Origin: Rhodanobacter sp. B04
GTDB taxonomy: Bacteria > Pseudomonadota > Gammaproteobacteria > Xanthomonadales > Rhodanobacteraceae
Length of the DNA: 64,000 bases
NCBI RefSeq assembly: GCF_002001125.1
Contig: NZ_MUNV01000026.1
Span: forward strand, 62,001-126,000
Direction: 5' to 3'
Shown here: in pieces, positions 1 to 64,000 of the stretch
Layout: the number at the start of each line of letters is the position of its first letter
How positions within the stretch are numbered: the stretch's first letter is position 1
Notes under the pieces: model-generated
The model's input: the letters and a program-made list of their open reading frames with translations, nothing else
Told to the model about the DNA's origin: nothing
Databases searched by the model: none
Position numbers and translations under genes: made by a program

Positions 1-153
1 GGTGCCGGCAGGAATCGTGAGGATGAGCGGATATGCCGAGTCGGGTCCGGCGCGCAGGTTGACGTTGCCAGTGACGAAGCCATCGGCGGCACGGCCCAGG
101 GTGGGTACAGCCAGTGCAAGTGAAGAAACAACCAACCATGCAAGACGTTTCAT
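1..153 (-). CDS. Secreted SH3-domain protein, N-terminal fragment (cut by window edge)
   Basis: Only the first 51 codons are present and the rest lies left of the window. The start is an ATG with an AGGAG-type ribosome site a few bases upstream. The first ~22 residues form a Sec signal peptide (MKRLAWLVV... ending in GRAA). It is followed by TGNVNLRAGPDSAYPLI, the opening of a bacterial SH3 (SH3b) domain. The same motif opens the complete SH3 protein at 2104-2796 (TGNVNMRAGPDPSYPLI), so the two are paralogues about 2 kb apart on the same strand. SH3b domains usually bind cell-wall peptides; the exact role is unknown. Confidence 0.75.
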   Translation of the reverse strand, partial: MKRLAWLVVSSLALAVPTLGRAADGFVTGNVNLRAGPDSAYPLILTIPAGT

Positions 154-422
154 CGTTGACATCTCCTGAGTTGCTGTCCGCTAAAGAGCATCCCCAACAT
201 GCGTGGTGTCGCGATGTATGCCTGTCCACTCTGGTCCTGTTGGGGTTGCCGCGCAAGCCCGGCTGGCAACAGCGCGCCGCCACGGATCACCGCCCAGCCT
301 GTGCAGGCTTGCCGGCCTGTACGGTGCCAGCACCCCGACGGCAGGAGCACGCCGGAACCGATCATGCTGCCGACCGTCGCCGCAATCAGCCGCCGCAGCC
401 CAAGCCGGGCGTGTGTCGGGAC
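154..422. other. Intergenic stretch, no gene recognised
   Basis: This 269-base stretch lies between the Rieske oxygenase stop and the SH3-protein start, both read leftward. Short open frames run through it but none has a ribosome site or a recognisable product. It presumably holds the promoter of the SH3 gene; I could not pick a convincing -35/-10 pair. Confidence 0.4.
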
Positions 423-1502
423 TCATGCGTGTTCGCGATAGGCGCGGCGCAGCAGTTCGTGGAAGTGGTGCACCGCGTTCTCGCGCAGCGGATTGAGCCG
501 GCCGGCCTCATAGGAGCCGGAGGCGAGGCCGCGCTGCACGTCCTCGCAGATCGTCACGTCCTCGTCCTGCACCTCGTCGCTGAAGGCGATGTCCCTGGCG
601 CGGCGCGCCAGCGCTTCGGGCGTGATCGCCGGCGCGTAGTAGAAGTCGAACTCGACGCGGCAGCGGTCCACGCCCAGCGGCAGCACGCGGTTGGTCTGCA
701 AGCGGCCGGGCAGGATGTTGAGCATCGCGTTCGGATACAGGAAGTAGTACAACGCCTCGCCGCTGCCGTAGAGGTCGTCGCCGCTCTCCAGCGGGCTGAA
801 CTGGAACGAATACCACGCGGCCGTCTCGGTGATGTAGCTGCGGTAGTCGAGCACGCTGTTGAGGCCTGGGTGGATGTGCGGCACGTGGTAACCCTCCAGG
901 TAGTTGTCCACGTAGACCTTCCAGTTGCACGCCACCTCCCAGCTGGCGCGATGATGGAATTCGAAGCCGGCCAGCGAGCGCTCCGGCCCCAGTCGTGCAT
1001 CGATGCCGGCGACAAAATCCCCGAAAGGCGGCGCCTCGCCCGTGGCGACGAACACCAGCCCTTGCCACACCTGCACGCGCACCTCGGGCAGGCGGATCTC
1101 GGCCGGGTTGAAGTCGGGCGTGCGGCCCATCTCCGGGGCTCCGCGCAGCACGCCGTCGAGTCCGTAGGTCCAGCCGTGGTAACGACAGCGCAGTGCAGTC
1201 GCGCCACGGCCGTCGCAGCTGGCAATCGGTCCGGCACGATGCCGGCACACGTTGTGGAACGCACGGATCGTGGATTCGTCGCTGCGCACGATCAGCAGGG
1301 GCAGGCCGGCGATCGCGGTCACCACATGGTCGCCGACGCCGCTCAGCTGCGACTGGTGGCACACCAGCTGCCAGCTCTGCGCAAACACTGCGGCGCCATC
1401 CAGCAGCGGCATGCGTGGGTCGATGTAATAGCGCGCCGGCAGCGCCAGCGCGTGATCGAGCGGCTGCGGGGCGAGCACGTCGGGCGAAAACAGCTCGGTC
1501 AT
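423..1502 (-). CDS. Rieske [2Fe-2S] ring-hydroxylating oxygenase, alpha subunit
   Basis: A 359-residue oxygenase component of the Rieske non-heme iron family. The Rieske cluster ligands are visible as C86-R-H88 and C106-R-Y-H109. The catalytic iron site is in NYLEGYHVPHIHP (H206, H211), with an acidic third ligand expected near D315 (EDVTICE). Family members hydroxylate or demethylate small substrates such as aromatic acids, choline or betaine, using electrons from a separate reductase. No reductase or ferredoxin gene is adjacent, so the substrate cannot be named. The chosen ATG has AGG eight bases upstream; a longer frame to 1571 lacks family similarity in the extra part. Confidence 0.85.
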   Translation of the reverse strand: MTELFSPDVLAPQPLDHALALPARYYIDPRMPLLDGAAVFAQSWQLVCHQSQLSGVGDHVVTAIAGLPLLIVRSDESTIRAFHNVCRHRAGPIASCDGRGATALRCRYHGWTYGLDGVLRGAPEMGRTPDFNPAEIRLPEVRVQVWQGLVFVATGEAPPFGDFVAGIDARLGPERSLAGFEFHHRASWEVACNWKVYVDNYLEGYHVPHIHPGLNSVLDYRSYITETAAWYSFQFSPLESGDDLYGSGEALYYFLYPNAMLNILPGRLQTNRVLPLGVDRCRVEFDFYYAPAITPEALARRARDIAFSDEVQDEDVTICEDVQRGLASGSYEAGRLNPLRENAVHHFHELLRRAYREHA

Positions 1503-1579
1503 GGCAATACCTGACAGTGGCGATGCCGGAGTATTGACCGCGGAACGATCCGCGGGAAGAGGCCGCGGCAAGAGGGAGG

Positions 1580-2008
1580 CTAGTGCACGCCGACCAGTTC
1601 GATATCGAATACCAGCGACGCGTTGGGTGGCACCGCATTGCCGACGCGGCGGCCACCGTAGCCGAATTTCGGCGGGATCAGCAGGGTGCGCTTGCCGCCC
1701 ACGCGCATGCCCTTGATGCCCTTGTCCCAGCCGGGAATGACCTTGCCTTCCCCGAGGGTGAAGCTGATGGTCTGGGCGCGGTCGTACGAGCTGTCGACTT
1801 TCGCGCCGTGGTGGTCTTTCGCGTTCTCGTCATACAGCCAGCCGATGTAGTTGAGTTCGACTACGGCACCGTTGCGCGCGACCGCGCCCGTGCCGACCTG
1901 GCGATCGATGACGTCGAGCCGGGAGAGATCCGTGGCGGCACAGACGGATGGAGCGATCGCAGCGACTGCAAGCAGCAGTGCGGCAGTCAGCAGCGACGGT
2001 CGGTACAT
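1580..2008 (-). CDS. FKBP-type peptidyl-prolyl cis-trans isomerase, exported
   Basis: A 142-residue protein with a Sec signal peptide (residues 1 to about 24, ending SVCA) and one FKBP domain (about 45-142). Hallmarks are the VELNYIGWLYD strand, a GEGKVIPGWDKGIKGMRVGGKR core and the C-terminal PPNASLVFDIELVGV. It should catalyse proline isomerisation during folding of periplasmic proteins. It is encoded just upstream of the Rieske oxygenase on the same strand, about 77 bp apart, which may be chance. The start MYRPSLL gives a normal signal peptide; an upstream in-frame ATG would add an unlikely Cys-containing leader. Confidence 0.88.
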   Translation of the reverse strand: MYRPSLLTAALLLAVAAIAPSVCAATDLSRLDVIDRQVGTGAVARNGAVVELNYIGWLYDENAKDHHGAKVDSSYDRAQTISFTLGEGKVIPGWDKGIKGMRVGGKRTLLIPPKFGYGGRRVGNAVPPNASLVFDIELVGVH

Positions 2009-2103
2009 TTGGAAATACCGGGTGCAGGGCGGGCGACCAGTGTAACCGGCCAACGGGGCGATCCTTGGTTCGCCCCGCTGGCCGTCATGGCGTGATCTGA
2101 AGA

Positions 2104-2796
2104 TCAGTGGTTGTCGTGATCGTCTTTGTGCTCTGGCGGCTTGGGCCTTTCATTGCTGGGCCGTGCCGGCTGGCCATGATTGGGGGCTGGTTGATGGTTG
2201 CCGTACTGCGGCGGGCGCCCTTCCTGCAACGGTTGTACGGCATGCGCGGGGCCGACCGGCCCCAGATGGCCAGGTTGCGACGGCCGATATGTCGGATCGG
2301 GGTGGTAACCGGGGCCAGGTTCGCCGCGCACCGGCCCATGGTAACGGTACGGGTCACGGACCGGCGGAGGTGGCGGGCGGATGTCGATGCGGCGGCGATA
2401 CCAGTCATCGCGATCACGATAGAACGGCCGGCCGCGATAATAATTGTCCCAATACGCACCGATCACGAAGCTGACGATAGGTATGCCGATCTGCGCACCG
2501 TATTCGGGCAGCAGCACGGGCTGGTCCTGGTATTGGTAACCGATGAAATTGCCGGCTACCCAGCCACGGTTGTTGTCCTCGGCGATCACATCGCACCATT
2601 CCCAGCCATTGGTGCAGCCTTGCACGCTGACGCCGGTGCCGGCCGGGAGCTGGTCGATCAGCGGGTAGCTCGGGTCGGGGCCGGCACGCATGTTGACGTT
2701 GCCGGTGACATAGGCGTCCTGTGCGAGCGCAGGGAGAGCCAGTACGAGCGACGCCAGGGACAGTGATGCAAGGGCAAAACGGGTCAGGCGTTTCAT
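2104..2796 (-). CDS. Secreted SH3-domain protein with Pro/His-rich tail
   Basis: A 230-residue protein: signal peptide (MKRLTRFALAS...ALAQ, about 1-22), SH3b domain (about 25-95, opening TGNVNMRAGPDPSYPLI and containing WEWCDVI and GWVAGNFI), then a low-complexity tail rich in Pro, Arg, Tyr and His, ending in DHDNH. Two Cys in the SH3 part (GCTNGWEWC) could form a disulfide. It is a paralogue of the fragment at 1-153. It is likely periplasmic or surface-located; the SH3b fold suggests peptidoglycan or peptide binding. The ATG is chosen because the signal peptide starts there. Confidence 0.8.
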   Translation of the reverse strand: MKRLTRFALASLSLASLVLALPALAQDAYVTGNVNMRAGPDPSYPLIDQLPAGTGVSVQGCTNGWEWCDVIAEDNNRGWVAGNFIGYQYQDQPVLLPEYGAQIGIPIVSFVIGAYWDNYYRGRPFYRDRDDWYRRRIDIRPPPPPVRDPYRYHGPVRGEPGPGYHPDPTYRPSQPGHLGPVGPAHAVQPLQEGRPPQYGNHQPAPNHGQPARPSNERPKPPEHKDDHDNH

Positions 2797-2917
2797 GCGG
2801 ACGATCTCCAGCGGGTGGAAGACGCCTGCAGTATATGCGCGTGCCGGCTTGGCGATATCAACAGCGATGTTCAGGCAGGTCATCTGCCATACATCGCCGG
2901 TATATCGCCGGTACAGC

Positions 2918-3517
2918 TCAGCTGGTCGTCCGCGCCACGAAGCGCAGTGCCACCGAATTCATGCAGTAACGCAGGCCGGTCGGCTGCGGGCCGTCGTCGA
3001 ACACGTGGCCGAGGTGGCTGTCGCAGCCGGCACAGCTGATCGCCGTGCGATCCATGCCGAAGCTGTTGTCGCTGTGCTGCAGCACATTGCGAGCCGCGAT
3101 CGGCTGCCAGAAGCTCGGCCAGCCGGTACCGGAGTCGAATTCGGTCGCCGCGTCGTAGAGCGCGGTGGCGCAGGCCGCGCAGCGGAACAGGCCGATACCG
3201 GGTTTTTCGTGCGGACCGCTGAAGGCCATTTCGGTGCCGTCGCGGCGCATCACGTCGAACGCCGGCGGCGACAGCCGCTGCCGCCATTGCGCATCGCTCA
3301 GCACCAGCTTGGGCACCTGGCGCGGGCCAAGGTCGCGGCCGTTGTCGGCAAAGATCTCCAGCAGCACGTTGCCGGGCTTGCCGACCGGCGCGCTGTCGGC
3401 CGCGAACAGGCGCGGGATGACCAGGCCACCGCCGGCCACCAGCAGCGCACCGCCGGTGAGCGCCGCGCGCAGGAAGCGGCGGCGATCCATGGCGAGGGTT
3501 TCATCTAGACGTGACAT
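2918..3517 (-). CDS. msrB: Peptide-methionine (R)-S-oxide reductase MsrB, Tat-exported
   Basis: A 199-residue MsrB that reduces methionine-R-sulfoxide in proteins. Zinc ligands are C113/C116 and C162/C165, the family motif GWPSFW is at about 132-137, and the catalytic Cys is C185 in RYCMNS. The N-terminus has a twin-arginine signal (DRRRFLRAAL, then a hydrophobic run to about residue 35), so the enzyme should be exported folded to the periplasm. A strong GGAGGT ribosome site precedes the ATG. It lies 35 bp downstream of the DipZ-like gene on the same strand, which supplies a plausible electron donor. The operon is probably under the ECF-type promoter at 5307-5332. Confidence 0.93.
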   Translation of the reverse strand: MSRLDETLAMDRRRFLRAALTGGALLVAGGGLVIPRLFAADSAPVGKPGNVLLEIFADNGRDLGPRQVPKLVLSDAQWRQRLSPPAFDVMRRDGTEMAFSGPHEKPGIGLFRCAACATALYDAATEFDSGTGWPSFWQPIAARNVLQHSDNSFGMDRTAISCAGCDSHLGHVFDDGPQPTGLRYCMNSVALRFVARTTS

Positions 3518-3552
3518 GGCAACCTCCGTGGAGATAGCTGTGGATGAAAGGA

Positions 3553-5274
3553 TCAGCCGAAGGTGAAGGCGTATGCCTGCACACCGGGATCGAGGAAGGT
3601 GATCTGGAACAGCCGCTCGCCGCTGCCGTTGGCCTGTCGCACCAGCTGGTACAGGCGCTGCGCGCTGACCGTGCCGTTGCCGTCGGCATCGGTATCCATG
3701 CCGTGGTCGGTGCCAGGTGCCTTGCCGTCGATGGTGACGCGGAAGCGGACCGGCTTGCCGTCGCTGGCGGGGCCGAGCACCAGGTGCAGGTCGCGGCCGC
3801 GGAAACGGTAGACGATGGCGCCACCGGCCTGATCCAGCTGGGCGCTTTCGCCGTGTACGTTCCAGTGGCCATCCAGCGCCCATTGATCCGCGGCGAGCGA
3901 GCCGGGCGCGCGGTAGTTCGCGCTGTCGTCATGTGTCACCTTGCCGCCGACGAAGTTCTGCGCACGGGCATAGCCGACATAGGTTTCCGGCGAGCGGGCA
4001 GGGTCGTTCGATGCGGCCGCTTCGACGCCGTGATGGTCGTCGCTGACATAGCCGCCGGGCAGATCCTTCTGGCCGGCCGCGGTCAGCAGCTGGCGGATCA
4101 CGTCCTCGCTTTCCCGGTAGCCACCCTCGCCGAAGTGGTGATGGCGGATCTGACCCTGTGCATCGATGAAGTAATGCGCCGGCCAGTATTCGTTGTGGAA
4201 GCCCTGCCAGATCGCGTAGTCGTTATCCAGCGCGACCGGGTAATCGACACCCAAATCCCTGACCGCCTTGGTCACGTTGGCCGGATCCTTCTCGAACGCG
4301 AACTCCGGCGCATGCACGCCGATCACCACCAGGCCGTGATCCTTGTACTTGTCGGCCCAGCCGCGCACATACGGCAGCGAGCGGATGCAGTTGATGCAGG
4401 AGTAGGTCCAGAAGTCGACCAGCACCACCTTGCCGCGCAGCGATTCGGTGGTCAGCGGCGGGCTGTTGAGCCATTGCGTGGCGCCGGCCAGCGACGGCAT
4501 GTCGCCTTCCACCGGCAGCGGCGCGCCGGCTTTCAGCACGGGTTCGGGCGCCGGTGCCGGGCGCACCGCGTTGATCAGCTTCTGCTCGATGCCGCCGGTG
4601 CTGGCCAGCGAGACGCGGGTGAGCAGGCCGGTATCGAGTCCCAGCGCGATGCAGGCCACGCCGGCGAGCACCAGTACACCGAGCACGCGGCGCACCCATT
4701 CGCCCGCGCCGAGCGAGCGCTTCATCAGCGCGAATACCTTGCCGCCGATCAGCAGTGCCAGGCCCAGCGAGGTCGCCGCGCCACCCGCATAAGTCAGCAG
4801 CAGCAAGGTGGTCTGCACGCTGGCACCGTTCAGCGCGGCACCAGTCAGCAGCAGGCCGAGGATCGGTCCGGCACACGGTGCCCACAGCAAGCCGGTGGCC
4901 ACGCCCAGGCCGGCGGCACCCCAGATCGAGTCGCCATCGCTGGCGGAGCGCTGCGATAACCGGTTGCCGAGCGCCACGAACGGGCGGCTGATCCATTCCG
5001 CCAGATGGGTCGACAGCAAGGTCAGGCCGAGGAAGGCCAGAACGACCATTGCCACGTAGCGGCCGTACTGGTTCGCATGCACCGCCCAGCCGCCGCCGAG
5101 GGCAGCCAGCGTGGCTACCGCCGAGAACGTGATCGCCATGCCCAGCAACATCGGCAACCCGTTGCGCATGAACGGGCGGTCGGAGCGGGCGAACACGAAC
5201 GGCAGCACCGGCAGGATGCACGGGCTGAGGATGGTCAGTACGCCGCCGAGGTAGGCGAGGATCAACACGAGCAT
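3553..5274 (-). CDS. dipZ: DipZ-like CcdA-thioredoxin fusion, transmembrane thiol reductant carrier
   Basis: A 573-residue protein with three parts. Residues 1-220 are a CcdA/DsbD-type membrane domain with paired cysteines C19 (LSPC) and C134 (WAPC). Residues about 255-400 are a periplasmic thioredoxin domain with C293-I-N-C296 in DFWTYSCINC. Residues about 420-573 are the carbohydrate-binding-like module seen in DipZ proteins, opening ETYVGYARAQNF. It should move electrons from cytoplasmic thioredoxin across the inner membrane. The next gene is Tat-exported msrB, the obvious client. Its start lies 33 bases downstream of a GTAACC-N16-CGAA promoter match. Symbol dipZ is by domain architecture. 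Confidence 0.88.
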   Translation of the reverse strand: MLVLILAYLGGVLTILSPCILPVLPFVFARSDRPFMRNGLPMLLGMAITFSAVATLAALGGGWAVHANQYGRYVAMVVLAFLGLTLLSTHLAEWISRPFVALGNRLSQRSASDGDSIWGAAGLGVATGLLWAPCAGPILGLLLTGAALNGASVQTTLLLLTYAGGAATSLGLALLIGGKVFALMKRSLGAGEWVRRVLGVLVLAGVACIALGLDTGLLTRVSLASTGGIEQKLINAVRPAPAPEPVLKAGAPLPVEGDMPSLAGATQWLNSPPLTTESLRGKVVLVDFWTYSCINCIRSLPYVRGWADKYKDHGLVVIGVHAPEFAFEKDPANVTKAVRDLGVDYPVALDNDYAIWQGFHNEYWPAHYFIDAQGQIRHHHFGEGGYRESEDVIRQLLTAAGQKDLPGGYVSDDHHGVEAAASNDPARSPETYVGYARAQNFVGGKVTHDDSANYRAPGSLAADQWALDGHWNVHGESAQLDQAGGAIVYRFRGRDLHLVLGPASDGKPVRFRVTIDGKAPGTDHGMDTDADGNGTVSAQRLYQLVRQANGSGERLFQITFLDPGVQAYAFTFG

Positions 5275-5306
5275 GGAAGCGTCATCCGTGGGAGGTTGTC
5301 TGGTTA

Positions 5307-5332
5307 TTCGCCGGCAGTCTCGCAGCGGTTAC
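5307..5332 (-). promoter_or_regulatory. ECF (SigF-type) promoter for dipZ-msrB
   Basis: Read on the minus strand the sequence is GTAACC, 16 bases, CGAA. From memory this is the form reported for Caulobacter SigF-dependent promoters, whose sigma factor pairs with a DUF1109/NrsF anti-sigma as here. The -10 element ends 33 bases before the dipZ ATG, giving a leader of roughly 25 bases. The facing gene on the other side has a near-identical element, which makes coincidence unlikely. Confidence 0.75.
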
Positions 5333-5345
5333 CTGCAGGTACGAG

Positions 5346-5371
5346 GTAACGCCGGCCATAGATGCAGCGAA
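5346..5371 (+). promoter_or_regulatory. ECF (SigF-type) autoregulatory promoter for the sigma factor operon
   Basis: GTAACG, 16 bases, CGAA on the plus strand: one mismatch (last base of the -35 element) from the element driving dipZ in the opposite direction. The -10 element ends 31 bases before the ATG at 5403, which supports that start over the in-frame ATG at 5463. Autoregulation of the sigma operon is inferred. Confidence 0.7.
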
Positions 5372-5402
5372 GACCTGATAGACGTTCCATCGTAGGCTGA
5401 GC

Positions 5403-6068
5403 ATGTCGCAAACCTTGACCGCCACCGGCTTCATGGGTCTAGATAGTGGACTTTTCCGTGGGATGAGTCTCGTCCGGCCCGTGCCAGTCGAATCCGCCGC
5501 CGCCAGCACCAGCGAAACGCCCGACCAGCGTCGGGCGGCGTGGATGGCTGCCGCGCAGTCGGGCGATCGGCGTGCCTACGAGAAGCTCTTGGCCGATTCG
5601 GTGGCGTTGATCCGTGCGGCGGCACGGCGCCAGGGCGTGGCGCCGGATCATCTGGATGACGTGGTGCAGGAAACCCTGATCACCGTGCACCGTGCGCGTC
5701 ATACTTACGATCCGACCCGTTCGTACGATGCATGGCTCACCGCGATCGCCAACCGTCGTGCGATCGATGCGCTGCGCAGCCGCGGTCGCCGCGACAGTCG
5801 CGAGTTGCACGACGAATTCGCGCTCGACAGCCACCCCGACATCGACGATGCCAGTGCGGCCACCGAAAGCCAGCAGCGTGCGCAGCGCCTGCGCGCGGCA
5901 ATCGCCGAACTGCCGCCGGGCCAGCGCGAGGCGGTGGAGCAACTGGGCCTGCACGAACGCTCGTTGAGCGAGGCGGCCGAACTCACCGGGCGCAACACCG
6001 GTGCGTTGAAAGTGAACCTGCATCGCGCACTGAAGGCGCTGCGCGAACGTTTCCATGGAGAGTCCTGA
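5403..6068 (+). CDS. ECF RNA polymerase sigma factor (SigF/ECF16-like)
   Basis: A 221-residue sigma-70 family protein with region 2 (about 55-125; DDVVQETLITVHRARHTYDP and SYDAWLTAIANRRAIDALR) and region 4 (about 155-215; LPPGQREAVEQL...NTGALKVNLHRALKALRERF). It should direct RNA polymerase to stress promoters. The downstream gene, four bases after its stop, is a DUF1109/NrsF-type membrane protein, the usual partner anti-sigma. The first 45 residues are low in conservation, so an ATG at 5463 is possible, but the promoter position favours 5403. The likely targets include the divergent dipZ-msrB pair. Confidence 0.88.
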   Translation: MSQTLTATGFMGLDSGLFRGMSLVRPVPVESAAASTSETPDQRRAAWMAAAQSGDRRAYEKLLADSVALIRAAARRQGVAPDHLDDVVQETLITVHRARHTYDPTRSYDAWLTAIANRRAIDALRSRGRRDSRELHDEFALDSHPDIDDASAATESQQRAQRLRAAIAELPPGQREAVEQLGLHERSLSEAAELTGRNTGALKVNLHRALKALRERFHGES

Positions 6069-6072
6069 AACC

Positions 6073-6726
6073 ATGTCCGACCCGCGACCCTATGAGGCAC
6101 TGATCGACCGCCTTGGTACCGAACTGGTGCCGGTGCGTCGTTTGTTGCCGCCATGGCTGCGCACCGCAGGTTGGATGCTGGTGGTGGCGGCGATCGCGGT
6201 CGTGCTGCTGATGCATTACGGCGCGGAGCCGATGTTGCGGCGCTGGGCCGGCACGCCGGATCTCCGCTGGGCCGGCGTGGGTGCGGTGATCACCGCGATC
6301 ACCGCGGCGTGGGCCGCGTTTGCGCTGGGCGTGCCGGGACGGCGCGCGTCCTGGGCATGGCTGCCGTTGCCGGGCGCCTTGCTGTGGATCGGCGCCAGCG
6401 GCCTGGGTTGCCTGCGCACGTGGATCGCTCCGGGCACCCAGGTCGCCAGCATGCATCAGTCGGCCGATTGCCTGGTCTTCATCATCGGCTTCTCGATCCC
6501 GCTGTCCGCGCTGCTGATCGTGCTGCTGCGTCGTGCCTGCCCGTTGCGGCCGATACTTGCCGCGGTGCTGATCGGGCTGGCCAGCGCGGCGGCTTCGGCG
6601 AGCCTGCTGGAAATCTGCCATGCCTACGATGCTGCCGCCACCGACCTGCTGACGCATGCGCTGGCGGTAGCCGTGGTGGTGGCTGTCAATGCCGCGATGG
6701 GCGGGCGGCTGCTGTCGAGAGCTTGA
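6073..6726 (+). CDS. nrsF: DUF1109/NrsF-family membrane anti-sigma factor
   Basis: A 217-residue integral membrane protein with about six hydrophobic segments (roughly 33-48, 66-86, 98-116, 132-152, 158-178, 192-210). A short cytoplasmic N-terminus (PYEALIDRL) could hold the sigma factor. Four cysteines (C113, C133, C156, C182) lie in or next to membrane segments. In this family a conserved Cys pair is reported to sense metals or oxidants, which fits regulation of a periplasmic methionine-sulfoxide repair operon. The start ATG has a GGAGAG ribosome site inside the end of the sigma gene, implying translational coupling. Confidence 0.82.
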   Translation: MSDPRPYEALIDRLGTELVPVRRLLPPWLRTAGWMLVVAAIAVVLLMHYGAEPMLRRWAGTPDLRWAGVGAVITAITAAWAAFALGVPGRRASWAWLPLPGALLWIGASGLGCLRTWIAPGTQVASMHQSADCLVFIIGFSIPLSALLIVLLRRACPLRPILAAVLIGLASAAASASLLEICHAYDAAATDLLTHALAVAVVVAVNAAMGGRLLSRA

Positions 6727-6744
6727 TGTTCGAGGGCTGACGGC

Positions 6745-7227
6745 TTAATCGCGGAAGTTGTCGAACTGCAGCGGCAGCTCGACCTCTGCCTTGCGCAATA
6801 CCGCCATCGCATCCTGCAGGTCATCGCGCTTCTTGCCGCTGACGCGCAGCTTGTCGCCGTTGATCTGCGCCTCGACCTTGAGCTTGGCGGCCTTCAACGA
6901 GGCCACCAGCTTCTTCGCGACCGGCTGCTTGATGCCCTGCTTCACGGTGATCTTCTGCCGCGAGCCGCCCAGGTTGGTTTCCGGGTCGCCGACGTCGAGC
7001 GCGCGGATGTCGATCTTTCGCGCCACCAGCCGGGCGCGCAGGATGTCCAGCATCTGCTGCAGTTGGAATTCGCTGGGCGCGCTCTGGGTGATCACGAATT
7101 CATCCAGCACGTACTTCGCATCCACGCCCTTGAAGTCGAAGCGCGTGGTCAGCTCGCGGTTGGCCTGGTCGAGCGCGTTGGTCAGCTCGTGCTTGTCGAC
7201 TTCGGAGATCACGTCAAAGGAGGGCAT
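6745..7227 (-). CDS. yajQ: YajQ-family nucleotide/cyclic-di-GMP-binding protein
   Basis: A 160-residue cytoplasmic protein of the YajQ/DUF520 family: MPSFDVISEVD start, KGVDAKYVLDEF, the GSRQKITVKQGI loop and a C-terminal PLQFDNFRD. The whole length matches the family norm of about 160. In Xanthomonas a member binds cyclic di-GMP and affects virulence gene expression, while other members bind tRNA or nucleotides; which applies here is not visible. The AGGAGG-like ribosome site precedes the ATG. A longer open frame upstream only reads through the REP-like palindrome at 7299-7379. Confidence 0.92.
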   Translation of the reverse strand: MPSFDVISEVDKHELTNALDQANRELTTRFDFKGVDAKYVLDEFVITQSAPSEFQLQQMLDILRARLVARKIDIRALDVGDPETNLGGSRQKITVKQGIKQPVAKKLVASLKAAKLKVEAQINGDKLRVSGKKRDDLQDAMAVLRKAEVELPLQFDNFRD

Positions 7228-7298
7228 GGCGGCGGCTCGCTGGAAACAGGCGCAAAGTGTAAGCGATGCGACTGGGCGATAATGCGCGAATTCCCTCT

Positions 7299-7379
7299 TC
7301 GTCATCCCGGCGCAGGCCGGAATCCGGTGCAACATTGGCGGCAAGGGCCGCGGATCCCGGCTTGCGCAGGGATGACGAG
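7299..7379. repeat. REP-type inverted repeat pair (REPIN-like)
   Basis: Two arms of about 28 bases face each other: TCGTCATCCCGGCGCAGGCC... and its near reverse complement ending GCAGGGATGACGA, with about three mismatches and a 25-base loop. GTCAT(T)CCCGCGCAGGC-type sequences are common dispersed REP elements in Xanthomonadales. It lies in the divergent gap between yajQ and the next flavoprotein gene and could fold as a strong hairpin in either transcript. Confidence 0.75.
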
Positions 7380-7411
7380 CAAATGCAACGCGGCGCAACC
7401 ATGGTGAATTC

Positions 7412-8590
7412 TTGAAAACGGATGTGCTGATCATCGGCGCCGGTGCCGCGGGACTGATGTGCGCGATTGCCGCCGGTCAGCGCGGTCGTCATGTACTGGT
7501 AGTCGATCACGCCAACAAGGTCGGCAAGAAGATCCTGATGTCCGGCGGTGGCCGCTGCAATTTCACCAATACCGGCGCGACCCCGGCGAACTATCTCTCG
7601 GCGAACCCGCATTTCGCCAAGTCGGCGCTGGCGCGCTACACCCCGGCCGATTTCATCGGGCTGGTCGAGAAACACCGCATCGCCTACCACGAGAAGGAGC
7701 TCGGCCAGCTGTTCTGCGACGACTCGTCCAAGCAGATCGTGCGCATGCTGCTGGACGAATGCGCCGCCGCCGGCGTCACGGTGGAGGCGAGCTGCGGCGT
7801 GCAGCGGGTGCGCAAGACGCCGCAAGGTTTCAGCGTGCTCACCGCGCGTGGCGAGGTGCATGCCGAATCGCTGGTGGTGGCCAGCGGCGGCCTGTCGATT
7901 CCCAGCATGGGCGCCAGCGGTTTCGGTTACGAACTGGCCCGCCAGTTCGGCCATGCCGTGCTGCCCACCCGCGCCGGGCTGGTGCCGCTGACCTTGAGTG
8001 GCAAGCATCAGGAGCATTACCAGGATCTGGCCGGGGTGGCGCTGCCTGCAGTGGAAGCGAAGGTCGGCAGGCAAGGTTTTCGCGCCGGCCTGCTGTTCAC
8101 CCATCGCGGGATCAGCGGTCCGGCGATCCTGCAGATTTCCTCGTACTGGAAACCCGCCGACGATCTGCGCATCGACCTGTTGCCGGACATGGAGGCCGGC
8201 CCGCACCTGCTTGAGCAGCGCACGGCCCGGCCATTGGCGGAACTGAAAACCGTACTCGGCGAGGTGCTGCCGAAACGGCTGGCGCAGCGGCTGTGCGAGC
8301 AATGGTTCGAAAGCCGGCCGATGCGCCAGTACCGCGAAGCCGAGCTGGCGCAGATCGGCGCGCAGCTCAATGCGTGGCCGATCACCGCCAGCGGCACCGA
8401 AGGCTATCGCACCGCCGAGGTGACGCTGGGCGGCGTCGACACCGACGGCCTGTCCTCCAGCACGATGCAGTCGAAACGGGTGCCGGGGCTGTATTTCATC
8501 GGCGAGGTGGTCGACGTCACCGGCTGGCTTGGCGGCTACAACTTCCAGTGGGCGTGGGCCTCGGGACAGGCGGCGGGCGAGGTGGCTTGA
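7412..8590 (+). CDS. HI0933/YhiN-family FAD-dependent oxidoreductase
   Basis: A 392-residue flavoprotein with an N-terminal dinucleotide-binding fold (DVLIIGAGAAGLMCAIAAGQRG), the family signature KKILMSGGGRCNFTNT at about 39-54, and a C-terminal FAD motif (GLYFIGEVVDVTGWLGGYNFQWAWASG). HI0933-like proteins (YhiN, BaiN) are flavin oxidoreductases of uncertain substrate. The start is a TTG: no in-frame ATG or GTG lies upstream, and starting later would delete the nucleotide-binding strand. The ribosome site is weak (GGTGAA). Confidence 0.88.
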   Translation: MKTDVLIIGAGAAGLMCAIAAGQRGRHVLVVDHANKVGKKILMSGGGRCNFTNTGATPANYLSANPHFAKSALARYTPADFIGLVEKHRIAYHEKELGQLFCDDSSKQIVRMLLDECAAAGVTVEASCGVQRVRKTPQGFSVLTARGEVHAESLVVASGGLSIPSMGASGFGYELARQFGHAVLPTRAGLVPLTLSGKHQEHYQDLAGVALPAVEAKVGRQGFRAGLLFTHRGISGPAILQISSYWKPADDLRIDLLPDMEAGPHLLEQRTARPLAELKTVLGEVLPKRLAQRLCEQWFESRPMRQYREAELAQIGAQLNAWPITASGTEGYRTAEVTLGGVDTDGLSSSTMQSKRVPGLYFIGEVVDVTGWLGGYNFQWAWASGQAAGEVA

Positions 8591-8684
8591 GGTGGATCTT
8601 CGACTCGCGATGCGCAGAAAATTTCGCGCGGGCTGAATGTGGCGCATGTTCCACTATATGCCGGATCAGCATGAGGAAACCTGC

Positions 8685-9569
8685 ATGAAAGTCGGATTTA
8701 TCGGGCTCGGCGCGATGGGCAGCGCGATGGCCGGCAACCTGCTGGCTGCCGGGCACACGCTGACGGTATGGAATCGTTCCGAGGCTGCGGCCGAAGCCCT
8801 TGCCTCGCTCGGCGCCAAGGTGGTGCGCACCGCCGATCGCGCCGCGCAGGGCGAGGTGCTGTGCAGCATGCTGGCGAACGATCAGGCCGTGCGCGAAGTG
8901 TTTCTCGACGGCGGCCTGCTCGATGCGATGGATCACGGCATGGTGCATGTGAATCACGCCACCATCTCGGTGGCACTGGCGAAACAGCTGGCCGAGGAAC
9001 ATGCGGAGCGCGGGCTGGCGTATGTCGCGGCGCCGGTGTTTGGACGTCCTGACATGGCGGCCGCGGCGAAGCTGAATATTCTCGTTGCCGGCCGATCCGC
9101 GGCGATCGAACGCGTGCGGCCGCTGCTGGAGGCAATGGGCAGCAAGCTGTGGCCGCTGGGCGATGCGCCGGAGCGCGCGAACGTGGCGAAGATCGCCGGC
9201 AACTTCATGCTGGCCGCGGCGATCGAGAGCATGGCCGAAGCGACTGCGCTGACCCGGGCGCATGGCGTCAGTGCGGCGGATTTCCTCGATGTGATGACAA
9301 ATACCTTGTTCGCCGCACCGGCCTATCAGGGCTACGGCAAGCTGATCGCCGAGCAGCGCTTCAAGCCGGCCGGCTTCAAGCTGCCGCTGGGTCTCAAGGA
9401 TGTCGAGTTGGCGCTGGGCGCAGGTTCGGCAGCGCGCGTGCCGCTGCCGTTTGCAGGTGTGCTGCGTGACAGCCTGCTGGAAGCGCTGGCCATGGGTGAT
9501 GCAGAGCTGGACTGGTCGGCGCTGGCGCTGGTCGCCGCCCGCCGCGCCCATCTGGATGAACGCGGCTAG
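8685..9569 (+). CDS. Beta-hydroxyacid dehydrogenase (HIBADH/GLYR family)
   Basis: A 294-residue NAD(P)-dependent dehydrogenase. It opens with the Rossmann motif GFIGLGAMGSAMAGNLL, has the substrate-loop equivalent VNHATIS (about 89-95), and the catalytic lysine K169 in VAKIAGNF. Members reduce glyoxylate, succinic semialdehyde or 3-hydroxyisobutyrate-type substrates. The usual D-x-S-T-x-S-P substrate loop is degenerate here (NHATISV), so substrate is uncertain. A GAGGAAA ribosome site fixes the ATG start. Confidence 0.87.
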   Translation: MKVGFIGLGAMGSAMAGNLLAAGHTLTVWNRSEAAAEALASLGAKVVRTADRAAQGEVLCSMLANDQAVREVFLDGGLLDAMDHGMVHVNHATISVALAKQLAEEHAERGLAYVAAPVFGRPDMAAAAKLNILVAGRSAAIERVRPLLEAMGSKLWPLGDAPERANVAKIAGNFMLAAAIESMAEATALTRAHGVSAADFLDVMTNTLFAAPAYQGYGKLIAEQRFKPAGFKLPLGLKDVELALGAGSAARVPLPFAGVLRDSLLEALAMGDAELDWSALALVAARRAHLDERG

Positions 9570-9581
9570 GTTTCCATTGGG

Positions 9582-10472
9582 TCATCCGGCCAGACGCGGG
9601 TCCCAGTCCAGTGTGCCATCGACTACGGTATGGCTGTGCCCGCCCACCCAGATCGAGCTGCCAACGATCTGCACGACCAAGCGTGCATCATGGCCGATCT
9701 CGCGCCCCTGGCTGACGCGGTAACCGCGGGCCAGCGTGCCCTGCGGCTCGGCATGGGCGAGGTAGGCGGCGATCAGGCCGTTGGCGGCGCCGGAGGCCGG
9801 ATCCTCGACGATGCCGACGCCTGCCGGGAATGCCCGCACGACCAGCTGATATGCGCCACCTGCGCTGCGCGCGAACGCACACAGGCCCATGCTGTCGCTG
9901 GCTTGTGCCAGCGCGCCAATCGCGGCGTGATCAGGCTGCCAGGCGCGCAGGCTGGTTTCATCTGCAACCTCGGCCAGCCACCAGCGCCGACCGCCGTCGA
10001 CCAGTGCCGGCGGCAGCGCGCCGGGTTCGATGCCGGCCAGTGCCGACGGCAGTAAGGGATGCGCCTCGCGGCCGGTATCCAGCACGCGTTCACCGGGCGA
10101 CTGCAACAGCAGTTCGCGGCTGGCGCCATGGCCTTCCACCCGGATCGGCAGCACGCCGGCGCCGCATTCCTGCCACAGCAGGCCATCGCGTGGTTCGGCC
10201 ATGCCGCACTGGAGCGCGGCGTGCGCGCTGCCGATGCTGGGATGGCCGGCAAACGGGATTTCCTTGTGCGGCGTGAAGATGCGCACGCGGTAGCTGGCTT
10301 TCGGAGCGGTCGGCGGCAGCACGAAGGTGGTCTCGACCAGTGCCGTCCAGCGCGCGAAACGCTGCATCTCCGCCACGGTCCAGTTGTCCGCGCCGAGCAC
10401 CACGCCAAGATGGTTGCCGCCGCCGAGCGTGGCGGCGAAGACGTCCAGGTGCAGGTAACGAAGCAAGGTCAT
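9582..10472 (-). CDS. PhzF-family isomerase/epimerase
   Basis: A 296-residue PhzF-like protein with the diaminopimelate-epimerase fold. Signature elements are the catalytic Glu region ALVETTFV (E47), IPFAGHPSIGSA in the N-terminal half and VEDPASGAANGLIAAYL in the C-terminal half. The founding PhzF isomerises a phenazine precursor, but most homologues, like this isolated one, have unknown substrates. It converges on the dehydrogenase gene with a 12-base gap, and there are no phenazine genes nearby. The frame continues upstream past 11 kb but without similarity, so the start at MTLLRYLHLDVF is used. Confidence 0.87.
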   Translation of the reverse strand: MTLLRYLHLDVFAATLGGGNHLGVVLGADNWTVAEMQRFARWTALVETTFVLPPTAPKASYRVRIFTPHKEIPFAGHPSIGSAHAALQCGMAEPRDGLLWQECGAGVLPIRVEGHGASRELLLQSPGERVLDTGREAHPLLPSALAGIEPGALPPALVDGGRRWWLAEVADETSLRAWQPDHAAIGALAQASDSMGLCAFARSAGGAYQLVVRAFPAGVGIVEDPASGAANGLIAAYLAHAEPQGTLARGYRVSQGREIGHDARLVVQIVGSSIWVGGHSHTVVDGTLDWDPRLAG

Positions 10473-10673
10473 GATTCCGTGCCGCGACAAGAGGTCGCGT
10501 AAAACCGCGAATGATAGCCGTGCATCACCGGTCCGTGCAGTGATCTTTCGGAATATCCGCGCGGAAACGAGGCATGAGCGCTCACCCATGCCAGGCGCGG
10601 CACCGGCGGAAAGTCGACAAGAACCGGCCAGGACGCCAAGATGCGCGTTTTGCGACCGACAGCGGAACCGTTC

Positions 10674-11279
10674 ATGCCGATCACCCTGCTCATCATTGCC
10701 ATCACCTGCATCGTCTCGTTCATGGCGTTCAAGAACAGCCGGCTGATGGACGACCTGATCCTGTGGCCGCCGGCGATCAGCCGCCAGCGCGAATACCACC
10801 GGCTGGTGACCTACGGGCTGGTGCATGCGGATTTCAACCACCTGCTGTTCAACATGATCACGCTGTTTTTCTTCGGTCGGCAGATGGAAGGGCTGTTCAC
10901 CGCGCGACTGGGCATGCTCGGTTTCGCGCTGTTCTATATCGGTGGCCTGGTGGTATCGATCCTGCCGACCTACCTGAAGAATCGAGGCAATCCGGGCTAC
11001 CGCAGCCTGGGGGCATCCGGCGCGGTGTCGGCGGTGCTGTTTGCCTACATTCTGCTGGCACCATGGTCGCGGATCATCGTGTTGGTGATACCGATGCCGG
11101 CGATCGTCTATGCCGTGCTGTACACCGGCTATTCGATCTACATGGATCGACGCGGGCAGGGCAACACCAATCACAGTGCGCACCTGTGGGGCGCGGTTTA
11201 TGGTGTGGCCGTCACCCTGCTGGTCGATCCGCGGGTGCTGCCCCATTTCCTCGATGCGCTGCAGCGCCCGAGCTTCTGA
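10674..11279 (+). CDS. Rhomboid-family intramembrane serine protease
   Basis: A 201-residue membrane protein with about six hydrophobic helices. Rhomboid hallmarks are HADFNHLLFNM (helix 2, about 51-61), the nucleophile S115 in GASGAVSA and the catalytic H170 in HSAHLWGAVYG. It cleaves transmembrane substrates within the inner membrane; the substrate is unknown. The ATG at MPITLLII starts directly at the first membrane helix; an in-frame ATG at 10641 would add eleven charged residues and cannot be excluded. Confidence 0.88.
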   Translation: MPITLLIIAITCIVSFMAFKNSRLMDDLILWPPAISRQREYHRLVTYGLVHADFNHLLFNMITLFFFGRQMEGLFTARLGMLGFALFYIGGLVVSILPTYLKNRGNPGYRSLGASGAVSAVLFAYILLAPWSRIIVLVIPMPAIVYAVLYTGYSIYMDRRGQGNTNHSAHLWGAVYGVAVTLLVDPRVLPHFLDALQRPSF

Positions 11280-11457
11280 TCCGATTGGAAGGAGCCCGCC
11301 GGCTTTGACGTTTCGGCATGGTGCTCACCCAGCCGGTTGCATCCGTGCGATGGCACATGGCTGGCGGATGAATGCCGATCGAAACGGTGCGGAAACTTAG
11401 CACGCGTTCAAGCGTTGCGGCGCATGATGAGGCTGTCACTCCAGCAGGAGACAGGTC

Positions 11458-11802
11458 ATGAAACGCCTCTTTGCGAGCCTTGCGCTGGTCGTCGCGGCGG
11501 CGACCCTGTCGGGCTGCTATTACGATCCGGGTTATGTACGCAGTACCGGCTATGGCGGCGCCTACTACAGCCAGGTGGCGCCGGTTTACGGTGGCGGTTA
11601 TTACGCAGCGCCAGGCTACTACGACTATTACGGCTACTACGGTTGCTGCTACGCGCCGGGTGTGGGGATCTGGTACGGCGGCGGCCCTTATTACCGTGGT
11701 GGTTACGGTTATCGCGGTTACCGCGGGCCGGGCGGTCACTGGCAGGGTGCACACGGCAGTGTCCAGCATGGGCATGTCGGCGGGTACAACCATCACCACT
11801 AG
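11458..11802 (+). CDS. Small Tyr/Gly-rich lipoprotein
   Basis: A 114-residue protein with a lipoprotein signal (MKRLFASLALVV, lipobox LSGC, lipidated C19). The mature part is almost wholly Tyr, Gly, Pro and aromatic residues (GYYDYYGYYGCCY) and ends in a His-rich GGYNHHH. No enzyme motif is present. A CAGGAG ribosome site precedes the ATG. Such Tyr/Gly-rich short lipoproteins occur in Xanthomonadales and may be outer-membrane or matrix structural proteins. The C-C pair and terminal His could bind metal; this is speculation. Confidence 0.8.
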   Translation: MKRLFASLALVVAAATLSGCYYDPGYVRSTGYGGAYYSQVAPVYGGGYYAAPGYYDYYGYYGCCYAPGVGIWYGGGPYYRGGYGYRGYRGPGGHWQGAHGSVQHGHVGGYNHHH

Positions 11803-11833
11803 GCAAGCCTGACGCTTCAGGCACAATCGCGGC

Positions 11834-12913
11834 ATGCCCCCAACCCGATGCATGTCAGGACCGATTCGCTTTTCAAGGCTCATCACCGTCGTGGCGATGG
11901 GCCTTGTGCTTTGTGCCTGCAGCAGCCTGCGCTACTACGCACAGGCTGCACATGGCCAGGGCGAGCTGGTGGTCCATCGACGTGCGGTCAGTGCCGTGGT
12001 GGCCGATCCGGCCACCGATGCGCGACTCGCCGCGCGCCTGCGCCTGGCGCAGCAGGCACGCCGGTTCGCCTCGCGGCATCTGGGGCTGCCGGACAACCGC
12101 AGCTACACCAGTTATGTCGAGCTGCATCGGCCATACGTGGTGTGGAACGTGTTTGCCACGCCGCGCTTCTCGGTGGAGGCGTTGCCGCAGTGTTTTCCGG
12201 TCAGCGGCTGCGTCGCCTATCGCGGCTGGTTCAAGGAGGCTGCCGCCAAGGCCGATGCGGCGCAGCTGAAGGCGCGTGGCGACGATGTCTGGATAGGTGG
12301 CGTGCCGGCGTATTCCACGCTTGGCTGGTTTGCCGATCCTATCCTCAGCAGCATGTTGAGTTGGGATGACGACGAACTCGACAGCACGATCTTCCACGAA
12401 CTGGCGCATCAGCTGATCTATGTGAAGGACGATACGGCGTTCAACGAGTCCTTCGCCACCTTCGTGCAGAACCAGGGCCTGCGCGAATGGCGACAGTCAC
12501 GCGGCCTGCCGCCGCAGGACGGTCGTGCCCAGGCGATGGATGACGGGTTCACCCGGCTCGTGCTGGATCTGCGTGAGCGCCTGAAGGCCTTGTATGCCAG
12601 CGGCGTGGGCGAAACAGCGATGTCCGTGGGCAAGCAACGCGAGATCGAGGCGTTCCGCAAGCGCTACGCGCGATGGCGCGACCGCGACTGGCCGGGCGAG
12701 CATGGTTACGATGCCTGGGTCGCTGCGCCAATCAACAATGCGCGGCTGCTGCCGTTCGGCCTGTATGACCAGTGGACGCCTGCATTTGGGGTGCTGTTCC
12801 GGCGTGCCGGCAAGCAGTGGCCCGCGTTTTACGCGAACGTGCGCAAATTGGCGGGTCTGCCGCAGGCACGGCGCGAGCAAGAGCTGCAGTTACTGCTGCA
12901 CGACGCGCCGTGA
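11834..12913 (+). CDS. Lipoprotein zinc aminopeptidase (COG4324-like)
   Basis: A 359-residue protein of the predicted aminopeptidase family COG4324. It has a lipoprotein signal (lipobox LCAC, C29), the zinc metallopeptidase motif H188-E-L-A-H192 in TIFHELAHQL, and the downstream glutamate motif NESFATFV (204-211) that likely gives the third zinc ligand. It should act on peptides in the periplasm while anchored to a membrane. It follows the Tyr/Gly-rich lipoprotein by 31 bases on the same strand. The start is uncertain: ATGs at 11834 and 11852 both give workable signals. Confidence 0.85.
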   Translation: MPPTRCMSGPIRFSRLITVVAMGLVLCACSSLRYYAQAAHGQGELVVHRRAVSAVVADPATDARLAARLRLAQQARRFASRHLGLPDNRSYTSYVELHRPYVVWNVFATPRFSVEALPQCFPVSGCVAYRGWFKEAAAKADAAQLKARGDDVWIGGVPAYSTLGWFADPILSSMLSWDDDELDSTIFHELAHQLIYVKDDTAFNESFATFVQNQGLREWRQSRGLPPQDGRAQAMDDGFTRLVLDLRERLKALYASGVGETAMSVGKQREIEAFRKRYARWRDRDWPGEHGYDAWVAAPINNARLLPFGLYDQWTPAFGVLFRRAGKQWPAFYANVRKLAGLPQARREQELQLLLHDAP

Positions 12914-12933
12914 GCGGCGTGGTCAACCGTCAC

Positions 12934-13925
<992 letters not shown>

Positions 13926-13998
13926 CTAGTGTAACGAGTGATGCCGCCGATGTTGCCGTCGCGCCTGTGGCGGGGTGGCAATCCACGAAGGGATATCC

Positions 13999-15264
13999 AT
14001 GGCCTTGCGTTACGACCGCGACCGCACCTCGAGTTTCAGCCGCTTCCTCTGGCAGCGCTTCGTCGACGACAAGTGTTTCGAGACGGCCGGAGCGTTGTCC
14101 TACACCACACTGGTGTCGCTGGTGCCGTTGATGGTGGCGGCGCTGGCGATGTTCTCGGTGTTTCCGGTGTTCGCGGAGGCACGCGATACCTTGCTCGATT
14201 TCGTGTTCCGCAATTTCGTGCCGGCCGCCGGCCATCATGTGCAGGAGGCGTTGCAGGTGTTCGCCAGCAATGCCAGCGGGCTGACCGGCATCAGTATCCT
14301 GGTGATGCTGTTCAGCGCGATCTCGATGATGGTCAGCATCGAGGACCGGTTGAACCGGATCTGGCGGGTGCAGCGGCCACGCGGATGGGTCTCGCGCCTG
14401 CTGCTGTACTGGGCGGCGCTGACGCTGGGGCCGATCCTGGTGGTCGGCGGCCTCGCGGTGAGTTCGTACATCACGGCGTTGCCCCTGCTGCAGGGCACGG
14501 CCGTGCAGCTCGGGCTGGGTGGCCGGCTGCTGCGCGCGCTGCCGTTCGTGGTCACCTTCATCACGCTGTGGCTGTTGTACGTGGTGGTGCCGAATCGGCA
14601 CGTGGCGAAACGCGATGCGACGATCGGCGCGTTGCTCGGCGCGCTGTTGTTCGAGTTTGCGCGATGGGGTTTCCGCTGGTTCGTGCACGGCGCGCATACC
14701 TACCAGCAGATCTATGGTGCGCTGGCGGCGCTGCCGATCTTCCTGCTGTGGATCTATCTGTCCTGGATCATCGTGATCCTTGGTGCGTCGATTGCCGCGT
14801 CGATCTCATCCTTCGAATACCAGGCACCGGACAAAAGCCTGCCGGAAGGGTCGGAGTTCCTCGGCCTGATGGTGGTGCTGCGGCACTTCATCGAGGCGCA
14901 GCGCGCGGGTAACTGTGTGGATCCGGCGGCTGTGCGACTGCGCGAGCCGTATCTGCGCAGTGGATTGATTGCCGCCTATTTCGACGATCTGCGACGCGCC
15001 GAGTTGATCCGGCAGGGCGAGACGGGCGGCTGGCTGCTCTGTCGCAGTCTCGACAGTACCGACCTGCTGCGGATCTACAGCCATACCGGTTATCGTCTGC
15101 CGTTGAGGCCCGCCGAGGAAGCGGCACAGCTTGGCCTGGAATTGCCTGCCGAACTGATCGGCGTGCTCGCCAGGGTGGCCGTGGCGCTGGACATCCAGTT
15201 GGGTACGCGGCTGCACCAGGTGTTCCCGGCGCCGGCATCCATCGAATCCGAGGAAACTGCATGA
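13999..15264 (+). CDS. YihY/BrkB-family inner-membrane protein with C-terminal extension
   Basis: A 421-residue protein. The first ~285 residues form the YihY (formerly ribonuclease BN) membrane domain, with FETAGALSYTTLVSLVPL, about six membrane helices and QIYGALAALPIFLLWIYLSW. The last ~130 residues form a soluble domain rich in Leu/Arg, with a probable winged-helix look, absent from E. coli YihY (290 residues). Function of the family is unsettled (envelope, possibly transport). A GAAGGGAT ribosome site supports the ATG. It overlaps the next gene by four bases. Confidence 0.85.
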   Translation: MALRYDRDRTSSFSRFLWQRFVDDKCFETAGALSYTTLVSLVPLMVAALAMFSVFPVFAEARDTLLDFVFRNFVPAAGHHVQEALQVFASNASGLTGISILVMLFSAISMMVSIEDRLNRIWRVQRPRGWVSRLLLYWAALTLGPILVVGGLAVSSYITALPLLQGTAVQLGLGGRLLRALPFVVTFITLWLLYVVVPNRHVAKRDATIGALLGALLFEFARWGFRWFVHGAHTYQQIYGALAALPIFLLWIYLSWIIVILGASIAASISSFEYQAPDKSLPEGSEFLGLMVVLRHFIEAQRAGNCVDPAAVRLREPYLRSGLIAAYFDDLRRAELIRQGETGGWLLCRSLDSTDLLRIYSHTGYRLPLRPAEEAAQLGLELPAELIGVLARVAVALDIQLGTRLHQVFPAPASIESEETA

Positions 15265-15734
15265 CACTGTTCAAATCGTTTGCTGTGTTGGCCTTCGCAT
15301 GCGGGTGCATCGCGCCCGCGCATGCGGCAATGCCGGCGCAGCCCACGCTCAAGGTCACTACGCTGGACGGCAAGACCTTCGATCTTGCGGCACAGCGCGG
15401 CAAATGGGTGATCGTCAATTTCTGGGCGACCTGGTGTGTGCCATGCATCAAGGAAATGCCGGATATTTCGCGGTTCGTCGCCACGCACAAGAACGTCGTC
15501 GCGATCGGGCTGGCTTACGACGACAGCGATCCGGCCGACATCAAGGCCTTCGTCGCCAAGCATCCGGTGGTATATCCGATCGCCCAGGTTACGCTGGACA
15601 AACCCTTGAAGGATTTCGACGAGCCGCGTGGTTTGCCGACCACGTACCTGATCAGCCCGGACGGGAAGGTGGCCAAGCCGTTCGTCGGCCCGGTCACCGC
15701 CGCTTCGCTGGGTGCGGCCATCGACGGCAAGTGA
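15261..15734 (+). CDS. TlpA-like periplasmic thioredoxin-fold protein
   Basis: A 157-residue exported thioredoxin-fold protein. A Sec signal peptide (about 1-22, ending AHA) is followed by a TlpA/ResA-like domain with the active site W58-C59-V-P-C62 in NFWATWCVPC and the cis-proline loop RGLPTTYLI. It likely reduces or shuffles disulfides in the periplasm. Its start overlaps the yihY-like stop (ATGA), and its stop shares a base with the acylphosphatase start, so the three form a tight operon. Confidence 0.9.
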   Translation: MTLFKSFAVLAFACGCIAPAHAAMPAQPTLKVTTLDGKTFDLAAQRGKWVIVNFWATWCVPCIKEMPDISRFVATHKNVVAIGLAYDDSDPADIKAFVAKHPVVYPIAQVTLDKPLKDFDEPRGLPTTYLISPDGKVAKPFVGPVTAASLGAAIDGK

Positions 15735-16000
15735 TGCCGGCGGCGAAATTCATCGTCAGTGGGCGGGTGCAGGGCGTGTTCTATCGTGCCAGTACCCGTG
15801 ATCAGGCATTGCGTCTGGGGCTGACCGGTCACGCGAAGAACCTGCCGGATGGTCGGGTCGAAGTGCTGGCCAGCGGTACGGCGGAAGCGCTCGATGCGCT
15901 GGAGCGATGGCTGCGCCAGGGACCGCCGGCAGCGAAGGTGGATGCGGTCAGCCGGGCAGAGATGCCCGCGCAGGAGCTGCGCGGATTTCATACGGGCTGA
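15734..16000 (+). CDS. acyP: Acylphosphatase
   Basis: An 88-residue acylphosphatase, which hydrolyses acyl phosphates in the cytoplasm. Catalytic residues are visible: R18 in the phosphate loop GRVQGVFYRAST and N36 in HAKNLPDGRVEV. The length fits the family (about 90). The start ATG overlaps the preceding stop by one base (TGATG). It converges on the PPK2 gene, with only three bases between the stops. Confidence 0.93.
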   Translation: MPAAKFIVSGRVQGVFYRASTRDQALRLGLTGHAKNLPDGRVEVLASGTAEALDALERWLRQGPPAAKVDAVSRAEMPAQELRGFHTG

Positions 16001-16003
16001 GGC

Positions 16004-16777
16004 TCAGAACGTATCGGGTACCCACACGGCCTTGTCGGTAACGTGCTCGCGTTTCGGCTTGCCCTTCAGCGCGGGCAGTTTCACGTCGGCGATCGGTGCG
16101 TCATGCCATGGCACTTGTTGCAGCAGGTGCCGGATCAGGTTGATGCGGCCACGTTTCTGATCGTTGAAGTCGACCACGAACCAGGGAGCGTTGGTCGTGT
16201 GCGTGCGTTCGATCATGGTGTCGCGCAGTTTGCCCATTGCGGCATATTTCCTGCGTGCGGCCAGATCCACCGGTGAAAGTTTCCAGCGCTTGAGCGGGTC
16301 GTTGGCGCGCTCGGCCAGGCGCGGCTCCTGCTCGGCCTGATCCACCGCCAGCCAGTACTTGAGCAGGATGATGCCATCGTCGGTCAACAGCTTTTCGAAG
16401 GTCGGCGTCGCTTTGAGAAATGCCGAGTACTGCGCCTTGCTGCAGAAGCCCATGGCCGGCTCCACCACGGCGCGGTTGTACCAGCTGCGGTCGAACAGCA
16501 CCAATTCGCCGGCGCTGGGCAGATGCTCGACGTAACGCTGGAAATACCACTGCGTCGATTCACGCTCGTTCGGCTTGGGCAGTGCGACGATGCGGTAGCC
16601 GCGGTTATCCATGCTCTCGGTGATGCGTTTGATCACGCCGCCCTTGCCGGCGGCGTCGCGGCCTTCGAGAATCACCAGGAGGCGCTTGCCGCTCACGTGC
16701 AATTCGTGCTGCAGACGGATCAGATTGTGCTGCAGCTTTTCCAGCTCTTTGCTGTAATGCCCGGCGTGCTCACCCAT
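16004..16777 (-). CDS. ppk2: Polyphosphate kinase 2 (PPK2)
   Basis: A 257-residue PPK2-family enzyme that transfers phosphate between polyphosphate and nucleotides. It shows a Walker A loop EGRDAAGKGG (38-47), a Walker B/lid motif LFDRSWYNRAVVE (D96, R97) and KRWKLSPVD. A single PPK2 domain of this length fits class I, which mostly makes GTP or ATP from the diphosphates. It sits 18 bases downstream of the SPINDLY glycosyltransferase on the same strand and may be co-transcribed. An AGGTG ribosome site precedes the ATG. Confidence 0.92.
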   Translation of the reverse strand: MGEHAGHYSKELEKLQHNLIRLQHELHVSGKRLLVILEGRDAAGKGGVIKRITESMDNRGYRIVALPKPNERESTQWYFQRYVEHLPSAGELVLFDRSWYNRAVVEPAMGFCSKAQYSAFLKATPTFEKLLTDDGIILLKYWLAVDQAEQEPRLAERANDPLKRWKLSPVDLAARRKYAAMGKLRDTMIERTHTTNAPWFVVDFNDQKRGRINLIRHLLQQVPWHDAPIADVKLPALKGKPKREHVTDKAVWVPDTF

Positions 16778-16795
16778 TGCGGCACCTGATGGTTT

Positions 16796-18901
16796 TTAGT
16801 GGATATCAATATCGGCAGCCGGGCGGCCGATCCGTCGCCTGGCGACCATCGCCTGCACCGCACGTCGGAAATCGGAACTGTAGCCGGCCATGTCGAACAG
16901 GCTGCCGCCGATCCGTTGCTGCTCCAGATGATGCCGTAACAACTGCAAGGCTTGGTGATTGCCGCCCAGGCTGACCGCCAGGGCCACGAAAGCGGCCTCA
17001 TCCTCAGTCACCAGTTCGGGCAGACCCGCATGCTGGAGCAGGCTGGCGGCCACCCGGCCGGCAAACGTTTCGCCGGCACAGGTCAGTACCGGACAACCTG
17101 CCCACAGTGCATCGGAAGCCGTGGTATGGGCGTTGTAGGGCAGGGTGTCGAGAAACAGATCGACATGCTGGTAGCGGGACAGGTATTCGGCATGCGGCAG
17201 TTTGGGCATGAAGATCAGGCGTTCCGCCGCGATGCCGGCCAGCAGGGCCTGGTCGCGCAGCCGATGGTTGGCATCTTCAGGTCCGCTCAGCAGCCACAGT
17301 ACGCTGTCCCGGGTTTGCGCGAGGATATCCATGAAGCGGGTGAAGGACGCTGGATTGATCTTGTAACTCGCATTGAAGCAGGCGAACACGATGCCTCGTG
17401 CAGGCAGGCCGCAGTCTTCGCGCCCCGGCGCCGGCGCGATGGCCCGGCTGGTGTCGCTGGGTTGAAAACAGCGCGGCAGCCGCACCAGCTTTTCACTGAT
17501 GGTGGCGCGCAGATGATCGGGCTGTACGACTGCATCCGCCAGCATGTAGTCCAGCCAGGGTGCGCCGGAGCTGCCCGGGTAGCCCAGCCAGTTGACCTGC
17601 AACGGGGCCGGACGCAGGGCAAACAACTTGGCATTGGAGCCTTCGCAATAAACACTCAGGTCGATCAAGACCTCGATGCTGTCGGCCTGGATGCGCTGCG
17701 CCTGTGCCGCAAGGTGCATATCGGCGATGTCGTGCACGTGGCAGACGGCTTCAAGGCGTTGGCGGATCGCGCCGCCGTCACTGGGAGCAGTGGCGTAGAG
17801 GTGAATCTCCAGGTCGCTGGATTTGAGCGCTTCGAGCATCGCCACGATGAGCAACCCGGTTGCGTGTTCGCCGAATCCATTGGAGACGAAGCCAATCCGG
17901 ATCGGGGTGTCGGCGGCGGGCATCGGATGAATGAAGGCCAGTTGCCGGCGCAACGGTGCCATTTGGGTTTCGATGGTGGCCGCAAATGTCTCGGCGCAAT
18001 GGCGCTGTTCCTCGGCCGAGGCGTCCTCGGCGAGAAAGCTGAAGGGAGTGACGCCGCGCATGCCGCCGGCAACCGCCACCCGCAAGCGTGCGCTCAACAG
18101 GTCAAGCTCACTCCACTGGCAGAGCCGGCGCAGTGTGTAGATGCGCTGGCTGAGTGCGGCGCCATGGTTGCCATTCAGCTGTAGCGCGCGCGCATAGGCT
18201 GCCTGGGCGTCGTCCAGCCGGCCCAGGTCATCCAGCATGAGTGCGGCATGGTAAGGATGCTCGCTCTCTGCCGGCTCCAGTTGTTCGGCGCGCAAGAAAG
18301 CTTGTGCCGCTTCGGCGGCCTGGCCGCGCAAGCGATGGGCCTGGCCCAGCATGGCATGGGCGCTGCCCATGCGTGGTGCAATCTGCAGTGCCTCACTGGC
18401 GTGGACGGAGCATTGCTCGGGATGACCAAGTTCCAGTTCGGCTGCTGCCAGGTTGACCCTCAGGCCTGGATGAGCCGGCATGCCGTGGGTCGCCATCGCA
18501 TAGGACTCGCGTGCCTGCGCATAACGCGCCGCAGCCATCAGCGCATTGCCGAGAATCAGCAGGATCGTCGGATTGCCGGGCGCCTTGCGCAGTGCGGCGC
18601 GCATGCGTTCGATCGCGTCATCGGCACGGTTGTCGGCAATTTCCACGCTGGCCAGGTTGCATTGCACGGGCAGGCTGTCGGGGCTGAGCTGCTCGGCCTG
18701 CTGCAACAGTCGCAACGCATCCTCGCGACGATCAAGCTGCAGCGCGGCAATCGCATGGAGACGCAGCAGTTCGGCGGAGTCCGGAAAGCGTGGCAGCGCC
18801 TCTTCGGCCAGCTGCGCCGCTTCGGCGCAGGCGGCGGTTTCGATCAGCTGGGCCAGACGCTCCAACAGGGCATCGAGTTCGGGGGATTGGAAAGCATTCA
18901 T
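16796..18901 (-). CDS. TPR-SPINDLY O-linked N-acetylglucosamine transferase (GT41)
   Basis: A 701-residue protein. Residues 1 to about 265 are tetratricopeptide repeats. From about 310 onward is the GT41 (OGT/SPINDLY) catalytic region, with IGFVSNGFGEHATGLL (catalytic His region), LIDLSVYCEGSNAKLFALRPAPLQVNWLGYPG, FACFNASYKINPASFTRFMDIL, YNAHTTASDALWAGCPVLTCAGETFAGRVAASLL. Family members put GlcNAc, or in some cases fucose or glucose, on Ser/Thr of proteins. In bacteria they may modify flagellar or surface proteins; no candidate substrate gene is adjacent. The start region lacks a clear ribosome site. Confidence 0.88.
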   Translation of the reverse strand: MNAFQSPELDALLERLAQLIETAACAEAAQLAEEALPRFPDSAELLRLHAIAALQLDRREDALRLLQQAEQLSPDSLPVQCNLASVEIADNRADDAIERMRAALRKAPGNPTILLILGNALMAAARYAQARESYAMATHGMPAHPGLRVNLAAAELELGHPEQCSVHASEALQIAPRMGSAHAMLGQAHRLRGQAAEAAQAFLRAEQLEPAESEHPYHAALMLDDLGRLDDAQAAYARALQLNGNHGAALSQRIYTLRRLCQWSELDLLSARLRVAVAGGMRGVTPFSFLAEDASAEEQRHCAETFAATIETQMAPLRRQLAFIHPMPAADTPIRIGFVSNGFGEHATGLLIVAMLEALKSSDLEIHLYATAPSDGGAIRQRLEAVCHVHDIADMHLAAQAQRIQADSIEVLIDLSVYCEGSNAKLFALRPAPLQVNWLGYPGSSGAPWLDYMLADAVVQPDHLRATISEKLVRLPRCFQPSDTSRAIAPAPGREDCGLPARGIVFACFNASYKINPASFTRFMDILAQTRDSVLWLLSGPEDANHRLRDQALLAGIAAERLIFMPKLPHAEYLSRYQHVDLFLDTLPYNAHTTASDALWAGCPVLTCAGETFAGRVAASLLQHAGLPELVTEDEAAFVALAVSLGGNHQALQLLRHHLEQQRIGGSLFDMAGYSSDFRRAVQAMVARRRIGRPAADIDIH

Positions 18902-18945
18902 CCGACAACGCTAACGTATGCCTGCATCGTCGCCAAGCGCGATCT

Positions 18946-20025
18946 TCAACCGGACGTCAGCGTTCTCAATTCATCGGCCTGATGTTCGCGGGTGAGCGTG
19001 TCGATCAATTCGCGCAGGTCGCCCTGCATGACTTCGGGCAGGCGATACAGGGTGAGATTGATGCGGTGGTCGGTGATCCGGCCCTGCGGATAGTTGTAGG
19101 TACGGATGCGCTGGCTGCGGTCGCCCGAGCCTACCTGCAGGCGGCGCGATTCGGCCTGTGCGGCGCTCTGTTTGCCCTGCGCCTCATCGAGTAGGCGCGC
19201 TTTGAGCAGGCTCATCGCGCGGGCACGATTCTTGTGCTGGCTGCGTTCTTCCTGGCACTCCACTACGGTGCCGGTGGGCAGGTGGGTGATGCGGATCGCC
19301 GAGTCGGTCTTGTTGACGTGCTGGCCGCCGGCGCCCGATGCGCGGAAGGTGTCGGTTTTCAGGTCGGCCGGGTTGATCTCGATCTCGTCGATCTCGTCCA
19401 GTTCCGGCAGGATCGCCACAGTGGCGGCCGAAGTGTGGATGCGTCCCTGCGATTCGGTTTCCGGCACACGCTGAACGCGGTGGGTGCCGGATTCGAATTT
19501 CAGTTGCGAGTAGGCGCCCTTGCCCTCGACACGGGCGACGATTTCCTTGTAGCCGCCGTGTTCGCCGGCGTGCTCGCTGAGCACCTCGACGTGCCAGCGC
19601 CGGTTTTCGGCGTAGCGCAGGTACATGCGGAAAAGGTCGCCGGCGAATATCGCCGCCTCGTCGCCGCCGGTGCCGGCGCGCACTTCCAGGTAGAGGTTCG
19701 CCTCGTCGCGCGGATCCTTCGGCAACAGCAGCAATTGCAGTTCGCCATCGAGATCGAGCAGGCGCCGCTCCAGCCGGGAAATGTCGTCGGCCGCCATCTC
19801 GCGCAGTTCGGGATCGTCCAGCATCGCGCGCGTCTCGGCCAGTTCGCGTTCGGCCTGGTCATGCTCGCGCAATGAGCCGGCGATCGGTTCGAGCTGGGCA
19901 TACTCCTGCGACAGCTCGCGGAAGCGGGTGTTGTCGGCGAGCACGTCCGGCTGCGACAGCAGCAGGCCGATTTCCTCGTGGCGCTCGGCGAGTGCTTCGA
20001 GCTTGCGGCGGATCGATGGGGTCAT
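18946..20025 (-). CDS. prfA: Peptide chain release factor 1 (RF1)
   Basis: A 359-residue RF1, which terminates translation at UAA and UAG. The stop-codon reading tripeptide is P188-E-T190 in [14 protein letters not shown] and the peptidyl-hydrolysis motif is GGQ at 233-235, with [10 protein letters not shown] after it. It lies downstream of hemA, a widely conserved order. The leader just before the ATG is pyrimidine-rich and has no purine ribosome site, which suggests dependence on hemA translation. The usual prmC methylase gene does not follow; a glycosyltransferase does. Confidence 0.97.
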
Positions 20026-20033
20026 GGCTGAGG

Positions 20034-20111
20034 AGTGAGTGAAGAGAAGTGAGAAAAGAGTAAAGGCGGCGGAGGTGCTTGCTCCAATTGCTCGCTACTC
20101 TTCACTCACTT
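20034..20111. repeat. Inverted repeat bridging hemA stop and prfA leader
   Basis: AGTGAGTGAAGAG near 20034 reappears as its reverse complement CTCTTCACTCACT at about 20099-20111. The second arm is inside the last codons of hemA, the first lies just upstream of the prfA start. In the leftward transcript the purine-rich hemA tail could pair with the pyrimidine-rich prfA leader across a loop of about 50 bases. Confidence 0.6.
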
Positions 20112-21363
20112 CTTGATCCCGTCCGTACAGTCGCTCCGCCGCCTGCAGCAGGTCCAGGTCGCCGCTCAGTGCCGCCTCGCGCAGGCGCGCGCTGGGGTGG
20201 TGCAGCAGCTTGTTGGTCAGCGTGTTGGCGAGAAAGGCCAGCGCCTCGTCGGCCGGCTTGCCGCGCGCGAGCATGGCGCGGGCCTTGTCCAGCACTTCGT
20301 CGCGGTAGACCTCCGCATGCTGGCGCATGTCCAGTGCGGGATTGCGCAGCGTGAGCGCGCGACGCCAGGCCATGTAGCGATCCACCTGCAGGTCGATGAT
20401 CGCCTCGGCCTCCTGGGCGGCGGCCTCGCGCGAGCGGCGGTTGTCGTCGATCACCTGGCGCAGGTCATCGATCCCGTACAGGTACACATCGGGCAAATCG
20501 CCGACCGTCGCTTCGATATCGCGCGGCACCGCAATGTCGACCATGAACATCGGTTTGCGCCGGCGTGTCGCCATCGCCTGTTCGACCATGCCGCGGGTCA
20601 CCACCGGCTGCCGTGCGGCGGTGGAGGAGATCACGATGTCGGCCTCGGCCAGGTGCTGTGGCAGGTCGGCCAGGGCGATCGCGTAGCCGCCGTAGCGGCC
20701 GGCCAGTTCCTGCGCGGTTTCCAGCGTGCGGTTGGCGACGATCAGCCGGCGTGCCTGTTTCTCGGCGAGATGGCGCGCGGCCAGCTCGATGGTCTCGCCG
20801 GCGCCGATCAGCAGCACGCAGGCCTGCTGCAGGTCGGTGAATACCTGTTCGGCCAGCCGTACCGCGGTGTACGCGACCGATACGGTGTGCGCGCCGATGC
20901 GGGTGTCGGTGCGTACGCGCTTGGCCACCGCAAACGTGTGCTGCAGCAGGCGGTCCAGCGGCGCTTTCAGGGCCTGCGCCTCGCGTGCCTGCTGGTAGGC
21001 GTCCTTGACCTGGCCGAGGATCTGCGGTTCGCCGAGGACCATCGAGTCCAGTCCGGTGGCGACGCGGAACATGTGGCGCACGGCGTCCTGCTCGTCGTGC
21101 CGGTACAGGAACTCGCCCAGCTTGCCGGGGGTCAGATGATGATGGCGGCTGAGCCATGCCTGCGGGATGTCCTCGGCACCGGTGCTCACCCCGACGTACA
21201 GCTCGGTGCGGTTGCAGGTGGAAAGGATCATCGCCTCCTCCACACCAGGCTCGCGGGTCAGTTCGAGCAGCGCCTCGCCGGCGGCGTCCGCATCGAACGC
21301 CACCTGCTCGCGCAGGCTGACCGGCGCGGTGAGGTGATTGAGCCCGAGGGCGATCAGCGGCAT
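20095..21363 (-). CDS. hemA: Glutamyl-tRNA reductase
   Basis: A 422-residue enzyme that reduces glutamyl-tRNA to glutamate-1-semialdehyde, the first step of C5 tetrapyrrole synthesis. The catalytic Cys is C50 in [11 protein letters not shown]. The NADPH domain carries [17 protein letters not shown], and there is a helical dimerisation domain at the C-terminus. The length matches the family (about 420). It is followed by prfA. The gap to the divergent TPR lipoprotein gene (about 110 bp) holds both promoters; I could not pick out a consensus pair. Confidence 0.97.
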
Positions 21364-21472
21364 GGTGTGAGGAACATCCCGGCGGCAGGTGTCGGCGGCG
21401 TAGGCTAAGCTTGATCAGGCGCCCGATGTGATGGTCGGTACCGCCGAAACAGACGAATTGACGGAGAGTAGT

Positions 21473-23209
21473 GTGCGGAGCAGGGCGGCCAAGTTCAAGC
21501 AACTGCGGCATTTTACGGCAGCGATGGCGCTGGCGCTCAGCCTTGTGGCGTGTGCCAGCGGGCCTTCGCGGCAGGCGCAGTCCGCAGTCTCGGTTCAGCC
21601 GTTGTCGCGACTGGTGGTGACCACGCCTGATGCCGACCACGACGTGCTGGCGCAGCTGCTGGCCGGCGAGATGGCGCTGGGTCGCACGGACCTGAAGGCG
21701 GCATCCGGCTATTACGACAAGGCGATGGCACTCAGCAACGATCCGCAGGTGGCCGAACGCGCGGCCCGGCTGGCGATCGCCGTGCATGACAGCGGTGCCG
21801 CCCAGCGTGCGCTGGATCGCTGGCAGGCGTTGGGTGCGAAACCGGTGGCGATGGCCGAGGCGCGCGCCGAACTGGCGCTGGATCGCGGCGATGGCGACGA
21901 GGCGCGTCGCCAGCTGGAGTTGTTGATCGGCAGCGGCGACAAGGATGCATGGCGCCAGTTTGGCCGCGTGCTGGTGGGCGCCCGCGACCAGGCCCAGGCG
22001 GCCCGGCTGCTGGAGGCACTGGCGACCCCACAGCGGCTGCCCGCCGATCCGCAGGCGTGGCTGGCGATGAGCGAGCTGGGCGACAAGTTCGGCCGGCATG
22101 CGTATGCCGTGCAGATCGCCGAGGCCGCCATGCAGCGCTTCAAGAACGTCGAGACCTACGTCTGGGCGGCACAGATGAAGTTCCGGGACGGCGATCGCGC
22201 CGGCGCGCGGACGCTGCTGCACAAGGCGCTCGACAAGGCGCCGCAGAATGTCCAGCTGCGCGTGGCCTACGCCAGCATGCTGAGTCAGGATGGCGATTAT
22301 GCCGGCGCGGCCAAGGTGCTTGAGCATGGCACGCAGAACGGCGACACCTATTCCCTGCGTGCGGCGCTGGCCGCGCGAAACAACGACGACAAGACGCTGG
22401 CGGCGCTGTACCAGCAACTGCAGCAGGCGCCGGAGGATGTGCGCGAGCAGAGCGCCTACCTGCTTGGCCAGCTCGCCGAGATGCAGCATCGCGATGCCGA
22501 GGCGCTGACCTGGTATGGCCAGGTCGGTGACAACGATACGCATGCGTTCGACGCGGATCTGCGCAGCGCGCTGATCCTGCATGCGCAGGGCAAGGTGGCC
22601 GAGGCGCACCAGCTGCTCGATCAGCTGCAGGCGGATTACCTCGATCAGCCCGAACAGTTGCAACAGGCTTATCAGGTCGATGCCGAACTGTATCTGCGCG
22701 AACTGAAATATGCGCAGGCCGAACAGGCATTCAGCCGTGCACTGCAGGTGGCGCCGGACGATCCGGCCTTGCTCTACAGCCGCGGCCTGGCCTATGCCGA
22801 GGCAGGCCAGATCGATCAGGCGGTGCAGGATTTCCAGCATCTGCTGAAGCTCAAGCCGGGCGATGTCGATGCCAGCAACGCGTTGGGCTATACCCTCGCC
22901 GATGCCGACCGTGACCTGCCCGAGGCAGAGAAGCTGTTGCAGGCGGCGCGCAAGGCCAAGCCGGACGATCCGGCGATCGCCGACTCCTGGGGCTGGCTGC
23001 AATACCGGCTGGGTCACCTGGACCTGGCAGCGCAGACCCTGCGAGGTGCATGGCTGGCGCACAAGGACGCCGATGTGGGCGTGCATCTGGGCGAGGTGCT
23101 GTGGAAACAGGGCCGTCGACAGGATGCACAGCAGATCTTCGACGAGGTGCGCAAGCTCGATCCGCGCAGCGCCAGCCTGCAGGAAACCCTGAAGCGACTG
23201 CATCCATGA
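21473..23209 (+). CDS. TPR-repeat lipoprotein upstream of lolB
   Basis: About 578 residues: a lipoprotein signal (basic start, then MALALSLVACAS, lipidated Cys in LVAC) followed by a long array of tetratricopeptide repeats, clearest at the C-terminal end (ALLYSRGLAYAEAGQIDQAVQDFQHLLKL is the style). TPR arrays mediate protein contacts. Its conserved place directly before lolB suggests a role in outer-membrane biogenesis, but this is inference. A GTG with GGAGAG five bases upstream is taken as start; an in-frame ATG at 21428 lacks a ribosome site. The stop overlaps the lolB start by four bases. Confidence 0.85.
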   Translation: MRSRAAKFKQLRHFTAAMALALSLVACASGPSRQAQSAVSVQPLSRLVVTTPDADHDVLAQLLAGEMALGRTDLKAASGYYDKAMALSNDPQVAERAARLAIAVHDSGAAQRALDRWQALGAKPVAMAEARAELALDRGDGDEARRQLELLIGSGDKDAWRQFGRVLVGARDQAQAARLLEALATPQRLPADPQAWLAMSELGDKFGRHAYAVQIAEAAMQRFKNVETYVWAAQMKFRDGDRAGARTLLHKALDKAPQNVQLRVAYASMLSQDGDYAGAAKVLEHGTQNGDTYSLRAALAARNNDDKTLAALYQQLQQAPEDVREQSAYLLGQLAEMQHRDAEALTWYGQVGDNDTHAFDADLRSALILHAQGKVAEAHQLLDQLQADYLDQPEQLQQAYQVDAELYLRELKYAQAEQAFSRALQVAPDDPALLYSRGLAYAEAGQIDQAVQDFQHLLKLKPGDVDASNALGYTLADADRDLPEAEKLLQAARKAKPDDPAIADSWGWLQYRLGHLDLAAQTLRGAWLAHKDADVGVHLGEVLWKQGRRQDAQQIFDEVRKLDPRSASLQETLKRLHP

Positions 23210-23811
23210 AACGAAGCCTACGGATTCTCGCGGCCATCCTGCCGCTGTTGCTTGCTGCCTGCGTGCCGGCCGTGCGCGTCAAGGGCGATGCCGGCCTGCT
23301 CGCCGCGCAGGCCTCACGCGAACAGGCGCTGGCGCATGCCGATCACTGGACGCTGGAAGGCCGGCTCGGTGTTTCCGATGGCAAATCGGGTGGCAGCGGC
23401 AGTTTCAGCTGGACGCAAAACGGCGACCAGTATGAGTTCGTGCTGCGTGGACCGGCGATCTCCGGCATGAATTTCCGTCTCAGCGGCGGTCTGGATGGCG
23501 CCCTGCTCGAAGGGCTGGACGGCGGCCCGTTGCACGGACCGGATGCCGAGCTCCTGATGCACAAGGCACTGGGCTGGGAAGTGCCGTTGCGCGACCTGCG
23601 CGCATGGGTGCTCGGCCTGCGTGCCGACAGCGGGGAGGCCGAACTGAGCTTCGGCAGCAACCGGCTGCCTTCGCTGCTGCAGCAGGACGGCTGGAGCGTC
23701 GACTACCGCAAGTGGGACGAGTCGCGTCAGCCGCCACTGCCGGTCGTGGTGTTCGCCGGGAAGTCGCCCTACAAGGTGCGGCTTTCGATCGAGTCGTGGC
23801 ATTTCAACTGA
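23206..23811 (+). CDS. lolB: Outer-membrane lipoprotein insertion protein LolB
   Basis: A 201-residue lipoprotein that receives lipoproteins from LolA and inserts them into the outer membrane. The lipobox is LLAAC (C19). The LolB beta-barrel half is recognised by [31 protein letters not shown] and [16 protein letters not shown]. Its start overlaps the stop of the TPR lipoprotein (ATGA), so the two are coupled. The next gene begins eight bases after the stop, and the lolB-ispE order is conserved in gammaproteobacteria. Confidence 0.93.
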
Positions 23812-23819
23812 TCCCGCGC

Positions 23820-25202
23820 ATGACGTTTTCCATTGAACGCGCCAACCCGGCCCAGGCCGATGCGCTGTGCGCGATCGAGCGCGCGGCGGTGCAGATGTTC
23901 CGCGGCCATCCGGCGTGGGCATCCTATGCGGCCGTGTCGATCCCGCCGGAGCTGCTGCAGCGGGCGATCGGTTGCGGGCTGGTCTGGGTGGCGCTGGATG
24001 CGGCGGCGGTACCGGTCGGCTTCGTCTGGCTGGATACCGATCTCGGCAGCGGCGGCATCGGCATCGCCGAACTCGACGTGCTGCCGCAGCATGGCCGGCG
24101 CGGCATCGGTGCGGCTCTGCTGGAGCATGCCTGCGAATGGGCGCGCGCGGCGGGTTACCGCCGCGTCGATCTGGGCACCCTGGCCGACGTGCCGTGGAAT
24201 GCGCCGTTCTACGCGCAACATGGTTTTGCGGTGGTCGACAAGAACGAGCCGATGTTTGCCTTTGCACGCCAGCGTGATCGGGAGAATGGCTTTCCCGACC
24301 ATCTGCGGGTGTTCATGAGCCGTCCGCTGTTGCCGCTGTCGCGGGGCGAATGGAGGGTGTGGCCGGCGCCGGCGAAGCTTAACCTGTTCCTGCGCATCAC
24401 CGGGCGGCGGCCGGACGGCTACCACGAGCTGCAGACCGTATTCCGCCTGCTCGACTGGGGCGACGAGATCCGTCTGCGCGTGCGCGACGACGGCGCGATC
24501 AGGCGCACGCGCGAGGTGCCTGGTGTGCCGGAGGCGACCGACCTGGTGGTCCGGGCGGCGCGGCTGCTGCAGGCGCATGCGGGCGTCGCAGCCGGCGCCG
24601 AGATCGAGGTGGAGAAGCGCATCCCGATGGGCGGTGGCCTGGGCGGCGGCAGCTCCGACGCGGCGACCGTGCTGGTGGCATTGAACTGGCTGTGGCGGCT
24701 GGATCTGGACGTGGACGTGCTGGCCGAACTCGGTCGCCAGCTGGGCGCCGACGTGCCGGTGTTCGTGCGCGGTCGTTCGGCCTGGGCCGAAGGCATCGGC
24801 GAGAAACTCACCCCGATCAGCCTGCCGCGGCGCCATTACGTGGTGCTTGACCCGCACGAGGCGGTGCCGACCGCAGCGCTTTTTCAAGCCGCTGAATTGA
24901 CACGAAATGCCCCGCGGGCGACAATTTCATCCTTTGCTTCCGGCGAAACGAAGGAAAATGCCTTCGCGCCAGTGGTGCGCGCGCGGCATCCGCGGGTCGC
25001 TGCGGCGCTGGACTGGCTGGGCCGGTTCGGTGAGGCGCGGCTTTCCGGCAGTGGCGGCTGTGTGTTTCTGGAGGCGAAATCATTCGATCGGGTCGTGGCG
25101 GTAGCCGCACAGTGCCCGACGGCATTCACGGCTTGGATGGCCTCAGGTGTCGAGGTTTCACCCTTGCAGGATGCGTTGTCGCGTCATCGCGGCATGAACT
25201 GA
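23820..25202 (+). CDS. ispE: GNAT acetyltransferase fused to IspE kinase
   Basis: One uninterrupted 460-residue frame holds two complete enzymes. Residues 1 to about 160 are a GNAT N-acetyltransferase with the acetyl-CoA loop [11 protein letters not shown] and [13 protein letters not shown]. Residues about 166-460 are 4-diphosphocytidyl-2-C-methylerythritol kinase of the non-mevalonate isoprenoid pathway, with K186 in [11 protein letters not shown], the GHMP loop [14 protein letters not shown] and GADVPVF. There is no stop or frameshift between them. An in-frame ATG at 24315 ([13 protein letters not shown]) could also yield free IspE, but its ribosome site is poor. The place between lolB and tRNAGln-prs is normal for ispE; the fused GNAT is not. 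Confidence 0.88.
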
Positions 25203-25277
25203 ACAATGCGACAAGCCGACGTCTGCCAAGGGGCATGGCGGCGGTCGACGGGTACAGATACGAGCGAACACAAATTC

Positions 25278-25354
25278 TGGGGCGTCGCCAAGCTGGTTAA
25301 GGCACGGGATTTTGATTCCCGCATTCGCAGGTTCGAATCCTGCCGCCCCAGCCA
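25278..25354 (+). tRNA. tRNA-Gln (anticodon TTG)
   Basis: A 77-nt cloverleaf with encoded CCA. The acceptor stem TGGGGCG pairs with CGCCCCA, the anticodon arm is CGGGA-TTTTGAT-TCCCG with anticodon TTG (reads CAA), and the T-arm has GTTCGAATC. It sits between ispE and prs, a conserved position, and is likely co-transcribed with prs, whose start is 33 bases downstream. Confidence 0.97.
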
Positions 25355-25387
25355 CTCATGTTGGTCGTTGGTTTCGAGGAAACAACC

Positions 25388-26347
25388 GTGGACACGTCCA
25401 CCCCGATGATGCTGTTTACCGGTAACGCCCATCGTGCCCTGGCCGAGGACGTCGCCCACCGCCTGGGCGTGCCGCTCGGCAAGGCGCTGGTCGGCAAGTT
25501 CAGCGATGGCGAGGTACAGATCGAGATCGAGGAGAACGTCCGCCGCCAGGAAGTGTTCGTCATTCAGCCGACGGGCGCGCCGAGCGCGGAAAACCTGTTC
25601 GAGCTGATGACTCTGGTCGATGCGCTCAAGCGTGCCTCGGCCGCCAGTGTCACCGCGGTGATGCCGTATTTCGGCTATGCCCGCCAGGATCGCCGCCCGC
25701 GTTCCGCGCGCGTGCCGATCACGGCGAAGATGGTGGCCAAGCTGATCGGCACGGTGGGCGTGGATCGGGTGTTGACGGTCGACCTGCACGCCGACCAGAT
25801 CCAGGGTTTCTTCGACATTCCGGTGGACAACGTCTATGCCTCGCCGATCCTGTTGGCGGACATCTGGCGCAACCACAGCATGGACGACCTGATCGTGGTC
25901 AGTCCGGACGTCGGCGGTGTGGTTCGCGCGCGCGCCATCGCCAAGCGGCTGGACGATGCCGATCTGGCGATCATCGACAAGCGCCGGCCAAGGGCGAACG
26001 TGTCCACCGTGATGAACATCATCGGTGACGTCGACGGCAAGACCTGCGTGATGGTCGACGACATCGTCGATACCGCCGGCACGCTGTGCGCGGCGGCTGC
26101 GGCGCTGAAGGAGCGCGGCGCCCGCAAGGTGGTCGCCTACTGCGTGCATCCGGTGCTGTCCGGCGCGGCGATCAGCAATATCGAGGGCTCCCAGCTCGAC
26201 CAGCTGGTGGTCACCAACACCTTGCCGTTGCGCGCCGAGGCGCAGGCATGCAGCAAGATCCGCCAGCTCTCGGTCGCCGAACTGCTGGCAGAAACCATTC
26301 GCCGCATCGCCTTTGGCGAGTCGGTGAGTTCGTTGTACGTGGATTAA
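25388..26347 (+). CDS. prs: Ribose-phosphate pyrophosphokinase
   Basis: A 319-residue PRPP synthetase (ribose-5-phosphate + ATP gives PRPP + AMP) feeding nucleotide, His and Trp synthesis. Motifs are [18 protein letters not shown] (ATP-binding region), [13 protein letters not shown] and the PRPP loop [13 protein letters not shown]. The start is a GTG ([12 protein letters not shown]) preceded by GAGGAAA at the right spacing; an ATG ten codons earlier would fall within four bases of the tRNA end and lacks a ribosome site. Confidence 0.96.
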
Positions 26348-26379
26348 TCGTCACGGCGACCTGGTCGCCATGACACACC

Positions 26380-26403
26380 GACTTTTCTGGTCGCGGAAAA
26401 GTC
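26380..26403 (+). other. Hairpin in rplY leader
   Basis: GACTTTTC and GAAAAGTC form a perfect 8-bp stem with loop TGGTCGCG. The loop sequence TGGTCGC also occurs at 26362-26368, and GCGACC at 26357-26362 could pair with either copy, so two mutually exclusive folds are possible between prs and rplY. It has no U-run, so it is not a simple terminator. Confidence 0.4.
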
Positions 26404-26448
26404 AAACGGCCGCCGCGAGGCGGTTCATCTACCCAAGGCAGTACTGAA

Positions 26449-27105
26449 ATGATCAAGACTCATGAAATCAAGGCACAGAGCCGCAAGGACGAGGGGAAAG
26501 GTGCGAGCCGCCGCCTGCGTCACGCGAGCTTCGTGCCGGCCGTCGTCTACGGCGCCGGTCAGGCTCCGCAGAGCATCCAGATCGAGCACAACACCATCCT
26601 GCTCGCCGCCAAGCACGAGTGGTTCTTCTCCTCGGTGCTCGACCTGAACGTCGACGGCAACGTGCAGAAGGTGCTGGTGCGCGACTGGCAGAAGCACCCG
26701 TTCAAGCAGCTGATGATGCACATGGACTTCCTGCGCGTGAACGAGAACGAGGCGATCCGCGTCAGCGTGCCGCTGCACTTCCTCAACCAGGAGAAGTCGG
26801 CCGCCGGCAAGACCTCGGGCGTGGTGATCTCGCACAACCTCACCGAAGTGGAAATCTCCTGCCTGCCGAAGAACCTGCCGGAGTTCATCGAGCTCGACCT
26901 GGCCGACCTGAAGCCGGGCGACATCGTGCACCTGTCGCAGCTGAAGCTGCCGGCCGGCGTCGAAGTTCCCGCCCTGCACCTGGGCGTGAGCCACGATATC
27001 GCGGTGGTCACGGCCAACACCGTGCAGGAAGAGGTCGAGGAAGCTCCGGCCGACGCCGCTGCGGCTCCGGCCGCTGCACCGGCCAAGAAGGACGACAAGA
27101 AGTAA
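26449..27105 (+). CDS. rplY: 50S ribosomal protein L25 (general stress protein Ctc form)
   Basis: A 218-residue L25/Ctc. The N-terminal ~95 residues form the 5S rRNA-binding L25 domain (EIKAQSRKDEGKGASRRLRHASFVPAVVYG). The C-terminal TL5 domain (about 100-190) is followed by an Ala/Pro/Lys tail (AAAPAAAPAKKDDKK). E. coli L25 has only the first domain (94 residues), so this is the long form. It sits between prs and pth, a conserved neighbourhood. The ribosome site is AAGG. Confidence 0.95.
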   Translation: MIKTHEIKAQSRKDEGKGASRRLRHASFVPAVVYGAGQAPQSIQIEHNTILLAAKHEWFFSSVLDLNVDGNVQKVLVRDWQKHPFKQLMMHMDFLRVNENEAIRVSVPLHFLNQEKSAAGKTSGVVISHNLTEVEISCLPKNLPEFIELDLADLKPGDIVHLSQLKLPAGVEVPALHLGVSHDIAVVTANTVQEEVEEAPADAAAAPAAAPAKKDDKK

Positions 27106-27112
27106 GCCGCGT

Positions 27113-27141
27113 CGCCCCGCGCTCCATCGGAGCGTGGGGCG
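27113..27141 (+). terminator. Hairpin between rplY and pth
   Basis: CGCCCCGCGCTCC and GGAGCGTGGGGCG form a 13-bp stem (one G-T pair) with a 3-base loop. No U-run follows, so it may be a processing or partial attenuation site instead of a full terminator. It ends 18 bases before the pth start. Confidence 0.5.
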
Positions 27142-27159
27142 TCACTGCTGCCTGTCTGC

Positions 27160-27753
27160 ATGGCTGGTTTGCGACTCATCGTCGGACTGGGCAACCCCGG
27201 TGCCGAATACCTCCGAACCCGGCACAACGCCGGGTTCTGGCTTGTGGACGCCTTGGCGGCCGGGCAGGGCGAGCGTTTCAGCTTCGACGGCAAGCTGCAC
27301 GGCGAGGCCTGCCGGGTGCGCCTCGGCGGCGAGCCGGTCTGGCTGCTGAAGCCGGCCACCTTCATGAACAAGAGCGGCATCGCCATGGTTTCGGCGCTGC
27401 GCTATTACAAGATCGAGCCCGAGCAGTGCCTGGTCGCGCACGACGACCTGGATTTGCCGGCCGGCACCGTGCGCATGAAGTTCGACGGTGGCCACGGTGG
27501 CCAGAACGGCCTGCGCGACATCATGGCGCATCTCGGTCACGGCAAATTCCATCGGCTGCGCGTGGGCATCGGTCATCCAGGCCATCGCGACCAGGTCACG
27601 CCGTGGGTGCTGGGCCGGCCGTCGGCGCAGGACGAGAATGCGATCACCGACGGCATCGCGCGTGCGCTGGACGTGCTGCCGCTGGCGGTGGATGGCCAGT
27701 TCGACAAGGCGATGCAGCAGTTGCACACACCCGAAGATCTCAAACGCAAGTAA
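27160..27753 (+). CDS. pth: Peptidyl-tRNA hydrolase
   Basis: A 197-residue Pth that releases peptides from stalled peptidyl-tRNA. Family signatures are GLGNPGAEYLRTRHNAGF (with the catalytic His in RHNAG), KPATFMNKSG, VAHDDLDLPAG and GGHGGQNGLRDI. The length matches E. coli (194). No clear ribosome site precedes the ATG; a strong hairpin lies just upstream. It is followed by ychF, the usual order. Confidence 0.97.
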   Translation: MAGLRLIVGLGNPGAEYLRTRHNAGFWLVDALAAGQGERFSFDGKLHGEACRVRLGGEPVWLLKPATFMNKSGIAMVSALRYYKIEPEQCLVAHDDLDLPAGTVRMKFDGGHGGQNGLRDIMAHLGHGKFHRLRVGIGHPGHRDQVTPWVLGRPSAQDENAITDGIARALDVLPLAVDGQFDKAMQQLHTPEDLKRK

Positions 27754-27837
27754 CACCTCAACTACAGCGGCAGACGTCAGTCGCAAGCCTGTCCAACGAT
27801 CGGTTTGCGTCTGGCGTTTCCCCACCGGAAAACCCCC

Positions 27838-28926
27838 ATGGGCATCAAATGCGGCATCGTCGGCCTGCCTAACGTCGGCAAGTCCACCCTCTTCAACGCG
27901 CTGACCAAGGCGGGCATCGCTGCGGCCAACTTCCCGTTCTGCACCATCGAGCCGAACGTCGGCGTGGTGCCGGTGCCCGATCCGCGCCTGAACGCGCTGT
28001 CCGGCATCGTCAATCCGCAGAAGGTGATCCCGACCGCCGTCGAGTTCGTCGACATCGCCGGGCTGGTCGCCGGTGCATCGAAGGGCGAGGGTCTGGGCAA
28101 CAAGTTCCTGGCGCACATCCGCGAGGTGGACGCGATTGCCCATGTGGTGCGCTGCTTCGAGGGCGATGTGATCCACGTCGCCGGCAAGGTCGATCCGATC
28201 GCCGACATCGAGACCATCGATACCGAGCTGGCGCTGGCCGACCTGGAGTCGGTGGACAAGGCGCTGAACCGCGCCGAGCGCGCGGCCAAGGCGAACGACA
28301 AGGAAGCGCTGGCGCGGAAGCCGGTGTTGCAGAAGCTCTCGGCCGGCCTCAATGAAGGCCGGTCGGCGCGCAGCCTGGGCCTGGACGAAGAGGAGAAGGC
28401 GCTGGTGCGCGACCTGTTCCTGCTCACCCTGAAGCCGCTGATGTATATCGCCAACGTCACCGACGATGGCTTCGAAAACAATCCCCTGCTCGATGCCCTA
28501 CGCGCCCGCGCCGCCATCGAAGGCGCCGAAGTGGTACCGGTTTGCGCGGCCATCGAGGAAGAGATGGCGCAGCTGGACGATGCCGACCGCGACGAATTCC
28601 TGAAGGACATGGGGCTGGACGAGCCTGGCCTGAACCGGGTGATCCGCGCCGGCTACCGGCTGCTCGACCTGCAGACCTACTTCACTGCAGGCGTGAAGGA
28701 AGTGCGCGCCTGGACGATCAAGCGCGGCTTCACCGCGCCGCAGGCCGCGGGCGTGATCCATACCGACTTCGAGCGCGGCTTCATCCGCGCCGAGACGATG
28801 AGCTACGACGACTTCATCCAGTACAAGGGCGAGGCTGGCGCCGCTGCGGCCGGGCGGCTGCGCAAGGAAGGCAAGGATTACATCGTCAAGGACGGCGACG
28901 TGCTGCACTTCCTGTTCAACGTCTGA
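27838..28926 (+). CDS. ychF: Redox-regulated ATPase YchF (Obg-related)
   Basis: A 362-residue Obg-family NTPase that binds ribosomes and prefers ATP. Motifs are G1 [12 protein letters not shown] at residues 8-19, [21 protein letters not shown], and a C-terminal TGS-like domain with [16 protein letters not shown] and the conserved ending VLHFLFNV. The length equals the family norm. The start ATG is the one directly before GIKCGIVG. Confidence 0.96.
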
Positions 28927-29047
28927 GTTTCCTGCACGGCACATATGGGCTCGATCGAGCTGGATGGATCGAGTCGTGCATGCGTTTCGCCGCTGCAATG
29001 GGCAGTACATCGCACGGCGCGGGGCCACGCGATGTGATGCGAGAACG

Positions 29048-32000
29048 TCACTGGCCTGCGCTGCCGCCAAAACGATAGCTGGCTTCAATGAAGTAGGCGC
29101 GGCCGATCGGGTTGAACCAGCTCCTGGAGTAATACGGGTAGCTGGTCCAGGTGCTGTCCGGTGCCGGCTTCTTGTCGAACAGGTTGTCCACCACGAAGGT
29201 CAACGTGGCGCGCGGTGTGAAGCGGTAGTTGAATGACGCGTTGTACACGAAGGTGGGGCCGAGCCGCTGCGTGCCGTCGTAATTGGGCAGGCCGCCCAGG
29301 CGTGAGCCATGCACGGTGGTGGTGAACCTGCCCAGCGTCCAGGCCACCGAGTAGCCAGCCTTGCTGCGCGGGATCACATAGTCGTACAGGTCGGTGAGCT
29401 CGTTTACCGTGGGGTCGCCCTTGAACAGCTGCACCTTGTGGGTGGCGACATAGGTGAGGCCGAGGTTGAAATCGAACGTGCCCGCGTGCTGCGTTTCAAG
29501 CAGGTAGTGCGTGTTGAAGTCCACGCCGGAAGTGCGGTCGACCGCGGCATTGATCGGCAGCACGAGTACCGATGTGATGCCTTCCGGATTGCTGGGGGCG
29601 CTGGCGGAATTGCGTACAACCTGACTTAACACTTGCTGGCATAGCCCGGAGTTGATGTCGACCGGCACGCCGGCGGCCGTCTGTCCCAGCCGGCAGTCGG
29701 CCTCCTCGCGCAGGATGGTGTCGCTGCTCTGGTACTCCACTTCGTTGTTCAATTTGATGATGTAGTAGTCCGCGCTGATGTCCAGGTTGCGGACCGGCGA
29801 GTAGACGAAGCCATAGGTGAACGACTTGCTGGTTTCGTCCTTCAGCGTGGTGCTGCCATGGCTGCGGCCGTTGAATCCCACGTCACCATTGCTGCAATCA
29901 TCGTAGTAGTCGGGGCCGGACCCGGGTTCGTCGCGGCGGCACAGGTAGTAGTCGGTGCCGTCCGAACTCGAGCCGCTGAGTCCGGCATACAGGTAGGAAA
30001 GATCGGGGGCGCGGAAGCCGGTACCGGCCGAGCCGCGCAACAGCAGGCTGTCGAACGGACGATATTCGACGCCCAGCGAATAGGTGAACTTGCCCGCGGT
30101 GGTCGGGCCGTACTCGTAGCGGTCGTAGCGGCCCGCGGCGGTGAGGGTCAGCGTCGACAGCACTGGCGCACTGAATTCCACGCCCATGCCGGCATGATTG
30201 CGCGAGCCCACCGCGCCGGTGTTGTGCAGGCCGAAGTAGGTGCCGTCCAGCGACAACGGATCGGGTTTCAGTCCGTAATACTGGTTGCCGTATTCGGCGA
30301 CACCGGCGAAGCCGGCCGAGCCGCCCGGCAGGTCGAACAGGTCGGTATTCGTCATCGTCAGGCTGAAATTTTCTGCGCGGCTTTTGTCGTGATCGATCGA
30401 GTCCTGGGTGATCGAACGGAACTCGGCGACGGTGAGCGGGGTGTACAACCGGCTGATCGGCGCGTTGTAGATGTCATAGCCGCTGTCCGGGTCGATGCCC
30501 AGCGACGGGCCCAGGTACAGCGCCTGCGCCTTGGCCGAGATCAATGCCGGTTCCTTGCTCTCCAGTTCGTTCTGCGAATGTCCGAACAGCGCCTCGTAGG
30601 TCCAGCTGGTATCGGGGATGCTGCCCTTGATGCCGGTATTCAGCGACAACGTGTTGTTGATGTTCCTGATCAGGCCGGGGCCAAAGCCGCCGTTCTCCTC
30701 GATGGTGAAATACTTGCGCTGCCATTGCTCGACCTGGCCGGTGGCCTGGTTGTAGAACGGGATCGGCGTGGAATCGCCATTGAGCTGGTAGCTGTTCTGC
30801 CATTGCAGCGGCGTGTTGTAGCTGTCCTGGTGCGAAGTGGCCGCCTGCACATCGAGGAAGGCCTCCATGTTGTCGGTCAGGCGGTAGCTGGCGGTGCCAT
30901 AGAAATTGACCGCCTTGCGTCCGTTCTCCATGGTGCCGTAGCCCACATCCTTGTAACTGCCGCAGTAGTAACCGTAATTCCGGCGATAGGCGTAGACGAT
31001 CGAGCCGTGGTCAAGCGCGGACAATGCGTCGCAGGTGGCCTTGCCCGGATCGATGTAGTCGCCGTCCTCGTCGATACGCGTGAAGACCGGGCTGGCGGAA
31101 ATCCGGGAAGGATCTCCGGGAGCATCCAGGCGCGAATCGGTGAAACTGCGCTGGTAGCCCCACAGTGGCTGCTGATGGACGAACTCCACGCCGAAGACCG
31201 AGTCGAACTTGCCGCTGGAAAAACCGCTGGAGATCTGCAGGCGCTGCGAACTGCCGCCGCCGTGCTGCGTATCGCCCACGCGGAAATCCACGGTGGTGCC
31301 ATCGGCCTTCTTCTTCAGGATGAAGTTGATCACGCCGGATATGGCGTCCGAACCGTAGATCGCCGAAGCGCTGCCGCTGAGGATTTCCACGCGATCGATC
31401 AGCGAGGTGGGCAGGTTCGAGATATCCGTGAAATTGCTGTTGCCGCCGTACGATTGCGGGTAGTCGGCAATGCGCCGCCCATTCACCAGCACCAGCGTGT
31501 GGTTCGGGCCCAGCCCACGCAGGTCGACCGCCTGCGCGCCCGGCGAGAAGCCATTGGTGTTCTGGTTGTTGTCCAGCGCGCCGAGATTCTGGGTCAGCGA
31601 GGTCATCATGTCCGCGACGGTGGCGAAACCGTTGTTGGTGATGTCCCGCGCGGTGATGGTGGTGACTGGCGCTGGCCCCTCGATCTGGGCGCGAGGGATG
31701 CGTGAGCCGGTGACCTGGACCGCTTCGAGCTTGGTGGCGGTCTGCGGGTCGGCTGCGGCGGCAGCTGAAGGGTGGGTGGGGGTCGATCGCGGTGGCGGGG
31801 TATGCGGGTCGTTTGTCTTGAGGATCACCACGGCTCCGGAAGGATCGCGATGAACGGTGAAGCCCGTGCCGTCCAGCAGGCGTTTCAGTGCATCGTCCGT
31901 CGACAGCGCGCCATTCACGCCTTGCGTATGCAGTCCCTTGAGCTGGTCCGCCTGATAGATGAATTGTGCGCCGGACTGCGCGGCCAGGCTGTCGAGCGCG

Positions 32001-32116
32001 GCGACCAGATCGCCTGGCGGAATCCGGATCTGTCTGACGGTGTCGGCTTGTGCGTAAGCCGCGACGGATGCCGAGCAGGCCAGGGCCAGCAGCGTGGTGC
32101 GGAACGGACGGATCAT
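29048..32116 (-). CDS. STN-domain TonB-dependent outer-membrane receptor
   Basis: A 1022-residue receptor: signal peptide (about 1-24, ending YAQA), STN signalling domain (about 28-100; IRIPPGDLVAALDSLAAQSGAQFIYQ), plug (about 130-260; VTGSRIPR, DISNLPTSLIDRVEILSGSASAIYGSDAISGVINFI) and a 22-stranded beta-barrel to the end. Several extracellular cysteine pairs are present (for example CRRDE...YYDDC). An STN domain means that substrate binding signals to a FecR protein, and fecR and fecI genes lie immediately upstream in the same orientation. The ligand is not evident; the divergent secreted hydrolase suggests a peptide. A GAGGG ribosome site supports the ATG. Confidence 0.93.
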   Translation of the reverse strand: MIRPFRTTLLALACSASVAAYAQADTVRQIRIPPGDLVAALDSLAAQSGAQFIYQADQLKGLHTQGVNGALSTDDALKRLLDGTGFTVHRDPSGAVVILKTNDPHTPPPRSTPTHPSAAAAADPQTATKLEAVQVTGSRIPRAQIEGPAPVTTITARDITNNGFATVADMMTSLTQNLGALDNNQNTNGFSPGAQAVDLRGLGPNHTLVLVNGRRIADYPQSYGGNSNFTDISNLPTSLIDRVEILSGSASAIYGSDAISGVINFILKKKADGTTVDFRVGDTQHGGGSSQRLQISSGFSSGKFDSVFGVEFVHQQPLWGYQRSFTDSRLDAPGDPSRISASPVFTRIDEDGDYIDPGKATCDALSALDHGSIVYAYRRNYGYYCGSYKDVGYGTMENGRKAVNFYGTASYRLTDNMEAFLDVQAATSHQDSYNTPLQWQNSYQLNGDSTPIPFYNQATGQVEQWQRKYFTIEENGGFGPGLIRNINNTLSLNTGIKGSIPDTSWTYEALFGHSQNELESKEPALISAKAQALYLGPSLGIDPDSGYDIYNAPISRLYTPLTVAEFRSITQDSIDHDKSRAENFSLTMTNTDLFDLPGGSAGFAGVAEYGNQYYGLKPDPLSLDGTYFGLHNTGAVGSRNHAGMGVEFSAPVLSTLTLTAAGRYDRYEYGPTTAGKFTYSLGVEYRPFDSLLLRGSAGTGFRAPDLSYLYAGLSGSSSDGTDYYLCRRDEPGSGPDYYDDCSNGDVGFNGRSHGSTTLKDETSKSFTYGFVYSPVRNLDISADYYIIKLNNEVEYQSSDTILREEADCRLGQTAAGVPVDINSGLCQQVLSQVVRNSASAPSNPEGITSVLVLPINAAVDRTSGVDFNTHYLLETQHAGTFDFNLGLTYVATHKVQLFKGDPTVNELTDLYDYVIPRSKAGYSVAWTLGRFTTTVHGSRLGGLPNYDGTQRLGPTFVYNASFNYRFTPRATLTFVVDNLFDKKPAPDSTWTSYPYYSRSWFNPIGRAYFIEASYRFGGSAGQ

Positions 32117-32289
32117 GGTCACCCTCTCCCCAGGGTGGCGCGCCTGATGGCGCCATCGATTAGCGTGACGTATGGATGTCGCAAATCCCGCATGCCATGT
32201 TTGCGTCGGGCATCCCCGGGCACGCCGGGTCCGGATGGTGCATTGCTTCTTGCGGGTGGTTGGCTCGGGTGAGAATTCGCGACGCGGCG

Positions 32290-33390
32290 TTACCGGCGCT
32301 TCAGGACGATGGTCTTGTCACTGCGCACGGCTTGCACCGGGAAGCCCAGTTCGAGCAACCGCACGAAGCTGTCGGCATTGGACCAGCGGAAATTTCCGCC
32401 CACGCGAATGGCGCCGACCGAGGCGTCGCCGATGACGATCTTGCGGGTGTTGTAACGGTTGAATTCCGCGGCGGCGGCGGCCAGCGGCGTGTCGTGGAAG
32501 GAAATGAAGCCATTACGCCAGTTCAGGAGCTCTTCGGCCTGCTGCATCGAGCCGGATTGCACCACGACCCCGGTGTCGCTTGCCAATGCGATGCTGCCGG
32601 CTGGAAGCAGGGTGGTTGGCTGGCGATGTCCATCCGGCCCGTTGTCCGACTCCAGCCGCACCACGCCCTGGGTCACGATCACGCGCAGGTCCGCCGCATC
32701 GCGGCGCACGTCATAACGCGTGCCGACGGCAATCGCGCGGCGCTCGCCGGCGCTGACCACGAACGGCCGGTCGGGATCCTTGGCCACCTTGAAGAACGCC
32801 TCGCCCTGCTGCAGATCGATGCGGCGCTCGCCACGGGAAAGCGTGACAAGCATGCGGCTGTCACTGCTCAGGGTCACGACGGAACCATCGGCCAGCGGCA
32901 CATCCTGCAGGCCGCCAACGGCTGTGCGATAAAGCGCCTGATCCACCGCCGAGTAACGTCGCCAACCCAGGGCGAGTGACACGATCATCACCAGGGCGAC
33001 GGCACCGACGGCATAGCGAAGCAGGCGACGGCGGTTCTCCTTCGGTGGGCCGCTCATGAACCTTGCCGGGTTACTGCCAGTCGGCGCGTCGTGTTGCGAC
33101 CGATCGAGCTGTGCCTCAACCGTACCGTGCACTTCACGCGGGCCGTGAGACGGAAGCACGCCCCAGGTTCCGCGCGCAGGCACCACGCCGGCCGGCACGC
33201 CTGCACCCAAGGCCTTCAGGCGGTCGCTCTGCCGCCAGGCTGCATCGAGGCGCAGAAAAGCCACGCGATGGGCAACCGAGGCAGCCAGCCATGCATCCAG
33301 CTGGCTCTGGTCGTGCGCGGACCACGCGCCCGCGTCGCGCTTGGCCAGCCACGCGGAGGCAGTGAGTTCAATCTGCCTGCTGCTGGTCAT
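32290..33390 (-). CDS. FecR-type transmembrane anti-sigma factor
   Basis: A 366-residue single-pass protein. The cytoplasmic part starts with a DUF4880-like sigma-binding region (TASAWLAKRDAGAWSAHDQSQLDAWLAAS), followed by an unusually long Pro/Gly-rich linker. A membrane helix is at about 122-145. The periplasmic FecR domain has the pattern DGSVVTLSSDSRMLV, RRIDLQQGEAFFKVAKDPDRPFVV, and a C-terminal domain that contacts the receptor STN domain. It overlaps the sigma gene by 23 bases and should hold the sigma factor until the TonB receptor is occupied. The GGAGG ribosome site fixes the start. Confidence 0.92.
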   Translation of the reverse strand: MTSSRQIELTASAWLAKRDAGAWSAHDQSQLDAWLAASVAHRVAFLRLDAAWRQSDRLKALGAGVPAGVVPARGTWGVLPSHGPREVHGTVEAQLDRSQHDAPTGSNPARFMSGPPKENRRRLLRYAVGAVALVMIVSLALGWRRYSAVDQALYRTAVGGLQDVPLADGSVVTLSSDSRMLVTLSRGERRIDLQQGEAFFKVAKDPDRPFVVSAGERRAIAVGTRYDVRRDAADLRVIVTQGVVRLESDNGPDGHRQPTTLLPAGSIALASDTGVVVQSGSMQQAEELLNWRNGFISFHDTPLAAAAAEFNRYNTRKIVIGDASVGAIRVGGNFRWSNADSFVRLLELGFPVQAVRSDKTIVLKRR

Positions 33391-33955
33391 GAGCGCCTCC
33401 ATGTTCGATGCCGGCTGCAGCGTGACGTGGCGCGTGCTGCGCTTGGCCGCCGCCAAAAAAATAGTCGGCGATCAAGCGCATGCCCTTGGCGAGCTGTTTT
33501 TCCACGGTCTTCTCACCGATGCCCATGCGCATCGCCACTTCCTTTTGCGGCAGCTCCTCGACCCGGCGCAGCCAGACCGCCTCGCGACATCGGTCGGGCA
33601 GGCTGTCGAACGCTTCGGTCAGGCGCTTCAGTTCCTGGCGGGCGCTCAACCGGCGTTCCGGCGATATCTCATCTATCAGGACGTTCAGCGCATCCAGATC
33701 ACCCACGGCATCGATCGAGACGACCCGCCCGCGGCGCAGACGATCGGTCATCAGGTGGCGAGCGGTGGTGAACATGAAGGACTTCGGCATCGCCGGCCGT
33801 GCTTTCGCCGCGGCCTCGTAGACGCGTATGTAGATTTCCTGGCGCAGGTCATGGATCTCGTCGCGGCGATACCAGCTGCGCAGCAGATAGCGCATCAGCG
33901 CGCTCTCGTGCACCAGGATTTCGCGTATGAACCAGTTGTCGAGAGTGTCTTCCAC
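33368..33955 (-). CDS. FecI-type ECF sigma factor
   Basis: A 195-residue sigma-70 family protein with region 2 (about 15-75; LMRYLLRSWYRRDEIHDLRQEIYIRVYEA, KSFMFTTARHLMTDRLRR) and region 4 (about 110-165; LPDRCREAVWLRRVEELPQKEVAMRMGIGEKTVEKQLAKGM). It heads the sigma-FecR-TonB receptor operon. The start is a GTG; no better start is near. A His/Gln-rich tail after residue 170 is not part of the sigma fold and overlaps the fecR start. It is divergent from the secreted cyanophycinase-like gene, a plausible target. Confidence 0.92.
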   Translation of the reverse strand: MEDTLDNWFIREILVHESALMRYLLRSWYRRDEIHDLRQEIYIRVYEAAAKARPAMPKSFMFTTARHLMTDRLRRGRVVSIDAVGDLDALNVLIDEISPERRLSARQELKRLTEAFDSLPDRCREAVWLRRVEELPQKEVAMRMGIGEKTVEKQLAKGMRLIADYFFGGGQAQHAPRHAAAGIEHGGAHDQQQAD

Positions 33956-34147
33956 GACGGCGACAGTAACGCCAATCCGTCAGCGAAAGACAGCTGCGCG
34001 GCGCAGATGAGCCCGTGGCAGCGAATGTGCGCGACGGCGTGGGGGATCTGGCGTGTCCGTTCGTCCCGACCCAGATGAACTCCATGCAGTGACGTGCTGC
34101 GTGCACCCGAAAAATCACCATGCATCCCTTCGACGGAATATCGACTG
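33956..34147. promoter_or_regulatory. Divergent promoter region, sigma-FecR-receptor operon and cyanophycinase-like gene
   Basis: This 192-base gap must hold the promoters for both the leftward fecI-like operon and the rightward hydrolase gene. I could not identify a reliable -35/-10 pair by eye. Its position makes shared control of the two transcripts likely. Confidence 0.4.
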
Positions 34148-36145
34148 ATGATTTCGCTCAGCTATTTATCCGGTTCAGTTCGCGCCAGCTTTTCAGCCCT
34201 GCTGGCGTTGTGCCTGGTACTGGTCTGCATGGATGCCAGCGCGGCCTCGAAGAACCCGGCCGCCACGCGCAACGGTTACGAGTACTACCAGATCGGCGAC
34301 CTGAACGCGCCAAGGCCTGGCCATACCGAGGCGGCTCTGATGCTGATGGGCGGCGGCAAGTGGCCGAACAAGGCCTTCGCCTGGTTTGCGGCCAAGGGCG
34401 GTCACGGCCACGTCGTGATACTGCGTGCCTCCGGCGCCGATGAGATGCAGAAAGAGCTTTACACCGATATCGGCGGGGTGGCGTCGGTGCAGACGCTGGT
34501 GTTCCACAGTCGTGCGGCGGCCAGCGATCCGCAGGTGCTGGACATCGTGCGGCATGCCGACGGCATCTTCATTGCCGGCGGTGACCAGTCCAACTACGTG
34601 CGGTTCTGGAAAGGCACGCCGCTGAACGTCGCCCTGAATCAGCATGTTGCACATGGGAAGCCGATCGGCGGCACCAGCGCCGGCCTGGCCATCCTCGGTG
34701 GTTACGCCTATGGCGCGCTCGATGGCGGCAGCATGGAGTCGCAGGATGCGCTGCGCCATCCGCTCGGCAAGGGCATGACCCTGGTCGATGATTTCATGCA
34801 CCTGCCCTATCTGCAGCAGGTGATAACCGATACCCACTTCAATGCGCGCGGGCGGCTCGGACGGCTGATCGGCTTCGTCGCCAAGCTGCGGTACGAGGGG
34901 CATTCCGGCGTTGTCGGTCTCGGAGTGGATCAGGACGCGGCGCTCTGCGTCGACGGCAACGGCATCGGTCGCTTGTTCACGATCAACAACGGCTTTGCGT
35001 GGCTGGTGCGACCGGACGGCAAGCCGGTACGGATCGAGGGCGGCAAACCGCTGGACTATCCCGGTACGCGGGTGACCGGTATCGGCACGCAGAGCACGAT
35101 CGACCTGCGCGACCTGAGCGTGCACCGGCCGGTATTCGAGGCGCTCGCCGATGCACGTGACGGTGAATTGAACGTGCATGGCGAACATGCACCGGTGCTG
35201 GTGATCCACGGCGGCGCCGGCGTGGAGCGTGCTGGGATGACGCCGCAGATCGAGGCGAAGGCGCGCGCCGCGCTGGAGCTGGCGCTGCGCAACGGCTATG
35301 CGCAGCTGAAGTCGGGCAAGTCGGCCGTGGATGCGGTGACTGCCGCGATCACCGTGCTGGAGGATGATCCGTTGTTCAATGCCGGCAAGGGCGCGGTGTT
35401 CACGCATGACGGGAAAAACGAGCTCGATGCCTCAATCATGGACGGCTCGACGCTGGCGGCAGGCGCAGTGGCGGGAGTGCATCAGGTCAGGAATCCGATC
35501 CTGCTGGCGCGTGCGGTGATGGAGCACTCGCCGCACGTGATGATGGTCGGCAACGGCGCGGAAACCTTCGCCACGGAGCAGGGATTCAAGCTGGTCGATC
35601 CGTCGTATTTCCGCACCGACCGGCGTTGGCAGGAGTTGCAGCACGCGCTGAAGGACGATGCGGCCGGCGTGCCGCTGACCGAACGGCTGCTGGCGCTCAA
35701 GCACTTCGGCACCGTCGGCGCGCTCGCCCGCGACAGCCAGGGCCGACTTGCTGCCGGCACCTCGACCGGCGGCATGACCGACAAGCGATACGGTCGCGTG
35801 GGCGATTCGCCGATCGTCGGCGCGGGTAACTACGCCAACGTTGCTTGCGCGGTATCCGGCACGGGCTGGGGCGAGTACTACATCCGCGTTTCGGCCGCGC
35901 GCGAGATCTGCCTGCGCATGACCGAGTTGAACGAATCCGCCGAGCAGGCCGGCAAGGCGGTGATCAACGAAGAGATACCGCAGATGGGTGGCGATGGCGG
36001 CGCGATTATTTTGGGCGCCGACGGCAGCGTGTCGATGCCGTTCAACACCGAGGGCATGTACCGCGGCTGGATCGGTGCCGACGGCGTCCCGCATGTGGCG
36101 ATCTACGGCAGTGATCCGCTGGTGTTGCCTTCGGCGTCACGCTGA
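34148..36145 (+). CDS. Secreted cyanophycinase-isoaspartyl peptidase fusion
   Basis: A 665-residue protein with a Sec signal peptide (1 to about 33, ending ASA). Residues about 60-300 are an S51 cyanophycinase-like peptidase with nucleophile S177 in GGTSAGLAIL, FIAGGDQSNY and DTHFNARGRLGRL. Residues about 348-660 are an Ntn-type isoaspartyl peptidase/L-asparaginase: VLVIHGGAGV, predicted self-cleavage before T522 in HFGTVGALARD, GTSTGGMTDKRYGRVGDSPIVGAG. Cyanophycinase frees beta-Asp-Arg dipeptides and the second domain would split these to Asp and Arg, so one exported protein could do both steps. It is divergent from the FecI-FecR-TonB receptor operon. Substrate is inferred from domains. Confidence 0.88.
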   Translation: MISLSYLSGSVRASFSALLALCLVLVCMDASAASKNPAATRNGYEYYQIGDLNAPRPGHTEAALMLMGGGKWPNKAFAWFAAKGGHGHVVILRASGADEMQKELYTDIGGVASVQTLVFHSRAAASDPQVLDIVRHADGIFIAGGDQSNYVRFWKGTPLNVALNQHVAHGKPIGGTSAGLAILGGYAYGALDGGSMESQDALRHPLGKGMTLVDDFMHLPYLQQVITDTHFNARGRLGRLIGFVAKLRYEGHSGVVGLGVDQDAALCVDGNGIGRLFTINNGFAWLVRPDGKPVRIEGGKPLDYPGTRVTGIGTQSTIDLRDLSVHRPVFEALADARDGELNVHGEHAPVLVIHGGAGVERAGMTPQIEAKARAALELALRNGYAQLKSGKSAVDAVTAAITVLEDDPLFNAGKGAVFTHDGKNELDASIMDGSTLAAGAVAGVHQVRNPILLARAVMEHSPHVMMVGNGAETFATEQGFKLVDPSYFRTDRRWQELQHALKDDAAGVPLTERLLALKHFGTVGALARDSQGRLAAGTSTGGMTDKRYGRVGDSPIVGAGNYANVACAVSGTGWGEYYIRVSAAREICLRMTELNESAEQAGKAVINEEIPQMGGDGGAIILGADGSVSMPFNTEGMYRGWIGADGVPHVAIYGSDPLVLPSASR

Positions 36146-36163
36146 CGGCTGAAGCTGCGCTGC

Positions 36164-36553
36164 TCACGCGTCGCTGTCGCCCTCGATGATCCGGCGCTGC
36201 ATGCGATCCAGGTAGGCGTCGAGTTCCTGCGTACTGGTGAAAACCTCGTTCACCGGAACCGCCTTGACGATCTCGAACACCTTGCGCACCTGCGGCTGCG
36301 GGTTCAGCAGCAAGGTGTATCCGCCGCGGGCACGCATGCGCTTGCGGATCTGGGCGAAACTGCGCAGCCCGGCACTGCTGACGTATTCGAGTCCGGCCAG
36401 GTCGATCACCACGGTGCCGCCATCGTCGAGTTGCCGAAGGAGGGCCAGCATAGCCTCGTCGAGTTCGCCGAAGGTCATCGCGTCAAGACGACCGCCAACT
36501 TGCACGATGACACGATCGGGTGCCGGGAATTCACTGTGCAGACTGAGCGTCAT
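36164..36553 (-). CDS. STAS-domain anti-sigma factor antagonist
   Basis: A 129-residue STAS protein of the SpoIIAA/RsbV type. The phosphorylation site is the Ser pair in LEYVSSAGLRSFAQI (about 55-69). The antagonist in such partner switches binds a kinase/anti-sigma when unphosphorylated. Its start overlaps the stop of the phosphatase-kinase gene by four bases (ATGA), so the two are coupled and should work together. It converges on the hydrolase gene with 18 bases between stops. Confidence 0.9.
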   Translation of the reverse strand: MTLSLHSEFPAPDRVIVQVGGRLDAMTFGELDEAMLALLRQLDDGGTVVIDLAGLEYVSSAGLRSFAQIRKRMRARGGYTLLLNPQPQVRKVFEIVKAVPVNEVFTSTQELDAYLDRMQRRIIEGDSDA

Positions 36554-38865
36554 GATGAAGTTCCGTCCTGGTTCGGGTGAATGAATCGGAGCAGCAGATG
36601 ATTGCCATGGGCATGCCGTGTATAGCGCATTTCGCTGGTCATGGTGCGTGCGAGGTGAATGCCGAGACCGCCGATCTGCTCGCGGTCGGCAAGGTCGCCG
36701 GGGAGGCTTGGATCGGGCGGGTGCATGGGATCGAAGGCAATGCCGTCATCGATCAACTCGACCATGACGGCATCCGGTCCGGGATGCAGCAGGACGCGGA
36801 TCTGGCCAGAACGACCGTCGGGATAGCCGTACTCGACCGTGTTGACCAGGAGTTCTTCCAGCACGAGGCGTACGTCGCTACGCAACGAGGGCGCCACGCC
36901 GGCTTCCTGCAGCAGGTGCTCGCAGCGATCCAGTCCGACGAATACATCCTCCAGCTGGCCGGCGATGCATACCTCGGTGTGCGATTGCGCGGCACCATGC
37001 CAGGCCAGTGCCAGCAGGGTGATGTCATCGGCCTGCACGGCATCGGCCACGAAGCGATCGACATCACCCAGCAGCCGTTCGATATAGCCCGCGGTGGAGG
37101 CGGTCGCGGGCATCTGTGCAAGGCATTCCACGGTGCGTTCGATGCCATACATATGCTGATGATCGTCGCTCGCCTCGGTAATGCCATCGGTATACATCAG
37201 CAGGGTCTCGCCCTGGTGCAGACGCAGGTGGTGTTCCGGATAGTCTGAATCCTCATACAGCCCGAGCACGGCGCCCGTGGCGAAATTCAGCAGCTTCGGT
37301 GTGCCTTGGCCACACAGAATGGGTGGTTCATGCCCGGCGCTGGCCAGCACCAGGTTGCCGCTATTCGTGTCGAGCAAACCGCACAACAGGGTGACGAACA
37401 TGCAGCTGTCGTTGCCTCGGCAAAGTTCGAGATTGAGCAGCCGCAGGAGATTCTGCGGAGTCTGTGCGCGAGGCGCCAGCGCCTTGGCCAGGGTGATGGT
37501 CTGTGCCATGAACAAGGCGGCCGGAATGCCCTTGTCGGAGACGTCGCCGACCATCACGAAGAAGCGTTCAGGATCGAGCATGAAATAGCTGTAGAGGTCG
37601 CCGCCGACCGCCCGTGCCGGGCGCAGCGCCGCATGCAGTTCGAAGTGTGCGCAGACGGCGTCGAGGTAGTGCTCGCTCGGCAGCAGGCCGATCTGGATCT
37701 GGTGAGCGATTTCAAGTTCACTGGCCAGCCGCTGCTTTTCCCGTGCGACCCGCGCGAGGTCCTGCAGATGCAGCGCGAGTTCGTGGCGCATCTGATCGAA
37801 CGACAGGGTAAGACGTCCCACTTCGTCATGGCGACTGGTTGGCGGCAGTTCGAAATCCAGTTCGCCGCGGGCGACATGCTCGGCTCGGTCGGCCAGCACG
37901 CCCAGCGGCGCCATCGTGCGGCGGATGGTCAACAACGTGATCAGGGCCACGCCAAGCAGGGCGAGCATGCCAAGCAGCAGACCCCACAGGAAGATCCGCC
38001 GCACGCCGGCATAGATCCGGATCTCCGGCACCACCAGGCCGAGTCGCCAATGGGTGCCTTCGATCGGCGCGGAATAGACCCACACGGCACCATGCACCTG
38101 CGGGTTCTGTGCGACCGGCAGGCGCACGGACTCGGCCTGGTCGCTGGCCACCGCGTTGAGCAGCTCCGGCGTGCCGCGCTTGCCCACCAGTACGGGATTG
38201 TCGTGCGCCAGGTAGTCGCCATCGCTGTCGATCACGAAGACATAGGCGCCTTCCGGCTTGTCCAGATGTCCCAGGACCTGATGCAACCAATCGAGCGTGA
38301 CATCGGCATTGATGATGCCGATGGGGTGTCCTGCACGGCTGATGGCGACCGAATAGTTGATCAGCTGCCGCTGCCGTGACAGTGACAGGAACGGGCGCTG
38401 CCAGCAGCCAGCCGAACAACTCAGTCCGCCCAGGAACCAGTTGCTGTTCCAGTAAGGCCTGGCATCACTGGACAGGTCCCGACTGGCCAACGCGCCATGG
38501 TCCAGGCGGCTCACGAAGGGCGAGTAGGGGCGGGCGTCGACCGGGTCCGATGACGGTTTGAAGGCGGCAGCCAGTCCGTCGATGTCGCGATTGGCCTGCA
38601 AGGTGTCGCGCAACAGCGGTTCGGCACTGTCCTGCCGCGTGGCGATGATGGTCGCGAGCATCTGCGTCGAAATGGCGACGCGGTCGATTCGCGCCTGGAT
38701 CTCACTGCCGGCGCTGGCGGCCAGGGCGGCGGCTTCGTGATGGGTGAGCTGCAGGATCTGCGCGCGGGTGAGGCTGAGCAGCAAAGTGCCGATGGCAGCT
38801 AACACCAGGGTCGAGCCGGCGAGAACCCATAGCGCCATTCGCGATGCGATGCTTCGCAAGACCAT
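36550..38865 (-). CDS. Membrane sensor PP2C (RsbU-like) phosphatase with C-terminal RsbW-like ATPase domain
   Basis: A 771-residue protein: membrane helix (about 10-33), periplasmic Cache-type sensor (about 35-285), second helix (about 290-314), HAMP (about 315-368), SpoIIE/PP2C phosphatase (about 405-620; AVGGDLYSYFML, VGDVSDKGIPAALFMA, YTDGITEA, ADDIT) and HATPase_c anti-sigma kinase (about 635-765; N-box LEELLVNTVEYGYPD, DDGIAFDP, GGLGIHL). It joins phosphatase and kinase of a partner-switch in one chain, with the STAS antagonist encoded next. The ATG is preceded by a G9 run at the ribosome site. Confidence 0.9.
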   Translation of the reverse strand: MVLRSIASRMALWVLAGSTLVLAAIGTLLLSLTRAQILQLTHHEAAALAASAGSEIQARIDRVAISTQMLATIIATRQDSAEPLLRDTLQANRDIDGLAAAFKPSSDPVDARPYSPFVSRLDHGALASRDLSSDARPYWNSNWFLGGLSCSAGCWQRPFLSLSRQRQLINYSVAISRAGHPIGIINADVTLDWLHQVLGHLDKPEGAYVFVIDSDGDYLAHDNPVLVGKRGTPELLNAVASDQAESVRLPVAQNPQVHGAVWVYSAPIEGTHWRLGLVVPEIRIYAGVRRIFLWGLLLGMLALLGVALITLLTIRRTMAPLGVLADRAEHVARGELDFELPPTSRHDEVGRLTLSFDQMRHELALHLQDLARVAREKQRLASELEIAHQIQIGLLPSEHYLDAVCAHFELHAALRPARAVGGDLYSYFMLDPERFFVMVGDVSDKGIPAALFMAQTITLAKALAPRAQTPQNLLRLLNLELCRGNDSCMFVTLLCGLLDTNSGNLVLASAGHEPPILCGQGTPKLLNFATGAVLGLYEDSDYPEHHLRLHQGETLLMYTDGITEASDDHQHMYGIERTVECLAQMPATASTAGYIERLLGDVDRFVADAVQADDITLLALAWHGAAQSHTEVCIAGQLEDVFVGLDRCEHLLQEAGVAPSLRSDVRLVLEELLVNTVEYGYPDGRSGQIRVLLHPGPDAVMVELIDDGIAFDPMHPPDPSLPGDLADREQIGGLGIHLARTMTSEMRYTRHAHGNHLLLRFIHPNQDGTSS

Positions 38866-38871
38866 GCGGTG

Positions 38872-38880
38872 CCCCCCCCC
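38872..38880 (-). repeat. G9 homopolymer at the phosphatase-kinase ribosome-binding site
   Basis: Nine consecutive G on the coding (minus) strand end six bases before the ATG, exactly where the Shine-Dalgarno base-pairing would occur. Homopolymers of this length in high-GC genomes are prone to slippage and could vary translation of the downstream sensor between cells. Confidence 0.6.
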
Positions 38881-38979
38881 GTCCTGTTCTGCATCTAGCC
38901 ATGAAGCGATGTCGGCTGCAAGGCGGTGTGTGGCAACTGGGGTATGGCTGCCAGGGATGGCCTGAATGGGCCTTTGCCT

Positions 38980-39093
38980 GTCATTCCAGCGAACCCCGAA
39001 CTGGGGGCAAGAGCTGGAAACCAGCGTATTCAGCGACCTGCAACGGCCCTGGATCCCAGCTCTTGCCCCCAGTTCGGGGTTCACTGGGGTGAC
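38980..39093. repeat. Large REP-type palindrome
   Basis: Two arms of about 45 bases are near-perfect reverse complements (cores GAACCCCGAACTGGGGGCAA and TTGCCCCCAGTTCGGGGTTC), flanking a 24-base loop. A shortened third fragment, GGATCTTGCCCCCAG, is at 39137-39151. The outer ends GTCATTCCAGC and ACTGGGGTGAC resemble the tips of Xanthomonadales REP elements. It fills the gap between the divergent phosphatase and thioesterase genes and is not coding. Confidence 0.75.
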
Positions 39094-39162
39094 GAATTAT
39101 TCAGACCATCCCTAGTCGGGGCATAATCATGCTCCCGGATCTTGCCCCCAGACAGCAGACTG

Positions 39163-39651
39163 ATGCCAGGACAACAGCACGAAGTGACGTTCCGTTTTCT
39201 CGCCGAACCCACCGATGTCAATTTCGGCGGCAAGGTGCACGGCGGCATGGTGATGAAATGGATCGACCAGGCCGGCTATGCCTGCGCCGTGGGCTGGAGC
39301 GGGGCGTATTGCGTTACCGCCTCGGTCAGCGGGATCCAGTTTGTCGCACCGATCCTGATCGGCGACATGGTCACGGTACGGGCCCGGCTGATCCATACCG
39401 GAACCTCCAGCATGCATTTCGCCGTGGATGTGCTGGCACGGGATCTGCGCAAGGGCGAGCACCGGCTGGCGACCAGCTGCGTGATGGTGTTCGTGGCGTT
39501 GGACCGCCCGGACGGTAAGCCGACCCCGGTGCCGCACTGGGAGCCGCACGACGACAGCGAGCGCCAGTTGCAGGCGCAGGCGAAGCAGCTGCTGGAGCTG
39601 TCCAAGGGAATGGAGAAGCTGGTCGATCTGCGTGCCGCATCCGTGGGTTGA
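39163..39651 (+). CDS. Acyl-CoA thioesterase (hotdog fold)
   Basis: A 162-residue hotdog-fold thioesterase of the YciA/BFIT type: FRFLAEPTDVNFGGKVHGGMVMKWIDQAGYACA (nucleotide and catalytic region, about 10-42), GDMVTVRARLIHTGTSSMHFAVDV, then a C-terminal helix. It hydrolyses acyl-CoA to free acid and CoA. ATG at 39163 is used; a TTG seven codons upstream lies inside the third fragment of the REP palindrome and is an unlikely start. It sits directly before the tRNA cluster with no obvious functional link. Confidence 0.87.
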   Translation: MPGQQHEVTFRFLAEPTDVNFGGKVHGGMVMKWIDQAGYACAVGWSGAYCVTASVSGIQFVAPILIGDMVTVRARLIHTGTSSMHFAVDVLARDLRKGEHRLATSCVMVFVALDRPDGKPTPVPHWEPHDDSERQLQAQAKQLLELSKGMEKLVDLRAASVG

Positions 39652-39711
39652 GCGGGGTCGGATTTTTGTCGGGAATTCACTTCGACAAGCGGATTTGGCC
39701 TCACAAGGTGT

Positions 39712-39739
39712 TGACAGTTTGAGGCTCGATCCACACAAT
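39712..39739 (+). promoter_or_regulatory. Sigma-70 promoter of the tRNA-tuf operon
   Basis: A perfect -35 TTGACA, a 16-base spacer and a -10 CACAAT (4 of 6), followed by a GC-rich discriminator ACGCG. That pattern is typical of stringently controlled stable-RNA promoters. It lies just before tRNA-Tyr and should drive tRNATyr-Gly-Thr-tuf. Confidence 0.65.
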
Positions 39740-39753
39740 ACGCGTTCTTTGTT

Positions 39754-39839
39754 GGAGGGATACCCAAGCGGCCAACGGGGGCAGACTGTAAATCTGCTGG
39801 CTTACGCCTTCGGTGGTTCGAATCCACCTCCCTCCACCA
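39754..39839 (+). tRNA. tRNA-Tyr (anticodon GTA)
   Basis: An 86-nt tRNA with a long variable arm and encoded CCA. The acceptor stem GGAGGGA pairs with TCCCTCC. The anticodon arm GCAGA-CTGTAAA-TCTGC gives GTA. First gene of the tRNA-tuf operon. Confidence 0.97.
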
Positions 39840-39857
39840 GCAAGAGTTCCGCGCAGG

Positions 39858-39931
39858 GCGGGAGTAGTTCAATGGTAGAACATCAGTTTTCCAAACTGAT
39901 TACGCGGGTTCGATTCCCGCCTTCCGCTCCA
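39858..39931 (+). tRNA. tRNA-Gly (anticodon TCC)
   Basis: A 74-nt tRNA with encoded CCA. The acceptor stem GCGGGAG pairs with CTTCCGC (one G-T pair). The anticodon arm TCAGT-TTTCCAA-ACTGA gives TCC, reading GGA/GGG. It lies 18 bases after tRNA-Tyr. Confidence 0.97.
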
Positions 39932-39954
39932 TTGGCTCTCGCGTTGCGTTCAGT

Positions 39955-40030
<76 letters not shown>

Positions 40031-40106
40031 TTCATTCGGCCATTACGGTCAGCCCCGCAAGGGCAGGTTCCTTCCAACTCATTGACTCCATCGGGGTTTA
40101 GCGCGC

Positions 40107-41297
<1,191 letters not shown>

Positions 41298-41338
41298 GAT
41301 AGGGCGTCGCGCTTCGGTGCGAGGTTCAAAGCTCACGG

Positions 41339-41364
41339 GGCGAGCGGACTCAAGGCCGCTCGCC
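41339..41364 (+). terminator. Hairpin after tuf copy 1
   Basis: GGCGAGCGG and CCGCTCGCC form a 9-bp GC-rich stem with an 8-base loop, followed by ATCGTGTTTA. The weak U-tract suggests partial termination between tuf and the tRNA-Trp-secE transcript. Confidence 0.5.
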
Positions 41365-41389
41365 ATCGTGTTTAAAGTTCAAGCCATGT

Positions 41390-41465
<76 letters not shown>

Positions 41466-41546
41466 CTTCCCCGAGGATCGAGACGGGTGACGATGGCAAG
41501 GCCGACCGCGAGGTTCGGCGTGCTGCTGGCATCCGATCACTAGTGC

Positions 41547-41942
41547 ATGAATACCAAGGCAGAACAGCCCAAGGGCACGAACGCCGCCGACATCGGCAAG
41601 CTGGTACTGGCGGGGCTGGTGCTGATTGCCGGTATCGTCGCCTATTCCTGGTTCGGGCGGGACGGCAGCATTTCCTCGTCGGTGCGCCTGCTCGGCGTGC
41701 TGGCTGCGCTGGTGATCGCCCTGGCGATTGCGGCGTTCACCGCATTGGGGCGTCGCGTCCGGAACTTCATCGGCGAGTCGCAGTTCGAAATGCGCAAGGT
41801 GGTCTGGCCGACGCGCGACGAGACGATCAAGACGACCGGCATCATCATCGTGGTGGTGATCGTGCTGTCATTGCTGCTCGGCCTGATTGACCTGATCCTG
41901 AAGTCGGTCATTCTCGACTGGCTGCTGAAATTGGGTGCCTGA
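41547..41942 (+). CDS. secE: Preprotein translocase subunit SecE
   Basis: A 131-residue SecE, the essential clamp of the SecYEG channel. It has three membrane helices (about 20-36, 46-66, 96-122) and the conserved cytoplasmic region [22 protein letters not shown] before the last helix. It matches the long, three-helix form seen in E. coli (127 residues). No clear ribosome site precedes the ATG. nusG follows within eight bases. Confidence 0.96.
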
Positions 41943-41949
41943 GGTGAGC

Positions 41950-42510
41950 ATGAGCAAGCGCTGGTATGTGGTGCACGCCTATTCGGGTTTCGAGAATCAG
42001 GTGAAGCGTTCCCTCGACGAGCGTATCAAGCGCGCCGGGATGGAAGAGAAGTTCGGTGAAGTGCTGGTGCCGACCGAGGAAGTGATCGAGATGCGTGGCG
42101 GCCAGAAGCGCCGCAGCGATCGCAAGTTCTTCCCGGGTTACGTGCTGGTGCAGATCGAGACGAATACCGAGGGCAAGTCGCCGCGGATCGACGACGAGTG
42201 CTGGCATCTGATCAAGGAAACCCCGAAGGTGATGGGTTTCATCGGTGGCACCGCCGATCGTCCGCTGCCGATCAAGGACAGCGAGGCCGACGCCATCCTC
42301 AGTCGCGTGCGCGAAGGTGTCGAGAAGCCCAAGCCCAAGGTGCTGTTCGAGCCGGGCGAGATGGTGCGCGTCACCGAAGGCCCGTTCAACGATTTCAACG
42401 GCGTGGTCGAGGAAGTCAACTACGAGAAGAGCCGCCTGCGCGTCGCCGTGCTGATCTTCGGTCGTTCGACCCCGGTCGAGTTGGAATTCGGTCAGGTCGA
42501 GAAGGCCTGA
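41950..42510 (+). CDS. nusG: Transcription elongation/antitermination factor NusG
   Basis: A 186-residue NusG: the N-terminal NGN domain ([20 protein letters not shown]... to about 120) binds RNA polymerase and the C-terminal KOW domain (about 130-186; [25 protein letters not shown]) contacts Rho or ribosomal S10. A GAGGTGAG site supports the ATG; the secE stop is eight bases upstream. Length is standard. Confidence 0.97.
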
Positions 42511-42707
42511 TCCGGACTGCTTCGCCATCTTGGCACGGGGCTTGCTGAAAGCCTGACCAATCTCTATACTGCGCGGTTCACGCTGGATCTTTTTCGATCC
42601 GGCGTGCCCGTGTTTCAGGATCCGCATGAGGCGGATCCGTTCCTTCCATCCACGGACCGGTGCACAGCGAGGAGCCGCAAGGCGCCTGGACTCGCGAGGA
42701 AAATCCA

Positions 42708-43136
42708 ATGGCAAAGAAAGTTACTGGTTACATCAAGCTGCAGGTCAAGGCCGGTCAGGCCAACCCGTCGCCGCCGGTGGGCCCCGCCCTCGGTCAGCGC
42801 GGCCTGAACATCATGGAATTCTGCAAGGCGTTCAATGCCGCCACGCAGAAGATGGAGCCGGGTCTGCCGATTCCGGTGATCATCACCGCGTACTCCGATC
42901 GCAGCTTCACCTTCATCACCAAGACCCCGCCCGCCACGATCCTGCTGAAGAAGATCACCGGCGTGGCCAAGGGTTCGCCGAAGCCGAATACCGACAAGGT
43001 CGGCAAGGTCACCCGCGCTCAGCTTGAGAATGTGGCCAAGCAGAAAGAGCCGGATCTGACGGCGGCGGATCTGGACGCGGCGGTGCGCACCATTGCGGGT
43101 AGCGCGCGCAGCATGGGCCTGGTAGTGGAGGGTTAA
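42708..43136 (+). CDS. rplK: 50S ribosomal protein L11
   Basis: A 142-residue L11 with the N-terminal domain that forms the GTPase-associated centre ([34 protein letters not shown]) and a C-terminal rRNA-binding domain. A GAGGAAAA ribosome site precedes the ATG, and rplA starts three bases after its stop. The 197-base gap to nusG probably contains the rplKA promoter, which I could not pick out. Confidence 0.98.
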
Positions 43137-43139
43137 GAC

Positions 43140-43847
43140 ATGGCAAAGCTCACGAAGCGTATGAAGTCGGCTCAGGCCGCAGTGCAGCCGGGCAAGTTCT
43201 ATGGCCTGGAAGAGGCGCTGAAGATCGTCAAGGACAACGCCACGGCGAAGTTCGCCGAGTCGGTGGACGTGGCCGTGCGCCTTGGCATCGACGCGAAGAA
43301 GTCCGACCAGGGTGTGCGTGGTTCCTCGCTGCTGCCGCACGGTACCGGCAAGACTGTCAAGGTCGCCGTGTTCTGCCCGCCGGGCGAGAAGGCCGAGGCC
43401 GCCAAGGCCGCCGGTGCCGACGCGGTCGGCATGGACGACCTGGCCGAGCGCATGCAGGCCGGTGATCTCGACTTCGGTCGCGTGATCGCCACGCCGGACG
43501 CGATGCGCGTGGTCGGCAAGCTCGGCCAGCTGCTTGGCCCGCGCGGCCTGATGCCGAACCCGAAGGACGGCTCGGTCACCGCCGACGTCGCCACCGCGGT
43601 GAAGAATGCCAAGGCCGGCCAGGTGAAGTTCCGCAACGACAAGGCGGGCATCATCCACGCCACCATCGGCAAGGCCAGCTTCGAGGCGTCCCAGCTCGCG
43701 GACAACCTCAACACGCTGATCGCCGACCTGCTGAAGGCCAAGCCGTCCACGGCGAAGGGTCAGTTCCTGCAGAAGGTTGCCCTGTCCAGCACGATGGGCG
43801 TCGGCGTTGCCGTCGATACCTCGTCGCTGAACACCGCAGCCAAGTAA
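43140..43847 (+). CDS. rplA: 50S ribosomal protein L1
   Basis: A 235-residue L1, component of the mobile L1 stalk and, in relatives, translational repressor of the L11 operon. It is recognised by [32 protein letters not shown]. Length matches E. coli (234). It is tightly coupled to rplK and followed by an attenuator-like hairpin. Confidence 0.98.
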
Positions 43848-43856
43848 GACTCAAGT

Positions 43857-43893
43857 CCCGCAGCGGCGGTTTCGCCGATGCGGGCAAGTTTTT
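43857..43893 (+). terminator. Attenuator/terminator after rplA
   Basis: CCCGCA...TGCGGG with inner GGCG/CGCC around a TTT loop forms a long GC-rich hairpin, followed by CAAGTTTTT. It likely reduces read-through from rplKA into rplJL. Confidence 0.65.
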
Positions 43894-44194
43894 GAAGGCA
43901 GCCCCGGCCGCGCAGGCCGGAGCAGCCGTCAAAGACCGCAGGCGCGATCAGCGCGCGATGACGACGGGCAGGACGCTCGCACTGGCATGGAATCGCCGTC
44001 GTCGCCAGCGGGACCGCTTAATCGGGTTACTTGTGAATCCGGCCTGCGCAGATGGTGCTGCCCGATCTGGAATTGTTCGATCTGTTCTGGAAAGGCCAAC
44101 ACCCGGGGCACCTCGTGTCCTCGACGTCAAGGAGGGCGTCGCCCAGGACCGCAAGCGGCAGGAGCCGTAAGCGGAGTTCATTTGGAGGAGTGCA
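43894..44194 (+). promoter_or_regulatory. rplJ leader (putative L10-binding leader RNA)
   Basis: Within the 347 bases between rplA and rplJ, this stretch has no open frame with a ribosome site but many short GC-rich stems. In related bacteria the L10-L12 complex binds a structured leader here to repress rplJL. The call rests on position and length; I did not verify the secondary structure against the family model. Confidence 0.45.
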
Positions 44195-44728
44195 ATGGCT
44201 CTAAATCTGTCTCAGAAGCATGAAGTAGTCGCCGAACTGGCAGAAGTTGCCGCGAAGGCTCACTCCTTGATTGCTGTCGAGTACGCGGGCACCACGGTCG
44301 AGCAGATGACCGCGATGCGCAAGAAGGCCCGTGAAACCAATGTGTACTTGCGAGTCGTCAAGAACACGCTGGCGTCGCGCGCCGTGGCCGGTACCGAGTT
44401 CGAGGTCGTCAAGGACGCCCTGGTCGGTCCGCTGCTGTACGCATTCTCGATGGAAGAGCCCGGCGCTGCCGGGCGTCTGATCAAGGAATTCGCCAAGGGC
44501 AACGACAAGCTGAAGGCGAAAATCGTCTCGGTGGAAGGCAAGTTGCTGCCGGCTGCGCACGTCGACGTGCTGGCCTCGCTGCCGACCCGCGAACAGGCGC
44601 TGGCCATGCTGGCCCGTCTGCTGGCCGAACCGGCATCGATGTTTGCCCGCGCCGTCAAGGCCGTGGCCGACAAGCAGGGTGGTGGCGAAGTCGCCGCCGA
44701 AGCCCCGGCCGAAGTCGAGCCCGCCTAA
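44195..44728 (+). CDS. rplJ: 50S ribosomal protein L10
   Basis: A 177-residue L10 that anchors L7/L12 dimers at the stalk base. N-terminal motif [28 protein letters not shown] and [12 protein letters not shown] are typical; the C-terminal helix binds L12. An Ala/Glu-rich tail (EAPAEVEPA) makes it a little longer than E. coli (165). A GGAGGAG ribosome site precedes the ATG. Confidence 0.98.
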
Positions 44729-44775
44729 GTTCGCCGTCTACTTACTAAATCGAATCAACCCCAGAGGTAAATCAA

Positions 44776-45144
44776 ATGTCCCTGTCCAACGAACAAATCG
44801 TTGAAGCCGTAGCCGCCAAGTCGCTGATGGAAGTGATGGATCTGGTCAAGGCCATCGAAGAGAAGTTTGGCGTGTCCGCCGCCGCTCCGGTCGCCGTCGC
44901 TGGTCCGGCGGCGGCGGCCCCGGTTGCCGAAGCGCAGACCGAGTTCGACGTGATCCTGAAGAACGCCGGCGCCAAGAAGGTCGACGTGATCAAGGCTGTC
45001 CGCGCCATCACCGGCCTGGGCCTGAAGGAAGCCAAGGACCTCACCGAGGCCGGCGGCGTCCTGAAGGAAGCCGTGTCGAAGGAAGACGCCGACAAGTTCA
45101 AGAAGGAACTCGAAGCTGCCGGCGCCACGGTCGAACTGAAGTAA
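44776..45144 (+). CDS. rplL: 50S ribosomal protein L7/L12
   Basis: A 122-residue L7/L12, which recruits translation factors. N-terminal dimerisation helix [22 protein letters not shown], an Ala/Pro hinge (about 35-52), and C-terminal domain [38 protein letters not shown] lies nine bases before the ATG. A strong hairpin follows before rpoB. Confidence 0.98.
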
Positions 45145-45186
45145 TTGGCGCCTTGCGCGTCGTCAGTTTGATCTAGCGTCAAGCAA

Positions 45187-45221
45187 GCCTGGGGGCGTGA
45201 GCCCCCGGGCTTTGCCTGCTT
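45187..45221 (+). terminator. Hairpin after rplL (attenuator)
   Basis: GCCTGGGGGC-GTGA-GCCCCCGGGC forms a 10-bp stem with a GNRA tetraloop, followed by TTTGCCTGCTT. It probably lowers rpoBC expression relative to rplJL, as the rplL-rpoB attenuator does in E. coli. Confidence 0.65.
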
Positions 45222-45246
45222 AGGCGTGAAAGAGTTGAGTGGCGAG

Positions 45247-45295
45247 GGGAATGGAGAATGCGGAATCGCCAGACGATTCCACATTCTCGATTCCC
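45247..45295 (+). other. Long hairpin between rplL and rpoB (possible RNase III site or REP-like element)
   Basis: A 22-base arm and its complement form about 20 base pairs with two mismatches and a 5-base loop, with arms built from GGGAAT, GAGAATG and GGAATCG blocks. The location matches the RNase III processing hairpin of the E. coli rplL-rpoB gap. The GGGAATGGAGAATG-like arms also resemble dispersed repeats of Xanthomonadales, so either reading is possible. Confidence 0.55.
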
Positions 45296-45381
45296 AGATC
45301 CACGGATTTGTGAACACCTGATTTTTCATTCAGCCGGTGTGTGCACCACCGGCGTCACTGCGAACCGAGGCGCTACCGATC

Positions 45382-49542
<4,161 letters not shown>

Positions 49543-49568
49543 CCCGCGCAGTCACAGGAGCCTAAGCA

Positions 49569-53783
<4,215 letters not shown>

Positions 53784-53869
53784 GCCTGTTCAAGGCTTCA
53801 CTCGCTGACATACGAAATGAGGTGCATGGACGCACCTCGTGTTCGGGCCCAGGACGGCAGAGCGTCAGC

Positions 53870-53898
53870 TTGCCTATGGCAGGCTGCTCATGTTAAAT
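53870..53898 (+). promoter_or_regulatory. Candidate sigma-70 promoter for rpsL
   Basis: TTGCCT, 17-base spacer, TTAAAT (4 of 6 at each element) lies in the rpoC-rpsL gap, followed by an attenuator-like stem at 53910-53945. Start of transcription would be near 53905, giving a leader of about 55 bases. Confidence 0.5.
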
Positions 53899-53909
53899 TC
53901 CCGCTTCTT

Positions 53910-53945
53910 GGCAGACCGAGCTTATTCGGGCTGCCTTTATGTTTT
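53910..53945 (+). terminator. Attenuator-like hairpin in rpsL leader
   Basis: GGCAG-A-CCGA and TCGG-G-CTGCC form a 9-bp stem with one mismatch and loop GCTTAT, followed by TTTATGTTTT. It lies 15 bases before the rpsL start and could attenuate or serve as the S12/S7 regulatory structure. An upstream stem GAGGTGC/GCACCTC is at 53819-53838. Confidence 0.5.
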
Positions 53946-53960
53946 CAGGAACAGCTTCGC

Positions 53961-54335
<375 letters not shown>

Positions 54336-54347
54336 AGGACTCGAAAC

Positions 54348-54815
54348 ATGTCGCGTAAAGGTTCACATCCCGCCCGTCTGGTTCTGCCCGATCCCAAGCA
54401 TGGCAGCCAGCTGATTGCCCGTTTCATCAACATGGTGATGAAGAGCGGCAAGAAATCCGTCGCCGAGAGCATCGTCTACGGTGCATTGCAGCACATCGGT
54501 GAAAAGAATGCCGAGCCGGTGGCTCTGGTCGAAAAGGCGCTCAACAACATCGCTCCGGCGGTCGAGGTGAAGTCGCGCCGTGTCGGTGGCGCCACCTACC
54601 AGGTGCCGGTCGAAGTGCGTCCGGGTCGCCGCATGGCGCTGGCGATGCGCTGGGTCATCGATGCCGCCCGCAAGCGTGGCGAGACCTCGATGCCGCGCAA
54701 GCTGGCTGCCGAGTTGCTTGAGGCTTCGGAAAGCCGCGGCGGTGCTGCGAAGAAGCGCGAAGAGACGCATCGCATGGCAGAAGCCAACAAGGCCTTCTCG
54801 CACTATCGCTGGTAA
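54348..54815 (+). CDS. rpsG: 30S ribosomal protein S7
   Basis: A 155-residue S7, initiator of 30S head assembly and likely autoregulator of the str operon. Typical motifs are [23 protein letters not shown] and [20 protein letters not shown]. The short C-terminal form ends [12 protein letters not shown] lies before the ATG. Length close to E. coli B type (156). Confidence 0.98.
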
Positions 54816-54890
54816 GCATCGTCCGCAACGGGCGGTTTGAATCTCAGATTCCCCTCGTTGCGAGCAACAAACTTTTTAGAGGTTATCCAC

Positions 54891-57008
<2,118 letters not shown>

Positions 57009-57057
57009 TAAGGCCGACTTTCCAACATATACCGTTCTTTTCTAGAGGTTCAGAGTC

Positions 57058-58248
<1,191 letters not shown>

Positions 58249-58260
58249 GCGGTAATGTGG

Positions 58261-58290
58261 AAGCCGCCCGTGCAACGGGCGGTTTCCTGC
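58261..58290 (+). terminator. Terminator after tuf copy 2
   Basis: GCCGCCCGT and ACGGGCGGT form a 9-bp stem with a GCA loop and are followed by TTCCTGC. It separates the str operon from the S10 operon. Confidence 0.7.
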
Positions 58291-58295
58291 AAGGC

Positions 58296-58324
58296 TTGTT
58301 CTGCGGTTGCAGATAGGCTATAGT
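58296..58324 (+). promoter_or_regulatory. Candidate sigma-70 promoter of the S10 operon
   Basis: TTGTTC (3 of 6), 17-base spacer, TATAGT (5 of 6). It lies just past the tuf terminator and would give a leader of about 310 bases before rpsJ. The choice is by eye. Confidence 0.5.
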
Positions 58325-58330
58325 TGCCAA

Positions 58331-58643
58331 GTTAACTCACCGGGCAATCATCATATTGACCGGTTTACCGCGAAATGAGGTGCAGGAAGCGCTTCGAATT
58401 CGCCTACAAGGATGTTGCGGGAAGTCTTGATCGTGGAAGATGTTTTCTGTCGATCGAATGATTTCCGCGTCATGTTTTCTGTCTGAGCAGGCCGAGTTGC
58501 GGTCTGCTCAGCGTTTTTGGGTCTTCCGGGCGGGCATTTGCCTGGCGGACTTGTTGTAGATCACAAGCAGTTCAATGGGTTGTGCGGGGTGGTGAGAAGC
58601 CACTCCGATTCACAGTTTGTTCTTTAGACAACAGGACACGGTT
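58331..58643 (+). promoter_or_regulatory. S10 operon leader with attenuator hairpin
   Basis: This untranslated stretch holds a perfect 8-bp stem CTGAGCAG/CTGCTCAG (58483-58511) followed by CGTTTTT, an intrinsic-terminator-like attenuator. It also has a direct repeat of ATGTTTTCTGTC at 58440 and 58472. In E. coli, L4 regulates this operon by attenuation in such a leader. Its 14-mer CGAAATGAGGTGCA (58371-58384) also occurs upstream of rpsL at 53813. Confidence 0.55.
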
Positions 58644-58955
58644 ATGGCGAACCAGAAGATTCGCATTCGGCTCAAGGCGTTCGATCATCGTTTGATCGAC
58701 CGTTCGGCCAGTGAGATCGTCGAGACGGCCAAGCGCACTGGCGCAACGGTACTCGGCCCGATTCCGCTCCCGACTAAGATCGAGCGCTACACCATTCTGA
58801 CGTCGCCGCACGTCGACAAGGATGCACGCGACCAGTACGAAACCCGTACGCACAAGCGTGTACTCGACATCGTCGACCCGAACGACAAAACCGTGGACGC
58901 GCTCATGAAGCTTGATCTCGCCGCTGGCGTAGACGTTCAGATCAAGCTCGGTTGA
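58644..58955 (+). CDS. rpsJ: 30S ribosomal protein S10
   Basis: A 103-residue S10, a 30S head protein that also binds NusB and NusG during antitermination. Motifs [28 protein letters not shown] and [14 protein letters not shown]. Length matches E. coli (103). It opens the S10 operon after a long leader. Upstream bases hold ACAGGACACGG as a ribosome site. Confidence 0.98.
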
Positions 58956-58975
58956 GCGACAGACAGGATACGAAG

Positions 58976-59617
58976 ATGAGTATCGGATTGGTTGGCCGCA
59001 AATGCGGCATGAGCCGACTCTTCACTGAAGATGGCCGCTCGATTCCGGTGACGCTGATTGAAGCGACGCCGAACCGCGTGACCCAGTTGAAGACGGACGA
59101 CAACGATGGCTACAGCGCCGTCCAGGTTTCTGCGGGCAGCAAGCGTGCGAACCTGCTGACGCAGCCGCTGAAAGGTCACTACGCGAAGGCCAAGGTTGAG
59201 CCGGGTCGTGGCTTGTGGGAATTCCGCGTGTCTGCCGACGATCTCGGCAAGTACACCGTGGGCAGCGAGATCAAGGCAGACGACGTGTTCACCGTCGGCC
59301 AGATCGTCGACGTTGCCGGCGTGTCGAAAGGCAAGGGCTTCCAGGGCACGATCAAGCGCTGGAACTTCAAGATGGGTGATGCCACCCACGGTAACTCGCT
59401 GTCGCATCGCGCGCCGGGCTCCATCGGCCAGCGTCAGACCCCGGGCCGCGTGTTTCCGGGCAAGAAGATGTCCGGCCACATGGGTGCGGTCAACCGCACG
59501 CAGCAGGGTCTGGAAGTGGTCAAGGTCGACGCCGAGCGTCATCTGATCGCGGTGAAGGGTGCGGTGCCGGGTGCAACCGGTGGCGACGTCATCATCCGCC
59601 CGACGACGAAGAGCTGA
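58976..59617 (+). CDS. rplC: 50S ribosomal protein L3
   Basis: A 213-residue L3 that reaches the peptidyl-transferase centre. Typical elements are [28 protein letters not shown] and the loop [32 protein letters not shown] supports the start at MSIGLVG; an earlier frame start falls inside the rpsJ end. Confidence 0.98.
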
Positions 59618-59628
59618 GGAGAGACGCC

Positions 59629-60231
59629 ATGGAACTCAATGTTATTGGCGCCAAGTCACTCAACGTGTCGGACGATGTGTTCGGCGGTGAGTACAAGAAG
59701 GCCCTGGTTCACCAGGTCGTCATCGCCTACCAGGCGGGCGGCCGTGCCGGCACCCAGTCGCAGCTGTCGCGCGGCGAGATGTCCGGTACCACCAAGAAAT
59801 TCAAGAAGCAGAAGGGCGGCGGCGCCCGTCACGGTGATTACCGTGCACCGATCTTCGTCGGTGGTGGCCGCACCTTCGCGGCGAAGCCGCGCAGCTACGA
59901 GCAGAAGGTCAACCGCAAGGCTTACCGCGTCGCGATCCGCTCGATCTTTTCCGAGCTGATCCGTCAGGGTCGCCTGAAGGTCGTCGAGAGTTTTGGCGTC
60001 GAGACGCCGAAGACCTCCGCGATGGTCGCCAAGCTGGCCGAGCTGGAAGTGTCCGGTCGCGTGTTGCTGGTGTCGGAAGATGCGAACGAGGCGGTGTTCC
60101 TGGCTGCGCGCAACATTCCGTATATCCATGTGCTGGATGTGATGGGCCTGAATCCGGTCAGCCTGGTCGGCTCCGACCATGTGGTGGTCACGGTTGACGC
60201 GGTGAAGAAGATCGAGGAGTGGCTGGCATGA
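59629..60231 (+). CDS. rplD: 50S ribosomal protein L4
   Basis: A 200-residue L4 with the exit-tunnel loop [26 protein letters not shown]. It is the usual autoregulator of the S10 operon. A GAGGAGAG ribosome site precedes the ATG. Its stop overlaps the rplW start by four bases. Confidence 0.98.
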
Positions 60232-60521
60232 ACAACGAACGCATTCTCGATACGCTGCGCGCGCCGCACATCTCCGAGAAATCGGCGCGTCTGGCCGAGC
60301 ACAACCAGTACGTATTCGTCGTTGCCCCCGCGGCAACCAAGGCCGATGTCCGCGCTGCCGTGGAAAAGCTGTTCGACGTCAAGGTCGAGCAAGTGAACCT
60401 CGTCAACACCAAGGGCAAGGTCAAGTCCTTCCGTTTCCGCGCTGGCAGCCGCCAGGGCAAGCGCAAGGCCTACGTGCGTCTTGCCGATGGTCAGACCATC
60501 GACGTGTCCGCCAAGGCCTGA
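60228..60521 (+). CDS. rplW: 50S ribosomal protein L23
   Basis: A 97-residue L23 at the exit tunnel, docking site for trigger factor and SRP. Sequence [31 protein letters not shown] is typical. It overlaps rplD by ATGA, with the ribosome site GGAG inside rplD. Confidence 0.97.
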
Positions 60522-60538
60522 GCCAGGAGTTTTGTGAG

Positions 60539-61363
60539 ATGGCATTAATCAACCACAAGCCGACCTCGCCGGGCCGTCGTGACGCGGTAAGCGTCCGTAC
60601 GGAAGGCCTGTACAAGGGCGCGCCGTACGCGGCGTTGACCGAGTCGCAGTCCAAGACTGGCGGTCGCAATCATCATGGTCGCATCACGGTGCGTCACCGT
60701 GGCGGCGGTCACAAGCAGCAGTACCGCATCATCGATTTCAAGCGCGACAAGGAAGGCATCGCCGCCCGCGTCGAGCGCATCGAGTACGATCCGAACCGCA
60801 CCGCGCACATCGCGTTGCTGTGCTACGCCGATGGCGAGCGTCGCTACATCATCGCGCCGAAGGGCGTGCAGGTGGACGATCGTCTGGTGTCGGGTCGTGA
60901 TGCGCCGATCAAGGCCGGCAACTGCCTGCAACTGCGCAACATTCCGATGGGCAGCACGATCCACTGCATCGAATTGCGTCCGGGCAAGGGTGCGCAGATC
61001 GCCCGCAGCGCCGGTGCCTCGGTGCAGCTGGTGGCTCGCGAATCCGGTTACGCCACGTTGCGTCTGCGCTCCGGCGAGATGCGTCGCGTCTCGGTCGACT
61101 GCCGCGCCACCATTGGCGAAGTCGGCAACGGCGAGCACAGCCTGAAGAAGCTCGGCAAGGCTGGCGCGAAGCGCTGGCTGGGTATCCGCCCGACCGTTCG
61201 CGGTGTGGTGATGAACCCGGTCGACCATCCGCACGGTGGTGGTGAAGGCAAGACTTCAGGTGGTCGTCATCCGGTCAGCCCGTGGGGCACGCCGGCCAAG
61301 GGCTACAAGACCCGTAACAACAAGCGCACGCAGCAGTTCATCGTGCGTCGTCGTACGAAGTAA
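60539..61363 (+). CDS. rplB: 50S ribosomal protein L2
   Basis: A 274-residue L2, needed for subunit association and peptidyl transfer. Motifs [28 protein letters not shown] and the C-terminal [26 protein letters not shown] with the key His. Length matches the family (273). Confidence 0.98.
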
Positions 61364-61375
61364 CAGGAAACCGAC

Positions 61376-61648
61376 ATGCCTCGCTCTCTGAAGAAAGGTC
61401 CGTTCGTCGACCTTCACCTCGTCAAGAAGGTGGAAGCTGCGGTTTCCGCCAACAACAAGCGTCCGATCAAGACCTGGTCGCGTCGTTCGATGATCCTGCC
61501 GGAAATGGTTGGCTTGACCATCGCTATTCACAACGGCCGTCAGCACGTACCCGTACTGATCAACGAGAACATGGTCGGGCACAAGCTCGGCGAGTTCGCG
61601 GTGACCCGTACGTTCAAGGGCCATGTCGGCGACAAGAAGGGTAAGTGA
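61376..61648 (+). CDS. rpsS: 30S ribosomal protein S19
   Basis: A 90-residue S19 of the 30S head. Motifs [21 protein letters not shown] and [26 protein letters not shown] lies before the ATG. Its stop shares a base with the rplV start. Confidence 0.98.
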
Positions 61649-61983
61649 TGAGCACTGAAGCCAAAGCGATCCTGCGTGGCGCCCGCATCTCGGCGCAAAA
61701 GGCACGCCTGGTGGCTGATCTGGTCCGCGGGCTTCCCGTGGGCCGGGCCAGCGACGTGCTCACCTACACCAACAAGAAGGCTGCGGTCCTTGTTCGCAAG
61801 GTGCTGCTGTCGGCCGTCGCCAACGCCGAGAACAATCTCGGTGCTGACGTCGACGAGCTGAAAGTGGCCAGCATCTTCGTTGATGAAGGTCCGGCGATGA
61901 AACGCATGCACGCCCGCGCCAAAGGCCGCGGTTCGCGCATTCTCAAGCGCACCAGCCACATCACTGTGGTTGTTGGTAACTGA
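61648..61983 (+). CDS. rplV: 50S ribosomal protein L22
   Basis: A 111-residue L22 lining the exit tunnel, with the loop ending [18 protein letters not shown]. The ATG overlaps the rpsS stop by one base; a GTG one codon earlier is less likely. Length matches E. coli (110). Confidence 0.97.
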
Positions 61984-61998
61984 CCGAGGATATAGACG

Positions 61999-62754
61999 AT
62001 GGGTCATAAAGTTCATCCCACCGGTATCCGCCTCGGCATTGCCAAGGACTGGAACTCGAAGTGGTTCGCCAACAAGGGCGATTACGCCAAGTATCTCGTG
62101 GCCGACATCAAGGTCCGCGACATGCTGAAGAAGAAGCTGGCCGCCGCCGGCATCTCGAAGATCCAGATCGAGCGTCCGGCCAAGACCGCGCGCGTGACGA
62201 TCCACACCGCCCGTCCGGGCGTGGTGATCGGCAAGAAGGGCGAGGATATCGAGAAGCTGCGCAAGGAAGTCAGCGACATGATGGGCGTCCCGACGCACAT
62301 CAACGTCAACGAAGTGCGCAAGCCCGAGCTGGACGCCCAGCTGGTGGCCGAGTCGATCGCGCAGCAGCTCGAGCGCCGCATCATGTTCCGTCGCGCGATG
62401 AAGCGCTCGGTCGGCAACGCGATGCGCCTCGGCGCCCTGGGTATCAAGATCAACGTGTCCGGTCGTCTGAACGGTGCCGAGATCGCCCGTTCCGAGTGGA
62501 GCCGCGAGGGTCGCGTGCCGCTGCATACGCTGCGCGCCGACATCGACTACGGCACCGCCGAGGCGAAGACCACCTACGGCATCATCGGCATCAAGGTGTG
62601 GGTCTACAAGGGCGAGGTCTTTGACCTGAGCCAGGTGGGCCAGGAGTCGAAGGACGAGCCGTCCTCGCAGCCGCGCCGCGAAGGTGGCGAAGGTCGTCGT
62701 AATGATTCGCGTCGCGAGGCCGGTGACGGCCGCCGCGAGCGGTCTGCGAAGTAA
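61999..62754 (+). CDS. rpsC: 30S ribosomal protein S3
   Basis: A 251-residue S3 with KH domain ([23 protein letters not shown]) that helps mRNA entry. The last ~35 residues form a charged, low-complexity tail ([25 protein letters not shown]), longer than the E. coli end (233 residues total). GAGGATATAGACG precedes the ATG. Confidence 0.98.
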
Positions 62755-62765
62755 GGAGAGTTGCC

Positions 62766-63179
62766 ATGTTGCAACCCAAGCGAACCAAGTACCGCAAGCA
62801 GTTCAAGGGCCGTAACGACGGTCTGGCGCAGTGTTCCAACCTCGTCAGCTTTGGCGAGTACGGCCTGAAGGCAACGACCCACGGTGCGCTCACCGCGCGC
62901 CAGATCGAAGCCGCCCGTCGTTGCATCACCCGTTTCGTGAAGCGTGGCGGCAAGCTGTGGATCCGCGTGTTCCCGGACAAGCCGATCACCAAGAAGCCGA
63001 TCGAAGTGCGAATGGGCGCGGGCAAGGGCAGTGTCGAGTTCTGGGTCGCCCCGATCCAGCCCGGCCGTATGCTCTATGAAATCGAGGGCATCGACGAGGC
63101 AACGGCACGCGAGGCATTCCGCCTGGCCGCCGCCAAGCTCTCGGTGCAGACACAGTTTGTTACCCGGGCGGTGATGTGA
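62766..63179 (+). CDS. rplP: 50S ribosomal protein L16
   Basis: A 137-residue L16 near the A-site tRNA. Motifs [18 protein letters not shown] and [38 protein letters not shown] precedes the ATG. Its stop overlaps the rpmC start by one base. Confidence 0.98.
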
Positions 63180-63364
63180 TGGCCACCAAAGATATCAATA
63201 ACCAGTCGGCCGAAGAGCTGAACCAGCATCTGCTGGATCTGCGTAAAGAGCAGTTCAATCTGCGCATGCAGAAAGGCTCCGGCCAGCTCACTCAGCCGCA
63301 CCAGCTTCGCCGCGTTCGGCGTGACATCGCCCGCACGAAGTTTGTGCTCGGCGGCAAGAAGTAA
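63179..63364 (+). CDS. rpmC: 50S ribosomal protein L29
   Basis: A 61-residue L29, a two-helix protein at the tunnel exit. Motif SAEELNQHLLDLRKEQFNLRMQKGSGQL. Start overlaps the rplP stop (TGATG); length is normal (about 63). Confidence 0.97.
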   Translation: MATKDINNQSAEELNQHLLDLRKEQFNLRMQKGSGQLTQPHQLRRVRRDIARTKFVLGGKK

Positions 63365-63376
63365 GGGACGGCTGAC

Positions 63377-63649
63377 ATGAGCGACAACCAGATTCAAGCA
63401 GAAAAGCAGACGCGTACCCTCGAAGGTCGCGTTACCAGCAACAAGATGGACAAGACGGTCACCGTGCTGATCGAGCGCCAGGTTCAGCACTGGCTGCTCG
63501 GCAAGATCATCCGCCGTTCGACCAAGCTGCATGCGCAGGACGACCTCGGTGCGAACGAGGGTGACCTCGTGCGTATCGCCGAGTGCCGTCCGTTGTCCAA
63601 GACCAAACATCACCGCGTGGTTGAAATCATCACGCGCGCCAAAGTCTAA
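63377..63649 (+). CDS. rpsQ: 30S ribosomal protein S17
   Basis: A 90-residue S17, a primary 16S rRNA binder. Motifs [22 protein letters not shown] and [26 protein letters not shown] precedes the ATG. Confidence 0.97.
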
Positions 63650-63663
63650 GGGAGGGTGCAGCC

Positions 63664-64000
63664 ATGATCCAGATGCAAAGCACGCTTTCCGCAGCGGACA
63701 ACAGCGGCGCGAAGGAACTGATGTGCATCAAGGTGCTCGGCGGCTCCAAGCGCCGTTATGCCGCGATCGGTGACGTGATCAAGGTCACCGTGAAGGATGC
63801 GATTCCCCGCGGCAAGGTAAAGAAGGGCGAGGTGTACAACGCCGTGGTGGTTCGTACCGCCAAGGGTGTGCGCCGTCCCGATGGTTCGCTGATCCGTTTC
63901 GACGGCAATGCAGCGGTCCTCCTCAACAACAAGCTCGAGCCGATCGGCACCCGTATTTTCGGGCCGGTTACCCGCGAGCTGCGCAGCGAGAAGTTCATGA
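63664..64000 (+). CDS. rplN: 50S ribosomal protein L14, cut by window edge
   Basis: About 112 of the expected 122 residues are present: [33 protein letters not shown] and [15 protein letters not shown]14 sits at the subunit interface. GGAGGGTG precedes the ATG. The rest, and the spc operon, lie to the right. Confidence 0.97.

Follow-up and report, generated by a model that had tools for sequence, protein, structure and literature searches.

A TonB receptor and S51-IaaA hydrolase locus of Rhodanobacter sp. B04 as a probable surface-signalled module for external cyanophycin-like polymer

Cyanophycin is too large for porins, and its uptake by cells is barely described in the open literature searched. 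In 2012, a TonB-dependent receptor was described beside a cyanophycinase gene in Citromicrobium sp. JLT1363, with cyanophycin inferred as the substrate (PMC3400609). The available part of that account covers the adjacency, without a sigma factor and FecR, a fused dipeptidase, a promoter or wider conservation, and the term 'FecR' is absent from its text. The 'cyanophycin utilization locus', named by Ben Hania et al. in 2017 (as cited in PMC10206079), combines a cyanophycinase-type enzyme, an isoaspartyl dipeptidase and a transporter, and is read in the excerpted citing paper as a means of scavenging external cyanophycin; the dipeptidase as cited there is IadA, not IaaA. The extracellular CphE of Pseudomonas is an exported S51 enzyme with the GXSXG motif (PMC3235067, in part). 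In the FecI-FecR-FecA systems, a sigma factor, FecR and an STN-bearing receptor are encoded as one operon and form a transmembrane relay. In the AtxE-type lasso-peptide isopeptidase clusters, as far as the consulted part of PMC9266682 describes them, a TonB transporter and a sigma/anti-sigma pair accompany a side-chain-amide hydrolase.

The locus described here lies in a stretch of 64,000 nucleotides of Rhodanobacter sp. B04 (contig NZ_MUNV01000026.1, positions 62,001 to 126,000), hereafter called the window. An ECF sigma factor, a FecR protein and an STN-bearing TonB receptor are encoded on the minus strand as a single operon-like run. The gene of the FecI-like sigma factor (33368..33955) shows Pfam Sigma70_r2 and r4_2 domains and scores 76 bits against TIGR02937 (cut-off 42.9). 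The gene of the FecR-type anti-sigma/sensor protein (32290..33390; Pfam FecR 3.6e-19, DUF4880 9.2e-6) overlaps it by 23 bases, taking the FecR ATG at 33390. The receptor gene (29048..32122) encodes STN, plug and barrel domains according to Pfam; its start is GTG as listed, and a further in-frame ATG is located slightly inside, at 32116. Divergent from this run, on the plus strand, is the gene of a 665-residue S51-IaaA fusion hydrolase (34148..36145; Pfam Peptidase_S51 2.1e-9, Asparaginase_2 4.2e-111), with 192 bases between its ATG (34148) and the sigma start codon. The hydrolase has an evident Sec signal peptide, judged by eye, and thus is apparently exported. The four genes, with their order, positions, overlap and gap, agree with the initial annotation of this DNA.

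At the gene level, and with a definition taken second-hand from part of the citing paper, the window fits the gene set of the cyanophycin utilization locus, namely a cyanophycinase-type enzyme, an isoaspartyl dipeptidase and a transporter. It differs in that the hydrolases are fused and apparently exported, the transporter is an STN-bearing TonB receptor, and a sigma/FecR pair and shared promoter-like motifs are present. The initial annotation had called such a system little described; this is partly right, given the 2012 Citromicrobium receptor (PMC3400609) and the named cyanophycin utilization locus (PMC10206079), each as represented in the excerpts consulted. In our view the locus rather likely works as a self-contained module that signals from the cell surface and serves to import and digest a beta-aspartyl polymer from outside, cyanophycin or a close isomer being the best candidate.

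Linkage of receptor and hydrolase in relatives was the main prediction by which the initial annotation could fail, and it is strongly borne out. Removal of 12 duplicates from 114 loci left 102, and among these a receptor homologue and the S51 gene are divergently oriented in 90 of the 94 unique loci with enough flank; the other four, close S51 relatives, have no adjoining receptor. According to a family census of 147 genomes, a receptor lies within 8 kb of an exported S51 gene in 36 of 43 cases among the matches listed (43 S51 places against 49 receptor places), and six of the seven misses fall at contig ends. The linkage is present in Alphaproteobacteria too. Chance is excluded, since the same arrangement is found across many genera of both Lysobacterales and Alphaproteobacteria. 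The surroundings vary, with ychF or tuf within the retrieved stretch in 45 of the 102 loci and neither in 57. By contrast, among 15 loci from 13 genomes picked by the curated cyanophycinase model (13 of the 15 over its cut-off), the receptor profile matches only two. In another gammaproteobacterial family, an S51 gene with an apparent signal peptide stands with a receptor, the putative basic-amino-acid antiporter YfcC and IadA. An S9 peptidase located near some receptors was also considered as a partner and rejected: long matches occur in three loci, two of which are the same contig, and the rest are partial and below 33%.

The S51 (cyanophycinase-like) domain of the hydrolase (34265..35167, plus strand) has Ser177, His230 and Gln262 at the triad positions. 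According to the alignment, Ser177 and His230 are kept, and Gln262 stands where Synechocystis CphB has Glu. The full Ser-His-Glu triad is found in 88 of the 102 loci, and Gln in the window copy and 13 others; this position changes twice on the tree. At the position of CphB Gln173 (Thr229 in the window), all 102 loci have Thr or Ser. Ser, His, three Arg and Asp228 are invariant in 102 of 102 loci, as is the Arg178 equivalent. CphEal, compared here by its description in part of PMC3235067, has the Ser-His-Glu triad, whereas the window enzyme carries Gln as the triad acid and is fused to IaaA. Against TIGR02069 the window S51 domain scores 90.9 bits, under the cyanophycinase cut-off of 126.6, and six other exported S51 proteins score 93-102 bits as hit spans, also under it. 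Thus the window S51 domain is a member, by sequence, of an exported group under the curated cut-off. In a Foldseek search, the modelled protein matched the cyanophycinase fold with target TM scores of 0.76-0.82 to 3EN0, 7UQW and 7UQV, the last of which is a 'pseudo-CphB'.

The IaaA (isoaspartyl peptidase, Ntn hydrolase) domain (35192..36106, plus strand) is 50-51% identical to E. coli EcAIII (2ZAK). Autocleavage is predicted before Thr522 (codon 35711-35713), which follows Gly in the cleavage site and corresponds, in the alignment, to residue 1 of beta subunits of known structure. The nucleophile Thr is invariant in 29 S51-IaaA fusions. The score against the NCBIfam equivalog PRK10226 is under the cut-off (319 vs 567 bits). 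This half is modelled poorly, with low pLDDT over much of 412-559; the assignment as IaaA therefore rests on sequence, by which it looks intact. IaaA is fused to or adjoins S51 in 67 of the 102 loci and was not found beside 35, a few of them at contig ends. The earlier statement that the hydrolase holds both activities needed to turn cyanophycin into Asp and Arg is thus too strong: it is plausible for the IaaA half, and is weakened for the S51 half by Gln262 and the score under the cut-off.

These features bear on a different reading, in which the module and its regulation are the same, and the cargo would be other beta-aspartyl material, namely pseudo-cyanophycin, isoaspartyl peptides from aged protein, or a different polymer rich in aspartate. 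Catalysis would then fall mainly to the IaaA half, with the S51 half serving as a modified exopeptidase or binding domain. Such a reading accommodates the Gln in the triad of the window lineage, the Thr or Ser at the Gln173 position, the low S51 scores, the match to 7UQV, and the promiscuity that the excerpted PMC10206079 reports for the IaaA and IadA enzymes of cyanophycin clusters. However, the invariance of Ser, His, the three Arg and Asp228 even where Gln is present argues for kept S51 activity, and most loci have the full triad. The presence of a putative basic-amino-acid antiporter at locus L228 and the loci with S51 and receptor but no adjoining IaaA also speak against it. We regard such a beta-aspartyl cargo other than cyanophycin as a possibility, albeit an unlikely one.

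The sensing parts were compared between loci with and without sigma/FecR. The receptor extends into the STN region in 45 of 45 loci with adjoining sigma/FecR and in none of 49 without. The former include L064, whose sigma is only 29% identical; of the latter, 48 were scanned with Pfam, the truncated L108 being left out. On the best tree, the STN and sigma/FecR traits each change seven times, together, with at least five state changes on supported branches; the tree test gives p = 0.06 from five independent pairs.

A promoter-like motif, GGGGGAT-N12-TTCGTC, precedes the hydrolase gene at 34041..34065 (plus strand) with zero mismatches to the consensus, and is the sole such match in the 3.8-Mb genome. 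Upstream of the receptor gene, at 32167..32191 (minus strand; G000:C22:94167-94191), GCGGGAT-N12-TACGTC has two mismatches. Where sigma, FecR and receptor are all present (45 loci), one motif is found upstream of the receptor gene in 39 and of the hydrolase gene in 37, and six loci with a distant sigma have a common motif of different sequence, both motifs being counted on the same sequences that defined them. The motif is found in none of the 49 loci without sigma. Among three held-out regions, one fits the strict pattern and two fit the relaxed pattern. With up to two mismatches, the genome holds 116 matches against 31 for the reversed pattern, at which ratio a genome-wide regulon is not resolvable; thus only the local sites are claimed. 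We infer that the motifs are promoters. As they are shared by both genes, absent without sigma and different with a distant sigma, the sigma factor probably controls both the receptor and the hydrolase genes. The STN/FecR/sigma relay assumed in the initial annotation is backed by the joint presence and absence and by the shared motifs, and in the relatives the sensing parts seem to be gained or lost jointly, together with matching control sites. A broader proposal, which we put forward with even confidence and doubt, is that an outer-membrane system devoted to importing cyanophycin-type polymer is widespread in Lysobacterales and Alphaproteobacteria, built from an exported cyanophycinase-like subfamily that is new and a TonB receptor family of its own. 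Its sensing cassette (sigma, FecR, STN and matching promoters at both genes) would be detachable and exchanged as one unit, with a distant sigma even taking its place.

Compared with the FecI-FecR-FecA systems, the cargo here would be non-iron, the exported hydrolase appears to carry a sigma-dependent motif, the sensing cassette is either complete or missing altogether, and no Fur box is found by one consensus. With that Xanthomonas consensus, the best match in the sigma/hydrolase gap is 11/19 in the window, and in the same gap of 45 loci none reaches 13/19 or is better than shuffled sequence. The Fur-box result counts against a reading in which an iron chelate or unrelated nutrient is what the receptor takes up, the hydrolase being a neighbour without functional bearing or acting on a peptide siderophore. 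In favour of that reading, most described FecI/FecR/STN systems serve iron carriers, according to the parts of PMC9249621 and PMC12772443 consulted, and the best-ranked solved folds for the receptor are siderophore, B12 and heme receptors. However, the receptor shows 11-16% identity to the 50 solved chains listed, and thus does not group with one receptor of known ligand; nor is it similar to any known peptide receptor among them, which in turn weighs against the cyanophycin reading. The hydrolase pairing is conserved in gamma- and alphaproteobacteria in differing surroundings, and receptor and hydrolase genes share the motif. An iron or unrelated cargo is therefore quite improbable. Still less credible is scavenging or detoxification of an isoaspartyl-bonded peptide antibiotic, after the manner of the lasso-peptide isopeptidase clusters, whose transporter, sigma/anti-sigma and hydrolase set is similar (PMC9266682, in part), or of S51-type microcin C resistance, in which MccG cleaves an isoaspartyl nucleotide (PMC9239234, in part), since the lasso isopeptidases are prolyl-oligopeptidase-type, a family unrelated to the S51 and Asparaginase_2 (Ntn) domains here, the window flanks hold housekeeping-type genes by reading of translations, and the S51 and IaaA pair fits conversion of a polymer to amino acids.

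Returning to the cyanophycin-type polymer, the initial annotation had the receptor importing a breakdown product of the hydrolase. Asp, Arg and beta-Asp-Arg are small enough to pass porins. Porin-sized end products and a fused dipeptidase leave nothing needing TonB, so import of polymer or oligomer fits better, and is favoured here over dipeptide. Cyanophycin, or a close isomer, freed from lysed cells would be captured as chains or oligomers by the receptor outside the cell. The STN domain would signal via FecR, and the sigma factor, once freed, would drive transcription of the receptor and the divergently encoded hydrolase alike at their matching promoters. After passage of the chains through the receptor to the periplasm, backbone cleavage by the S51 half would yield beta-Asp-Arg, which the IaaA half fused to it would split into Asp and Arg for inner-membrane uptake. 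In this scheme we infer the ligand, the import direction, the periplasmic location and the activity of both hydrolase halves. The conserved gene set offers a defined receptor family, enzyme and switch, directly testable. Otherwise equivalent loci either have STN, FecR and sigma together or lack all three, and the promoter-like sites at both genes track sigma identity; this provides a natural experiment on the wiring of cell-surface signalling to nutrient systems beyond iron uptake.

In favour of the cyanophycin reading, the source genome has a cyanophycin metabolism of its own, encoding CphA, CphB and IadA, all over cut-off. Among the matches listed, an exported S51 is found in 18 of 25 genomes with CphA and in 23 of 122 without; in the window's own genus, the figures are two of five and three of six. 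The co-occurrence is thus confounded by kinship and is not used as proof. At locus L217, a receptor paralogue with 38% identity to the window receptor is located near cphB-cphA, a weak case with a tRNA-Arg gene in the gap. A receptor match and a CphA match are about 2 kb apart in another genome of the window's genus, G099.

The sequence and a Pfam domain check of the window bear out all four genes, and the distances between them, as given in the initial annotation. By its closest named relatives, the genome is Rhodanobacter-like. The receptor consists of an STN domain, a plug and a barrel, and its partners are a FecR protein and an ECF sigma factor, whose genes overlap by 23 bases. On the opposite strand, 192 bases from the sigma gene, lies the fusion of an S51 domain with IaaA (Asparaginase_2), with a signal peptide as judged by eye. 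In a Foldseek search, the S51 half of the predicted fusion resembles solved cyanophycinases (target TM 0.76–0.82, 18–21% identity), and the IaaA half, which is modelled with low confidence, resembles E. coli EcAIII (50–51% identity). A second IaaA of the same genome (L044, 7789–8835, contig C26) shares about 70% identity with the IaaA half of the fusion and, as judged by eye, seems to carry a signal peptide of its own. Downstream of the hydrolase (36164–39084), a small protein resembles an anti-anti-sigma factor by eye and is accompanied by a SpoIIE phosphatase that has Cache and HAMP domains. The SpoIIE gene also adjoins the module in three relatives of the same genus (L031, L032 and L034).

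Linkage of receptor and hydrolase in relatives had been proposed as a check, and it is conserved. In an S51 profile scan of named genomes, the best 80 of 570 relatives were taken, mainly Lysobacterales and Alphaproteobacteria. Together with 33 neighbourhoods of family genomes and the window, they gave 114 loci, of which 102 are unique. A receptor homologue is divergent from S51 in 90 of the 94 unique loci with at least 6.5 kb upstream. In a family census of 147 genomes, S51 and the receptor were sought independently, so that the loci were not picked by resemblance. Among the matches listed, 43 S51 genes were found in 41 genomes, and a receptor is located within 8 kb of 36 of them; six of the seven misses are truncated by a contig boundary, and the remaining, genuine miss belongs to a genome with a second, linked copy. 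A 398-genome sample of the phylum gave 11 S51 matches outside the window. Eight have a receptor (the eighth in genome G014), one lies at a contig end with a sigma gene and a partial FecR gene, and two distant S51 proteins (31–36% identity) have none. In a contrast set of 15 loci from 13 genomes, selected with the cyanophycinase model, whose cut-off 13 of the loci exceed, the receptor profile matched in only two, L217 and, more weakly, L228. The genes ychF or tuf are present within the fetched stretch in 45 of the 102 loci and neither is present in 57; thus, the receptor–S51 pairing is not bound to one genomic site.

The sigma and FecR genes occur together (48 loci) or are both absent across the 102 loci. 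A receptor was compared in 94 loci. In the 45 where it is paired with sigma and FecR, its alignment always begins at residue 34 or before, which takes in STN; in the 49 lacking the pair, it always begins at 131–135. The Pfam STN domain was detected in 44 of the 45 paired receptors, versus none of the 48 scanned without the pair. On a quick tree of the barrels only, the STN and sigma/FecR traits change seven times, at least five of them on well-supported branches, and always jointly; five independent pairs correspond to p = 0.06 in a sign test, and the tree program warned of long branches. In two loci (L190, 362–6251; L191, 160–6093), tandem receptors lie beside S51; the one next to FecR reaches the STN region, and the other starts at the plug.

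The motif GGGA-N15-CGTC recurs in both gaps across the set of 45 loci with sigma, FecR and receptor. Strict matches are present in 39 FecR/receptor gaps and 37 sigma/hydrolase gaps, and relaxed matches in 41 and 44, against 0.2–0.4% of shuffles. The same 45 loci contain 30 further strict matches elsewhere, in about 1.46 million bases with both strands counted. Loci without sigma have no strict match and three relaxed matches in 49. In the window, the receptor-side site is located at 32167–32191 (minus strand) and the hydrolase-side site at 34041–34065 (plus strand), the latter being the sole zero-mismatch match to the consensus in the genome. Three regions outside the motif definition gave one strict fit, one relaxed fit and one near match by eye. 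In six loci, the sigma factor is only 24–29% identical to that of the window, and the first motif is absent on both sides in the four of these tested. A second motif, AAA[AT]-N13-CGT[CT], was defined on four of these loci, with its end relaxed to CGT[CT], and is present in all ten regions examined (hydrolase side only for two loci). It occurs in 0.55% of shuffles and in 0 of 44 regions on each side of the usual-sigma loci. The same motif is found at both genes and changes with the sigma factor, which is most simply explained if the sigma factor transcribes both the receptor and the hydrolase genes. The first motif is missing upstream of the receptor in other FecI-type trios, which lie close to four Sphingomonas loci (two near-identical). 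One Fur-box consensus was tried in the sigma/hydrolase gaps and was not found.

The S51 domain was aligned with Synechocystis CphB, with numbering set by S132 in the title of 7UQW. The domain retains Ser177 as nucleophile, together with His230 and three Arg residues, and Gln262 replaces the triad Glu. Across the 102 loci, no variation is seen at the Ser, the His, Asp228 or the three Arg. As triad acid, 88 loci have Glu and 14 have Gln, with two changes on the tree. The position of CphB Gln173 is Thr in 73 and Ser in 29. According to PMC12661447, substrate binding by CphB requires His174 and Arg178. The curated cyanophycinase cut-off is not reached by the window protein or by six further exported S51 proteins (taken as hit spans), whereas the CphB encoded next to CphA in the window's genome exceeds it by far. 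From this residue pattern and these scores, the window S51 looks like a member of a separate exported subfamily.

A receptor adjoining a cyanophycinase gene was reported from Citromicrobium in 2012, with cyanophycin inferred as substrate (PMC3400609). PMC10206079 credits a 'cyanophycin utilization locus' to Ben Hania et al. and uses neither 'fusion' nor 'fused'. The parts of the open literature covered yielded no account of an S51–IaaA fusion or of a sigma-controlled form.

Three observations favour a cargo that is beta-aspartyl and rich in arginine. Firstly, IaaA is fused to S51 in 29 of the 102 loci and adjacent in 38, that is, in 67 loci; it was not found in 35, a few of them at contig ends. 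Secondly, L228 (2190–9549), from another gammaproteobacterial family, combines a 591-aa S51 protein that apparently bears a signal peptide with a divergent TonB receptor, IadA (466.3 against a cut-off of 331.25) and YfcC, a 'putative basic amino acid antiporter' (671.9 against 500). Judged by its genes, this independent arrangement realises the same idea in another way. Thirdly, the window's genome carries a one-strand row of genes (L073, 6852–13773, contig C11) for IadA, CphB and CphA, each scoring above its cut-off, plus a shorter CphA-like protein; given this set, it can probably make and break cyanophycin itself.

The locus is apparently an exported module for digesting and taking up a beta-aspartyl polymer under cell-surface signalling. 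The initial annotation had the receptor importing a breakdown product of the secreted hydrolase. That reading is supported in part: the linkage is conserved, and surface-signalling control is backed by the coupling of STN with sigma and FecR and by the shared motifs; for the imported product, we favour a larger cargo. Asp, Arg and beta-Asp-Arg should pass through porins without a TonB receptor, which suggests a cargo larger than these end products, and the hydrolase would therefore act behind the receptor, in the periplasm. The receptor fold is generic, being 11–16% identical to the 50 listed chains of known structure. In L217 (8159–12713), a receptor paralogue, 38% identical to the window receptor, lies about 1 kb or less from a cphB–cphA operon and divergent from it, with a tRNA-Arg gene between. 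In five Rhodanobacter-type loci (L076, L077, L079, L032 and L034), the fusions are 76–80% identical to that of the window, whereas the receptors are only 51–52% identical and their barrels belong to a different clade. Thus, the receptor seems to have been replaced among these loci.
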